From an uncultured Thermodesulfobacterium sp. (GTDB taxonomy: Bacteria > Desulfobacterota > Thermodesulfobacteria > Thermodesulfobacteriales > Thermodesulfobacteriaceae): DNA of 54,715 nt. The notes beneath the pieces were generated by a model. The model ran no database searches and was not told the DNA's origin. It was given only the letters and a program-made list of their open reading frames with translations. Both the position numbers and the translations under genes were made by a program. Positions 1 to 54,715 of this stretch are shown in pieces; position 1 is the stretch's first letter; each line of letters starts with the position of its first letter. The stretch is from positions 1-54,715 of the forward strand of contig CALLJG010000009.1 of assembly GCA_938091335.1 (NCBI GenBank), written 5' to 3'.

Positions 1-455
1 CCTTTGGTTTCAGGCTTTAGGGCGACTTCCTTGAAGATGGTTTGGTCGGCTAATGTGTTCACTTTGATCTCGCGCCGAACAAAGCCAGGTGCACTCGCAA
101 TCAAGGTGAGAGTCCCTTCTGGAAGGTTATCAAAGACGAACTTACCTTCGTTATCGGTGCGGATGGGACCCTGCTGCGTGTTAGGACCTGTGCGGATACT
201 GACAGAAGCGCCGACGATGCGCTCTTTCGTCTCAGCGTGTAGGACAACACCTTCTAAACGAGCAGTCAAGGGACCTTTTGGTGTTTCAATGGATGGGCCT
301 GATGGACGATCCCACTGGTCAAAGAGGCGCGTGGCACCTGTAAAATCAATGATGCGGAACCAGTATTTCTCAGTTGCGGGGTCTATACGGCTTCCTCGTC
401 CAATGATTTGCTTGAAAAGAATGGGGGATGAAATCGTTTTCATGAAAACGATGTT
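1..455 (-). pseudogene. In-frame continuation of the HsdR-like ORF past a TGA stop; helicase end plus carboxypeptidase-regulatory-like domain, cut by window edge
   Basis: Translating the minus strand past the TGA at 456-458 in the same frame gives an uninterrupted reading frame to the window edge. It begins NIVFMKTISSPILFKQIIGRGSR, in pieces: the usual post-motif-V segment, then motif VI (QIIGRGSR) and the IDFTGATRLF segment typical of HsdR. A proline-rich linker follows, then a beta-rich stretch (LEGVVLHAETKERIVGAS ... TDNEGKFVFDNLPEG) that looks like a carboxypeptidase regulatory-like domain (PF13620-like). No further stop appears, so the only visible lesion is one nonsense codon where homologues have a sense codon (usually Lys or Arg). 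The sequence shows the frame and the TGA; domain naming is from family knowledge; whether the TGA is real, read through, or an error is open. Confidence 0.7.
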
Positions 456-2111
456 TCAGCAAGCGGGGACATCTACACCTGTGGAAAGCAGTTCGGCGGT
501 CGTAGCCACAACGGGTGCCTTTTTGTCGGAGTCGGCAAAATCTTCCAGCCAGCGACGGGCTTCTTCGCCCTCCTCGGAGATGATGGGGACGGCGTAATTG
601 TCAAGTCCAGTCTCGGGACCAAATTCCTCTTGCAAAAGCCGTGCCACCAATCGAGCATGCTCCATGTCCACGCAGAAGACCATCGTCTTTTCCATATGCC
701 CAAAGCGCCGCAAGAGTCCAGCAAGATGCTTCACCATAGCGCGAGTGCGGTCAGGTAGCGTGATCTCGCGCTCAAATTGAGGAGTGGTGTAAATCTCTCG
801 TGGTTCTACATCTTCTGGAATGAAAACCTCTGCCCCCTGTTCGATGGCGTCTTCCAAACGAAGTCCTTCGACATCAACGGTGGTGCGCACACGATGCACC
901 TTATAGGTGGCAAGAAAGCCATCCTCTATACCTTGTCCCAGACTGTATTGAAATGCCGGTGGACGCCACATTCCCTGCGACGGGTCTTCAGGGGAAATGA
1001 ACACCTCGGGTTCCTCAGCACAGAAGTAGGCATAGGTGTCCACATTCTCGTCTTGCTTCGGCGTAGCGGTCATCCCAAGGTGAATGGCAGAAGAGAAGTG
1101 GTCCAAAATCTCGCGCCAAGTGCCCCAGCCAGAGCGATGACATTCGTCAATGATGACGAGATCAAAGAAATCCGTTGGGAACTTTTCAAAAAGGCGTTTT
1201 CCGTCTTCGTCTGGGCTCCAGAGGGTTTGATAGATGCCGAAGTATATGTCTCGGTTAAGATTGGGTGGGTGTCCCTCAATGAGATGGCGTGGGTCGCTGG
1301 TGCCAGTTGCGAATGGAGAAAAGGCGTTGTAGGCTTGATTGCGAAGCACTATGCGATCGGCTAAAAATAGCACACGAGCAGGTCGTTCAGGATGCTGTCT
1401 TTGTAGCCATCCAGATTTTAAGAGTTTCCAGACCACTTGGAATGCGACAAAGGTCTTGCCCGTTCCCGTAGCCATGGTGAGGAGAATGCGTTTTTGACCG
1501 CGCATGATTCGCAGTATAACTTCGCGAATTGCCCTTTCCTGAAAGTAGTATGGGCGCTTGCCACATTGGTTTTCAGGGCAGTAGGGGTAAAGGAGTGGGT
1601 TGGATTGCTCTTCACCGACGCTATGAGCAACGGTTACACTGTAGACTACGGGTGCTTCTCTAACCTTCCCAGCACTGGGTCGCTCCAAGCCAGTGTTCTC
1701 CTTCCAGCGTTGCCAAAGCTCCTTTGGAGTAGGAAAATTTGTCAACTCTCGGGTTGTGTGGGTGAAAAAATCGTATTCAAGAATTCGGTGACCATTAGTT
1801 GCGAAGGCAAAAGCCAGCCCAAGATCCTGAGCGTAGTGTTTGGCTTGTTCTAAGCCAGCCTCTGGCGGGCTGTCTTCTGGCTCTGCCTCCACTACGGCAA
1901 TTGGGAAACCATCAGTGTAGCGCAAGAGGTAGTCTACTATTTTGGGTTTCCCTCGCTGTGTTCTGTCTCCCACGAGGATGATCTTGCCCGGAGTGTATGG
2001 GTAGTTGGCTTTGTAGTAGAACTCCCGTGAAATCTCCTTCTCAGTCCATCCTGATGCTTTTAACTTTGGCTCAATCAACCGTGCACGGGTATCGGCTTCG
2101 TTGAGTGGCAT
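456..2111 (-). CDS. Type I restriction HsdR-like DEAD/DEAH helicase, N-terminal 551 residues (truncated by in-frame TGA)
   Basis: Resembles the restriction/translocase subunit of type I restriction-modification systems, an ATP-driven DNA translocase with an N-terminal PD-(D/E)XK nuclease. Visible parts: nuclease-like domain at about 10-120 with D60 and E75, Walker A MATGTGKT at 213-220, DEAH-type box DECH at 322-325, TATP at 348-351. The nuclease motif reads E-A-E at 75-77, so the usual catalytic lysine of ExK is a glutamate. A purine-rich ribosome site (GGGGGAGAG) lies upstream of the ATG at 2111. The ORF ends just before helicase motif VI, and the missing part continues in frame beyond the stop. 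Codon use is GC-rich, unlike everything from 2.5 kb onward. No hsdM or hsdS is inside the window; they may lie to the left. An independent role as a truncated helicase is unlikely. Confidence 0.75.
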   Translation of the reverse strand: MPLNEADTRARLIEPKLKASGWTEKEISREFYYKANYPYTPGKIILVGDRTQRGKPKIVDYLLRYTDGFPIAVVEAEPEDSPPEAGLEQAKHYAQDLGLAFAFATNGHRILEYDFFTHTTRELTNFPTPKELWQRWKENTGLERPSAGKVREAPVVYSVTVAHSVGEEQSNPLLYPYCPENQCGKRPYYFQERAIREVILRIMRGQKRILLTMATGTGKTFVAFQVVWKLLKSGWLQRQHPERPARVLFLADRIVLRNQAYNAFSPFATGTSDPRHLIEGHPPNLNRDIYFGIYQTLWSPDEDGKRLFEKFPTDFFDLVIIDECHRSGWGTWREILDHFSSAIHLGMTATPKQDENVDTYAYFCAEEPEVFISPEDPSQGMWRPPAFQYSLGQGIEDGFLATYKVHRVRTTVDVEGLRLEDAIEQGAEVFIPEDVEPREIYTTPQFEREITLPDRTRAMVKHLAGLLRRFGHMEKTMVFCVDMEHARLVARLLQEEFGPETGLDNYAVPIISEEGEEARRWLEDFADSDKKAPVVATTAELLSTGVDVPAC

Positions 2112-2517
2112 GTGTTCTCTCCCCCGATTTACATAACGCGCTTTGGTCCACTCACTTGAAGCTCTTAGAGTATTTTGCTCCTTAAGGTAAGATCGTGTAA
2201 ATCACCCATGCTTTGCCCTTCATGTCCTCTTCAACCAAAAGAGAGTTCATAACCAAAAGGCTATCGCTTGTTCGTCTCTAATCGCCAATGGTAAAGAATG
2301 CTCCCACATAATTCTAACATGCACCAGCGTTATGTTTGCGCATTTTGTCAACTAAGTTATTTAAATTTCTTTTTAGCAAATTGTAACTCTATTATATATA
2401 GCACTTTTATTTAAAAAGTAGTTTAAATTCCTCTCTGGCAAATTGTAAAGTCTTCCTTCTTTTTCCAATTTTTCCAGCTGAGATTATTTACCTTTATAGT
2501 TAAAGAAAAGCTTATTA
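2112..2517. other. Intergenic junction between GC-rich foreign segment and AT-rich chromosome
   Basis: No gene is supported here. From 2112 to about 2340 the base composition resembles the HsdR region; from about 2345 it turns abruptly AT-rich like the rest of the window. The AT-rich part contains two CRISPR-like direct repeats and one arm of an inverted repeat, listed separately. I see no integrase, transposase, tRNA or clear attachment site at the boundary. Confidence 0.6.
2354..2449. repeat. Two diverged direct repeats, 62-nt period, CRISPR-relic-like
   Basis: Two copies at 2354-2387 and 2416-2449 share about 27 of 34 bases. The core is TTTAAATT-YCTYTYT-RGCAAATTGTAA. The second copy, taken as 2421-2450, has the GTTTxAATTCCT start and roughly 30-nt length common in thermophile CRISPR repeats, and the implied spacer is 32 nt. 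Only two copies are visible, no Cas gene is near, and the differences are mostly transitions, as expected of decayed copies. A simple old tandem duplication is the main alternative. Confidence 0.35.
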
Positions 2518-2535
2518 TTAAATTTTAACTATAAA
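2493..2535. repeat. 12-bp perfect inverted repeat around the yedE stop codon
   Basis: TTTATAGTTAAA at 2493-2504 is the exact reverse complement of TTTAACTATAAA at 2524-2535, with a 19-nt loop that contains the transporter stop codon (2518-2520). On the transporter transcript this would form a stem with no U-tract after it, so it is not a standard intrinsic terminator. It could protect the 3' end of the mRNA or bind a protein. Confidence 0.5.
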
Positions 2536-3594
2536 TTTTTTACTTCTTTTATTCCATTCTACAAACAAAATTAATAAAAGGAGAATTCCTATAATAAAGA
2601 AAAAAGTTCCTGGATAAGTAAAATATTCTGGTAAATATATTTTTTTCCCTAGATATCCCTTTTCCCATACATTCAGAATATTTAAATAATATTTACAGAT
2701 AGAGAAAGTAAAACCAAACAAAATAATTACTATTAATAATTTAATTTGTCCTTCTCCTAATTTCCAAAAAGAACTTAATGCACAAGCATCAGCTAATATC
2801 ATACCTATACCAAATATAATTCCACCTATAAGAGAACCCCATATAAAAGTAGGATTTACGTAAAAGTAAGGTTCTATAAAATTTTGGTATTTTAAAAAAA
2901 TAGTTCCAGCCATAGCGATAATCAAACTAAAAATAAAACTTTTTAACATTAAAGTTTCTCCAGAAATAAAAGGTTCACGAAAAGCATTTGCCATACAGAA
3001 TCTACTTCGTTGAGTAAAAAAACCAAAGATAATTGAAATAATTAAGACATTTTTATAATAAGGAATTTTCAAAATAAGAAAAAGGAAGATACCTAATCCT
3101 ATAAAGATTCCAATTTTTTCAATATTTTTGATATAAATCTTTATTCCTCCTCTTTGTGAAAAACGTTGTATTTCCCATATTAGATATTTTGTTCCTATCA
3201 AGATTCCTATTAAGATACCTCCCATCATGACAATTCCACTTGCTGAAAGATTTATAGTAGAGGTGTAAAATCCCCCAATGTTACATCCTAAAGCTAAAGC
3301 TGCTCCTAATCCCATTAATATTCCTGCAATGATGCTTTTTAAAAACTCAATTTTAGAAGGAAATTTGATGCTAAATTCTTTAAAAACACAAGATGATATA
3401 AAAGCTCCTATTATAATTCCCAAAATTAAAATAAAAAGAGGCCCTTTTTTTTCTAATCCTCCCACAATTTCTAAAGGTATTCGAGAAAACTGAAAAAACA
3501 AAGTTAATAAAGCCAAAAAAAGACCAGCTAGTATAGGATTTGATAAGTATTTATTAAAAAAATGCACCTTGTTTTTTTCTGATTTAAAGTTCAA
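2518..3594 (-). CDS. YeeE/YedE-family (TsuA-like) sulfur-compound transporter
   Basis: Polytopic inner-membrane protein of 358 residues with about nine hydrophobic segments, of the YeeE/YedE (DUF395) family that moves thiosulfate or related sulfur species. The family's repeated Gly-Cys motifs are visible: GCNIGGF at about 103, RFCMANAFREP at about 200, and ADACALSSFWKLGEG at about 265. Cysteines in such motifs line the path in characterised thiosulfate importers. No TusA-like partner is adjacent. The start used is a TTG at 3594 with no clear ribosome site; a GTG at 3567 would remove nine residues and fits the nearby minus-strand TATAAT (complement of 3606-3611) better. The gene is divergent from hypF. 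The exact substrate cannot be told from sequence. Confidence 0.8.
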   Translation of the reverse strand: MNFKSEKNKVHFFNKYLSNPILAGLFLALLTLFFQFSRIPLEIVGGLEKKGPLFILILGIIIGAFISSCVFKEFSIKFPSKIEFLKSIIAGILMGLGAALALGCNIGGFYTSTINLSASGIVMMGGILIGILIGTKYLIWEIQRFSQRGGIKIYIKNIEKIGIFIGLGIFLFLILKIPYYKNVLIISIIFGFFTQRSRFCMANAFREPFISGETLMLKSFIFSLIIAMAGTIFLKYQNFIEPYFYVNPTFIWGSLIGGIIFGIGMILADACALSSFWKLGEGQIKLLIVIILFGFTFSICKYYLNILNVWEKGYLGKKIYLPEYFTYPGTFFFIIGILLLLILFVEWNKRSKKFIVKI

Positions 3595-3596
3595 AT

Positions 3597-3624
3597 TTGA
3601 TTTATATTATAGTATTTTTATAAT
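3597..3624 (+). promoter_or_regulatory. Predicted sigma-70-type promoter for hypF
   Basis: TTGATT (3597-3602), a 16-nt spacer, and a perfect TATAAT (3619-3624) precede hypF, whose ATG is at 3652. The same short divergent region also carries a minus-strand TATAAT (complement of 3606-3611) facing the YedE-type transporter. Confidence 0.55.
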
Positions 3625-3651
3625 AATTCTAAAGGGTGAAATTTAAAAATT

Positions 3652-5919
3652 ATGATTAAGCATTTAGAAATTAGAGTAAATGGAATTGTTCAAGGAGTAG
3701 GATTTCGTCCATTTATTTATCGTTTAGCACTGGAGAATAATATAAAAGGATATGTCTTAAATGATACAGAAGGAGTTACTATTTCTGCAGAAGGAGAGGA
3801 GGATGCATTAGAAAAATTGGTAAAAGCTATAAAAAATAATTTTCCTCCACTTGCTATTGTGCAAGAAATAGAGATAAAAGAGAAACCAATTAATGGGTAT
3901 ACCACTTTTTTTATTGAGAAAAGTAAAATTACTGATAAAAAAACAACTTTTATTCCTCCTGATACTAATGTGTGTGAAGAGTGTTTAAGAGAGTTTTTTG
4001 ATCCTAATGATAGAAGGTTTTATTATCCTTTTATAGTTTGTACTCATTGTGGTCCCAGATTTAGTATTGTAAAAGATATTCCCTATGATAGGCACAATAC
4101 TTCTATGGCAGAATTTATAATGTGTCCTCAGTGTGAGAAAGAATATAAAGACCCTCTTGATAGAAGATTTCATACTCAGCCTACTGCATGTCCTAACTGT
4201 GGTCCTTATTTATTTTTATATAAAAATGATAGAACCCTTATTTCAAAAAATATACAAGAAATAACTAAAAAAGTTTATGAATATTTAAAAAAAGGGCATA
4301 TTGTAGCTATAAAAGGAGTGGGAGGATATCATTTAGCTTGTGATGCTACAAATGATTCTACGGTTTTAAAATTAAGAGAAAGAAAAAAAAGACCATTTAA
4401 ACCTTTTGCATTAATGATAGGATCTATTGAAAAGATAGAAGAATTTCTTTATGTATCTCCTAAAGAAAAAGAGCTTCTTCTTTCTAAAGAAAGACCAATT
4501 GTAATTCTAAAAGAAAAGAAGCCTTTAGTTAGTAGATTTGTAGCCCCTTATCTTACTCATATGGGAGTTATGCTTCCTTATACTCCTTTTCAATATTTAC
4601 TTTTTTCCTTAGATAAAGACCTAATTTTAATTATGACAAGTGGTAATCTATCAGAAGAACCTATATGTTTTGATGATGATTCTGCTTTTGAAAGATTAGG
4701 TCATATAGCAGATTATTTTGTTACTTACAATAGAGAAATAGTAGCCCATAGTGATGATAGTGTAATGTTTGTAATAAGGGAAAAACCAATTTTTATAAGA
4801 AGATCTAAAGGTTTTGTTCCATCTCCTATATTAGTAAAAAAAGAATTTCCAGTTCATTTATTTGCTAGTGGAGGGGATTTAAAAAATTCCTTTGCTATAG
4901 CTAAAGATAAAGTGATTATTTTAAGTCAATATTTAGGAGATTTAGAATCTCCAATTACTCAAAAAGTTTATAAATCTGCAATTTTTCATTTTTTAAAAGT
5001 TTTTGATATAAAACCAGAGATTTTTATCTCTGATATGCATCCTAACTATTTTACTACATCTTTAACAGACAAGCTTGCTGGTGATAAAATGCGAATAAAG
5101 GTTCAACATCATCATGCTCATATTGCTTCTGTTCTGGGAGAATATGAAATTTATGAACCTGTTATAGGCCTTGCTTTTGATGGAACTGGATTTGGGATAG
5201 ATTATAAAATTTGGGGAAGTGAATTTTTAATTGCAGATAGGGCGTCCTTCAAGAGAGTTGGACATTTTTCTTATTTTAGACTTCCTGGTGGAGAAAAAGC
5301 TATTAAAGAGGTTTGGAGAATAGCTGTCTCTCTTTTATATGAAGCTGAAATTCCAATGGATTACCTTCCTAATAAGGAAAAATATCCATTAAAAATAATT
5401 TTACAAATGATTGAAAAAGGACTAAATTCTCCTTTTGCCTGTGGAATGGGAAGAATTTTTGATGGGATTTCAGCATTATTAGGGGTTTGTGAAAAAATTA
5501 GTACAGAGGCAGAAGCTGCTCAAAAATTGGAAGAATTAGCTCTTTCTGCTAAAAATTATAAAGATTTAGAAATAAAATTTGAAGAAAAAGAAGAAAAAAT
5601 AATAATCTCTACCGAAGATTTGATAAAAAAAATTGTAGAATTAAAAGATAAGGGATTACCTATAGAAGAAATTGCTTTGTCTTTTCATAAAGCTATTATA
5701 AAAGTATGTGTTAAAGTGGTAGAATTGCTGAGAGAAAAATATGGTATAGAAAAAGTAGTATTGAGTGGAGGAGCCTTTCAAAATAGAATTCTTTTAAAAG
5801 GCATATGGGAAGGTTTGGAAAAAAGTAATTTTAAAGTATTTATTCCTCAAAAAACTCCTCTTAATGATGGGGGAATTGCCTTAGGACAAATTGTAATTGG
5901 TAGAGAAATTTTACAATAA
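3652..5919 (+). CDS. hypF: Carbamoyltransferase HypF, [NiFe]-hydrogenase maturation
   Basis: HypF makes the carbamoyl-derived thiocarboxamide on HypE that supplies the cyanide ligands of the [NiFe]-hydrogenase active site; it acts in the cytoplasm. The 755-residue length is normal. Domains in order: acylphosphatase-like (VQGVGFRPF near residue 14), two zinc-finger pairs (CEEC ... CTHC and CPQC ... CPNC, about 107-185), a YrdC-like nucleotide-binding domain (KGVGGYHLACD, about 222), and a C-terminal Kae1/O-carbamoyltransferase domain with HHHAH at about 486-490 and LAFDGTGFG at about 508. No other hyp gene or hydrogenase subunit is in the window, so the rest of the pathway must be elsewhere. 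It is transcribed toward the GGDEF gene, with only 7 nt between the two stop codons. Confidence 0.96.
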   Translation: MIKHLEIRVNGIVQGVGFRPFIYRLALENNIKGYVLNDTEGVTISAEGEEDALEKLVKAIKNNFPPLAIVQEIEIKEKPINGYTTFFIEKSKITDKKTTFIPPDTNVCEECLREFFDPNDRRFYYPFIVCTHCGPRFSIVKDIPYDRHNTSMAEFIMCPQCEKEYKDPLDRRFHTQPTACPNCGPYLFLYKNDRTLISKNIQEITKKVYEYLKKGHIVAIKGVGGYHLACDATNDSTVLKLRERKKRPFKPFALMIGSIEKIEEFLYVSPKEKELLLSKERPIVILKEKKPLVSRFVAPYLTHMGVMLPYTPFQYLLFSLDKDLILIMTSGNLSEEPICFDDDSAFERLGHIADYFVTYNREIVAHSDDSVMFVIREKPIFIRRSKGFVPSPILVKKEFPVHLFASGGDLKNSFAIAKDKVIILSQYLGDLESPITQKVYKSAIFHFLKVFDIKPEIFISDMHPNYFTTSLTDKLAGDKMRIKVQHHHAHIASVLGEYEIYEPVIGLAFDGTGFGIDYKIWGSEFLIADRASFKRVGHFSYFRLPGGEKAIKEVWRIAVSLLYEAEIPMDYLPNKEKYPLKIILQMIEKGLNSPFACGMGRIFDGISALLGVCEKISTEAEAAQKLEELALSAKNYKDLEIKFEEKEEKIIISTEDLIKKIVELKDKGLPIEEIALSFHKAIIKVCVKVVELLREKYGIEKVVLSGGAFQNRILLKGIWEGLEKSNFKVFIPQKTPLNDGGIALGQIVIGREILQ

Positions 5920-5926
5920 CTGAAAA

Positions 5927-6865
5927 TTATTTTCTTCTATCTATAAAATATTTACTTCCTTTCATTTCTTTTACAACTTTTTTGACTTCTGCTAATCTTG
6001 CTGAAATTTCTCCTACATGTTTAAATTTACCTTTAACAACTGGAACTATACTAATAGAAAGAGAGGGAATAGGAATTTTTGATACATTTCCTACTCTATC
6101 AATTGAAATAAAATATCCCCTTTCTTTATCACTTTGATTTAAGAAAGTAGGTGCAAGTGTGTCAAAGCGTTTTATAATTTCTTTTGAAATAGGTTCACTC
6201 TTTTCTAAAGGAACAATAAAAATAAAATCATCTCCTCCGATATGACCTATAAAATAGTCTTCTCGTGAAAAATCAGAAATAGTGGTAACTAAGATTTTTG
6301 CTATACTTTTTATCATTTCATCACCTTGACTAAATCCATAAGCATCATTATAAGCTTTAAAATTATCTAAATCTACATAAGCTACAGCATAATGTTTATT
6401 TATATTTAAAATCCTTTCTAATGCTCTATAAATAGATGTATTTCCTGGGAGTCCTGTTAAAGGATTATTATCAGAGATTCTTTCAAGTCTATGAAAGGCA
6501 TATTCAATTCTTGCAAAAAGTTCACCAATTTTATCATCAAGAAAAATAAAATCATCTCCCCACTCTGAAGTAAAAATTAGATAATTTAAATCAAGATGAT
6601 CTAATATAAGGATTAACGGGATATTAAACATATTGAATCTTTTTCTAAGTTCAACTAAATTATTTAATCCCTTTGGGTTTTTATGGTAGTAATATATGAC
6701 CATAGAAGGTGGTTCAAAAAGAACAGCAGAAAGAAATTTTTTGAAATTATAAAAGATTTTAAATTTGTATTTTCCCTTTAAAAAATGGATTAGTTCTTCT
6801 TTCCATTTACTAAAAAATTTATTTTTTTTTAAAAATACATAAATAACTTTTTTAAAGGGGTACAT
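5927..6865 (-). CDS. Degenerate GGDEF (GGDDF) domain signalling protein
   Basis: A 312-residue cytoplasmic protein with an N-terminal receiver-like region (about 1-130, with no obvious phospho-acceptor pattern) and a C-terminal GGDEF domain. The entry motif NPLTGLPGN (about 145), the metal-site segment YVDLDNFKAYND and the signature GHIGGDDF (about 207-214) are seen. The fourth signature residue is Asp instead of Glu, and the segment before it lacks the inhibitory RxxD spacing, as in GGDEF domains that sense rather than make cyclic di-GMP. It is the last gene of an operon headed by trpC; 1 nt separates it from the HDOD gene. Enzymatic activity is uncertain. Confidence 0.8.
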   Translation of the reverse strand: MYPFKKVIYVFLKKNKFFSKWKEELIHFLKGKYKFKIFYNFKKFLSAVLFEPPSMVIYYYHKNPKGLNNLVELRKRFNMFNIPLILILDHLDLNYLIFTSEWGDDFIFLDDKIGELFARIEYAFHRLERISDNNPLTGLPGNTSIYRALERILNINKHYAVAYVDLDNFKAYNDAYGFSQGDEMIKSIAKILVTTISDFSREDYFIGHIGGDDFIFIVPLEKSEPISKEIIKRFDTLAPTFLNQSDKERGYFISIDRVGNVSKIPIPSLSISIVPVVKGKFKHVGEISARLAEVKKVVKEMKGSKYFIDRRK

Positions 6866-6866
6866 A

Positions 6867-7739
6867 TTATAGAGTAATTTTAATATCTTTTTTTAATTCT
6901 TCGGTAAAAAATTTAAGTTCATAAAGTTTAGGTTCTAATATAAGAAAGATTTCTTTAGTTTCAGAAAGATTAAAATTTAAGATTTTTAAAGCATTTTGGT
7001 CTAAAGATGGGACTTTTTTATATAAAGAATTTCCATAACCTCTTGCATGAATCAAAATATTTGCAAGATGAATTAAAGCTGATTCTTTTTTGAAATTTTT
7101 AGCTTTTTCAAGTTCATGATGAGCTCCAACTGCTTCAATGAGCCTATCAGGTAAATTCCAAATTTTCATTAAAAAAGCACCCATTTCTGCATGATCAAGT
7201 CCAAAAATTTCCTTTTCAGCTAAAAGAGAGGTTTTACCTTCTTGCACAAGTTCTTCCATTTTTTTATATTCCACTTTAAAACTTACTTTTTCTACAATTT
7301 TGCCAAGATCATGTAAAAGTCCTGCTGTAGCTATTTCTTGAGGTTCTTTTATTTCCAATTTTTCTGCTAAAATTCTTGCACAAGTGGCAACTCCTATTGA
7401 ATGTTCCCAAAGACTGACATCTTCTTTATATATAATTTCAAAAATAGAAGAAGTAATGATCAAAACTTTAATTATATTAACTCCAAGAAGCACAAGAGCA
7501 TTTTGAACAGTGCTAATTTTTTTTGGGAATCCATAAAAGGCAGAATTAGCTAATCTTAAAATTTTGCTAGTAATTACTTGATCTTTTTCAATTAACTCAG
7601 CAATTTGACTAAAGGAAGTTTCTTCATTTTCAATCAATTTATTAAGTCTTTGGACAATGGGTGGGAGAGTAGGAAGTCCCTCTAAGCGTCTAAGCTTTTT
7701 TTTAACAATTTTACTTTTTTCATAAATATCTAAATTCAT
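6867..7739 (-). CDS. HDOD-domain signalling protein
   Basis: A 290-residue HDOD protein. The start matches the family well (LEGLPTLPPIVQRL at about 18, then KDQVITSKILRLANSAFYG at about 50). It retains an HD pair, LLHDLGKIVEK at about 143-153, and a later HAEMGAFL at about 186, though HDOD domains generally lack the full metal site of HD phosphodiesterases. Such proteins act as output or scaffold units in bacterial signalling, often with cyclic di-GMP proteins. It sits between the GGDDF gene and a small HD-GYP-N-like gene, with 1-2 nt gaps, so the three are almost certainly co-translated. Confidence 0.85.
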   Translation of the reverse strand: MNLDIYEKSKIVKKKLRRLEGLPTLPPIVQRLNKLIENEETSFSQIAELIEKDQVITSKILRLANSAFYGFPKKISTVQNALVLLGVNIIKVLIITSSIFEIIYKEDVSLWEHSIGVATCARILAEKLEIKEPQEIATAGLLHDLGKIVEKVSFKVEYKKMEELVQEGKTSLLAEKEIFGLDHAEMGAFLMKIWNLPDRLIEAVGAHHELEKAKNFKKESALIHLANILIHARGYGNSLYKKVPSLDQNALKILNFNLSETKEIFLILEPKLYELKFFTEELKKDIKITL

Positions 7740-7741
7740 AT

Positions 7742-8077
7742 TTAATATTTTTTAAAGATTTCCTGAATTTCACTTTCTAGATATTTTTCTTTTAAAAATT
7801 CTTCAAGACTTTTTTTTATTTCCAGTAAATTTTCATCAGTAATACCTTTAAATCTTTCTTCAAGTTCTGCCAATTCAACTTCCAAGGATTTTTCCCAAGG
7901 TAAAGGCACTGGATTTCCTTCTACAGTAATAAAAGTTACTCCAAGTTCTTCAAATCTTTTAATATGTTCTTCTGTAAGTTCAACTCCTTTTCCACATAAA
8001 ACTCTTCCATTAGCATCAATTACCTCTTCATAAGTTTTCATGCCAGGTTTTATATAACTTAAAGGCAATCTCTGCAT
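7742..8077 (-). CDS. Small protein resembling the N-terminal domain of HD-GYP phosphodiesterases
   Basis: A 111-residue protein. Its first 60 residues follow the pattern seen at the N-terminus of many HD-GYP proteins (DUF3391-like): PLSYIKPGMKTYEEVIDANG, then VLCGKGVELTEEHIKRFEELGV and a beta strand. The second half is a charged helix with no HD or GYP residues, so this is a free-standing version of what is normally a fused domain. It lies 3 nt after hisG and 2 nt before the HDOD gene. A role as adaptor to the HDOD protein is inference. Confidence 0.6.
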   Translation of the reverse strand: MQRLPLSYIKPGMKTYEEVIDANGRVLCGKGVELTEEHIKRFEELGVTFITVEGNPVPLPWEKSLEVELAELEERFKGITDENLLEIKKSLEEFLKEKYLESEIQEIFKKY

Positions 8078-8080
8078 AAT

Positions 8081-8953
8081 TTAAATTATTTTATTTAAAT
8101 CATATTCAATAATTCCTTCGGCTCCTAATTCTAAAAGTTTAGGAACAAGTTCTCTAACTTCTTTTTCAGAAACTACTACTTCTAAGGCATACCATTTTTT
8201 TTGGTAAAGGGGTGAAATAGTAGGGGAGGTGATACTTGGAAGTAGTTTAACCACTTTTTCAAGACTCTCTTCAGGAACATTCATTTTCAATCCTACTTTT
8301 TTATGAGCATTTAAAGCACCTTTTAAAAGAATTGCAATTTGTTGAATTTTTTTTCTTTTCCATTCATTTTGCCAAGCTAATTCATTAGCAATAAGTTGTG
8401 GATAGGTAACTAAGAGTTCATAGAGAATTTTGAGTCCATGAGCTTTTATAGTAGTTCCTGTTTCAGTAATTTCTACAATTGCATCTGAAAGTCCTTGAGC
8501 TACTTTTGCTTCTGTTGCTCCCCATGAATAACTCACTTCTACAGGAATTCCCTTTTCTTGAAAAAATTTTTTTGTAAAATTGACAAGTTCAGTACTTATT
8601 TTTTTATTTTTTAAATCTTCTAATTTTTCTATTTGTGAATCTTCTTTTACTGCAATAACCCATTTAGCTGGTCTCTTACTTATTTTAGAATATATAAGAT
8701 CTTCTACAATAATTACTTTAGATCCATTTTCTAAAACCCAGTCTTTACCTGTTATTCCTGCATCAAGAATTCCTGTTTCCACGTATTTACTCATTTCTTG
8801 AGGTCTACAGATTACCATCTCAAGTTCTGGATCATCTACTTCTGGAAAGTAATTTCGCTGATGTACTTCTATACTCCAACCAGCCTTTTCAAATAATTCA
8901 ATAGTTGCTTTTTCTAAACTTCCTTTAGGAATTCCAAACTTAAGCTTTTCCAT
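8081..8953 (-). CDS. hisG: ATP phosphoribosyltransferase HisG, long form
   Basis: First enzyme of histidine synthesis, joining PRPP and ATP. Catalytic domains span about 1-205 (LKFGIPKGSLE at the start; E-I-T-E-T-G-T-T loop at about 158-165 matches the PRPP-binding signature), and a C-terminal ACT-like domain (YALEVVVSEKEV) marks the long form that binds histidine for feedback control and needs no HisZ. I start it at the ATG at 8953, which has a strong GGGGGAAG ribosome site; a GTG six codons upstream (8971) is also in frame. It overlaps the end of hisI by 14 nt, consistent with coupled translation. Confidence 0.95.
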   Translation of the reverse strand: MEKLKFGIPKGSLEKATIELFEKAGWSIEVHQRNYFPEVDDPELEMVICRPQEMSKYVETGILDAGITGKDWVLENGSKVIIVEDLIYSKISKRPAKWVIAVKEDSQIEKLEDLKNKKISTELVNFTKKFFQEKGIPVEVSYSWGATEAKVAQGLSDAIVEITETGTTIKAHGLKILYELLVTYPQLIANELAWQNEWKRKKIQQIAILLKGALNAHKKVGLKMNVPEESLEKVVKLLPSITSPTISPLYQKKWYALEVVVSEKEVRELVPKLLELGAEGIIEYDLNKII

Positions 8954-9317
8954 AAGCTTCCCCCGGATCACATACTCTTTTTTCTATAATTTTAAGTTCA
9001 TTATTTTCCAATTTTCGATAAAAGCAAGTTTTATAACCTTCATGACAAACTGGACCTTTAGATTCTACTTTTAAAAGAATAGTATCTTCATCACAATCTA
9101 TGTATATTTCTTTTACTACTAAGTAATTTCCTGAAGTTTCACCTTTAAGCCAAAGTGTATCTCTTGTTCTACTGTAAAAATGTACCAAGTTAGTTTGAAG
9201 GGTTTTTTCCCAAGCAACTTCATTAACAAAACCAAGCATTAAAATCTTTCCAGTTTTATAATCCTGAATGATAGCAGGTACTAATCCTTTTCCCTTTTTA
9301 AAATTTGGTTTATACAT
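8940..9317 (-). CDS. hisI: Phosphoribosyl-AMP cyclohydrolase HisI
   Basis: Third step of histidine synthesis: opens the purine ring of phosphoribosyl-AMP. It is the 125-residue single-domain form, without the HisE pyrophosphohydrolase domain. Visible signatures are YSRTRDTLWLKGETSGN (about 47-63), DCDEDTILLKV (metal-binding DxDxD-like) and the zinc ligands C-H-E-G-Y-K-T-C near 92-99. It overlaps trpC by 8 nt and hisG by 14 nt, so the three are one transcription and translation unit. Confidence 0.95.
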   Translation of the reverse strand: MYKPNFKKGKGLVPAIIQDYKTGKILMLGFVNEVAWEKTLQTNLVHFYSRTRDTLWLKGETSGNYLVVKEIYIDCDEDTILLKVESKGPVCHEGYKTCFYRKLENNELKIIEKRVCDPGEAYGKA

Positions 9318-10104
9318 TTTCCAAATCCTCCACCAGAGTTTTTAATTTTTTTTCTGGATCTTTACTTTTTACCAAGGCAGTTCCTATTAATACACCCTTA
9401 AATCCAATTTTTTTAATTTTTTTAAGTTCTTTAGAATCATTGTAGCCGCTTTCTGCAATTACTGGAATATTTTTCGGAATTAAAGGAAAAATTTTAATAC
9501 TATTACTGGTTTTTACTTCAAAGGTAAGTAAATTTCTATTATTTATTCCTATTATTTTAGCTCCTGATGAAAGAGCTTTTTCAAGATCTTCTTCATTATG
9601 AATTTCCACCAAACTAGAAAGACCTAAATTCTCAGTATATTTGATTAATTCTAAAAGTTCTCTTTTAGATAGAATAGAAGCTATTAATAAAATTACATCT
9701 GCCCCAAAAGCTTTTGCTTCTTCTATTTGGATAGGATCAAAAATAAAGTCTTTTCTTAAAATAGGTAAATTAGTATTCATTCTAATGGTGGCTAAATATT
9801 CTAAAGATCCTTTAAAATATATTTCTTCTGTAATTACAGAAATAGCTTTTGCTCCCCCCTTTTCATATGCTTTTAGTAAAAATAAAGGATTAAAATCTGG
9901 TCTTAAATCTTCCTTTAAAGGACTTGCTCTTTTTATTTCAGCGATTATTATAAAATTTTGTTTTAATAAATAATCTTTAAAATTTATAGGAGTCCTTTCC
10001 CAAAATGGTTTAAAATAAAGACCTCTTTCTTTTCTTTTAAGTACTTCATAGTATTTTTCTATTAAAATTTGATTTAAAATTCGGTTGATTTTAAGATTTT
10101 TCAT
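9310..10104 (-). CDS. trpC: Indole-3-glycerol-phosphate synthase TrpC
   Basis: Ring-closing step of tryptophan synthesis on a TIM barrel. Length 264 is normal for the stand-alone enzyme. Hallmarks: IIAEIKRASPLKEDL at about 51-65 (catalytic Lys in strand 2), LPILRKDFIFDP at about 113, IIGINNRNLLTFEV at about 185 and VIAESGY at about 215. It is the first gene of the minus-strand operon, divergent from rpmH with 88 nt between. No other trp gene is in the window; its company is histidine genes instead. Confidence 0.95.
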   Translation of the reverse strand: MKNLKINRILNQILIEKYYEVLKRKERGLYFKPFWERTPINFKDYLLKQNFIIIAEIKRASPLKEDLRPDFNPLFLLKAYEKGGAKAISVITEEIYFKGSLEYLATIRMNTNLPILRKDFIFDPIQIEEAKAFGADVILLIASILSKRELLELIKYTENLGLSSLVEIHNEEDLEKALSSGAKIIGINNRNLLTFEVKTSNSIKIFPLIPKNIPVIAESGYNDSKELKKIKKIGFKGVLIGTALVKSKDPEKKLKTLVEDLENV

Positions 10105-10192
10105 ATTAATTTAAAATTTTGGTCTTATTTTAAACTGTAGAAAAAATTTTAAAAGATGTTAATATCTTTAAAAATTCAAAGGAGAGGGTTTT

Positions 10193-10327
10193 ATGAAAAG
10201 GACATATCAACCCAGTAAAATAAAAATGAAAAGAAGGCATGGATTTAGAGCAAGAATGAAAACTCGTTCAGGTAGGAAAATTCTTAAAAATAGAAGGAGA
10301 AAAGGACGTTGGCGTTTAACGGTTTAG
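10193..10327 (+). CDS. rpmH: 50S ribosomal protein L34
   Basis: A 44-residue highly basic protein that starts [11 protein letters not shown] and ends GRWRLTV, matching L34 along its length. An excellent GGAGAGG ribosome site precedes the ATG. It heads the rpmH-rnpA-yidD-yidC-jag-mnmE cluster that often lies near bacterial replication origins. Its end overlaps the start of rnpA by 19 nt. Confidence 0.97.
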
Positions 10328-10707
10328 TAAAAAAAGAGGGATTTTCTAAAAGAGAAAGATTAAAAAAAGATAAAGATTTTGAAGCAGTATTTAAAGAAGG
10401 TCAAAAACTTTGGATAAATTCAGTTTTATTAATGATATATAAACCAAATAATTTAAACTATAAAAGATTGGGAATAATTATTTCTAAAAAAATTAAGAAA
10501 GCTACCCAAAGAAATAAAGTAAAAAGATGGATAAGAGAATTGTTTAGAAGAAATAAAGAATGGTTTCCTGAAAATTGTGATATAATAATTATTCCGCATC
10601 CAAATTTGTTAGATTTAGATTATAATAAATTAAAAAATATAGTGAAAGAAAAAATTCTTTCCCTAAAGATAAAAGCTTCTCCTAATGATAAAAAACTTGA
10701 TAGTTAG
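10309..10707 (+). CDS. rnpA: Ribonuclease P protein component
   Basis: Protein subunit that assists the RNase P RNA in 5' maturation of tRNAs. The family core is clear: [20 protein letters not shown] near residue 12, [28 protein letters not shown] at about 53-80 (the RNR motif, given here in segments RLGIIISKK and [10 protein letters not shown]). The likely start is a TTG at 10309 inside rpmH, with AGGAG upstream; no ATG is available before the conserved core. The product overlaps rpmH at its start and yidD at its end (23 nt). Confidence 0.93.
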
Positions 10708-10933
10708 ATTTATTGAATTTTATCAAAGAATTATTTCACCTTTTATCTCTGTTTATCTAGGATTCAATTGTAGGTTTTATCCTTCTTGTAGTGAATACAC
10801 CAAACAAGCTATTAGAAAATATGGTTTATTAAGAGGATTCTTTTTAGGTTTGAAAAGAATTTTAAGATGTCATCCCTTTTCTCAAGGGGGATATGATCCA
10901 ATTTGTCAAAATAAAAAGGAGGAGGTATTTTGA
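10685..10933 (+). CDS. yidD: Membrane protein insertion efficiency factor YidD
   Basis: An 82-residue membrane-associated protein with the complete family signature: FYQRIISPF near 12, CRFYPSCSEYTKQAI at about 29-43 with the three conserved cysteines of the family, and CHPFSQGGYDP at about 61-71. It assists YidC-dependent membrane insertion. The ATG lies inside the end of rnpA, and its TGA overlaps the TTG start of yidC. Confidence 0.96.
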   Translation: MIKNLIVRFIEFYQRIISPFISVYLGFNCRFYPSCSEYTKQAIRKYGLLRGFFLGLKRILRCHPFSQGGYDPICQNKKEEVF

Positions 10934-12540
10934 CAGAAAAAAGAGTTTTGTTAGCTATTGTTTTGTCTTTGGGAGTTATACTTTTTTTTAATTATCTTTA
11001 TATAAAACTTTTTCCTGGTTCAAAGTATGAGAATATTAGATCTGATAAAGAAGTTCAAATTCAAAAAATAGAGAAAGAAGAGGTAAAACAAAGTTTATTG
11101 AAAGATCAAAATTTTCCAGAAATAAAAGAAAAATACAGAGGTTTAAAAGAGGAGCCACAAATTTATTATTTAGATTCCTCTAAATACTATGCAGCTATTT
11201 CTTCACTTGGGGTAAGATTTGAAACTTTTAAACTTAAAAATTATGTTAGAAAAAAGGGAAGAGAAGAAAAAATAGATTTGGTTTCAGGAGCTCCTGAATC
11301 TTTACCTTTAGAAATTTATTTAGAATCAACTCCTGAATTAGCTATTCATAATTATCAAGGTCCTGAAAAAACTAAATATAATTTTGATAAAGGAAATACA
11401 GAACATCTGAGTTTTAAAAGTACTTTTAAAGATTTGATCTTTGAAAAAGAGCTAATTTTTAAGAGGGACTCCTATTTTATAGATATGAATTTTAAAATTA
11501 TAAATTTAGGCAATGTTACCATAAAAGATAGAGTACTTTTAAGAGGGGTTTTTTCTTCTTTTGCAGATGGTAGCAAATATGTATTTAAAGGTCCTTTTTA
11601 TTATACTACTCATTTAAATGAGGTAAAAATAAAGAAGGAGTTAGAAGAATATACTGGACCTTTGAAATATTTAGGATATGAGGATACCTATTTTATGGTG
11701 GCTCTAATTCCTCAAAATTTAAATAATGCTAATTATAAAGCCACTTTTAGAAATATAAATAAAAATTTACAAGAATTTATATTATGGCTTCCTTCTTTTG
11801 AATTAGCTCCTCAACAGGAAATAACTTATAAGTTCAAAGTTTACATGGGACCCAAAAAAATAGAGGAAATGAAAAAGGAATATCCCCTCTTAGGTAAAGC
11901 TCTTTATTTTGGTATTTTTGATTTTATTGCTAAACCCTTACTTTATAGTTTAAAATTTATTAATAAATTTACAGGTAATTTTGGGTGGGACATTATTTTT
12001 ATTACAATTGTTTTGAGAGTTTTTTTCTTTCCTTTAAATCAGTTAAGTTATAAAAGTATGAAAAGAATGCAAGAAATACAGCCTATTATTCAAAGACTTA
12101 GAGAAAAATATAAAGATGACCCTCAAACATTAAATAAGGAAATTATGAATATTTACAAGACATATAAGATTAATCCCTTTTCTGGGTGTTTACCTATTCT
12201 TATTCAAATTCCTATTTTCATAGCTATGTATAAAGTATTACTTATGGCAATTGAATTAAGACATGCTCCGTTTTGGTTATGGATTAATGATTTAAGTGCT
12301 CCAGAAAGGTTTTATGGGATACCGCTTCTTACAATTTTAATGGGTGTTTCCATGTTTATTCAACAAAAACTTTCACCTCCCTCTACAGATCCTTTACAAA
12401 ATAAAATAATGCTTTTACTACCTATATTTTTTATAATTCTTTTTATGAATTTTCCTTCAGGATTGGTATTATATTGGTTTGTTAATAATATTTTATCTAT
12501 TATTCAACAAATTTTCACTCTAAGATTAGCTAAAAAATGA
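10930..12540 (+). CDS. yidC: Membrane protein insertase YidC
   Basis: Inserts and folds inner-membrane proteins, with or without SecYEG. Of the 536 residues, residue 6-25 is the first membrane helix, about 30-330 is the large periplasmic beta-domain typical of Gram-negative YidC, and the C-terminal part holds five helices with the conserved core (GWDIIFITIVLRVFFFPL at about 354; INPFSGCLPILIQIPIF at about 412). The large periplasmic domain supports a two-membrane cell. The start is a TTG with an excellent AGGAGG site, overlapping the yidD stop by 4 nt. It contains an 8-T run at 10982-10989 that is read in frame, useful as a control for the homopolymer lesions elsewhere. Confidence 0.97.
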   Translation: MTEKRVLLAIVLSLGVILFFNYLYIKLFPGSKYENIRSDKEVQIQKIEKEEVKQSLLKDQNFPEIKEKYRGLKEEPQIYYLDSSKYYAAISSLGVRFETFKLKNYVRKKGREEKIDLVSGAPESLPLEIYLESTPELAIHNYQGPEKTKYNFDKGNTEHLSFKSTFKDLIFEKELIFKRDSYFIDMNFKIINLGNVTIKDRVLLRGVFSSFADGSKYVFKGPFYYTTHLNEVKIKKELEEYTGPLKYLGYEDTYFMVALIPQNLNNANYKATFRNINKNLQEFILWLPSFELAPQQEITYKFKVYMGPKKIEEMKKEYPLLGKALYFGIFDFIAKPLLYSLKFINKFTGNFGWDIIFITIVLRVFFFPLNQLSYKSMKRMQEIQPIIQRLREKYKDDPQTLNKEIMNIYKTYKINPFSGCLPILIQIPIFIAMYKVLLMAIELRHAPFWLWINDLSAPERFYGIPLLTILMGVSMFIQQKLSPPSTDPLQNKIMLLLPIFFIILFMNFPSGLVLYWFVNNILSIIQQIFTLRLAKK

Positions 12541-12556
12541 TTTAAGAGGTGAGGCT

Positions 12557-13201
12557 ATGGTAGAAAAAGAATTAGAAGGGAAAAGTTTAGATCAATTGAT
12601 TGAAACTGCTTGTCAGGAATTGGGTTGTATCCCACAGGATTTAGAGATAGAAATTCTTGAATACAATACAAGTTCAAGTCTTTTAGGTATTTCAGGAAAA
12701 AGAATCAAAATTAAAGCTAAGATAAAGCCAGATAAAGTATTATCAGAAAGAGCAAACAAGGCTTTAATGTTTCTCAAAGATCTTTTTAATTATGCTGGAT
12801 TTAGTATAGAAACTAAGACTAACCTTTTAAAAGAGCAGATGCAAGTTGAGATTTTATTTTCAGGAGCAGATATAAAATATTTAATTGAAAATGGAGCAGA
12901 GCCTCTTTCAGCATTGGAATTTTTAACTAATAAGGTGGTAGCTAAAGCTTTAGGGGTTGGACCTAAAATTATTCTTAAACCACACGGAATTAATATTGAA
13001 AGAGAAAAAAGGCTTGTAAATGTTGTAAAAAGAGCTGTTGAAAAAGTGAAAACTACTAAAGAATCTCAAGTTATAAAAATTGGTTCCCAAAAAGAACAAA
13101 AGATAGTAACTAATATCCTTAAACAAGAAGAAAAAAATATAAGTTATGTAATAGAAGGAGAGGGAAGTCAAAAAAGAATAATACTAAACTGGAAAGAATA
13201 G
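12557..13201 (+). CDS. jag: Jag/KhpB RNA-binding protein with atypical R3H segment
   Basis: A 214-residue protein with a Jag-N domain (LEGKSLDQLIETACQELG at about 6-23), a KH-like domain (about 75-150) and a C-terminal R3H position. Its place directly after yidC is conserved across bacteria, where it binds RNA and influences envelope growth. The R3H motif normally has Arg and His in an ERRxVH-type pattern; here the aligned segment reads KEQKIVTNIL, so both defining residues appear changed. The jag stop is immediately followed by the mnmE TTG with no gap. Confidence 0.88.
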   Translation: MVEKELEGKSLDQLIETACQELGCIPQDLEIEILEYNTSSSLLGISGKRIKIKAKIKPDKVLSERANKALMFLKDLFNYAGFSIETKTNLLKEQMQVEILFSGADIKYLIENGAEPLSALEFLTNKVVAKALGVGPKIILKPHGINIEREKRLVNVVKRAVEKVKTTKESQVIKIGSQKEQKIVTNILKQEEKNISYVIEGEGSQKRIILNWKE

Positions 13202-14602
13202 TTGGATTTTCGTTTTTATCCTGAAGATACTATTGCTGCAATTGCTACCCCTCCAGGTAAAGGTGCTATAGGTGTTGTTAAAATAAGCGGGGAATTAAGT
13301 CTTGCTATATTAAAAAAAATTTTTCGTCCTATAAAACCAAGAGAAAATTTTGAATCACATAAACTCTATTATGGTTTTATTGTAGATCCAAGGGATAGCA
13401 AAATAATAGATGAAGTTCTTGCAGTATACATGAAAAAACCAAAGACTTATACTAGAGAAGATGTAGTAGAGATATATACTCACAGTGGATACTATATACT
13501 AAAAAAGATTTTAGAAATAGTTCTTCTTAGTGGAGCAAGACCGGCTCAACCAGGAGAATTTACCTTAAGAGCTTATCTTAATGGAAGAATTGATTTATCT
13601 CAAGCAGAAGCTATTCAAGAAATGGTATCAGCTAAAACTGAAACAGCCTTAGATCTAGCTCTTAATACTTTAATGGGTAAACTTTCTGAAAAAGTAAACT
13701 CACTAAAAAATGAGCTTTTGGAAATACTTGTACAAATTGAGAGTGCTATAGATTTTCCAGAAGAAGACATTGAGATAATGGAGCCTGAGAAGCTTTCAAA
13801 AAAAATTAAAGAAAGCATTTTGCCCATTATTGAAAATCTTATAAAAAATTATGAAGAGGGAAGAATATATAAAGAAGGAATTAATTTAGTAATAGCTGGC
13901 AAACCTAATGTGGGAAAGTCTTCTCTTATGAATGCCATTTTAAAAGAAGAAAGAGCTATTGTAACCCCTATTCCTGGAACAACAAGAGATTTTTTGGAAG
14001 AAGAAGCAAATATCGAAGGTCTTCCTGTAAAACTTATAGATACAGCAGGTCTTAGAGAAACAGAAGATATTATAGAAAAAATAGGGGTAGAAAGAGCGAA
14101 GAAAAAGTTTAAAGAAGCTGATCTAATTCTTTTTATGGTAGATGTAAGTGAGAAACCTTCAGAAGAGGATTATAAAATTTATCAAGAAATAAAAGAATTT
14201 CCTCATCTTGTACTGCTAAACAAAATAGATATTAAACCTAACTACTTAGGAGAATGGAAAGAAATTTTTTATAAATGGGGAATTGATGAAACTTTGGAAA
14301 TTTCAGTAATAAAAGGTACTAATTTAGAAATACTTAATAAAAAGATATTTGAAAAAATAACTTCAGAAAAAGGAGTTACAGTACCTGAGATTGCGCCTAA
14401 TTTAAGACAAAAAATTGCCTTTGAAAATGCCAAAAATTATCTTTTAAATGCTTTGGAAGAACTTTCTAAGCCTAATCCTTTACCAGAATTAGTTGCCGTT
14501 GAAATAAGAGCTGGGATTTCAAGCCTTTCAGAAATAATAGGAGAAATTACTACAGAAGATCTTTTGACTCAAATTTTTTCTACTTTTTGTATTGGGAAAT
14601 AA
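13202..14602 (+). CDS. mnmE: tRNA U34 modification GTPase MnmE
   Basis: With MnmG it installs the aminomethyl-type modification at wobble uridine 34 of several tRNAs. The 466 residues contain the N-terminal tetrahydrofolate-binding domain (TIAAIATPPGKGAIGVVKISG), a helical middle, the inserted G domain (GKPNVGKSSLMNAIL at about 232, DTAGLRETED at about 280, NKID at about 341) and the C-terminal FCIGK with the catalytic Cys. The start is a TTG immediately after the jag stop; an ATG alternative is not available before the conserved first strand. Confidence 0.97.
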   Translation: MDFRFYPEDTIAAIATPPGKGAIGVVKISGELSLAILKKIFRPIKPRENFESHKLYYGFIVDPRDSKIIDEVLAVYMKKPKTYTREDVVEIYTHSGYYILKKILEIVLLSGARPAQPGEFTLRAYLNGRIDLSQAEAIQEMVSAKTETALDLALNTLMGKLSEKVNSLKNELLEILVQIESAIDFPEEDIEIMEPEKLSKKIKESILPIIENLIKNYEEGRIYKEGINLVIAGKPNVGKSSLMNAILKEERAIVTPIPGTTRDFLEEEANIEGLPVKLIDTAGLRETEDIIEKIGVERAKKKFKEADLILFMVDVSEKPSEEDYKIYQEIKEFPHLVLLNKIDIKPNYLGEWKEIFYKWGIDETLEISVIKGTNLEILNKKIFEKITSEKGVTVPEIAPNLRQKIAFENAKNYLLNALEELSKPNPLPELVAVEIRAGISSLSEIIGEITTEDLLTQIFSTFCIGK

Positions 14603-14619
14603 TTATAAGTTAATTTAGT

Positions 14620-15432
14620 ATGGTTTGGATAAATAGGAAAAGTTTGAGAAAAAAAGGAATAGTTTTAAGTCTAGCTGGATTTGATCCTACAGGTTCTGCT
14701 GGAATTCTTGCAGATGTTAAAGTTTTTTCTCTTTTTGGCCTAAAAGGAGCTGGAATCCCAACTACCCTTACTCTTCAAAATACAACCATCTTTGAAAAAT
14801 GGAAGGCTGTTGATTCAAATTATTTAAAAAGAGCTTTAGAACTCATTTTTTCAGATTTACCTATCTTAGGAATTAAAATAGGAATGATAGGAACTTTAGA
14901 AAATATAAAAATAATCGGAGAAATTCTTAAAAAAGAAAGAAATAAAATTTCCTGGATAGTATTGGATCCTGTTTTAAGAGCGAGCTTGGATTTTCCTCTT
15001 TTTTCTTCATCTACTTTTTTAAATTCCTTAAAAAGTGAAATTTTTCCTTATGTAGATATTATCACACCCAATCTAAAAGAAGCAGAAATCTTAACTCAAA
15101 AACAAATAAAAGAAAAGAGTCATCTTTTTGATTTGGCAAAAGAGCTTTTATCTTATAAGATGAAGGCAGTTATAATTAAGGGGTGGGAAACAAAATTTTT
15201 TTTGTGGGATTTTTTTTATTCTTTAGAAGGTGATTTTGTTTTTTTAAAAAATAAAAAAATTCAAGGTACCTTTCATGGTACAGGGTGTGTGTTTTCTTCA
15301 GTACTTCTTTCTTATTTAGTGAAAGGATATGAACCAATATCTGCCTTTAAAAAAGCTAAAAATTGGGTATACTTAAACCTTAAAAAGGTATCTAAGGAAA
15401 AAATAGGAGGTAAAATATGGCTATTTCTATAG
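14620..15432 (+). CDS. thiD: Hydroxymethylpyrimidine/phosphomethylpyrimidine kinase
   Basis: Phosphorylates the pyrimidine moiety of thiamine twice. The ribokinase-like fold is recognised by LSLAGFDPTGSAGILADVKVF at about 15-35, an alternating alpha/beta core, and GTFHGTGCVFSSVLLSYL near 222-239 with the anion-hole GTGC. It is slightly divergent in the middle. It overlaps gatC by 16 nt, and no thiamine riboswitch is visible upstream. Its position inside a translation/partition cluster suggests co-transcription rather than pathway linkage. Confidence 0.87.
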   Translation: MVWINRKSLRKKGIVLSLAGFDPTGSAGILADVKVFSLFGLKGAGIPTTLTLQNTTIFEKWKAVDSNYLKRALELIFSDLPILGIKIGMIGTLENIKIIGEILKKERNKISWIVLDPVLRASLDFPLFSSSTFLNSLKSEIFPYVDIITPNLKEAEILTQKQIKEKSHLFDLAKELLSYKMKAVIIKGWETKFFLWDFFYSLEGDFVFLKNKKIQGTFHGTGCVFSSVLLSYLVKGYEPISAFKKAKNWVYLNLKKVSKEKIGGKIWLFL

Positions 15433-15710
15433 AAGAGGTTTATAAAATTGCTCATTTATGTAGACTTGAGCTTGATGAAAAGGAAGCTCAGATTTTTAGT
15501 AATGAACTTTCGAGAATTTTAGATTATTTCAAAAAACTTCAATTACTAGATACAGAAAAAATACCTCCTACCTTTCACACTTTAAGGATAAAAACACCTT
15601 TTAGAGAAGATGAACCCAAGGTATTTCCCTATATAGAAGATATTTTAAAAAATGCTCCACAGCTTTATGAAAAAATGATTCTTGTTCCAAGGGTAGTTAA
15701 GATAAAATAG
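15417..15710 (+). CDS. gatC: Asp-tRNA(Asn)/Glu-tRNA(Gln) amidotransferase subunit C
   Basis: A 97-residue small subunit that stabilises the GatCAB complex. It has the usual start (ISIEEVYKIAHLCRLELDE) and the conserved LRIKTPFREDEP segment near 60 and a terminal FVVPKV-like strand (MILVPRVVKI). A perfect AGGAGGT site precedes the ATG. It starts inside thiD, and gatA follows after 14 nt. GatB is not in the window. Confidence 0.95.
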   Translation: MAISIEEVYKIAHLCRLELDEKEAQIFSNELSRILDYFKKLQLLDTEKIPPTFHTLRIKTPFREDEPKVFPYIEDILKNAPQLYEKMILVPRVVKIK

Positions 15711-15724
15711 TAAAATAGGAAATA

Positions 15725-17188
15725 ATGGATCTAACTGAATTTAATATTGTTAAAACTTTGGAACTTTTAGAGAAAAGAAAGTTTTCAAGTGAAGAATTAG
15801 TAAAAGAAAGTTTAAATTACATAAAAAGTTTAGATCCCAAGATAAAAGCCTTTTTATATGTAAATGAAGAATTAGCTTTAACTTTAGCCAAACAAGCAGA
15901 TGAAAAAAGAAAAAAAAGGGAAGGAGGGAAGCTTTTAGGGATTCCTATTTCTATAAAGGACAATATTTGTATAAAAGGACTTCCTACTACTTGTGCTTCT
16001 AAAATATTACAAAATTTCATTGCACCTTATTCAGCGGAGGTTTGTGAAAGACTAAGTAGAGAAGGAGCAATTTTTATTGGAAAGACCAATATGGATGAAT
16101 TTGCTATGGGATCCTCTACTGAGAATTCAGGTTTTTTCCCTACACATAATCCTTGGGATTTAGAAAGAGTTCCAGGTGGATCCTCTGGTGGATCTGCTGC
16201 AGCAGTAGCAAGTAGAATGGGATTGGGTTCTTTAGGTTCAGATACAGGTGGTTCTATAAGACAACCAGCTGCTTTTTGTGGGGTAGTAGGAATGAAACCT
16301 ACTTATGGTCTTGTTTCTCGTTTTGGTCTTGTTGCCTTTGCTTCTTCACTTGATCAAATTGGCCCTATTGCTACTACTGTGGAAGATACAGCCTATTTGC
16401 TTCAGATTATTGCAGGATATGATCCAAAAGATTCTACCTCAGCTCCTATTGAAATTCCTGATTATGTAAAATTTATAAAAGAAAATGAAAAAACTTCTTA
16501 TAAAATAGGACTTCCAAAGGAATATTTTGAAAGTGAAATAGATTTAGAAATAACTAAAATTTTGATGGAATTAATAGAGAAGCTTAAGAAGAGACATAAA
16601 ATTATAGAAATTAGTTTACCTCATACTGAATATGCGGTAGCAACTTATTATATAATTGCTCCTGCTGAAGCATCATCGAATCTTGCTCGGTATGATGGAG
16701 TAAAATATGGATTTAGAGCAGAGGCCAAAAATTTAATAGAAATGTATAAAAAAACACGAGCTTATGGATTTGGTAAAGAGGTAAAAAGAAGAATTATGCT
16801 TGGAACTTATGCATTATCTGCAGGATATTATGATGCATTTTATCTTAAGGCATCTAAAGTTAGAACTCTTATTTTACAAGACTTTCTCAATGCTTTTAAA
16901 GAAATAGATTTAATTTTAACTCCTGTTACTCCTACTCCCCCTTTTAAAATAGGAGAAAAGATTTTTGATCCCTTACAAATGTATCTTTCTGATATATTTA
17001 CTATTCCAGTAAATTTAGCTGGTGTTCCAGGAATAAGTGTCCCAGTGGGGCTTACTTCTAATAATCTTCCAGTAGGAATCCAAGTGATAGGTCCTCATTT
17101 TAAGGATGAATTAGTATTAAGCCTTGCTTATCAAATAGAAAAAGAACTTGATTTAAAACTTATTCCACCCATAGTAAATAAAAGTTAG
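15725..17188 (+). CDS. gatA: Asp-tRNA(Asn)/Glu-tRNA(Gln) amidotransferase subunit A
   Basis: Amidase subunit that frees ammonia from glutamine for transamidation of misacylated tRNA. The 487 residues carry the amidase signature with the Ser-cisSer-Lys triad: K77 region ([11 protein letters not shown]), then [18 protein letters not shown] at about 150 and [16 protein letters not shown] at about 171. The presence of GatCA implies that Gln-tRNA and/or Asn-tRNA are made by the indirect route. The stop overlaps the parB GTG option at 17188. Confidence 0.97.
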
Positions 17189-17190
17189 TG

Positions 17191-18036
17191 ATGAAAAAGA
17201 AAGCTTTAGGTAAGGGACTTGCAGATTTAATTCCAGGAATTGAAGAAGAGGGTTTTCAAATTCTTCCTATAGAGAAAATTTTGCCTTCTTCCTTTCAGCC
17301 AAGATTTAATTTTAAGGAAGATGAAGAGTTTGATCAGTTAGTTAGCTCTATAAAGGAAAAGGGGGTTTTACAGCCCATTTTGGTGAGAGAAAAAGGAGAA
17401 GGATTATATGAATGTATAGCAGGGGAGCGAAGATTAAAAGCAGCTAAAAAAGCAGGTTTAAAAGAGATTCCAGTTATTATTAAAAATTTTTCAGATGAAG
17501 AAGCTTTTGTGGTAACTCTTATTGAAAATCTTCAAAGAAAAAATTTAAATCCTATAGAAGAAGCTTTTGGTTATAAGAATCTTATCGAGAAATTTGGTTA
17601 TACCCAGGAAGAAGTGGCAAAAAAAGTAGGTAAAGATAGATCAACCATAACTAATCTTTTAAGACTTTTAAAACTTCCTTCCCTTATTCAGCAAGATATT
17701 ATGGAAGAAAGACTTAGTGTAGGACATGCTAAAGCCATACTTTCGCTTGATTCTGAGGAAAAACAAATATATTTAAGAAATCTTATTTTAAAAAAAATGC
17801 TGTCTGTAAGAGAAACAGAAAAATTAATAACCCGTTTACAAAAAGAAAATATATATGAGAGAAAAAAAGAACCTGATCCAGATTTGGTTTTTCTTTCTCA
17901 GGAGCTTAGTAAATTAATCGGAGCAAAAGTAGAAGTTAAAATGAGAAAAAAAAGGCCTTTTTTTATATTTGCTTTTGAAAAATTAGAAGAAGCAGAAAAA
18001 TTTGTTGAAAGATTAAAAAGACTTTATTCTTCATAA
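17191..18036 (+). CDS. parB: ParB/Spo0J-family chromosome partition protein
   Basis: Binds parS sites and spreads as a CTP-dependent clamp for chromosome segregation. Seen: ALGKGLADLIPG at the start, the N-terminal CTPase region with IAGERRLKAAKKAGL at about 78-92 and VTLIENLQRKNLNPIEEA at about 107, a helix-turn-helix (YTQEEVAKKVGKDRSTITNLL at about 133) and a C-terminal dimer domain. I use the ATG at 17191; a GTG at 17188 would add one residue. ParA is not adjacent, which is unusual; a parS-like 16-bp palindrome was not found by eye nearby. ParB usually sits close to the origin, which agrees with the rpmH cluster. Confidence 0.92.
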   Translation: MKKKALGKGLADLIPGIEEEGFQILPIEKILPSSFQPRFNFKEDEEFDQLVSSIKEKGVLQPILVREKGEGLYECIAGERRLKAAKKAGLKEIPVIIKNFSDEEAFVVTLIENLQRKNLNPIEEAFGYKNLIEKFGYTQEEVAKKVGKDRSTITNLLRLLKLPSLIQQDIMEERLSVGHAKAILSLDSEEKQIYLRNLILKKMLSVRETEKLITRLQKENIYERKKEPDPDLVFLSQELSKLIGAKVEVKMRKKRPFFIFAFEKLEEAEKFVERLKRLYSS

Positions 18037-18093
18037 ATCTTGTTTTTTCTTTTAGAAGTCTTATTTTTAATCATAAAAGTTTTAGTAAAAACT

Positions 18094-19140
18094 ATGCGGA
18101 TCGCTCAAGTTTCCCCACTTTATGAAAGTGTTCCTCCTAAACTCTATGGTGGTACTGAAAGAGTTGTTTCTTATTTAACAGAAGAACTTATTAAAATGGG
18201 TAATGAGGTTGTCCTTTTTGCAAGTGGTGATTCTAATACAAAAGCCAAATTAATTCCCATATGTCCGCATGCTCTGAGACTTGATAAAAATTGTAAAGAT
18301 TCTTTAATTTGGCATCTTTACATGATAGAAGAGGTTATTAAAAAAGCTAATTTTTTTGATATCATTCATTTTCATATAGAATATTTACATCTCCCTTTAG
18401 TCAGTAGATATAAAATTGCTTTCCTTACTACTCTCCATGGTAGACTTGATCTTCCTGAATATGTTCCTTTTTTTAAAAAATTTAAAGATTTTCCATTTAT
18501 TTCAGTCTCTAATGCACAAAGAAAGCCTCTTTCTTGGTTAAATTGGCAAGCAACAGTTTATCATGGTCTTCCTGAAAATTTATATAAATTTTATCCATCC
18601 CAAGGTAAATACCTTGCTTTTTTAGGAAGGATTTCTCCTGAGAAAAGACCAGATAGGGCTATTGAAATTGCTAAGAGATTCGGTATAGAATTAAAAATAG
18701 CTGCAAAAGTAGATAAAGCAGATGAGGTGTATTTTAAAGAGATTATAAAACCCATGCTTAAAAATTCTTGGGTAGAATATATTGGGGAAATAGGAGAAAA
18801 AGAAAAAAATGAATTTTTAGGTAATGCTTATGCTTTAATTTTTCCTATTGATTGGCCTGAGCCTTTTGGACTAGTTATGATAGAGGCATTAGCATGCGGA
18901 ACACCTGTTGTGGCATGGAATTGTGGTTCTGTTCCAGAAATAATAGAAGATGGAAAAAATGGTTTTGTAATAAGAAGCATAAAAGAAGCTATAGAAGCTT
19001 TAGATAAAGTAAAAAATTTAGATAGAAAAAATTGCAGAAAAAGTTTTGAAGATAGATTTACAGCAAAAAGAATGGCTCAAGAATATCTTAAAATCTATCA
19101 AAATTTAATTCAAAAAGAATTTTTTATCAAAGCAGTATAA
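18094..19140 (+). CDS. GT4-family glycosyltransferase
   Basis: A retaining GT-B glycosyltransferase of 348 residues. The N-terminal MRIAQVSPLYESVPPKLYGG and TERVVSYLTEELI segment and the C-terminal donor site EPFGLVMIEALACGTPVVAW (about 266-285) are typical. I start at the ATG at 18094 because the family begins there; an in-frame TTG at 18040 would add 18 hydrophobic residues. The gene is followed after 9 nt by a glycogen-debranching-type glucosidase, a pairing that suggests synthesis or turnover of a glucoside or compatible solute. The substrate is not determinable. Confidence 0.85.
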   Translation: MRIAQVSPLYESVPPKLYGGTERVVSYLTEELIKMGNEVVLFASGDSNTKAKLIPICPHALRLDKNCKDSLIWHLYMIEEVIKKANFFDIIHFHIEYLHLPLVSRYKIAFLTTLHGRLDLPEYVPFFKKFKDFPFISVSNAQRKPLSWLNWQATVYHGLPENLYKFYPSQGKYLAFLGRISPEKRPDRAIEIAKRFGIELKIAAKVDKADEVYFKEIIKPMLKNSWVEYIGEIGEKEKNEFLGNAYALIFPIDWPEPFGLVMIEALACGTPVVAWNCGSVPEIIEDGKNGFVIRSIKEAIEALDKVKNLDRKNCRKSFEDRFTAKRMAQEYLKIYQNLIQKEFFIKAV

Positions 19141-19149
19141 AATTTAAAA

Positions 19150-21261
19150 ATGAAAAATAACTTTTTTTTGGAAACTTATACCTTAAAACATGAAGAAAGT
19201 TTTGCTATCTTTGATTCTTTTGGAAATATAGATATTGAGTTGAATTCAGAAGAAGGAATTTATTATAAAGGGACCCGTTTTCTTTCCTTTTTAAAACTTT
19301 CTATTTTTGATCAAATGCCTATCCTTTTAAGTGCTTCTGTTAAGGAAGATAATTCTCTTTTTGTAGCAGATTTGACTAACCCTCATATTTTGAAAAATGG
19401 GGAAATTATTGTGCCAGAAGGAAATGTACATATATTTAGGATGAAGTTTTTGTATGAAAGTTGTTATTATGAAAAGATAAATTTTAAAAATTTTTATCTT
19501 TCTCCTATATATCTTGAAATAAAGTTGTATTTTGGAAGTGACTTTGCAGATATATTTGAAGTAAGAGGGTATAAAAGAGAAAGAAGAGGTGAAATTTTAA
19601 CTCCTCAAATAGAAAAAAGTAAAATAAAATTTATTTATAAAGGTCTTGATAATATTTTAAGAATGACTGATATTTCTTTCTCACCTTCACCAGAGAAAAT
19701 TTATGATAATTATGTTTTTTATAAATTGAAACTTAATCCAAGAGAAAGCTTTTCTGTTTATTTGAATATTAAATGTGTGATAGAAAATGATAATCCACCT
19801 AAATATTCCTATACCAAAGCTTTATATTACATAAGAAAACGTTTGAAAGATTGGGAAGAAAGTAGTTGTAAAATCTATACTTCAAATGAACAATTCAATC
19901 AATGGCTTAAGCGGTCTTGGGCAGATATTGTGATGCTTACTACTTCTACACCTTTTGGTCCTTATCCTTATGCAGGTATTCCTTGGTTTAATACCATTTT
20001 TGGAAGAGATGGAATAATTACAGCTTTGGAATGTCTCTGGATTGAGCCATCTATTGCTAAAGGAACATTATCTTTTTTAGTTTCTACTCAGGCTCAGGAA
20101 ATAAATCCAGAACAAGATGCAGAACCAGGTAAAATTATTCACGAAATACGAAAAGGGGAGATGGCAGAAACTGGTGAAATACCTTATGCTAAATATTATG
20201 GAAGTGTAGATTCCACCCCTCTTTTTGTAATTTTAGCAAGCAAATATTTTGAAAGGACAGGAGATTTAGATTTTATTAAAAGCATATGGAAAAATATTGT
20301 AAAAGCTATTTTATGGATAGATGAATATGGAGACTTAGATAAAGATGGTTTTGTGGAATATTTTCCTTCAAAAAAAGGATTAGTTAATAAAGGGTGGAAA
20401 GACTCAGAAGATAGTGTATTTTATGAAGATGGTACCCTTGCAAAGCCTCCAATTGCCTTAGTTGAAATTCAGGGATATGTATATAAAGCAAAAAGGGAAG
20501 GAGCAAAATTAGCAAGAGTTCTAGGAGAAAAAGAAATAGCTTTAAAATGGGAAAAATCAGCTGAAAAATTAAAAGAATTAATTGAAGAAAAATTTTGGTG
20601 TGAAGAAATAAAATGTTTTGCTTTAGCTTTAGATGGAAATAAAAGGCCTTGTAAAGTAAGAAGTAGTAATGTGGGACATCTTCTTTTTACAAAAGCTGTA
20701 AATCTTTCCAAAGCACGTCTTCTTTCTTCTTTGTTCTTTGAAAAACATTTTTTTTCAGGCTGGGGAATAAGAACCTTGTCCTCACTTGAAAAAAGATATA
20801 ATCCTCTTTCCTATCATAATGGATCTGTATGGCCTCATGATAATGCTATAACAGCTTTTGGACTCTCTTTATACGGATTTAAAGAAGAAGCTTTAAAAAT
20901 TCTTAAATCTCTTTTTGAAGCAAGTACTTTTTTTAAACTCCATAGAATTCCAGAATTATTTTGTGGTTTCGAAAGAAGATCTAATGAAGGACCAACCCAT
21001 TATCCTGTAGCTTGTCATCCTCAAGCTTGGTCTGCTGGAGCTGTTTTTTTAATTCTTCAGGGTTGTTTAGGACTCTCTTTTGAAAAAAATGAAATCCGTT
21101 TCAAATATCCAGCACTTCCAGAATTTTTGGATGAGGTGTGGATAAAAGATTTAAAAGTAAAGGGAGGGAAAGTAGATTTATATTTAAAAAAATATAATGG
21201 AGATGTGGTAGTAAATGTTAGTAAAAAAGAAGGAGAAGTAAAAATCTTAGTAGAAAAGTAA
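19150..21261 (+). CDS. Amylo-alpha-1,6-glucosidase-type glycoside hydrolase (glycogen debranching family)
   Basis: A 703-residue cytoplasmic protein with an N-terminal beta-sandwich (GDE_N_bis type; YTLKHEESFAIFDSFGNIDIE, about 6-26) and a C-terminal alpha/alpha-barrel (about 250-660) with GRDGIITALECLW at about 283 and HNGSVWPHDNAITAFGLSLYG at about 557. These match the prokaryotic group of glycogen-debranching-like hydrolases, whose members include enzymes acting on small alpha-glucosides rather than glycogen. Adjacent to a GT4 enzyme; no other glycogen genes are present here. Function as a solute-turnover enzyme is inference. Confidence 0.85.
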   Translation: MKNNFFLETYTLKHEESFAIFDSFGNIDIELNSEEGIYYKGTRFLSFLKLSIFDQMPILLSASVKEDNSLFVADLTNPHILKNGEIIVPEGNVHIFRMKFLYESCYYEKINFKNFYLSPIYLEIKLYFGSDFADIFEVRGYKRERRGEILTPQIEKSKIKFIYKGLDNILRMTDISFSPSPEKIYDNYVFYKLKLNPRESFSVYLNIKCVIENDNPPKYSYTKALYYIRKRLKDWEESSCKIYTSNEQFNQWLKRSWADIVMLTTSTPFGPYPYAGIPWFNTIFGRDGIITALECLWIEPSIAKGTLSFLVSTQAQEINPEQDAEPGKIIHEIRKGEMAETGEIPYAKYYGSVDSTPLFVILASKYFERTGDLDFIKSIWKNIVKAILWIDEYGDLDKDGFVEYFPSKKGLVNKGWKDSEDSVFYEDGTLAKPPIALVEIQGYVYKAKREGAKLARVLGEKEIALKWEKSAEKLKELIEEKFWCEEIKCFALALDGNKRPCKVRSSNVGHLLFTKAVNLSKARLLSSLFFEKHFFSGWGIRTLSSLEKRYNPLSYHNGSVWPHDNAITAFGLSLYGFKEEALKILKSLFEASTFFKLHRIPELFCGFERRSNEGPTHYPVACHPQAWSAGAVFLILQGCLGLSFEKNEIRFKYPALPEFLDEVWIKDLKVKGGKVDLYLKKYNGDVVVNVSKKEGEVKILVEK

Positions 21262-21634
21262 GAAAAAAATCATTTTTGAAACCTTGAGATCTACAAATGT
21301 TAACTTCACATCTTTCAACCTAAAAAGAGTTATAAAAATGTCAAAACCTGTTCTTTTTAATTGGTTTTTAATAATTTTTACTTGGATAATAAAAAGACCG
21401 ATTTTCTTAATCTACTCACCAAAATGATCTGCAAATACAATAAAAAAGACAAAATATTTTCATTTACATATAAAGATACACCAAAGAGGTAAATATAGTT
21501 GTTGTTTATTGAGTGAAACATATACTTAGTTTAAATTGGGAAGATAAGATAATAAATGCTTAAAGTGAGTCTATGCAATTTATAATGATCAGATGGAGTT
21601 AATAGCGTACAAAGAGAGGTTAAAAAGTATAAGA
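21262..21634. other. 373-bp intergenic region, no supported gene
   Basis: AT-rich spacer between convergent genes (debranching-type hydrolase and gpsA). It holds only tiny ORFs, for example 21338-21427 (29 residues, hydrophobic then basic) and 21424-21492 (22 residues), neither with a good ribosome site. A 6-bp palindrome AAAAATCATTTTT near 21270 could act as a weak terminator. The region is the only sizeable gap in an otherwise tightly packed stretch, so decayed gene remains are possible but not demonstrable by eye. Confidence 0.5.
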
Positions 21635-22639
21635 TTAATTTTGGAATTCTTTTTTTAATTTCCTTGATAATAATCTTTTTAAAGAGCTTTGTGGATTTTC
21701 TCCTTCATAAAGAACTTTATAAACTTCTTCACATATGGGAAGTTCTAAATTGAATTTTTTAGCAAGTTTTTTAACTACTTTAGTAGTCTTGACTCCTTCG
21801 GCAACTTGTCTAAGCTCAGACAAAATATTTTCAAGTTTTTCACCTTTCCCCAATCTATATCCTACTTGATAATTTCTTGAAAGGGCTCCTGTACAGGTTA
21901 AAACCAAATCTCCTACTCCAGCAAGTCCATAAAAAGTATGTATATCTCCTCCAAGGATTTTGCCTAAGCGAATTATTTCTATAAGACCTCTTGTAATAAG
22001 ACTTGCTCTTGCATTGAGACCAAGTTCTAATCCATCACTTATACCAGAGGCAATAGCAATTATATTTTTTAATGCACCTCCAATTTCTACTCCTATGGGG
22101 TCATTGCTTCGATAAACTCTAAAATAGGAAATTGCCAAAAGTTCTTGCATTCTTTTTGTTTCTTCATCAGATTCTCCAGCTAAAACTACAGCAGTAGGAA
22201 GTCCTGAAGCTACCTCTTTAGCAAAGGATGGACCTCCTAAAACAAAAATTTTGCAATTTTTAGGTAATTCCTCTTTTAAAATGCTAAAAGGGGTTTTTTC
22301 TGTTTCTAAATCAAATCCCTTTATTCCTGAGATATGATAAGATATTTTTTCTACGTATTTTTTATATTTTTTAAGAACTTCTCTTAAAGCAAACGAAGGA
22401 ATAGCCCATATTACTGCTTCACAATTTTTAAAGGCATTTTCTGGATCTAATTCAGCCTTAACTTTCTTAGGAAGTTTAATTCCGGGTAAATAAAAGGGGT
22501 TTTCTTTTTCTTTATTTATAGCCTCATAGATAGCTGTACGCCTTACTAAAATACTAGTTTTTATTTCTTTTTCTCCTAAAATTTTTGAAAGAGCTGTTCC
22601 CCAGCTTCCACCACCTATAACTACAAGCTTCATTTCCAT
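21635..22639 (-). CDS. gpsA: NAD(P)-dependent glycerol-3-phosphate dehydrogenase
   Basis: Reduces dihydroxyacetone phosphate to sn-glycerol 3-phosphate for phospholipid synthesis. The N-terminal Rossmann fold is clear (LVVIGGGSWGTALSKIL at about 4-20), followed by SGIKGFD at about 105, FVLGGPSFAKEVASGLPTAVV at about 134 and the catalytic-lysine segment EIGGALKNIIAIASGISDGLELG near 186 (in pieces). Length 334 is normal. A second ATG two codons downstream is an alternative start. It is transcribed with the upstream minus-strand genes or alone after an 88-nt gap. Confidence 0.96.
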   Translation of the reverse strand: MEMKLVVIGGGSWGTALSKILGEKEIKTSILVRRTAIYEAINKEKENPFYLPGIKLPKKVKAELDPENAFKNCEAVIWAIPSFALREVLKKYKKYVEKISYHISGIKGFDLETEKTPFSILKEELPKNCKIFVLGGPSFAKEVASGLPTAVVLAGESDEETKRMQELLAISYFRVYRSNDPIGVEIGGALKNIIAIASGISDGLELGLNARASLITRGLIEIIRLGKILGGDIHTFYGLAGVGDLVLTCTGALSRNYQVGYRLGKGEKLENILSELRQVAEGVKTTKVVKKLAKKFNLELPICEEVYKVLYEGENPQSSLKRLLSRKLKKEFQN

Positions 22640-22727
22640 ATCTCTTTCTACAAATTAATAAAAGCAGTTTAAAATTTTTTAAAAGATTTTCAACTTAAAG
22701 GTTTGTAAAATTTTTAGAAAAAAATTA

Positions 22728-24359
22728 TTAAGGAATTAAATATTTTTGCATTTTTTGAGGAACCCACCATTTTTCTATATTGTATCCTATTCCTATAGGT
22801 GCAGGCTTAATACCGTGAAATCTTTTATGAATAGCTTCTAAATTTATGGGAATATAAAGAAAAGTATAAGGCTGATCCTCAGCTAATATTTCTTGAACTT
22901 TATAATAAATTTTTTTTCTCTTTTCTTTATCTAGAGTATACCTTCCTTCTTCTAAAAGCTTGTCAAGTTCTGGATTACAATATCCTATAAAATTTAAACC
23001 TGGAGGTTTAGTTTTAGAGCAATGAAAAATATCATATAAATCTGGATCAGGACCAATAGACCATCCTAAAATTACTGCAGAAAATCTTCTAGTATCTATA
23101 AATTGATGAATAAGCGTAGTCCATTCCATAACCCTTATATTAACCTTAATACCTATCTTTGAAAGTTCATTTTGTATTATTTGTGAAGCTAATAACCGTG
23201 GAAGATTTCCTTGATTCACAAGAAGAGTAAATTCAAAGGGGATTCCATCCTTTTCTAAAATTCCTTTTTTCCCTTTTTTAAAACCTGCGTCATTTAAAAG
23301 TTTTAAAGCTCTTTCAGGATTATAAGGACAAGAATTTTCAATTTTTTTATTATAAAACCATGTATCTGGTTTATAGGGTCCATAAGCTGGTATACCATTT
23401 CCAAGAAGGGCTCCTTTTATTATTTTTTCCTTATTAATAGCATAACATAAAGCTTTCCTTACTCTTTTATCTTTAAAAAATGGGTGTTTAAGGTTATACC
23501 CTATGTAAGTAAAACTAAAGGAGGGATATTTATATATTTTAAATTCTTGTTTTAATTTGCTCTCTTTCTGAAGTTTTAGATACTGTAAAGGAGTTAAAGA
23601 AATCCAGTCAATACTTCCTGATTTAAGTTCCATAAAAAGTGTTGAAGGATCTGGGATCACTTTATATATTAAATAATTAAGATAAGGTCTTCCTTCGTAA
23701 TAAATAGGATTATATTTTAGGTGAATTTCTTGTTGGGTTTTCCATTTTTTAAGTATAAAAGGACCATTTCCTATTGGATTTCTTCCAAAAACATTTTTTA
23801 TATAATCTATACATTTTCCTTCAAGAAGATGCTTGGGTAGAACTACTAAATTGCCCCATGAAGAAAGGGCTAAAGCAAAGGGTTTTTTATAGGTTACTTT
23901 AAAAGTGTATGGATCTATAATTTTAAATTCTTTTACCTCTAAAAAATCACTTGCATAAGGAGATGGAATTTCTGGGGAAGTAATGAGTTTGAAGCCAAAA
24001 TAAATATCTTCAGCAGTAACTTCAATTCCATCTGCCCATTTAATCCCTTTTTTAATATAAAAAGTAATAGTTTTTTGATCAGAAGAAATTTCAAACTTTT
24101 CAGCCATATCTCCTATTATTTTTAAATCAGGTCCATATTTGACTACACCTAAGAAAATATGTCCTCCTATAGTATGACTCATTACATCAGTTGCAATCAT
24201 AGGGATAAGAATACTTGCATCAGCAATAGTACCAATAACTAAGGCATCTCCATATGAAGCTTTTTCTTCTTCAAGAAATATTTTATTTTCAGAAAAGATA
24301 GAGCTTGTTAAAAATAAGGGTATCAAGAATAAAAGTAAGATTTTAATACTTTTAAACAT
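22728..24359 (-). CDS. Family 5 extracellular solute-binding protein (peptide/oligopeptide type)
   Basis: A periplasmic binding protein for an ABC importer. I start at ATG 24359, two bases after the thpR stop; this gives a good signal peptide (MFKSIKILLLFLIPLFLTSS) and 543 residues; no lipobox Cys is seen. The SBP_bac_5 domain is obvious: VTYKKPFALALSSWGNLVVLPKHLL, then DKRVRKALCYAINKEKIIKGALLGNG and YCNPELDKLLEEGR. There is no permease or ATPase gene beside it, so this is an orphan binding protein, perhaps serving transporter parts encoded elsewhere or acting in signalling or peptide recycling. Confidence 0.88.
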   Translation of the reverse strand: MFKSIKILLLFLIPLFLTSSIFSENKIFLEEEKASYGDALVIGTIADASILIPMIATDVMSHTIGGHIFLGVVKYGPDLKIIGDMAEKFEISSDQKTITFYIKKGIKWADGIEVTAEDIYFGFKLITSPEIPSPYASDFLEVKEFKIIDPYTFKVTYKKPFALALSSWGNLVVLPKHLLEGKCIDYIKNVFGRNPIGNGPFILKKWKTQQEIHLKYNPIYYEGRPYLNYLIYKVIPDPSTLFMELKSGSIDWISLTPLQYLKLQKESKLKQEFKIYKYPSFSFTYIGYNLKHPFFKDKRVRKALCYAINKEKIIKGALLGNGIPAYGPYKPDTWFYNKKIENSCPYNPERALKLLNDAGFKKGKKGILEKDGIPFEFTLLVNQGNLPRLLASQIIQNELSKIGIKVNIRVMEWTTLIHQFIDTRRFSAVILGWSIGPDPDLYDIFHCSKTKPPGLNFIGYCNPELDKLLEEGRYTLDKEKRKKIYYKVQEILAEDQPYTFLYIPINLEAIHKRFHGIKPAPIGIGYNIEKWWVPQKMQKYLIP

Positions 24360-24360
24360 T

Positions 24361-24936
24361 TTAAAGAGATTTAAGAGGTAGTTTATATAAAGGTTCATAA
24401 AGGGGTCCTGTAGGAAGAAGAGTACTTTTGAAAAAAATAAGCTCATTTACCTGAAAATTTAAACCTTTAATAAGTTCTATTTTCTTTGAGATTTTTTCTA
24501 AATAATTTTTAAAGCTTTCTAAATTACCTATGTTTTTTATTCTAAAAATGGTGATATGAGGATGAAAATCTTCTTTATCAGGATTGATTTTTAGTTTTTC
24601 AAAGAGTTTTTCTAAAGCTTTTTGTAAATTAAAAAGGGTTTCATCTTGAGTTTTTAAGCCAATCCAAACAACCCTAGGTATTTTTTTTTCAGGGAAAAAA
24701 CCCAATTGATCAAGTATAAGTTGAAATGGTGTGTAATTTTTGATTATTTTTTGAGATTCTTCAAATATTTTTTCTAATAGATTTTCATAAATGTTTCCAA
24801 AGAATTTTAAAGTTATGTGAAAGTTTTGGGTTTCTACCCATTTTATTTTTATATCATTAGGAGCTTGTTCTTTAAGTTCAGATAATTTTTTCTTTAATTC
24901 CAGTGGCAAATCTATAGCTAAAAAAGCCCTCACCAT
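24361..24936 (-). CDS. thpR: RNA 2',3'-cyclic phosphodiesterase (2H family)
   Basis: A 191-residue 2H phosphoesterase (formerly LigT). Both catalytic HxT motifs are present, FHITLKFFG at about 42-50 and HPHITIFRI at about 128-136, with the usual start MVRAFLAIDLP. It hydrolyses 2',3'-cyclic phosphate ends in RNA; its natural role is unclear. It starts inside cinA (59-nt overlap) and ends 1 nt before the solute-binding protein gene. Confidence 0.92.
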   Translation of the reverse strand: MVRAFLAIDLPLELKKKLSELKEQAPNDIKIKWVETQNFHITLKFFGNIYENLLEKIFEESQKIIKNYTPFQLILDQLGFFPEKKIPRVVWIGLKTQDETLFNLQKALEKLFEKLKINPDKEDFHPHITIFRIKNIGNLESFKNYLEKISKKIELIKGLNFQVNELIFFKSTLLPTGPLYEPLYKLPLKSL

Positions 24937-26146
24937 ATACTAAATACCTCCTTAAAATATCAAGAGCAGTATAACTTGCTAAAGTTTGGATATCTTTTCT
25001 TTCTCCACTAAAACTGAATCTAAAAGATTTAACTTTATTTTCGTAAGCAAAACCAATATAAATTGTCCCTACAGGATTTTGGATAGTTCCTCCAGTTGGT
25101 CCAGCGTATCCTGTTGTGCTTAAAGCATAATTAACATTAGTTTTTTTCTTTACCCCTTCTGCCATTTCTATAGCTACTTCATGACTTACTATATCAAATT
25201 TTTCAATAGTTTTTGGATTTACTCCTAAAAGCTCCACCTTGCTTTCTGGTGTATAAGTAATAAATCCTCTGTCAAAATAAGAAGAACTTCCTGAAACTGA
25301 AGTAATTAGAGAGGATATTAATCCTCCTGTACAAGATTCTGCTACAGCAATTTTTAATTTTTTTTGTTTAAGAAGATTTCCTATTACTTGTGGAAGACTT
25401 TCATCCTCTTCGCTTAATAGATAAATTCCTAAATGTTTTTTGAGTTTTTTTATAAAAGATTCTAATTTTTCTTTGTCTAAAGTTTGCAATATTAACTTTA
25501 CTTCAGGAAATACAGGATAATATCCGATTTTGATGAAAGAAATCAATTTTTTTGGAAGATTCTGGATAAATTGATTTATATCAGTTTCATTTAAATCAAA
25601 AAACCTTAAAGTTTTGATAATTTCTTTTTTATAATTTACTTTCAATTTTAAAAGCATAGGGATTACTTCAGTTTCTAAAAGATGTTTAAATTGATGAGGG
25701 ACTCCTGGAAGGAAAAATAATAGTTTATTTTTTATATTTAAAAAATAGCCTGCAGTGGAAAAACCTTTAGATAATGGAACAGTTGATTCAGGAAGTAAAG
25801 CCATTTTTTTTGCTAAATTCTTTGAAAATTCATACTCTTTAGCAGAATAAATAGCAGAAAGAAAATCTGGGTTTTCTTTTAATTTTAGGTTGAAAGCTTT
25901 AGAAACAGCAAGATTAGTTATATCATCATCAGTAGGACCAAGTCCTCCAGATATTATAAGAAAATCATACTTTTTTACTAAGGTTTTTAGATATTTTACA
26001 ATTATTTTTAATTCATCAGGTATAGTAATAATTTCCCCAATATTAAAACCATTAGCTGTAAGTACTCTTCCTGCAAAAACACTATTTGTATTTTCTACAG
26101 CTCCAGAAATAAGTTCATTTCCTATAAAAATTAAAGCTCCTTTCAT
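24878..26146 (-). CDS. cinA: CinA family protein (nicotinamide-nucleotide amidase/ADP-ribose pyrophosphatase type)
   Basis: A 422-residue two-domain CinA. The N-terminal MoCF/COG1058 domain has ISGGLGPTDDDITNLAV at about 64-80; the C-terminal amidase domain has AVAESCTGGLISSLITSVSG at about 272-291 and TGYAGPTGG at about 351. The family deals with damaged or recycled nicotinamide nucleotides (deamidation of NMN) and ADP-ribose. It overlaps thpR at its 3' end, and pgpA is 5 nt upstream. Confidence 0.94.
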   Translation of the reverse strand: MKGALIFIGNELISGAVENTNSVFAGRVLTANGFNIGEIITIPDELKIIVKYLKTLVKKYDFLIISGGLGPTDDDITNLAVSKAFNLKLKENPDFLSAIYSAKEYEFSKNLAKKMALLPESTVPLSKGFSTAGYFLNIKNKLLFFLPGVPHQFKHLLETEVIPMLLKLKVNYKKEIIKTLRFFDLNETDINQFIQNLPKKLISFIKIGYYPVFPEVKLILQTLDKEKLESFIKKLKKHLGIYLLSEEDESLPQVIGNLLKQKKLKIAVAESCTGGLISSLITSVSGSSSYFDRGFITYTPESKVELLGVNPKTIEKFDIVSHEVAIEMAEGVKKKTNVNYALSTTGYAGPTGGTIQNPVGTIYIGFAYENKVKSFRFSFSGERKDIQTLASYTALDILRRYLVYGEGFFSYRFATGIKEKII

Positions 26147-26151
26147 ATTTA

Positions 26152-26652
26152 TTAAAATTTTTTAGAGAAGTATATAATTACTATTAAAAAAATATTGGTA
26201 AAAAATCCTGCTATTATATCATCTAGCATTATTCCCCACCCATAAGGTAAACTCTCAACCTTTTTTAATGGATAGGGTTTTTTAATATCTATTACTCTAA
26301 AAATAAAAAAAGCAAGTATAAATTCTAAGAGGGTATTTTTTCCATAAAGAGCTATCCACATACCTGCTATTTCATCTATTACTACAATCTCTGGATCCTC
26401 AATTTTTAAGAACTTAGCAATGAAATCAGCACTTATTATTCCTAAAACAAGAATTCCGAAAATTATTAGCAGTTGATAAAGCCAAGATAAATTTTTTAAA
26501 AACCAAAAAATTATAAAGGCTTCAAGCGAGGCCAAGGTTCCGGGACAAAAAGGAATAAATCCTATAAAAGCACCTGAAGAGATAAAAATCCATAGAAAAT
26601 TTTTATCAAATTGATTAAAATGGAGAATTTTGAATTTCTTTTTCAAATTCAT
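26152..26652 (-). CDS. pgpA: Phosphatidylglycerophosphatase A
   Basis: Membrane phosphatase that makes phosphatidylglycerol. Typical signatures are GFIPFCPGTLASLEAF at about 32-47, DPEIVVIDEIAGMWIAL at about 87-103 and a C-terminal LDDIIAGF. Four hydrophobic helices. I use ATG 26652; an in-frame TTG is one codon upstream. Its start overlaps the upstream lipoprotein gene by 38 nt. Confidence 0.93.
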   Translation of the reverse strand: MNLKKKFKILHFNQFDKNFLWIFISSGAFIGFIPFCPGTLASLEAFIIFWFLKNLSWLYQLLIIFGILVLGIISADFIAKFLKIEDPEIVVIDEIAGMWIALYGKNTLLEFILAFFIFRVIDIKKPYPLKKVESLPYGWGIMLDDIIAGFFTNIFLIVIIYFSKKF

Positions 26653-27172
26653 CAAACATTTCCATTTCTAATAAATTTCTTAGTTTCCATAAATAAATCT
26701 TTATTTTTAATTTTTCCTCTTGTGATTTAGTACTATTTATTATTTCTTTAGCTTTTTCCTCTATTTGCTTGTATTTTTCTAAGGCAGATTTCTTAAGTAC
26801 CTCTCTATAGGATCCAACTTTTTCAAGTAATTCTTTTGCCATATTATTTACCTTTTTTAATTTTTTTTCAGCAGATCTATAATATTTTTTTTGATATAAT
26901 TTTTTTGCTTCCTCCCAGGCATTTAAAACTTTTTCATATTCCTCTTTAAAGATATCTTCAGCCTTAAAAGCTTTTAATTCATTTATTAATTGTTCTGTTT
27001 GATAATATAAGTTAGTAGGAGCAGGTGGTAAATTAATATAATTTTTTATTAAAGGAATTTTACTTAAAAAAACTTTAATTTTTTCTTCTGCATTTTCTTT
27101 AATTTCATAACTACAGGAAGAAAGGGTTAACAAAAAAATTATTAGAGCAATGAAGTTTTTTATTTTATACAT
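26615..27172 (-). CDS. Small coiled-coil lipoprotein of unknown function
   Basis: A 185-residue protein with a lipoprotein signal (helix at 8-18, lipobox LSSC with Cys20) followed by a lysine- and glutamate-rich helical domain (about 60-180) that looks like a DUF4398/TPR-type helical bundle (EAKKLYQKKYYRSAEKKLKK). It therefore should sit anchored to a membrane in the periplasm. It overlaps pgpA by 38 nt and follows the epimerase gene directly. No specific function can be assigned. Confidence 0.65.
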   Translation of the reverse strand: MYKIKNFIALIIFLLTLSSCSYEIKENAEEKIKVFLSKIPLIKNYINLPPAPTNLYYQTEQLINELKAFKAEDIFKEEYEKVLNAWEEAKKLYQKKYYRSAEKKLKKVNNMAKELLEKVGSYREVLKKSALEKYKQIEEKAKEIINSTKSQEEKLKIKIYLWKLRNLLEMEMFDEFEKEIQNSPF

Positions 27173-27173
27173 T

Positions 27174-28073
27174 TTAACTATTACTTTTTAAAAGGTCTCT
27201 TAAAGCAGATTCTATGGTTTCAAATTTAAAAGAAAATCCTATGGATAAAAGATTTTGGGGATAGGCTCTTATACTTGAAGTAATTTCATTGGCAAGCTCT
27301 CCAAAAACAAGTTTTAACATAAAAAAAGGTATAGGTATAATAGTAGGTCTTTTTAAAATTTTTCCTAAAGTTTGGCTAAATTCTTTATTTGTTACTGGAT
27401 TAGGTGAGGTAAGGTTATAAATACCTTCTGTTTTATCTTTTGTCAAAAAACTAATGGCAGATGTCAAATCCTTTATATGAATCCAAGGAAACCATTGATT
27501 TCCTTTCCCAAGAGATCCACCAAGCCCAAGTTTAAAAATAGGTAAAATTTTAGCAAGCATTCCTTCATTACCAAGTACAATTCCGAATCTTGTTATAATT
27601 ACTTTTGTACCATTTTCCTTAGCTTTTAAAGCTTCTTTTTCCCATTCAACACATACTTTTGCTAAAAAGGTATTTCCAGGTAAACTTTCCTCAGTAATTA
27701 TTTCATTACCTCTGTCTCCATAATATCCTACAGCTGAAGCATTAATAAGAAGGGAATCTTTTCTTAGAAATGAAACAATATTCTGTGTTGACTTTACTCT
27801 ACTTTCTAAGATTTTGTTTTTGTATTCTTCTGTCCATCTAGAAAAAATATTTTGTCCTGCAAGATTGATCACTATATCCATTTCTTCTAATTTTTTTTGC
27901 CAATCACCTTCAATAGTTGGATTACCCAAGATAATTTGGCAAGAAGATGGTAATTTTTTAATTTTCTCAGGATTTCTTGTAAGTACATAAATTTCATAAT
28001 TTTCCTGTAAAAGATCATAAATTAAATTACTACCTATAAAACCGGTTCCACCTGTTATAAAAATTTTTTTCAT
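27174..28073 (-). CDS. TIGR01777-family NAD-dependent epimerase (SDR39U1-like)
   Basis: A 299-residue extended SDR protein with FITGGTGFIGSNLIYDLL at about 4-21, the family segment LINASAVGYYGDRGNE at about 107-122, and a DUF1731-type C-terminal end (FGELANEITSSIRAYPQNLL at about 262-281). Members of the YfcH/SDR39U1 group have no firmly established substrate. It overlaps the end of the channel gene by 4 nt. Confidence 0.88.
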   Translation of the reverse strand: MKKIFITGGTGFIGSNLIYDLLQENYEIYVLTRNPEKIKKLPSSCQIILGNPTIEGDWQKKLEEMDIVINLAGQNIFSRWTEEYKNKILESRVKSTQNIVSFLRKDSLLINASAVGYYGDRGNEIITEESLPGNTFLAKVCVEWEKEALKAKENGTKVIITRFGIVLGNEGMLAKILPIFKLGLGGSLGKGNQWFPWIHIKDLTSAISFLTKDKTEGIYNLTSPNPVTNKEFSQTLGKILKRPTIIPIPFFMLKLVFGELANEITSSIRAYPQNLLSIGFSFKFETIESALRDLLKSNS

Positions 28074-29079
28074 TGTATTAATCCCTGGGCTACTTTAGTA
28101 AATTTTTCTATTTTTTCACTTTTTCCTATTATAATAAGAATATCTTTCGGAGAAATAATAGTATCTGCAGAAGGATTAAGTTCTATTTCTCCCTCAGCTC
28201 TTTTAATTCCTATCACTATTACACCGAACTTACTGCCTATTTCAGCGTCTTTTAGAGATTTTTTTATTAAACTTGAATTACTAGATATTTCAATTTCTTC
28301 AATTTGAACATCTTTATATTCTGAACCTGTAGCAAATTCTAAAAAATCTATCACATTTGGTCTTAATACTGTATGGGCTATTCTTAATCCACCAGTATAA
28401 TAAGGACAAATAACTTTGTTAGCTCCTGCCATTTTTAGTTTAGTTCTTGCTTCTTCATCAGTTGCTCTTACTACTATAAAAAGTTTTGGATTTAAAAATC
28501 TCGAACTAACTACTACATAAAGATTTTCAGCATCAGAAGGTAGTACTGAAATAATACCTTTTGCATATGTGATCCCTGCCTCTTTTAAAACTTCATCTTT
28601 TGTTGCGTCTCCTATAATGTAAAGTAAATCTTGTTCTTCTGGAATATTTTCCTTATTTTTTTCTATAACTACAAATTTTATTCCATTAACTTTTAATTCG
28701 TTACAGATTATTCTTCCCATTCTTCCATAACCACAAATAATATAATGGTCTTTCAAAGCTCCGATTTGTTTTTTCATTTTCTTTTTTTTAAATACTTCCT
28801 TTAATTCTCCTTCTATTAAAATTTTTGCCCCTGTAGTCATAGAATAAGCAAAAACTCCAAAACCGCAAATAATAAGGATTATAGTAAACATTTTCCCCAT
28901 ATCTGTTAAATCCTTCACTTCTTTGAATCCTACGGTAGCTACTGTTATAATAGTCATATAAAAAGCATTTAAAAAATTCATATTTTCTATTGTCATATAA
29001 CCTAAAGTTCCTAGCCATATGACTCCTAAAATTAAAATAGAAATAGTTATAAGCTTTTTTTTAATTCAAAATCATTCAT
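28070..29079 (-). CDS. TrkA-type (RCK-domain) potassium channel, with an apparent one-base frameshift near the start
   Basis: A two-helix K+ channel with a cytoplasmic RCK ligand-gating domain. The body, clear from ATG 28996, has a pore TIITVATVGFKEV at about 15-27, RCK_N with YIICGYGRMGRIICNEL and RCK_C at the end. The first membrane helix is missing from that ORF but is encoded just upstream in the same frame (LITISILILGVIWLGTLGY, to codon 29065, with no ATG/GTG/TTG). An ATG at 29079 opens a short frame (MNDFELKK) that would join this helix if the 8-T run at 29055-29062 had one more base. I give the full span 28070-29079. Either a sequence error or slippage at the homopolymer explains it; a truncated start at 28996 would lose the helix needed for a channel. 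Confidence 0.75.
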
Positions 29080-29139
29080 AAAATTTTATAATAGATTTAG
29101 GAGTTTGCCAAAAATAATGCTTCCCTTCTTTGCTAAAAA

Positions 29140-30939
29140 TTAATTTTCAATTATAATATACTTATCTACTTTACCAAGTCCTCTTAAACTATTTCCAATA
29201 TATAAACATCCCTCTTTTTTTCTTAAATCTCTTAATGTAATAATTCTTTCAACAGCTTTTTTTTCTCTCAAAAGTCTTTCTCTTAAAACTCCTGGCAAAA
29301 GCCCTAAGGAGAGAGGTGGGGTATAATAAATTCTACTCCTTTTCCAAAAAAGATTAGAGATGGTGCCTTCAAGAAGTTCTTCTCTTTCATTATAAAAAAG
29401 AATTTCTTTAAGTCCCAGCTTTTGTAATAATTCTCTTGCTGTATCATATTCTTCTCTAAGTGTGGTTTTATGAAAATGATAAACCATGGGAGAACTTTTC
29501 CTTTTTATGAGACCTACTATAAGAGGCTTTTCCCAAGAAAGAGAAGAAATTTGAGTAACTTCAAGTTTTATATTTCCTTCAGGGCTTAGAAGGAGCTTTA
29601 CCCTAAGGGGGTCTTTATAGTAAAAAGATAAATTTTCTTTTAAATACTCTATAAAAGTCTCAAAATTTTTTAACTCACGAGGTATGTTAAATTGAAAATA
29701 TTTAGCTGAATTAAGAAGCCTTTTATAATGCAAAAAAAGTAAAGGATTTTCTTTATTTCTTAACCATTTAAAGGTTTCAAAAAGATAAAAATAGGAAATA
29801 GGTTTAAAGAAAAAATTAGCTTTAAGCTTGGTTTCAAAATATTCTTTTTGTGGAGAGCTGTCCCAAACAATTCCTGCTCCTACTCCAAGCTCACATTTAT
29901 AGCTATCTTCTTTTTTAAAAGGAAATAAAAGAGCAGTTCTAATAGCTACATTAAAAAGAAAATCCCCCTTTGGAGTTATAAATCCTATAGCACCAGTATA
30001 CACACTTCTTGGTTCTTTTTCTAATTCATGAATAATTTCCATAGTCCGAATTTTAGGAGCACCGGTAACAGAGCCACATGGGAAAAGAGCTTTAAAGATT
30101 TCAAAAAGTGAACCCTTTTCTAAAGTTCCGCTAATTGTTGAAATCATTTGGTGAAGAGTAGGATAACTTTTAATTTTAAAAAGTTCTTTTACCCAAACAG
30201 AACCCCTTTCACAAATTCTTCCTAAATCATTTCTTATAAGATCAACTATCATAATATTTTCAGCTTGAGACTTAGAATCAATTCTTAAGACTTCCCTCTG
30301 AAACAAATCCTCTTTAAGAGTAAAAGCTCTTTTAATTGTCCCTTTCATAGGAGAACTTATTAAGGTATTTTTATATTTTTTTATAAAAAGTTCTGGGGAT
30401 AAAGATAAAAGAATATAGGAAGGTGTGCTAAAATAACAAGCATATTCACATCTTTGTGAAAATAAAAGCCATTGAAAAAGTTCCCAAGGGTTTCCTTTTA
30501 AGGAAAAACTAAATTTAGTAGTAAAATTTACTTGATAGGTATCACCTTTTGCAATATAATCCTTTATTTTAAATATTGCTTCCTTATACTCATCTTTGGT
30601 TAAATTCAATTTAAAAGAAGTTATCTTAAAATAAGGGTTTTCTTTAAGGGGAGGAATTTCTATTTTTTCTTGCTTTTTAAAAAATATGAAATGAGCTAAA
30701 GGAAGTTCAAGAGGTTTAAAAAGAGGTCTTAATCTCTTTTCTAAAAGATAGCCAACCTCATAAGTAATAAATCCTAAAGCATAAAGCCCCTTTTTATTTA
30801 AAGATTCTAAGGTATAGAAAAATTTCTCTACTTTTTCGCTATTATCCTCTTCTAAAATTAACTCATCTACAGGCTCAAGGAATAAAATCCCTTTAAAAGG
30901 AATAGTCTTTGCATTGACCCATAGAAATTTTAAATTCAT
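29140..30939 (-). CDS. Fused aminodeoxychorismate synthase component I / aminodeoxychorismate lyase (PabB-PabC)
   Basis: Makes para-aminobenzoate for folate: the N-terminal part forms 4-amino-4-deoxychorismate, the C-terminal part releases PABA and pyruvate. The PabB domain (about 1-380) has SSPMKGTIKR, where the Lys position separates PabB from TrpE-type enzymes, then CGSVTGAPKIRTMEIIHELE and GVGAGIVWDSSP. The PabC domain (about 390-600) belongs to class IV aminotransferases, with EGTISNLFW and a GLLPGVLRERLL segment. I use ATG 30939 because the family start fits there; the ORF is open to 31011. Glutamine amidotransferase PabA is not in the window. Confidence 0.9.
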   Translation of the reverse strand: MNLKFLWVNAKTIPFKGILFLEPVDELILEEDNSEKVEKFFYTLESLNKKGLYALGFITYEVGYLLEKRLRPLFKPLELPLAHFIFFKKQEKIEIPPLKENPYFKITSFKLNLTKDEYKEAIFKIKDYIAKGDTYQVNFTTKFSFSLKGNPWELFQWLLFSQRCEYACYFSTPSYILLSLSPELFIKKYKNTLISSPMKGTIKRAFTLKEDLFQREVLRIDSKSQAENIMIVDLIRNDLGRICERGSVWVKELFKIKSYPTLHQMISTISGTLEKGSLFEIFKALFPCGSVTGAPKIRTMEIIHELEKEPRSVYTGAIGFITPKGDFLFNVAIRTALLFPFKKEDSYKCELGVGAGIVWDSSPQKEYFETKLKANFFFKPISYFYLFETFKWLRNKENPLLFLHYKRLLNSAKYFQFNIPRELKNFETFIEYLKENLSFYYKDPLRVKLLLSPEGNIKLEVTQISSLSWEKPLIVGLIKRKSSPMVYHFHKTTLREEYDTARELLQKLGLKEILFYNEREELLEGTISNLFWKRSRIYYTPPLSLGLLPGVLRERLLREKKAVERIITLRDLRKKEGCLYIGNSLRGLGKVDKYIIIEN

Positions 30940-31009
30940 ATCTTCTTTTGATACTGAGAAGTAAATAATTAAATTGTAACTCATCTTTAGCCTTTGTCCA
31001 AAAAAAGGC

Positions 31010-31028
31010 ATCTTCTTATGAAGAAGAT
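31010..31028. promoter_or_regulatory. 8-bp perfect palindrome with 3-nt centre upstream of pabBC
   Basis: ATCTTCTT (31010-31017), ATG, AAGAAGAT (31021-31028). It lies between the divergent pabBC and glycosyltransferase genes and overlaps the long version of the pabBC reading frame, which also argues for the downstream start. A second palindrome, GAAGATCTTC, is at 31023-31032. Possible operator or RNA hairpin; no factor can be named. Confidence 0.4.
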
Positions 31029-31122
31029 CTTCAAAGGTAAGGTAAATTATTTTTATTTAATGAGAAAGGAGATTTTACTGAGAAGTTGAATCAAATTTTT
31101 AATTATATTATTTTTTTATAAA

Positions 31123-31992
31123 ATGGAAAAGCCTTTAATTAGTGTTATTATTCCTACTTATAATAGGGCTTATATTTTATCAAAAGCTATAGAGAGTGTT
31201 TTGAATCAAACTTTTAAAAATGTGGAACTTATTGTAGTAGATGATGGTTCAATTGATCAAACTCCTTACCTAGTCTATAAATATCCTCTTATATATGTAA
31301 GAAAACCTCATAGAGGAGTATCTCATACTAGAAATACTGGGATTTTGAAAGCAAAGGGAGAATTTATTGCATTTCTTGATAGTGATGATGTCTTTGTTTC
31401 CAAAAAACTTGAAAAACAACTAAAATTTCTTGAAAAATATCCAGAATATAAAATTGTTCAAACAGATGAGATTTGGTATAAAGGGAATATAAGAATAAAT
31501 CCTAAAAAGAAACATCAAAAAGCAGAAGGTTGGTTTTTTGATAAAGCTATAAAAATTTGTGTAGTTTCCATCTCAACTGTTTTGATTAAAAAAGAAGTAT
31601 TTTATGAAGTTGGATTTTTTGATGAATCTTTTCCTGTATGTGAAGACTATGAGTTTTGGTTAAGAGTTTCTTTAAAAATGCCAGTTGGTCTTGTTAAAGA
31701 ATATTTAGTAATAAAAAGTGGAGGAAGATCTGATCAACTTTCTGCTATGAAGGGTCTTGATTATTATAGGACTCTTGCCCTTTTAAAACTCTTTAAGAAC
31801 TATCAAAAAGATTTAAAATTAGAACAAAAAATTATGCTTTACGCTGAAGCTAAAAAGAAATTTGAAATATTTTACTCAGGTGCATTAAAATATGGAAATT
31901 TTGAAAAAGCGCTTAAGTTAAAAATACTTTTTGAAAAAACTTTTGGAAGTTCAATTATAACACCCTTTAAAATTTTAAGTTTTAAATATTAA
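31123..31992 (+). CDS. GT2-family glycosyltransferase
   Basis: A 289-residue GT-A fold transferase. It has the family start ISVIIPTYNRAYILSKAIESV and LNQTF (about 6-32), VDDGSIDQT at about 39, and the DxD-like FLDSDDVF at about 83. An EDYEFWLRVS segment at about 183 carries the likely catalytic base region. No membrane helix is seen, so it should act on the cytoplasmic face, probably in surface polysaccharide or protein glycosylation. It lies 2 nt upstream of recG, with no polysaccharide cluster around it. Confidence 0.88.
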   Translation: MEKPLISVIIPTYNRAYILSKAIESVLNQTFKNVELIVVDDGSIDQTPYLVYKYPLIYVRKPHRGVSHTRNTGILKAKGEFIAFLDSDDVFVSKKLEKQLKFLEKYPEYKIVQTDEIWYKGNIRINPKKKHQKAEGWFFDKAIKICVVSISTVLIKKEVFYEVGFFDESFPVCEDYEFWLRVSLKMPVGLVKEYLVIKSGGRSDQLSAMKGLDYYRTLALLKLFKNYQKDLKLEQKIMLYAEAKKKFEIFYSGALKYGNFEKALKLKILFEKTFGSSIITPFKILSFKY

Positions 31993-31994
31993 GA

Positions 31995-34457
31995 ATGGAA
32001 GAACAAAGAGAGAGTAATTTTAATGATTGGGTTTCTTTGTTATTGAGGCCTCTTCAATTTGTATCAAAAAATGATTTTGCCAATCTTGCTAAGACTAAGA
32101 ATCTTGAAAAAACTTTGAAGGGGTTAATAGGTAAAATTCCAGAACATTTTTCTGAAATTAAAAAGAAGCTTTTAACTCTTTGTGAAAATTTGGAAATAGG
32201 TTCTTTGGAAGAAAAGAAAATAAAAATAAAAGAGATGCTTAAATTGATAGAGAGTCTTAATTTAAAAGAAGATAAAAAGAAAGAAAAGATAGAAGAAGGT
32301 TTTATAGAATGGGAGACATCTAAAGCAGAAATTGATCTTGATTCTTATTTTAGATATAGAGAAATTCTTGCTAAACCTATTAAATATCTCAAAGGAATAG
32401 GTCCACAAATTGCACAAAGGTTGGATAAAAAGGGAGTTCATACAATAGAAGATCTTATATTTTTTTTGCCACGAGATTATGAGGATAGAAGAAAAATATT
32501 TCCTATAAGTGAGTTAAAAGAGGGACAAAAAGCTGTAGTTTTTGGAGAAATTATTAAAAGTGGAATTACCTATTATTTAAAGAAAAAAGTATTTGTAGCA
32601 ACTCTTACTGATGGAACAGGATTTTTGACCTTAAAATGGTTTAATTTTAATGAAAGGGTTTGGAAAAATTTGTTTTCTTCAGGTAAAAGCTTTTATGTGA
32701 TCGGAGAAATTTCTCGTTTTGGCAAATCTTTAGAAATAATTCATCCTAAACTTGTAGAAGAAGGTAAAGAAGAGGTAAAGGAACTTGAAATAGGTCATAT
32801 TGTGCCTGTTTATTCAGCTATAGAAAATGTTTCAGAAAAATATTTTAGAAGGATTATCAAAAATGTATTAGAAGAATATGGAGAATATATAGGGAATTAT
32901 ATACCTTTAGAATTTCTTAAAAAAAGAAAACTTAAACCCTTAAATATAGCTGTTAAAAAGCTTCATTTTCCTGAACCAAATGAAGATATTTTTTCTCTTA
33001 AAAGAGAAGAAAGCATTTATCACAAAAGCATCGCTTATGACGAGTTTTTCTTTTTAGAATTAGCTTTAGCTTTAAGGAGAGGCAAGATTAAAAAATCAAC
33101 TGGAGTTGCTTTTAATGTAGAAAGTAAAATGGTAGAAGATTTTATTAAAAAATTACCCTTTGAATTAACCTCTGCTCAGAAAAGAGTTATAGAAGAAATA
33201 AAAGAAGATATGTCAAAATCTATTCCAATGAATAGACTTTTACAAGGAGATGTAGGTTGTGGGAAAACAGTAGTTGCTTTTATTGCAGCTCTTATTGCTA
33301 TAGAAAATGGGTATCAAGTGGCTTTAATGGCACCTACTGAAATTTTGGCAGAACAGCACTATTACAATTTTAGAAAATATGCTCAAATTATGGGAGTAAA
33401 AACAGCTTTACTTACTGGTGGAATACCTCCTATAAAAAAAAGAGAAATTTATTATGGGCTTTCTACAGGATATATAAATTTTGTAATAGGAACACATGCT
33501 CTTTTTCAAGAAAAAGTTGAATTTAAAAAATTAGGTTTAGTAATAATAGATGAGCAACATCGCTTTGGTGTCTTGCAGAGAGGTGCTCTAAGAGAAAAAG
33601 CAAAAGTAGTAATTCCTGATACTTTAGTTATGACTGCTACTCCTATTCCAAGAACACTTGCATTAACCATTTATGGAGATTTAGATCTCTCTATAATAGA
33701 TGAAATGCCAAAGGGAAGAAAACCTGTAATAACTAAGTTATTTTTAGAATATAACAAGAAAAAGGCTTATAATGAAGCAAAAGAAATACTTAAAAAAGGA
33801 CACCAAGCATACGTAATTCTTCCACTTATTGAAGAATCTGAAAAAATGGAACTTAAAGCAGTAACCACTTATGGAGAATATCTAAAAAAAGAAATTTTTC
33901 CAGACTACAAAGTAGGTATTTTACATGGAAAAATGAGCTCTTATGAAAAAGAAAAAATTATGCATGCCTTTAAAAGAAAAGAAATAGATATTTTAGTTTC
34001 TACAACTGTAATTGAGGTAGGAGTAGATGTACCTAATGCCACAGTAATTATTATAGAACATGCAGAAAGATTTGGTCTTTCTCAGCTTCACCAATTAAGG
34101 GGGAGAGTAAAAAGAAGTGAGCAACAAGCTTATTGTTTCTTAATTGCTAATTCAATTTCTTTTGAAAGCCCTGCCTATAAAAGACTTCAAATTTTATGTG
34201 AAACAGATGATGGTTTTAAAATTGCAGAAGAGGATTTAGATATAAGAGGACCTGGGGAATTTTTAGGAACCAGACAATCTGGATATCTGGAATTTAGAAA
34301 AGCTGATATTATAAAGGATTATCAAATTCTTCTTCAAGCAAGGGAAGATGCTTTTGAGCTTATTAAAAGAGACCCAGAACTAAAAAATTATCCGGTTTTA
34401 AAAGAAGAATTGATGAGAAGGTGGAATAAAAGATTAAAACTTTCTGAAATAGCCTAA
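31995..34457 (+). CDS. recG: ATP-dependent DNA helicase RecG
   Basis: Branch-migrating helicase that reverses stalled replication forks and processes Holliday-type junctions. The 820 residues include an N-terminal extension of about 110, the wedge/OB domain (about 120-280), and the two helicase lobes: Walker A LQGDVGCGKTVVAFIAAL at about 416, DEQHRFG at about 521, MTATPIPRTLAL at about 549 and the HLRGRVGR-like QLRGRVKRSEQQAYC at about 700, where a Lys replaces the usual Gly. It follows the GT2 gene by 2 nt and precedes the tyrA-like gene; 6-8 nt before that. Confidence 0.96.
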   Translation: MEEQRESNFNDWVSLLLRPLQFVSKNDFANLAKTKNLEKTLKGLIGKIPEHFSEIKKKLLTLCENLEIGSLEEKKIKIKEMLKLIESLNLKEDKKKEKIEEGFIEWETSKAEIDLDSYFRYREILAKPIKYLKGIGPQIAQRLDKKGVHTIEDLIFFLPRDYEDRRKIFPISELKEGQKAVVFGEIIKSGITYYLKKKVFVATLTDGTGFLTLKWFNFNERVWKNLFSSGKSFYVIGEISRFGKSLEIIHPKLVEEGKEEVKELEIGHIVPVYSAIENVSEKYFRRIIKNVLEEYGEYIGNYIPLEFLKKRKLKPLNIAVKKLHFPEPNEDIFSLKREESIYHKSIAYDEFFFLELALALRRGKIKKSTGVAFNVESKMVEDFIKKLPFELTSAQKRVIEEIKEDMSKSIPMNRLLQGDVGCGKTVVAFIAALIAIENGYQVALMAPTEILAEQHYYNFRKYAQIMGVKTALLTGGIPPIKKREIYYGLSTGYINFVIGTHALFQEKVEFKKLGLVIIDEQHRFGVLQRGALREKAKVVIPDTLVMTATPIPRTLALTIYGDLDLSIIDEMPKGRKPVITKLFLEYNKKKAYNEAKEILKKGHQAYVILPLIEESEKMELKAVTTYGEYLKKEIFPDYKVGILHGKMSSYEKEKIMHAFKRKEIDILVSTTVIEVGVDVPNATVIIIEHAERFGLSQLHQLRGRVKRSEQQAYCFLIANSISFESPAYKRLQILCETDDGFKIAEEDLDIRGPGEFLGTRQSGYLEFRKADIIKDYQILLQAREDAFELIKRDPELKNYPVLKEELMRRWNKRLKLSEIA

Positions 34458-34477
34458 ATCTTGAAATGGAGGTTGGT

Positions 34478-35302
34478 ATGGATGATAACTTTAGAATTGG
34501 AATTATTGGTGGAAAAGGAAAGATGGGAAGTTTTTTTAAAAATTTTTTCGAGAAAAAGGGTTTTTCTGTCCTTATTTCTGATATATCAGGTCCTCTTACT
34601 AATATAGAACTTGTAAACAAAAGCAGAGTTATTTTAATTTCTGTTCCTCTGCAAGCTTTTCAAAAAGTAATAGAAGAAATAGCAGAATTTATAAATTTCA
34701 ATCACTGGGTTATTGATATTTGCTCTTTGAAAAGAGAGCCAGTAAGGATTATGAAAAAATATCTGAAAAAAGGAGAAATCCTTGCTACTCATCCTCTTTT
34801 TGGTCCTTATGAAAAAGATTTAAAAGGTAAAACTATAGCCTTTTACCCAATAAGAGGGAAAAATATAATAAAATGGTTTAAAAAAATTATGTTAGAAGAG
34901 GGAATAAATTTAGTAAAAATTTCTCCTAAAAAACATGATGAAATTATGGCTCTTGTTCAAGTAATAAATCACTTTTGGCTAATAGTTCTTGCTAAAATTA
35001 TTAAAGATTCAAAAATTCCTTTAAAGGATGTAGTTTTTCTTTCAACTCCCAGTTTTTTAAGTCAACTTCATATTTTAAAAAGACTTTCTTGGCAGGATGC
35101 AGAGCTATATACCAAAATCCAACTTAATAATCCAATGGGCAAAAAATTGAGATCCCTTTTATGTAAGAACTGTGTCAATTTTAACAAAGGGTTAAATTCA
35201 AAAAATGCAGAATCTATATTTAAAGAGTACTTTAATTTAGCAAAAGAAATGGCAATTAGATTAGAGAAGCTCCTTAATAAGGTTTCTCCTGATAATATAT
35301 AA
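34478..35302 (+). CDS. Prephenate dehydrogenase-like protein (TyrA family)
   Basis: A 274-residue NAD-binding protein with a Rossmann motif GIIGGKGKMGSFFKNFF at about 8-24, DICSLKREPV at about 82 and ATHPLFGPYEKDLKGKTIAF (about 100-119), the hallmark of TyrA enzymes that decarboxylate prephenate or arogenate in tyrosine synthesis. I start at ATG 34478 because a perfect GGAGG site is 5 nt upstream; the ATG at 34466 lies inside that site's context. No chorismate mutase domain is attached. Its last 42 nt overlap lgt on the opposite strand. Confidence 0.85.
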   Translation: MDDNFRIGIIGGKGKMGSFFKNFFEKKGFSVLISDISGPLTNIELVNKSRVILISVPLQAFQKVIEEIAEFINFNHWVIDICSLKREPVRIMKKYLKKGEILATHPLFGPYEKDLKGKTIAFYPIRGKNIIKWFKKIMLEEGINLVKISPKKHDEIMALVQVINHFWLIVLAKIIKDSKIPLKDVVFLSTPSFLSQLHILKRLSWQDAELYTKIQLNNPMGKKLRSLLCKNCVNFNKGLNSKNAESIFKEYFNLAKEMAIRLEKLLNKVSPDNI

Positions 35303-36052
35303 AAGAATTAATCCAAAAAAGATCATAAAAATACACAAAATCTGACCCATGGTTAAAAAACCAAGCAGAAGAGGAAAGCTCTGAGCAGGCACTCTTATAA
35401 ATTCAAATAAAAATCTAAGTATTCCATAAAAAATTAAAAAAATAGAAAGTTTGGTTCCAGGTATCCAATCTTTTTTTCTTAAACTCCATAGAAACACAAA
35501 TAAAAATAGTCCAGTAACTAAACTTTCATATAATTGAACAGGATGTCTTGGAATAGGACCACCCTCTGGAAATATCATAGCCCAAGGAAGATTACTTGGT
35601 TTGCCATAAATTTCTCCATTTATAAAATTTCCAATTCTTCCAAAAAAAAGACCAATGGGAGCTGTTACTACCACTAAATCAGCCCACCATAAAAAAGACT
35701 CTCTTTTAATTTTTATATAAAAGTATCCCCCAACTATAGCTCCTATTAAGCCTCCATGAAAAGACATACCACCTTTCCAGATTGCAATTATTTCTAAAGG
35801 ATTTCTAAAAAAGTAATCTGGATAATAAAAAAAACAAAAACCAAGTCTTGCACCCACGATTAAGCTTAAAAAACTGTAAAAAAGTAGATTTTCTAAGAAA
35901 GGATAAAGTTCTTTTTTACTTCTTTCTTTAAGTTGATACTTACATAGAAAAAGACATACTATGAAACTTATTATATACATTAAACCATACCATCTGATAG
36001 CAAAAGGACCAATTTGGAAAATGACAGGATCAATTTTGGGATAAATAAGCAT
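35261..36052 (-). CDS. lgt: Prolipoprotein diacylglyceryl transferase Lgt
   Basis: Adds diacylglycerol to the lipobox cysteine of prolipoproteins at the inner membrane, and so serves the several lipoproteins in this window. The signature FGRIGNFINGEIYG is at about 142, and the 263 residues contain seven hydrophobic segments; ends with YIIRRNLIKELL. I use ATG 36052; a GTG one codon upstream (36055) is possible. Its start overlaps nth by 23 nt, and its end overlaps the tyrA-like gene on the other strand. Confidence 0.95.
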   Translation of the reverse strand: MLIYPKIDPVIFQIGPFAIRWYGLMYIISFIVCLFLCKYQLKERSKKELYPFLENLLFYSFLSLIVGARLGFCFFYYPDYFFRNPLEIIAIWKGGMSFHGGLIGAIVGGYFYIKIKRESFLWWADLVVVTAPIGLFFGRIGNFINGEIYGKPSNLPWAMIFPEGGPIPRHPVQLYESLVTGLFLFVFLWSLRKKDWIPGTKLSIFLIFYGILRFLFEFIRVPAQSFPLLLGFLTMGQILCIFMIFFGLILLYIIRRNLIKELL

Positions 36053-36698
36053 CACAAAGATCCTTTAAAATACACTCTTCACATTTAGGTTTGCGAGCAA
36101 CACATATTTTCCTTCCATGAGCTTGCATAAGATAAGGGAAGGAAAGCCACTCCTTTTTAGGCAAAATTTCCATAAGTTCTTTTTCTATTTTTTCTGCTTG
36201 AGAAGATTTTGCAAACCCAAGTTTTTGAGAAATTCGTCTTACATGAGTGTCAACAGGAATTCCTTCTATAATTCCATAGGCATTAGCAAGAACAATGTTA
36301 GCAGTTTTTCTTGCAACCCCAGGAAGCTCCATTAATTCTTCCATACTTTTAGGAACTTTTCCCTTATGTTTTTCAACTAATATTTTACAAGCACCCTTTA
36401 TATATTCTGCCTTTTGTCTATAAAATCCCGTGCTTTTTATATCCTCAGCAAGTTCATCAAGATCAGCCTCAGCAAAATCTTTAGCAGATTTATATTTTTT
36501 AAAGAGTTCTTTTGTAACTTCATTAACTCTTTCATCAGTACACTGAGCAGAAAGTATAGTTGCAATAAGAAGTTGAAGAGGATTTTTGAAATTTAAGGCT
36601 ATTTTTGCATCTGGATAAGCTTTTTTGAGCCTCTTTATAATTTCTTTAGCTCTTTTTTTAATAACCCTTAATCCTGATTTTTTGTTGTTTTGAACCAT
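36030..36698 (-). CDS. nth: Endonuclease III (DNA glycosylase/AP lyase)
   Basis: Removes oxidised pyrimidines from DNA. Shown by the helix-hairpin-helix LPGVARKTANIVLANAYG (about 118-135) with the catalytic Lys, the catalytic Asp in VDTHVRRIS (about 142-150), and the C-terminal iron-sulfur loop with spacing C-x6-C-x2-C-x5-C (from CVARKPKCEECILKDLC at about 202-218). Length 222 is normal. Confidence 0.96.
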   Translation of the reverse strand: MVQNNKKSGLRVIKKRAKEIIKRLKKAYPDAKIALNFKNPLQLLIATILSAQCTDERVNEVTKELFKKYKSAKDFAEADLDELAEDIKSTGFYRQKAEYIKGACKILVEKHKGKVPKSMEELMELPGVARKTANIVLANAYGIIEGIPVDTHVRRISQKLGFAKSSQAEKIEKELMEILPKKEWLSFPYLMQAHGRKICVARKPKCEECILKDLCDAYLSQN

Positions 36699-36782
36699 AA
36701 CTTTTTAAAATTTTACACAAAAAATTTGAAAAATCCATAATATAAACTTGACTTTTTAATTTTTTAATAATATTTTTATTAA

Positions 36783-37528
36783 ATGAAAAAAATTGCTTTA
36801 TTAATTATTTTAATAGGTATTTTTTTTATAAGATAGTTATTGATTATCCTCCTGGCACTATTACAGGAGCTGCTTCAAAGGATCAAGCAAGAGTACTTGC
36901 TCAAATTTTTATTGATTCTCATAATAGGGCTTTATCAGAACTAGCTGGACTTAAACAAAGTATTTCTGAGACAAAAGAAAATGTTTCTGAAGTAAAAGAA
37001 GCCACAAAAAGGATAGAAGAGGGAATAAAAAGCCTAGATTCCACTCAACAAGAAATTCTCAAAACAAGCAAATCTAACTTAGAAATAGCACAAAAAACTT
37101 TAGTGATGATTGAACAAAAATCAAGAAAACAAGGAGCAGGTGAGATTACTCTGTTTTATCCTGTAGGGTCAAGTAAAATTGAAAAAAATTCTTTAGAATA
37201 TCAAAGACTTGTAAATTTTCTCGATTATCTTGCTAGAGAAAGTAAAGGTAGAAAAATATTATTTATTTCAATAGGAAGTGCTTCAGCTTTTGGAAATAAA
37301 AAGATTAATGAAAAGCTTGCTAAAAAAAGGGCAGAAGCACCTATAGAAATTATTAAGAAGTACTTAATTAATATTCCTTATGAAATTTTTAAAGTTTATG
37401 GAATAGGGGATCTTTATAGTCCTAAAAATATTTCTATACAAGATCATCAAAAATACCAGCATACAAGACTTATTGCTGTATACGAAACTCAAGATATTCC
37501 TCAATTGCCTCCTGAACCTGGTAAATGA
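36783..37528 (+). CDS. Signal-anchored coiled-coil protein with OmpA-like C-terminal domain, apparent one-base frameshift
   Basis: The body is open from at least 36842 to the stop at 37528: an acidic coiled coil (SELAGLKQSISETKENVSEV and repeats of KxxxE, about 45-110) and a C-terminal OmpA-like fold (ITLFYPVGSSKIEK ... NEKLAKKRAEAPIEIIKKYL). No good start codon precedes it in frame. An ATG at 36783 encodes MKKIALLIILIGIFF, a signal or anchor peptide, in another frame; one extra T in the 8-T run at 36820-36827 would join it to the body as YKIVIDYPPG. Internal starts (GTG 37103) would give only the OmpA-like domain. Predicted periplasmic. Its last 28 nt overlap the unknown gene on the other strand. 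Confidence 0.65.
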
Positions 37529-38172
37529 ATTATTTTATTTAATTCTTCTTTTAAAGTATTTTTTATTTCATTTTTAGAAAGAGAAGGTAAGGGGAATTCA
37601 AGTTCTTCAAGGGAGTGATAAGCTTTTTGGGTAATATTTTTTGCTCTATCTACCAATTCTGAACATTTTGTTTTTTCAAGTTTTTCAACCACATTAAAAA
37701 ATTTTATAAGCCTAAAAAATCTTTTTTTATCAAAATTTTCAAGAGATTTTTTTTCTTCTACAATTTCTTCTAAGTCAAGAATGAGTTTTTTCATTTGATC
37801 AAGAAGGGGAATTTGAATCTGTTTTTTTAATTGTTCTTCAAGTAATAAAAATTCAGATGCAAGAATAAAATAAGTTTCATCTGGATAATCTCTATATAAA
37901 AGATTTTCTCTAAACCAGTAAGCAAACTCAGTTCTTAAAAGATCAACAAGATACATAAAATCAAATTCTTTATGAACCAAAATAGATTTAAGATCTTCTA
38001 TATTTAAAGATTCTCCTAAAAAGGGAAGGTCTTTTTTTTGATAAATATGTAACAAAGCCCAAATGAAATATTTTAGTTCAAAAGCAACTTCCTTTTTTTC
38101 TATAAATAAACCTTCTTCTAATTGATATTTTGTTAAAATCTCATTAATCCATTTAAGAGTGTAAAATTTCAT
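37501..38172 (-). CDS. Unknown helical protein encoded directly after alaS
   Basis: I do not recognise this family. The 223 residues are mostly charged helices with no signal peptide or membrane helix, so it should be cytoplasmic. Aromatic residues are frequent in the first half (FYTLKWINEIL, EFAYWFRENLLYRDYPDETYFI), and the C-terminus ends HLPGSGGN. It begins 1 nt after the alaS stop, so it is co-translated with alanyl-tRNA synthetase, which hints at translation or quality control, but this is inference only. Confidence 0.6.
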   Translation of the reverse strand: MKFYTLKWINEILTKYQLEEGLFIEKKEVAFELKYFIWALLHIYQKKDLPFLGESLNIEDLKSILVHKEFDFMYLVDLLRTEFAYWFRENLLYRDYPDETYFILASEFLLLEEQLKKQIQIPLLDQMKKLILDLEEIVEEKKSLENFDKKRFFRLIKFFNVVEKLEKTKCSELVDRAKNITQKAYHSLEELEFPLPSLSKNEIKNTLKEELNKIIHLPGSGGN

Positions 38173-38173
38173 A

Positions 38174-40780
38174 TTAAAAATTTATAAGACTTTCTTTTAA
38201 TAAAGTTTTAATTTTCTCTATAGAGATCTTTTCTTGAAAACTTCCTTGAGATAATTCAGCTTTTCCTCCACCTTTTAATTTTGTTAGTTTTGCTATTTTT
38301 TGAAATATTTCACTAGCTGGATACCTTTCTGCAAGGTCTTTAGTGACCATACATACTGCAAGAGGATTTCCTTTATCCTTTTCTCCTATAATAAAAATTA
38401 TTCCAGAGCCAAGCACAGCTTTGAAAAAATCTCCCCTTTCTCTTAATTCTTCTATTTTTTCTGTTTTAAAAGAAGTTACAAGAAGCTTAATTCCATTTAT
38501 TTCTTCTGTTTCTTTAAGCTTTTCTTCAAGTTCTTTTTTGAGATCTCCTTTCTTTAATTTTTTGATCTCTTTTTCTAATTCTTCAATTTCTTTCCATAAA
38601 GCCTTAATTTTCTTTTCTATCTCTTTAGGAGTGGTTTTAAGTTCTTCAGCTATTTTTTCTATTTTGTTTTCAATTTCTTTTATCCATTCATAAGCTTTGA
38701 ATCCAGCTACAGCCGTGATTCTTCTTATTCCAGAAGCTACACTTGTTTCATTTATAATTTTAATTAAACCTATCTCTCCTGTTCTTTTTACATGTGTTCC
38801 TCCGCATAGTTCAATTGAGATATTATCAATTTTTACTATTCTCACAATTTCTTCATACTTTTCTTCAAAAAGAGCTATAGCTCCTTGTTTTTCTGCATCT
38901 TCTTTTTTCATCCACATTATTTCTATTGGATAATTTTCTAAAATCCACTGATTCATTAATTCCTCTATTTTCCTAATCTCTTCATTAGTTAAGCCTTGGA
39001 AATGGGAAAAATCAAAACGAAGTTTTTCTTCATCAACTAAAGAGCCAGACTGTCTTACATGAGGGCCAAGAATTTTCTTTAAAGCTGAGTGAAGAAGATG
39101 AGTTGCTGTATGATGCCTTTCAATATGAGATCTTCTTTTTTTATCAACTTGCATTAACACTTCTTCATCTTTTTCAATGGTTCCTTCTATAAACTTTATT
39201 TTATGATAAATAATGTGGCCAACTTTTTTGGTTTCTATAACTTCTGCTTTCCCCTTTTTTCCTATTACTATACCTATGTCAAAAATTTGACCTCCACCCT
39301 CTGGATAAAAAGGAGTTATATTAGTAATAAGGTAATGAAAATTATTTTCCTTTTGAATCTCTAAAACTTTAGCCGAAGTTTCAAGAGTTTCGTATCCTAC
39401 AAATAGAGTTTGTAAATCTTCTCTTATTAAATTTTTTATAAATTCAGGGAATCTCTCTAAAGTTTTTTTCCATGATTTTCTACTTTCTTCTCTTGCTTTA
39501 TCTCTTAGATTTTCAAATCCTTTTAAATCTAATAAAAAACCAAATGGTAATACATAATCTCTTACTAAGTCATAAGGGAATCCGTATGTATCATAAAGTT
39601 TAAATAATACTTCTCCAGGAACAACTTTTTGTCTTTCTTTTTCAAGTTTTTTTATCTCTTTTTCTAAAACTTCAAGCCCCAAATTTAAAGTTTCTAAAAA
39701 CCTTTCCTCCTCTATTTTTAATATTTTTTCAGAGGTTTCTTTATTTTTTGTAATTTCTTGATAAATATCTCCAAATTCTTCTATGACAGCAGGGATAAGC
39801 TTATATAAAAAGGGTTCTTTAATTCCTAAAATTTGTCCAAATCTTTGAGCTCTTCTTATTATTCTTCTTAAAACATATCCTCTACCTTCATTTGAGGGCA
39901 TAAGTCCTTCTGCAAGTAAAAAGGTAGTTGCTCTAATATGATCAGCAATCACTCTGAAGGCTATTTCTGTTTCTTTATTTTCTTTGAAGGCTTTTCCTGT
40001 TATTTCTGAGATTTTATTGATAATATTTGCAAAAAGATCGGTTTCATAAGTAGAAGGTACATCTTGTAGGCAAGCAGTAATTCTTTCAAGTCCCATGCCT
40101 GTATCTATGCAGCCTTGTGGTAAAGGTTTTAAATTTCCTTTTTCATCTCTTTCGTATTGCATAAAAACCAAATTCCATATTTCTAAAAATCTATCACAAT
40201 CACATCCAGGTCCACAGGTGGGCTGTCTACAGCCAAATTCCTCTCCCATATCATAAACTATTTCTGAACAAGGGCCACAAGGACCAGTCTCTCCCATTGC
40301 CCAAAAATTATCTTTTTCTCCAAGACGAATAATTCTACTTTCTGGAAAAGAAGCTATTTTTTTCCAATAATAAACTGCCTCATCATCTTTTTCATATACA
40401 GTGATATATAATCTATCTTTAGGAAGAGCTAAAAATTTGGTAATAAATTCCCAAGCATACTCTATAGCGGTCTCTTTAAAATAATCTCCAAAAGAAAAAT
40501 TTCCGAGCATTTCAAAAAAAGTATGATGTCTTGCAGTATATCCTACATTTTCAAGATCATTGTGTTTTCCTCCTGCACGCATACATTTTTGACAACTAAC
40601 AGCCCTTTTATAAGGTCTTGTTTCCTCTCCAAGAAAAACTTTTTTAAATTGAACCATTCCTGCATTAGTAAAAAGAAGGGTGGGATCTTCTGTAGGGATA
40701 AGAGAAGAACTTGGTACTAATTGATGCTCTCTTTTTATAAAATAATCTAAAAAAATCTTTCTGATTTCTTTTCCTTTCAT
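38174..40780 (-). CDS. alaS: Alanyl-tRNA synthetase
   Basis: Charges tRNA(Ala) and edits Ser/Gly errors. The 868-residue length is standard. Class II catalytic core at the start (IRKIFLDYFIKREHQLVPSS, PTLLFTNAGMVQFKKVFLGEE), editing domain zinc site with HTATH at about 570 and CGGTH at about 667, a coiled coil (about 700-770) and the DHHA1-type C-Ala domain with GGGKAELSQG near 850. A cysteine-rich CGPCSE ... CGPGCDCDRF insert (about 165-203) is the usual one in many bacteria. Confidence 0.97.
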   Translation of the reverse strand: MKGKEIRKIFLDYFIKREHQLVPSSSLIPTEDPTLLFTNAGMVQFKKVFLGEETRPYKRAVSCQKCMRAGGKHNDLENVGYTARHHTFFEMLGNFSFGDYFKETAIEYAWEFITKFLALPKDRLYITVYEKDDEAVYYWKKIASFPESRIIRLGEKDNFWAMGETGPCGPCSEIVYDMGEEFGCRQPTCGPGCDCDRFLEIWNLVFMQYERDEKGNLKPLPQGCIDTGMGLERITACLQDVPSTYETDLFANIINKISEITGKAFKENKETEIAFRVIADHIRATTFLLAEGLMPSNEGRGYVLRRIIRRAQRFGQILGIKEPFLYKLIPAVIEEFGDIYQEITKNKETSEKILKIEEERFLETLNLGLEVLEKEIKKLEKERQKVVPGEVLFKLYDTYGFPYDLVRDYVLPFGFLLDLKGFENLRDKAREESRKSWKKTLERFPEFIKNLIREDLQTLFVGYETLETSAKVLEIQKENNFHYLITNITPFYPEGGGQIFDIGIVIGKKGKAEVIETKKVGHIIYHKIKFIEGTIEKDEEVLMQVDKKRRSHIERHHTATHLLHSALKKILGPHVRQSGSLVDEEKLRFDFSHFQGLTNEEIRKIEELMNQWILENYPIEIMWMKKEDAEKQGAIALFEEKYEEIVRIVKIDNISIELCGGTHVKRTGEIGLIKIINETSVASGIRRITAVAGFKAYEWIKEIENKIEKIAEELKTTPKEIEKKIKALWKEIEELEKEIKKLKKGDLKKELEEKLKETEEINGIKLLVTSFKTEKIEELRERGDFFKAVLGSGIIFIIGEKDKGNPLAVCMVTKDLAERYPASEIFQKIAKLTKLKGGGKAELSQGSFQEKISIEKIKTLLKESLINF

Positions 40781-40901
40781 ATAAATAATATAATAAATTT
40801 TTACTTAATTTGCAACAAAAGTTGCTTTATTTGAAAAGGTATAGTAAATTTCTTTTGAAATTTTTTTATAAAAAATAATTCATAAAAATAGGAGGAAGAA
40901 G

Positions 40902-42065
40902 ATGCTAACCAAAAATTTTCTTTTTACTTCTGAGTCTGTAGTTGAAGGTCATCCTGACAAGGTAGCAGACCAAATATCTGATGCCATTTTAGATGCTATT
41001 TTAGAAAAGGACCCTTATGCAAGAGTAGCTTGCGAAACTTTGGTTAATACAGGAATGATTTTAATTGCAGGAGAAATAACAACAGAAGCAAGGGTAGATT
41101 ATGCAACTATTGCAAGAGGGGTAGTTAAAGAAATAGGTTATAATCATTCTGATCTTGGATTTGATTATCAGACTTGTGCAGTTTTGATAAGTATAGATAG
41201 GCAAAGTCCTGATATCGCACAAGGAATAGAAAGGGATGGAGAAATAGGAGCAGGGGATCAGGGGCTTATGTTTGGATATGCTTGTGATGAAACACCAGAT
41301 TTTATGCCAATGCCCATTTGGTATGCTCATAAATTAGCCATGAGACTTGCAGAGGTAAGAAAAAAGGGAATTTTGCCTTTTTTAAGGCCTGATGGTAAAA
41401 CTCAAGTAACTATAAGATATGAAGATAAACGTCCTGTTGATGTTCATACCGTAGTGATAGCTGCTCAACATGATCCAACTATTACTCAAAAGGAATTAAG
41501 GGAAGCTATTATTGAAGAGGTAGTTAAAAAAGTGATAGCTAGAGAGCATCTTAGACCTGATACTAAAATTCTTGTAAATACTACAGGAAGATTTGTGATA
41601 GGGGGGCCATTAGCAGATTGTGGAATGACAGGAAGAAAAATTATTGTGGATACTTATGGTGGAAGAGGACATCATGGGGGAGGAGCTTTTTCTGGTAAAG
41701 ATCCTACCAAAGTTGATAGAACCCCCTCTTATTATGCCAGATATGTAGCTAAAAATCTTGTTGCTGCAGGAATAGCCAAAGAACTTGAAGTTCAGGTAGC
41801 TTATGCTATAGGAGTAACTGAACCTCTTGCTATTAATGTAAATACCTATGGAACTGAAACTATCCCAATTGAAAAGATTCTTGAAATAATAAATAAACTT
41901 TTTTGTTTCAAGCCAAAACATATGATAGAATATCTTAATTTAAGAAGACCTATTTACAAAAAAACAGCTTGTTATGGGCATTTTGGAAGAAATGAACCTG
42001 AATTTACCTGGGAAAAGATTGATATGGTTGAAAAAATAAAAGAACTAGCAGGTTTTGATAAATGA
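40902..42065 (+). CDS. metK: S-adenosylmethionine synthetase
   Basis: Makes S-adenosylmethionine from methionine and ATP. Full-length at 387 residues with [19 protein letters not shown] (about 16-34), [15 protein letters not shown] (about 118-132), [20 protein letters not shown] (about 230) and [16 protein letters not shown] near 260. A strong AGGAGGAAG site precedes the ATG. It is followed after 18 nt by ahcY, so the SAM-forming and SAH-clearing enzymes are made together. I saw no SAM riboswitch in the 121-nt leader. Confidence 0.97.
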
Positions 42066-42083
42066 TTTAAAAAGGAGGATATT

Positions 42084-43340
42084 GTGGAATTTCATATAAA
42101 AGATCTTTCTCTTGCAGAACGAGGTTTAAAACTTATTGAATGGGCTGAAATGGAGATGCCTGTTTTAAAACAAATAAGAGAAAAATTTAAAGAAAAAAGA
42201 CCATTAAAAGGGGTAAGAATAGGAGGATGCCTTCATATAACTACAGAAACTGCCAATCTTGTTAAAACTTTAAAAGAAGGAGGAGCAGAAGTTTTTCTTT
42301 GTGCATCAAATCCTCTTTCTACCAAAGATGAAGTAGCAGCAGCACTTGTTAAATATTTTGAAATCCCGGTATTTGCTATAAGAGGAGAAGACAAAGAGAC
42401 TTATTATTCTCACATAAAAGCTGTTCTTAGCAAAGAACCACATATTACTATTGATGATGGAGCAGATTTAGTAACCACACTTCATAAAGAAAGATCATAC
42501 ACTCTTGAAAAAATATGGGGAGGAACTGAAGAAACCACAACTGGTGTTATAAGACTTAAGGCTATGGCAAGACAAGGACTTCTTAAATATCCAATTATTG
42601 CAGTAAATGATGCTTTAACAAAACATTTATTTGATAACCGTTATGGGACAGGTCAATCCACTATAGATGGGATTTTAAGAACTACTAATAGACTTCTTGC
42701 AGGAGCCAATTTTGTTATTGCAGGCTTTGGATGGTGTGGCAAGGGTCTTGCTATGAGAGCAAGAGGAATGGGGGCTAAGGTAATTATTACCGAAGTTGAT
42801 CCTATAAAAGCTTTAGAAGCAGTTATGGAAGGATATCTTGTTATGTCAATGAATAAAGCAGCAGAAATAGGTGATTTTTTCTGTACAGTAACTGGTAACA
42901 AATCAGTGATAAGAAAAGAACATTTTTTAAAAATGAAAGATGGAGCAATAATTGCTAATTCAGGACATTTTGATATAGAAATAGATATAGAAGATTTAAA
43001 AAGCATCTCTACCCAAATCAGACAAATAAAAGAAGAAGTAGAGGAATATACCCTAGTTAATGGAAGAAGAATATATTTACTTTGTCAAGGAAGACTTGTT
43101 AATTTGGCTGGTGCAGAGGGACATCCTTCAGCGGTTATGGATATGAGTTTTGCTAATCAAGCACTCTGTATAGAATATATAGTGAAAAATTATCATAAAC
43201 TTGAAAAAAAAGTTTATCCAGTACCTGAAGAAATTGATAGAGAAGTAGCAAAGCTTAAATTAAAAGCCATGGGTATTAAAATTGATTCTCTAACCTTAGA
43301 ACAAGAAAAGTATCTTACTTCTTGGGAAGAGGGAACATAA
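42084..43340 (+). CDS. ahcY: Adenosylhomocysteinase
   Basis: Splits S-adenosylhomocysteine to adenosine and homocysteine, relieving inhibition of methyltransferases. The 418 residues have [18 protein letters not shown] at about 47, [14 protein letters not shown] at about 80 and the NAD-binding [19 protein letters not shown] at about 213. It is the short type common in thermophiles and archaea: the C-terminal KPDxYRY element is missing, replaced by YLTSWEEGT. The start is a GTG with a perfect AGGAGG site. Confidence 0.96.
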
Positions 43341-43353
43341 AGTGATTTTTTAA

Positions 43354-44274
43354 ATGTTAAAGCCTCGTTTAATTTTAAGCTCATGTCTTAATTTAGAAAA
43401 AACAAGATACGATGGTAAATTAATAGAACTTCCTCTTGTTAGAAAATTTCAAAAATTTTGTGAAATAATTTCCGTTTGCCCAGAAGTTGGAATAGGATTA
43501 CCTGTTCCGAGAGAAAAAATAATTCTTTTAAAAAGAAATGGGGGAATTTATGCTGTTAAGATTTTCACTGGAGAAGATTTAACAGAAAAATTAATACTAT
43601 TTTCTAAAAACTTTATTCAAAATCTTCCTGAAATAGAAGGAATTTTTTTAAAAAGTAAATCTCCTTCTTGTGGAGTTTCTTTTAAAACCAAAGTTTATAA
43701 AGATGTAGAGGGAAAAGAAATCTTGGATTATGAACAAGGAATCTTCGCAAAAGAAATTTTAAAAATATTCCCATTTCTCCCTATAGTAGATGAAGAAATT
43801 CTTAAAGATAAAGATAATTTGGAAAATTTTTTGATTAGAATTTTTGTTTTAAGAAAATTTAGAGCTTTTAAAGAAGAGGCTCAAAAAAAAGATGATATTA
43901 TATTTTTTCACAAAAAAATGGAATGGTTACTCTTATGTTATGATGAACCAAAGACAAAAGAAATAGAAAGGATACTGCTTTATGAAAAGAGTAAGTTTTT
44001 GGAAGTTCTTCAATTTTACGAAAACAATTTTAAACAAATTTTGAGTAATTCTCTTAAAAGAGAAACAATTGGACAAGTAATTTTAAGTGTTTTAGAAAAA
44101 GAAAAAAGAAAAAAAATACAATTTTTAATTGAAAAATATCAAAATAAAGAAATTGCCTTGATAGAATTGCTTTCCCATTTTAAAAAATTGATAAAAAAAG
44201 AATCCTTAAAAAAGGAATCTATGCAATATAACTTTGAAATTTATCCCGAAGAATTTAAGGATTGTTTAATTTAA
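43354..44274 (+). CDS. DUF523-DUF1722 fusion protein
   Basis: Two domains of unknown function joined, as in several bacteria. The N-terminal DUF523 (YbbK-like, about 1-150) has the cysteine motif LSSCLNLEKTRYDG, ISVCPEVGIGLPVPREKI and a SKSPSCGV loop; DUF1722 (YbgA-like, about 165-290) has FVLRKFRAFKEEAQKK and the conserved HKKMEWLLLCYDE. The conserved cysteines suggest metal or thiol chemistry, but no activity is established. It lies in line with metK-ahcY. Confidence 0.85.
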   Translation: MLKPRLILSSCLNLEKTRYDGKLIELPLVRKFQKFCEIISVCPEVGIGLPVPREKIILLKRNGGIYAVKIFTGEDLTEKLILFSKNFIQNLPEIEGIFLKSKSPSCGVSFKTKVYKDVEGKEILDYEQGIFAKEILKIFPFLPIVDEEILKDKDNLENFLIRIFVLRKFRAFKEEAQKKDDIIFFHKKMEWLLLCYDEPKTKEIERILLYEKSKFLEVLQFYENNFKQILSNSLKRETIGQVILSVLEKEKRKKIQFLIEKYQNKEIALIELLSHFKKLIKKESLKKESMQYNFEIYPEEFKDCLI

Positions 44275-44290
44275 ATTAGTTTGATATAAT
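44262..44290 (+). promoter_or_regulatory. Promoter predicting a leaderless ribE transcript
   Basis: TTGTTT (44262-44267), 17-nt spacer, TATAAT (44285-44290). A start about 7 nt after the -10 element coincides with the ribE ATG at 44297, so the transcript would have no leader. No ribosome site is present in front of that ATG, which agrees. The -35 element overlaps the end of the DUF523 gene. Confidence 0.5.
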
Positions 44291-44296
44291 AAGAAT

Positions 44297-44953
44297 ATGT
44301 TTACAGGGTTAGTAGAAGGTATTGGGAAAATTGTTTCGTTACAACCCTATAAAGGCGGTCTTCTAGCAGAAATTTCACCTACTTTTTCTTTAAAAGATAT
44401 TAATGTAGGTGATAGTATTGCAGTTGATGGAGTTTGTTTAACTATTACAGAAATAAAAGGTTCTTCTTTCAAGACTCATCTTTCACCCGAAACTTTAGTT
44501 AAAACAACTTTTAAATATAAAATTTCTGGAGAATTTGTAAATTTAGAGAAAGCATTAAAATTGGGGGATCGCTTAGGAGGCCACCTAGTTTCTGGTCATG
44601 TTGACGGAATAGGTAGAATCGTTTCTATTACACCAATAGAAGATTTTTGGAAACTTGCTATAGAAATACCATCGGAATTTGTGCCCTATTTGGTAAAAAA
44701 AGGCTCTATCGCAATAGATGGAGTAAGTCTTACTATAAATGATTTTAGAAATAATACTTTAGAATTAATGCTTATTCCTCATACTTTAAAAGTTACAACT
44801 CTTTGTCTTAAAAAACCTGGTGATTTTGTAAACATAGAAATAGACATGATAGCTAAAATGGTTTACAAATGGCTTTCTCCTTATATTGAAAGTTTAGAAG
44901 CTTCTAAGAAGAAACTTAACTTAGAATTTCTTAAAGAACATGGCTTTCTCTAA
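44297..44953 (+). CDS. ribE: Riboflavin synthase alpha subunit
   Basis: Dismutates two 6,7-dimethyl-8-ribityllumazines to riboflavin. The 218 residues are two similar lumazine-binding barrels: MFTGLVEGIGKIVSL with VDGVCLTI in the first and VSGHVDGIGRIVSI with IDGVSLTIND in the second. No FMN riboswitch leader is visible, and no other rib gene is adjacent. The end overlaps the serine hydrolase start by 14 nt. Confidence 0.95.
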   Translation: MFTGLVEGIGKIVSLQPYKGGLLAEISPTFSLKDINVGDSIAVDGVCLTITEIKGSSFKTHLSPETLVKTTFKYKISGEFVNLEKALKLGDRLGGHLVSGHVDGIGRIVSITPIEDFWKLAIEIPSEFVPYLVKKGSIAIDGVSLTINDFRNNTLELMLIPHTLKVTTLCLKKPGDFVNIEIDMIAKMVYKWLSPYIESLEASKKKLNLEFLKEHGFL

Positions 44954-46016
44954 GATCCTTATTGATGTTTATAAGCTTCTTGATTCAGGCGTAAAAGAAG
45001 GAGTTTTCCCTTGTGCTATAGTAGGAATATTTTATAAAGATCAAAGATATATAATAGGAAGAGGATATAAGGCGCTCACTCCGTTTTTAGAACCTCTTGA
45101 AGATACTGATATTTTCGATTTAGCCTCTCTCACCAAACCTTTAGCTTTAGTTTTTACTTTAATGTATTTCCTATCTAAAAATAGTAATAAAATAGATATA
45201 TTTCAACCATTAAAAAATTATCTACAACTTGTCTCTCCCCTTAAAGAGGTTCTCATTTATAGATTTTTAAATCATACTTCTGGATTAAGAGCATGGTATC
45301 CCTTTTATGAATTCCTAATAAAAAATAAAAAGGTTAATGAAGAAAGAGACACCAAACTTTTAAAAATAGTAAAAAAGATTGATACTTTATCTTTAGAATA
45401 TACACCAGGTAGAGGGTGTATTTATTCAGACCTTGGTTATTTTATTTTAACTTACCTTTTGGAAAAAATTTATAAAGATAACTTAGAAAACCTTTTTGAA
45501 AAAGCTAAAAAAAGTATTAAATTTAGCAAAAAATCTTTTTTGGGTTTTAAACCTTTAGAAAAAAATATTTCTCAAGAAAGAATTGTGCCTACTTCAGTTT
45601 GCCCGTGGAGTAAAAAAATTTTGAGAGGTTTAGTTGAAGATGAAAATACTCGAGCCCTTGGTGGAGTTTCTGGAGTAGCTGGACTTTTTGGGAATATTTA
45701 TGGGATATTAGATATTCTTGAATTTTTGTTAATAGCTTATAAAGAAAAAAATAAAGAAATTTTTTCTGAGATAATAAAATTATTTTTTGAGTTTAAAGAG
45801 GATGTCTCTAATTTTTCTTTAGGGTTTATGTATAAAAATAGAGAAATTGTAGGTCATCTTGGCTTCACAGGATGTTCTTTTTTTATAGATTTGAAAAGGG
45901 ATTTAATAGTTGTTCTTTTAACTAATCGAGTTCATCCAGACAGGAGTAATCAAAAAATAAAAGAATTTAGAAAAGTTTTTCATGAAAAGTTGCTTAATTC
46001 CTTACTTCTTAAATAA
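44940..46016 (+). CDS. Serine hydrolase of the beta-lactamase/class C family
   Basis: A 358-residue protein with the SxxK catalytic motif in DLASLTKPLALVF (about 61-73), a Tyr-type second motif YSDLGYFILTYLLEK (about 161), and a C-terminal GHLGFTGCSFFID strand (about 304-316) in the place of KTG. No signal peptide is visible, unlike most secreted members, so a cytoplasmic esterase or peptidase is possible. Its start lies inside ribE, and its end overlaps proC on the opposite strand by 37 nt. Confidence 0.85.
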   Translation: MAFSKILIDVYKLLDSGVKEGVFPCAIVGIFYKDQRYIIGRGYKALTPFLEPLEDTDIFDLASLTKPLALVFTLMYFLSKNSNKIDIFQPLKNYLQLVSPLKEVLIYRFLNHTSGLRAWYPFYEFLIKNKKVNEERDTKLLKIVKKIDTLSLEYTPGRGCIYSDLGYFILTYLLEKIYKDNLENLFEKAKKSIKFSKKSFLGFKPLEKNISQERIVPTSVCPWSKKILRGLVEDENTRALGGVSGVAGLFGNIYGILDILEFLLIAYKEKNKEIFSEIIKLFFEFKEDVSNFSLGFMYKNREIVGHLGFTGCSFFIDLKRDLIVVLLTNRVHPDRSNQKIKEFRKVFHEKLLNSLLLK

Positions 46017-46792
46017 GCTTTGTAAATACCAGAAATTATAATTCCTGGAAGTCCTCTTTCATAAAATTCTTGTATAGCAGTTATAGTGGTCCCTCCAGGG
46101 GAAGTAACCATAGATTTTATTTCGTAAGGATTTTTTTTAGTTTCTTCAAGTAGTTTTACTGTTCCTGAGAAAGTCTTTAAGGTTAATTTTTCTGCAATTT
46201 GTCGAGGTAAACCTATTCTAACTCCTGCATCAATTAGAGCTTCTATAAAAAGAGCCACATATGCAGGACCACTTCCTGAAAGAGCAGTAACTCCATCCAT
46301 TAAAGATTCATCTACGAGAACAGTTTCTCCTATAGAAGAAAAAATCTCTTCAGTTATTTTTAAATCTTCTTCAGTAGCAAAAGAACCTTTTGAAATAGCA
46401 TTGATAGCCTGGTTAACAAGGGCACAAGTATTAGGCATAATTCTTATTACTCTTGTATAAGGAGGAAGGATTTTTTCATAAAAATTTATAGATATCCCTG
46501 CAGCTATAGTTAGAATCAAATGCCTTTTAACTTCTATAAGATTTTTCATTTCTTCTAATACTTTTCTCATTACTTGAGGTTTAACTGCCAAGATGATAAT
46601 GTCTTTTTTTTCAATTACTTCTAAATTAGAAGGAGTGGTTTTTATTTTATAATTTTTTTCTAAATAGGCTCTTCTTTCACTAATAGGTTCAGAAACTAAT
46701 ATATTTTCAGATTTAAAAAGATTTTTTTTTAAAAACCCCTTAATAAGGGCTTCTGCCATCTGCCCTCCCCCTATAATACCTATCTCTTTCAT
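45980..46792 (-). CDS. proC: Pyrroline-5-carboxylate reductase
   Basis: Final step of proline synthesis. Of 270 residues, GIIGGGQMAEALIKGF (about 4-19) is the NADPH-binding start, ALSGSGPAYVALFIEALIDA (about 160-179) and SMVTSPGGTTITAIQEF (about 223-239) are the conserved active-site segments. A clear AGGAGG site precedes the ATG. Confidence 0.96.
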   Translation of the reverse strand: MKEIGIIGGGQMAEALIKGFLKKNLFKSENILVSEPISERRAYLEKNYKIKTTPSNLEVIEKKDIIILAVKPQVMRKVLEEMKNLIEVKRHLILTIAAGISINFYEKILPPYTRVIRIMPNTCALVNQAINAISKGSFATEEDLKITEEIFSSIGETVLVDESLMDGVTALSGSGPAYVALFIEALIDAGVRIGLPRQIAEKLTLKTFSGTVKLLEETKKNPYEIKSMVTSPGGTTITAIQEFYERGLPGIIISGIYKAYLRSKELSNFS

Positions 46793-46823
46793 AAATAACC
46801 TCCTTACAAATTTATTTTAGTTT

Positions 46824-47771
46824 CTATAAAGATGAAACTTTTAAATATAATTTCGTAAAAATAAAAGATAAGACAAAAGCTATAAAAAGAGTTATTACCC
46901 AGTTAACAATAATTTTTTTTATAAGCGTTGATTTTACAGTTCTTAATCCTTTAGTTATTCCAACACCATATATAGCACCAATTATACAATATGTAGTAGA
47001 AATAGGCATTCCCAGCAAAGTAAAAAAAAATACACTCATTCCTGCACTAATTTGAGAAACAAATCCTGAAAATGGATCAAGAGGAATAATCCCTTTGCCT
47101 ACAGATTCAATAACCCTTTTACTTAAAATATAAGCACCTAAAAATACAAGAAAAGAAGAAATGAAAAATAAATAAAAAGTATTAAAAGAAATTTGAGAAT
47201 ATACTACAGGCCCAAGAATTGTTGCTAATTCATTTGCACCTGTATTATAGGAAATTAAAGAAGCACTTATTAAGAGAAAATATCTCAAAAAAATTTCTAT
47301 TCTAAAAAAAGAAATTTTTTTTACTATTTTTTCTAAAAATCTATATAAAAAAAAACCCATTGATAAAGCTAAAATAGGAGAAAATATCCAAGATAAAGTT
47401 ATCTTAAATAGAGCAAAAAAATTAATGGGAGATTTAGAGGCAAAGGCATAGCCTATTAAACTTCCTATAATTATTTGATGAGTAGAAAGGGGAAGTTTTT
47501 TCCAGTTAGAAAATATTATTAACCCTGCAGAAATTAAAAAAGAAATTGGAATAGTCTCAGGGTTTACTTTTATTAAATTTTTACCTACAGTTTGCATTAC
47601 TTTTTCACCATTTAATAATATTCCTGCAAAAACTAAAATACCGAATAAAAAGACTGCGCGTTTAAATTTTATTATACCAGCTCCTATAGAAATACTGAGG
47701 GCATTGGAAGCATCATTAGAACCTATAGCAAAGGCAATAAGAAAGCTGGCTAAAATAGTAATTTCAATCAT
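46824..47771 (-). CDS. PiT-family inorganic phosphate (or sulfate) permease
   Basis: A 315-residue membrane protein with about ten helices and the two family repeats: FAIGSNDASNALSISIGAG at about 14 and SYNTGANELATILGP at about 173. It is a Na+ or H+-coupled low-affinity importer. DUF47 and CBS genes follow the same direction upstream with 11-14 nt gaps, a common arrangement in which DUF47 (PhoU-like) regulates the carrier. Confidence 0.92.
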   Translation of the reverse strand: MIEITILASFLIAFAIGSNDASNALSISIGAGIIKFKRAVFLFGILVFAGILLNGEKVMQTVGKNLIKVNPETIPISFLISAGLIIFSNWKKLPLSTHQIIIGSLIGYAFASKSPINFFALFKITLSWIFSPILALSMGFFLYRFLEKIVKKISFFRIEIFLRYFLLISASLISYNTGANELATILGPVVYSQISFNTFYLFFISSFLVFLGAYILSKRVIESVGKGIIPLDPFSGFVSQISAGMSVFFFTLLGMPISTTYCIIGAIYGVGITKGLRTVKSTLIKKIIVNWVITLFIAFVLSFIFTKLYLKVSSL

Positions 47772-47782
47772 TTTGAAAAGGG

Positions 47783-48415
47783 TTACCTAAGAGAAATGTC
47801 TAAAATATAAAGATAGTCACTTGCATCCTCTATTAAGTCACTTATTTTTACTAAAGCCTCTATAAACTCTGAAATATTTTTTCCTTCCCAAAAATTAACA
47901 ATTTCTCGCTGTCTTATTTTTTGAGTTAGGTCTTGTTTTATTTCATCTATTTTTTTTTCACATATCCTGATAGCTAAATTCCTTTCTCTTAAATTATTTT
48001 CCTCTATCAAACATTGGAAAGCTTTTATTAAAATTTCACACATTTCTAAATTAATTTCGGCAATTTTAATTACTTCATCTTTAATTTTTTCAAAAAACTC
48101 TTTATTTAAATAGCGGAATTCAAAAGCACAAGTTTTTAATGCATCAAAAGCTTTTTCAACAATTTCAATAAAAGTAGAGATATTTGGTCTTATGTAGGGT
48201 AAAAAAGCTCCTTCATATATGGTAGAGACTATTTCCCTTCTTAAAAGATCTGCTTCTCTTTCAAGATTATCTATACAATGAGCTCTTTCTATATCTTTAG
48301 TAATAAAAACATTTTTTAAACATTCCATAGCTGAATAAAGTATATTTAAATAATTTTTAATATTTGCTATAATTTTTTTTTCTAATTTTCCTCCTTTAAG
48401 AATTTTTTCTAACAT
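47783..48415 (-). CDS. DUF47 (PhoU-like) Pit accessory protein
   Basis: A 210-residue all-helical protein matching the DUF47 family, which pairs with PiT phosphate transporters: long helices with CIDNLEREADLLRREIV at about 47-63 (metal-binding EAD-type motif) and IRICEKKIDEIKQDL at about 149, then FIEALVKISDLIEDASDYL near 186. The linkage to the permease supports regulation of phosphate uptake. Confidence 0.9.
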   Translation of the reverse strand: MLEKILKGGKLEKKIIANIKNYLNILYSAMECLKNVFITKDIERAHCIDNLEREADLLRREIVSTIYEGAFLPYIRPNISTFIEIVEKAFDALKTCAFEFRYLNKEFFEKIKDEVIKIAEINLEMCEILIKAFQCLIEENNLRERNLAIRICEKKIDEIKQDLTQKIRQREIVNFWEGKNISEFIEALVKISDLIEDASDYLYILDISLR

Positions 48416-48429
48416 AATTTAACCTCTTA

Positions 48430-48828
48430 TTATTTCTTAGCTCTTTCAATAAGGATATGGTGCATTATATCAAAAAAAGATACCACTCCTATAATTTTAT
48501 TTTTTTCTCTTACAAATATTCTTGCAATGTTATTTCTTTCCATCAACTCCAAAAGTTCTTCTACAGGAGTATCTTTAGAGACAGTGATAAGTGGTTTGGA
48601 ACAGATTTCACCTATTTTTACTGTATGAGGATCTTTATTCTTAGCAAGTACTTTAAAAACTATATTTCTTACTGTTACTACCCCATAATCATCTTTTTCA
48701 TCTCTTGGTAAAACTAAAAGGGAACGAATTCTTTTATCAATTAGCCTTTCTATAGCATAGTATACACTTGCATCTGCTGAGATAATTTCAATCTTAGGAT
48801 TCATAATTTCCCAAACCTTTTTTCCCAT
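48430..48828 (-). CDS. CBS-domain pair protein of the phosphate-transport operon
   Basis: A 132-residue protein made of two CBS motifs ([24 protein letters not shown] at the start, in pieces, and [23 protein letters not shown] near 84). CBS pairs bind adenosine nucleotides or SAM and report energy state. It is the first gene of the operon with DUF47 and PiT, so nucleotide-dependent control of phosphate import is a reasonable inference. Confidence 0.88.
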
Positions 48829-48883
48829 TTATAACCTCCCTTTGATTATTTTGAAAATTACATTATACCTTATTTTTTTATAC

Positions 48884-48912
48884 TTGATAAGTGTAAGTAG
48901 ATATAATATATT
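48884..48912 (+). promoter_or_regulatory. Promoter of the IMPase-Nudix gene
   Basis: TTGATA (48884-48889), 17-nt spacer, TATATT (48907-48912), with the ATG at 48923 only 10 nt beyond. The predicted leader is nearly absent, similar to ribE, and there is no ribosome site before the ATG. Confidence 0.5.
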
Positions 48913-48922
48913 TATTTTTTGT

Positions 48923-50125
48923 ATGAATTTAGAAAAAATTTTTGGAAAATTGAAAATACTGATTTTAGAGGTAGGGTCTTTTTTAAAATCTAATTATTGG
49001 TCTTCTAATAAAATTTATCATAAGGGAATGATAGATTTAGTAACCTCTTCAGATATAAAAGCAGAAGAAATGCTTAAAAAAGGGATAAAAGAAATTACTC
49101 CATATATATCTATTATTGCTGAAGAAAGTGGTTCTGAAGAGAAAAGAGGAGAATACTATTGGCTTATTGATCCCTTAGATGGGACTACCAATTTTGTTCA
49201 CCAACTTCCTTGGTTTGCTATTTCTGTTGCTTTAATGAAAGAGGAAAATCCTCTCTTAGGTATTATATACAATCCAATAACAGAAGAATTTTTTTATGCT
49301 ATAAAAGATAAAGGAGCCTATCTTAATAAAAACCCTATAAAGGTTTCTGAAAGAGAAAGTCTTTTAGATTCACTTCTTTGTACTGGATTTCCTGTATCCA
49401 GAGTTTTAGATTCTCCTGATTTATTTATTTTTCCCTTTAAGGAGCTAATGAGTAAATGTCAAGGAGTTAGAAGATTTGGATCAGCTGCTTTAGATCTTGC
49501 TTATGTTGCTTGTGGAAGATATGAAGGTTTTTGGGAGCCTTATTTAAAACCTTGGGATACAGCAGCAGGCTTCCTTTTAGTAAAAGAAGCTGGAGGAAAA
49601 ATTACAGATTATTTTGGAAACCCTTATAATCCTTTTTTAAATACAATAGTTGCTTCTAACGGAAAAATACATTCTCAAATGATAGAAATACTTTCTAAAT
49701 ATCATCCTGATTATTTTAAACCCTATAAAAACCCTTTACCAACTGTAGATATAATAATAGAATTGAATAATAAAATTGTGTTAATTTATAGAAAAAATCC
49801 ACCTTATGGATGGGCTTTACCTGGTGGTTTTGTGGATTATGGAGAAACCTTAGAATCAGCTGCTATTAGGGAGGCTAAAGAAGAGACCAATTTAGATATA
49901 GAAATTTCTTATCTTTTAGGTTGTTATTCTGATCCACAAAGAGATCCCAGATTTCATACAATTACTACAGTATTTGTAGCAAAAGGTAAGGGAAAACTTA
50001 AAGCCAAAGATGATGCCCAAATTGTTCGTCTTTTTGGTGTAAATGAAATACCTTGGGAAGAACTTGCTTTTGATCATTCAAAGATACTTAAAGACTACCT
50101 TAAAAAGAGATATGATAGGATCTGA
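48923..50125 (+). CDS. Inositol-monophosphatase-type phosphatase fused to a Nudix hydrolase
   Basis: A 400-residue fusion. The N-terminal IMPase domain (about 1-255) has [20 protein letters not shown] (metal sites, about 68-87) with DPLDGTTNF, and [22 protein letters not shown] at about 208-229. The C-terminal Nudix domain (about 265-395) has the complete box [20 protein letters not shown] (in order, with EETNLDI following), so both active sites look intact. The chosen ATG 48923 fits the IMPase start; an upstream in-frame TTG would add a hydrophobic stretch. The joint substrate is unknown. Its end overlaps the GGDEF gene by 14 nt. Confidence 0.9.
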
Positions 50126-51080
50126 ATGGCTTAAATTAATTGAAAAAGAAATTGGTAAAAAAATTAAAATTCTTTTAAAATTGGAAGATTTGCTTTCAAA
50201 AGCTCTTTTAGAACAATTTTTAGATGAGATAAAAATACCTAAAAAAATAGTTTCCAGTTTTGAAGAACTATATACTTCTCTAAAAAAGGATCATACCTTT
50301 CAGATAATTATGATGGAAATTTACGAAAACGAAAAAACTCTAAATTCAGTTATAGAAGAAATCAAAAATATAACATCTCATGTGAAAATTTTTCTTATTT
50401 TGGACTATTTTGAAGAAAAAGATTTAGGCAAATATTTTGAGGTAGGAGTAGATGAGATAATTCTTAAGCCTTTTACTTTAAATGAATTTAAAGCAAGATT
50501 ATTTAAAATATTAAAAGAGCATTATTTAGACATTAAACTTCAAAAATTTATAGTAGAAGACCCTCTTACAGAAGTTTACAATAGAAGATATTTTGAAGAG
50601 ATTATTAAAGAAGAAGTATATAAAGCTATAAGACAAAAATTACCTTTAAGCATATTGATGATAGATCTTGATAAATTTAAGTGGTATAATGATAACTTTG
50701 GGCATCAAGCAGGAGATAAGGTTCTTAAAGACTTTAGCAAAATTCTTTTAAAAAGCGTTAGAAATAAAGTAGATAAAGTATTTAGATATGGAGGAGATGA
50801 ATTTGTTGTAATTTTGCCTTATACTAATTGGCAAAAAGCTTTTAATATAGGGAAAAGAATTATTCAAAATTGGGAAAAAGAAGGATTGGAATTAATTTCA
50901 TTATCCATAGGTGTGGCACAACTTATAGAAAAAGAAACTTTAGAAAAAACTGTATCTTTTCTTATAAACCGTTCAGATTTAGCTATGTATAAAGCTAAAA
51001 AAGGGTTTCAAAATAAATGTATAGTAGATGAGGAAAGTATTAAACAATTTTCAAACGAAGTATATCAAGATGAGGATTAA
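50112..51080 (+). CDS. GGDEF diguanylate cyclase with receiver-like N-terminal domain
   Basis: A 322-residue protein with a receiver-like fold (about 15-130, but the usual phospho-Asp motif is not obvious) and a canonical GGDEF domain: [16 protein letters not shown] at about 154, [16 protein letters not shown] at about 185 and [12 protein letters not shown] at about 237-248. It should make cyclic di-GMP; the inhibitory RxxD site is not conserved (Asn in place of the Arg), so feedback inhibition may be weak. The start at 50112 is inside the preceding fusion gene. Its 3' end overlaps the RNB gene on the opposite strand by 41 nt. Confidence 0.88.
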
Positions 51081-53025
51081 CCTTTTCTATTTTTACTTTT
51101 ATCTCATCTCCAGGCGATAAATTTTTTTCAAGATTTGCAATTTCTCCAATAATATTAAAATCTATTAAATATATTTTAGCTTTTTTAGATTGAATATCTA
51201 AAACAAGTCCTCTTAAAGGTTCATCTTTTAAATAGAGTTTAAGATATTTTAGAAGAAAATATCTCTCCCTTTTATTCTGAATCTGAAGAGATCTTTGAAG
51301 ATTTTCTATAAGTTCTGGAAGTATTTTTTTTAAATCTTTTTCTGAAAGAAAAGGAATTTCTAATAAAAAACACTTTAATTGATATTGGATGAGTAAATCT
51401 AAAAATCTCCTTATTGGAGAAGTAAGAGTCGTATAATAATCAACTCCTAATCCTGAATGATAACCTGGTTGAAGAGATAACTCAGATTTGGCTAAAAATT
51501 TTAATTGTAAAAGTTTAAGATATAAACTATTTTTTTGATTTTGTATGATTTCCAAAGGTTTTGATTGAGAGCGATAGATAGCTGGTATTTGATTTTTATA
51601 CAAAAATTCAGCAGAAAGAGTATTAACAAGAATCATAGCTTCTGCTACCAAAGTTCTTGATGGAGACATCTCTATTTTTTTTATTACTATTTTTCCGTCA
51701 GAAGTAACCTTTACTTGAATTTCTGGTAAAAATACTGCTACAGCTCCTCTTTCTTCTCTCTTTTTTTTGAAATGCATTAAAATTTCATAAATTTTTTGCA
51801 AAAATGAATTTTTTTGAAGAGCTTCATCTACTTGGTTATAAGTAAATCTTTCCTTTACCGTAATTAAGGATAAAAAGGGGTTAAAGGAAAGAATATTGTA
51901 ATTTTTATCTATTATAATTTTAAAAGTAAGAGCAGACCTGAGTGTTCCTTTTTTTAAACTGAATTTTTCATGGGAAAGAGAAAAAGGTAACATAGGATAG
52001 ATAGCATCTGGAAGATAAAGGGTGCAAGCTCTCTCAAGAGCTCCTTCCCAAAGAGGTGAATCAGGTTTTATATAATCAGCTACTTCTGCAATATGAATAT
52101 ATAAAATATATTTGTTTTCTTTTTCTTCAAAACTTAAAGCATCATCAAAATCTTGGGTTTCTTCTGCATCTATAGTAAAGGTATATAAGGAGGTGAGATC
52201 TTCTCTTTTTTCCATATAAACTGGAATTTTGAGGATTTTTTTACTTTCCTCTTCTTCCTTTTCTGAAAAATTTAATGGATAACGGGTCCTTAATAAATCC
52301 AGATTTTCATCTTCACTTAAATATCCATTTTTTACAAGTATCTCAAATACCTTATAAGGATGCGTTAAATTTAAACGTTTAAGAGCTTCATAAACTATTT
52401 TCCCTGAAGAGGTATTAACTTCCCATATTACATAACTCTTTAGAGCTGAAATCCAAAAGTTTTTTATTTCCTCCTCAAATAAATTTATATCTCCTGAAAG
52501 AAGAGCTTTTATAAAATTTTCTCCTTCTGTAATCTTTTTACTTCTTTCAAATTCTTTTTCTCTTTGAGTAAGTATTTTTTCAACCTCAGATGAGTTCATT
52601 ACTGAAATAAGATTGGGTTCCTTTAATTTAAAATATAATCCTTCTTCCAAAATCTTTCTTATAAAAGCCGCTACTTCATCTTCTTGAGGGGTTCTTCCCA
52701 AAATTAGTTCTACAGCCAATTTTGCTGGTAATTCTTCAACTTCATTATTTATTACTTCCCACAATTCTTTTAAATTGAAGATATCTTTCATCTTTTCCCT
52801 ACTTTCTTGTTTTTCTTTGAGAAGAACCAAAATATGATTAATATCTGAAATAGGATTAGATTTTTCCTCAAAATGAATCAATGCTGAAAGATTAATAAGT
52901 TCTTCTTTTCCGTTAGAGAAAATTACATGAAGTCTTTTTTCCTTAATATCTTTTATATAAACAATAGTAATTTTATTTTTATAAAAAAGATCTGCAAATT
53001 TATTTTTTAAAAATTCAAGACTCAT
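51040..53025 (-). CDS. RNase II/R-family (RNB) exoribonuclease
   Basis: A 661-residue 3'-5' exoribonuclease. The RNB catalytic signature is FTIDAEETQDFDDALSFEEK (about 279-298), with the four acidic metal ligands; LTSPIRRFLDLLIQYQL at about 533 is the second hallmark. A C-terminal S1-like domain (about 600-661) and an atypical N-terminal region in place of the usual cold-shock domains place it in the shorter RNB subgroup. It starts 11 nt inside the end of hisA. Confidence 0.92.
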   Translation of the reverse strand: MSLEFLKNKFADLFYKNKITIVYIKDIKEKRLHVIFSNGKEELINLSALIHFEEKSNPISDINHILVLLKEKQESREKMKDIFNLKELWEVINNEVEELPAKLAVELILGRTPQEDEVAAFIRKILEEGLYFKLKEPNLISVMNSSEVEKILTQREKEFERSKKITEGENFIKALLSGDINLFEEEIKNFWISALKSYVIWEVNTSSGKIVYEALKRLNLTHPYKVFEILVKNGYLSEDENLDLLRTRYPLNFSEKEEEESKKILKIPVYMEKREDLTSLYTFTIDAEETQDFDDALSFEEKENKYILYIHIAEVADYIKPDSPLWEGALERACTLYLPDAIYPMLPFSLSHEKFSLKKGTLRSALTFKIIIDKNYNILSFNPFLSLITVKERFTYNQVDEALQKNSFLQKIYEILMHFKKKREERGAVAVFLPEIQVKVTSDGKIVIKKIEMSPSRTLVAEAMILVNTLSAEFLYKNQIPAIYRSQSKPLEIIQNQKNSLYLKLLQLKFLAKSELSLQPGYHSGLGVDYYTTLTSPIRRFLDLLIQYQLKCFLLEIPFLSEKDLKKILPELIENLQRSLQIQNKRERYFLLKYLKLYLKDEPLRGLVLDIQSKKAKIYLIDFNIIGEIANLEKNLSPGDEIKVKIEKVNPHLDILRLKIV

Positions 53026-53743
53026 TAATAATTTTTAAAGCACTTTTAAGATTTAAAGAGCCTTCATATAAAGCTCTACCAATTATAATTCCAAGAAGTC
53101 CTTTATCTTTATATTTAATAAGAGTTTTAATATCTTCCAAATTAGAAATACCTCCTGCAATTATAATAGGATGTTGTGAAACCTTAAGAGCTTTTTCTAA
53201 TCTCTTTTTTTCTAATCCTTGTTGAGTTCCATCTAATTCTATAAGAGTAAGAATAACAGCAAAGAGTTTTATTTTATTAAGATTTTTTAAAAAATCTAAG
53301 TAAAAAACTTCTGAAATCTTTTGCCATCCTGAAAAAGAGACTTTTTCTCCTCTTATATCCACACTTACTATTATTTTATAGGGGAATTTTTCTGTAACTT
53401 CTTTTAGCCAATCTAAAGATTCAACAGCCTTTGTTCCAATAATTACTTGTGAAATTCCTTGCGATAAATAAAACTTAATAGTTTCTTCATCTCTTATTCC
53501 TCCTCCTACTTGAACTGGAATATTTATACTTTTTGATAGCTTTATGATTATTTCCTTATGAACTGGGATCCCTTCTTTGGCTCCATCTAAATCAACTACA
53601 TGAAGTCTTTTAGCTCCTTCATTTTCAAAGAAAATGGCATATTTTATAGGATTATCACTATAAATTGTAACTTTATCATATTTACCTTGAAAAAGTCTTA
53701 CTACTTTGTTATTTTTCAAATCTATAGCAGGAATAATAAGCAT
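53015..53743 (-). CDS. hisA: Phosphoribosylformimino-AICAR ribotide isomerase HisA
   Basis: Fourth step in histidine synthesis, on a TIM barrel. Markers: IIPAIDLKNNKVVRLFQG (about 3-20, catalytic Asp8), QVGGGIRDEETI at about 78 and IIAGGISNLEDI at about 193. Length 242 is normal. It is separated by 43 kb from hisI-hisG in this window, so the histidine genes are scattered in this genome. Confidence 0.95.
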   Translation of the reverse strand: MLIIPAIDLKNNKVVRLFQGKYDKVTIYSDNPIKYAIFFENEGAKRLHVVDLDGAKEGIPVHKEIIIKLSKSINIPVQVGGGIRDEETIKFYLSQGISQVIIGTKAVESLDWLKEVTEKFPYKIIVSVDIRGEKVSFSGWQKISEVFYLDFLKNLNKIKLFAVILTLIELDGTQQGLEKKRLEKALKVSQHPIIIAGGISNLEDIKTLIKYKDKGLLGIIIGRALYEGSLNLKSALKIINES

Positions 53744-53759
53744 TTTTGTGAAAATTTAA

Positions 53760-54410
53760 TTATTTTAAGGGAAAAGTTTTAAATACTTTTATTAATCCTC
53801 TTTCAGCTAATTCTTCAGCTGTTAACCATTTAAATTTACCATAAATTTGGATATTAAACACATTTTCACTTAAAGGTCTTTGAGTCTCGTCAAATTCCTC
53901 CATCCATAAAATTTCTCCAGATTTTCCATTATAAAGAATTAAACTAAAAGCTACACTAGAAGGTTCAGCAATTGAGAAAGCACTTCCCACTCTCTCTTTA
54001 AATCTATAGATTTTTCCATACAAAATGGCTTGAGTATTTGTTTTTTGGCTTAGTTTTTTTATTATTTCTTCAGAATTTTTAGTTTCTTCCAAAATTTCAG
54101 CTATAAGATTTTCAAATTCATTTTGAGATAAAAATATAAAATTATAGTAAGAAGAATATTTAGATAATTCTTTTTTTAAAATATTATTCATAATTGTTTT
54201 ACCATGAGGTTCCACTTCCCCAGCTATTACTTTTTTAACTGGAAGATAAAAAGTGGTTTCACTTTCTTCTGAATATGTTTCAAAAGGCAAGACTAGAATA
54301 GAATTAATAGTTTTACTTAAACTATAAGGTAAATAAACTTTTTTTGATTCTTTGCTACATCCATTTAAAAACAAGAAAAAAATTAAAAAAAATAATTTTA
54401 ATTTTTTCAT
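53760..54410 (-). CDS. Periplasmic lipoprotein of a delta-proteobacteria-like family
   Basis: Start chosen at ATG 54410, giving a lipobox protein (MKKLKLFFLIFFLFLNGCSK, Cys18) of 216 residues. The mature part has a Rossmann-like start (SILVLPFETYSEESETTFYL), AILYGKIYRFKERVG and a C-terminal segment (ILWMEEFDETQRPLSENV ... KWLTAEELAERGL) that I associate with a conserved but uncharacterised lipoprotein family of Desulfobacterota-type bacteria. Function is unknown. An upstream in-frame extension to 54470 lacks a signal-peptide-like start. Confidence 0.75.
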   Translation of the reverse strand: MKKLKLFFLIFFLFLNGCSKESKKVYLPYSLSKTINSILVLPFETYSEESETTFYLPVKKVIAGEVEPHGKTIMNNILKKELSKYSSYYNFIFLSQNEFENLIAEILEETKNSEEIIKKLSQKTNTQAILYGKIYRFKERVGSAFSIAEPSSVAFSLILYNGKSGEILWMEEFDETQRPLSENVFNIQIYGKFKWLTAEELAERGLIKVFKTFPLK

Positions 54411-54475
54411 TTTAAAAAAATTATTATAACACCTTCTATTTAAAAAAACTAGTCTCAATTTATTAATCATAATAC

Positions 54476-54503
54476 TTGATAAATTAATATAATTTCGTAT
54501 AAT
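54476..54503 (+). promoter_or_regulatory. Sigma-70-type promoter of the right-edge CBS gene
   Basis: TTGATA (54476-54481), 16-nt spacer, perfect TATAAT (54498-54503), about 30 nt before the ATG at 54534. This is the best promoter match I found in the window and is followed by an AAGGGG ribosome site. Confidence 0.6.
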
Positions 54504-54533
54504 GTCTCAAAAATTTTAGCTAAGGGGTAGGTG

Positions 54534-54715
54534 ATGATAGAGATTGAGAAGATTAGGGTTAAGGATGTGATGAGAACTCCTGTAAGGACTATTAATGGGA
54601 ATGCTACTGTCAAGGAAGCAGCTGAGATTATGATGGAAACAGGTTATAGAGGTTTAGTAGTTGATAGAGTGGATGAAGAGGATGCAACAAGGCTTATGTT
54701 GATGGCTAATATAGT
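54534..54715 (+). CDS. CBS-domain protein, 5' part (cut by window edge)
   Basis: The partial protein starts MIEIEKIRVKDVMRTPVRTI and continues with NATVKEAAEIMMETGYRGLVV, a clear CBS motif, and is open to the end of the window (61 codons). A GTG at 54531 is an alternative start. It uses AAG and AGG codons more than the neighbouring genes, which mostly use AAA and AGA, suggesting high expression or a different history. Confidence 0.8.
   Translation, partial: MIEIEKIRVKDVMRTPVRTINGNATVKEAAEIMMETGYRGLVVDRVDEEDATRLMLMANI

Follow-up and report, generated by a model that had tools for sequence, protein, structure and literature searches.

The window analyzed here, a 54,715-nucleotide stretch from an uncultured Thermodesulfobacterium sp. 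that represents contig C9 in an assembly of 17 contigs and 1.39 Mb (genome G000), begins with a gene for HsdR, the R subunit of a type IB (EcoAI-family) restriction-modification system, that is interrupted by a single in-frame TGA codon. The favored interpretation (probability about 0.72) is that this hsdR was acquired horizontally, that UGA is a normal stop at codon 552, with restriction lost and methylation probably kept, and that the CarboxypepD_reg domain encoded beyond the stop is native to the protein. Overall, the gene is judged to be a copy, broken or mis-sequenced, of an HsdR variant that is real but little described. The relevant features, in window coordinates unless contig C11 of the same assembly is named, are the following.

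456–2111, minus strand: hsdR 5' of the premature stop (551 codons, then TGA), encoding the nuclease, RecA1 and most of RecA2
1770–1955, minus strand: HSDR_N nuclease region, aa 53–114 (PF04313, E 3.8e-4, under the curated cut-off)
1881–1883, minus strand: Glu at codon 77 in place of the Lys of (D/E)xK (Lys in 58/60 relatives)
1056–1556, minus strand: ResIII/DEAD motor domain, aa 186–352 (PF04851, E 7.6e-38)
456–458, minus strand: in-frame TGA, codon 552 of the read-through frame
1–455, minus strand: continuation in the same frame, 151 open codons to the contig end (NF046051 profile 491–541)
433–452: perfect palindrome of 20 bp close behind the TGA (the window has no longer one); 20 bp or more is reached in 17 of 1000 shuffles of the gene's synonymous codons
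441–443, minus strand: in-frame ATG a few codons 3' of the TGA, a putative reinitiation start
387–416, minus strand: helicase motif VI, FKQIIGRGSR, 3' of the TGA
39–257, minus strand: CarboxypepD_reg domain, best-matching stretch of PF13620 (E 1.6e-13)
1–112: exact overlap with the end of C11 (C11:71400–71511), 112 bp shared by both contigs
C11:69285–70817, same strand as hsdR: hsdM, 510 aa, no stops, Pfam and PADLOC matches
C11:68038–69288, same strand as hsdR: hsdS, 416 aa, no stops, Pfam and PADLOC matches

The two open segments are consecutive parts of one gene. The segment before the TGA matches positions 1–489 of the NF046051 profile (EcoAI/FtnUII HsdR; E 2.6e-147) and the segment after it matches positions 491–541, so that a single profile position falls at the TGA; over profile positions 1–541 alone, with one TGA, the read-through frame scores 564.4 bits (curated cut-off 550 bits), and by this match the product is assigned to the type IB, EcoAI-family HsdR proteins. 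The first-pass annotation had described a single HsdR gene broken by one in-frame TGA, with motif VI and the segment IDFTGATRLF on the far side of the break and a CarboxypepD_reg-like domain after the helicase core. The uninterrupted profile match bears out this description, and the post-TGA segment indeed contains FKQIIGRGSR and IDFTGATRLF followed by CarboxypepD_reg, for which PF13620 gives a score of 51.2 bits (curated cut-off 32.3).

The remainder of the gene and the rest of the operon are located on C11. Base 1 of the window is a contig end, and comparison of the 34 ends of the 17 contigs identified the 112-bp C11/C9 overlap as the sole match involving either of these two ends. The overlaps at other contig ends are longer, 137 or 141 bp, and the C11/C9 break has the appearance of an unbranched gap, for which low coverage may be responsible. 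C11 carries the HsdR C-terminus (NF046051 profile 578–767, 135.5 bits), by which, together with the alignment, the putative EcoEI_R_C region of the G000 protein is placed; the joined gene, with X at the stop, comprises 898 codons. Adjacent hsdM and hsdS genes, for which a search had been proposed at the outset, are both present and intact beyond the hsdR C-terminus, each overlapping its upstream neighbor by 4 bp. The locus is a type IB (EcoAI-family) hsdR-hsdM-hsdS operon that the assembly divides between C9 and C11. Its GC content (51.5 to 52%) is far above that of its flanks (28.6 and 30.5%) and of the genome (about 29%), which suggests that the operon was probably acquired from outside. In three genomes of the same genus, HypF was found in all three but no other tested flank gene was near it; the flanks are not syntenic, and no empty site could be demonstrated. 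A chimeric contig is not supported, given that both edges of the high-GC island lie inside contigs carrying low-GC host genes and that the C9/C11 join is spanned by intact relatives over their full length.

In this genome, UGA functions as a stop. The release factor 2 gene prfB (L103, C11:34135-35178) retains the classic programmed frameshift site AGGGGGTGTCTTTGACC with its +1 shift, which senses UGA, and TGA ends 11 of the 46 long frames in the window (TAA ends 31 and TAG 4), so that a genetic code with UGA reassigned can be rejected. Recoding of this particular codon, as selenocysteine or by programmed readthrough that would yield full-length HsdR, deserves separate consideration because G000 encodes a tRNA-Sec (C1:145111-145200, anticodon tca) and a SelB protein scoring over the cut-off (C12:36019-37914), and thus can probably make selenoproteins, and because a hairpin directly follows the TGA. 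Nevertheless, this hairpin is no better than those of shuffled sequences (z -0.28; 68 of 200 at least as good), its CAUG tetraloop lacks conservation as an element, and in eight relatives inspected the underlying palindrome spans just 8 to 14 bp. A published selenoprotein screen asks for Cys homologues and for G in the apical loop (PMC1088965). None of the 60 aligned relatives has Cys at the UGA column, and the candidate selenoprotein was rejected on this count. Recoding therefore appears extremely improbable.

A regulatory function of the palindrome is only weakly indicated: the conserved FMK codons dictate its core, and in the same eight relatives it is shorter. The ATG at 441–443, which lies soon after the TGA and opens the remaining frame, raises the possibility of a two-part HsdR, with reinitiation at this codon and assembly of the fragments into a working enzyme. 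Such an arrangement is very unlikely. The break divides helicase motifs V and VI within RecA2, no purine-rich ribosome-binding site is apparent by eye before the ATG, and none of the 16 relatives that carry the CarboxypepD_reg insert is split at this site; furthermore, the Met forms part of the conserved NIVFMK motif and is a conserved residue of the protein, so that the position of the ATG is fortuitous.

With these possibilities set aside, a nonsense mutation of recent date or an error of assembly is the best reading of the TGA. The corresponding column is Lys/Arg in 57/60 relatives (35 K, 22 R), the other three having H (2) or Q (1), and all 16 insert-bearing ones have K or R; thus, intact copies with a sense codon exist. 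Apart from codon 77, the G000 protein shows no departure at columns that are at least 93% conserved among these relatives. Between G000 and the intact relative L039, pN is 0.116 before the TGA and 0.185 after it, similar to the values of 0.136 and 0.196 for the same two parts in the intact pair L039/L104 (pN is low and pS saturated on both sides of the TGA). Among eight relative-rate comparisons, one is significant, that for the pre-TGA part with L104 as the outgroup (33 changes unique to G000, 14 to L039; chi2 7.68), with chi2 of 0.33 to 3.50 in the other seven, and it reflects faster change of G000 before the stop, not after it. The otherwise sound state of the gene implies that the stop is either recent or an error, and the lack of further decay speaks against a long-dead gene.

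The same soundness, along with the intact hsdM and hsdS, is compatible with a consensus or assembly error in a gene that is in fact whole, and so is the presence, 455 bp away, of a contig end with a sub-k overlap and possibly low coverage. This explanation is rather unlikely. Stops inside hsdR are not rare: by hand count, 4 of the 60 over-cut-off hsdR matches in the phylum survey contain an in-frame stop, namely TAA in G312 and G231 and TGA in G374 and G000, so that three matches other than the present one are affected. Also against an error, no other suspicious split frame stood out in the list of same-frame neighbors that covers the window and two stretches of C11. With regard to the options originally listed for the TGA, recoding thus becomes unlikely in view of the RF2 site, the K/R column and the absence of Cys, whereas a nonsense mutation or an error is likely.

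Separately, in G096 (C68), G274 (C100) and G046 (C82), EcoAI-type hsdR matches occur in two neighboring pieces on one contig, possibly representing further broken or split R genes.

The CarboxypepD_reg domain is native to one clade of HsdR proteins and is neither debris nor a fusion artefact. The relatives came from the phylum survey of 395 genomes (a match in 248, over the cut-off in 58), from named genomes (21 examined of at least 80 loci listed) and from one viral contig. The 60-relative alignment omits seven distant loci (L046–L049 and L051–L053; 25 to 29% identity), as well as the partial L105 and L109, which show the insert; L112 duplicates L045. In each of 16 intact relatives, which were chosen because they align across the insert, it is 84 to 86 residues long and is located between the helicase core and the EcoEI_R_C domain, compared with 3 to 59 residues in the other 44 aligned sequences. 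PF13620 scores in all 16, with 13 over the cut-off (L113, L045 and L184 are under it), and EcoEI_R_C is over its cut-off in all 16; the two insert-less controls scanned, L027 and L009, showed no PF13620 match. Chance similarity is rejected by the PF13620 E-value of 1.6e-13 and by these 16 homologues, the absence of which had been named in advance as the observation that would undo the domain assignment. Among the matches listed, carriers include Bipolaricaulota, Planctomycetota and Anaerolineae genomes, a Syntrophaceae genome, a DHVE2-group archaeon, a Herpetosiphon plasmid (Chloroflexota) and Metallococcus (Actinomycetota). An insert-bearing hsdR with the start of hsdM was also observed on a contig filed as viral (L184; IMGVR_UViG_2512047085_000001, 50507-56811), one of 109 pattern-matched stretches.

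When the insert was masked, a tree of 61 sequences placed G000 and the 16 insert-bearing relatives in one group with the insert-less, long-branched L050 (support 0.999), which implies either one early gain followed by loss in L050 or an unresolved placement of the latter. The predicted structure of the intact L039 protein (mean pLDDT 81.0, pTM 0.61) contains beta strands across residues 611–692, mostly with pLDDT of 73 to 94 in ten-residue blocks. The domain is a native beta-sandwich that replaces the variable linker in this one clade, and its most likely role would be that of a structured spacer or docking element between the motor and the C-terminal anchor. No relevant paper on HsdR joined to CarboxypepD_reg was found in the open-licence PMC literature, in keeping with the first-pass view that this domain lies outside the textbook HsdR architecture.

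With the type IB EcoAI/EcoEI family (NF046051; PF08463, EcoEI_R_C), the system shares the HSDR_N-like nuclease, ResIII motor and Helicase_C domains, a putative EcoEI_R_C domain and the operon with an N6_Mtase HsdM and a two-TRD HsdS; it differs in the CarboxypepD_reg domain of about 80 aa between the motor and EcoEI_R_C, the premature TGA and an ExE nuclease motif. The closest structure, a fragment of HsdR from Vibrio vulnificus YJ016 (PDB 3h1t), is both the best sequence match to L039 (E 2.5e-132, L039 residues 1–593) and the best fold match to its model (Foldseek E 1.7e-46, 40% identity), but the match stops just short of the inserted domain, and the PDB sequence search found no entry that covers HsdR plus CarboxypepD_reg.

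The nuclease motif is the other peculiarity of this protein. It reads VVEAE (ExE) in G000, L039 and L104 and is of the VVEAK type (ExK) in the other 58 of the 60 relatives; in G000, the D and E residues and QxxxY of the D...(D/E)xK plus QxxxY signature are present and the Lys is missing, which leaves the EcoAI-family assignment unaffected. The three ExE proteins form a clade (support 0.945). Because L039 and L104 are intact and also have Glu77, the change predates the TGA, and K77E as decay arriving with the stop is rejected. BamHI cuts DNA with an ExE motif, so that Glu77 does not by itself mean that cutting is lost. The Lys of the same motif III in EcoR124I is K167, and K167A abolished cleavage and restriction there and kept translocation (PMC2602864); the natural replacement here is Lys to Glu instead. 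This leads to an alternative scenario in which a scattered, horizontally moving clade carries the transthyretin-like beta-sandwich, its ExE branch (G000, L039 and a Bipolaricaulota bacterium) may translocate without cutting, as a roadblock or remodeller, and the R gene was then stopped in G000. Such a sequence of events is doubtful, with the odds well against it.

Under the favored reading, UGA at codon 552 would terminate HsdR normally, and the truncated product would retain the nuclease region along with most of the motor, with motif VI, CarboxypepD_reg and EcoEI_R_C missing. Without these parts, neither translocation nor association with the methylase complex is expected, and restriction would be lost. 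This expectation follows from what is generally known of type I enzymes, as does continued methylation by HsdM and HsdS, which is probable given that both genes are intact. The hsdM gene also has a GGAGGTG sequence of its own upstream of its ATG. Reinitiation at the ATG at 441–443 might lessen polarity. If the TGA is real, the cell is probably restriction-minus and modification-plus.

Altogether, a premature stop in hsdR is by itself ordinary, and with hsdM and hsdS intact it is a tolerable route to the loss of a type I system. With two intact proteins among its three members, the ExE branch would provide a test of whether an R subunit of type I can be retained when the usual catalytic Lys is absent. 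The conserved extra domain indicates that a structured module is accommodated in type IB motor subunits at the very position that a variable linker occupies in other members, which makes the insert site a good place to ask how the motor couples to the methylase anchor.
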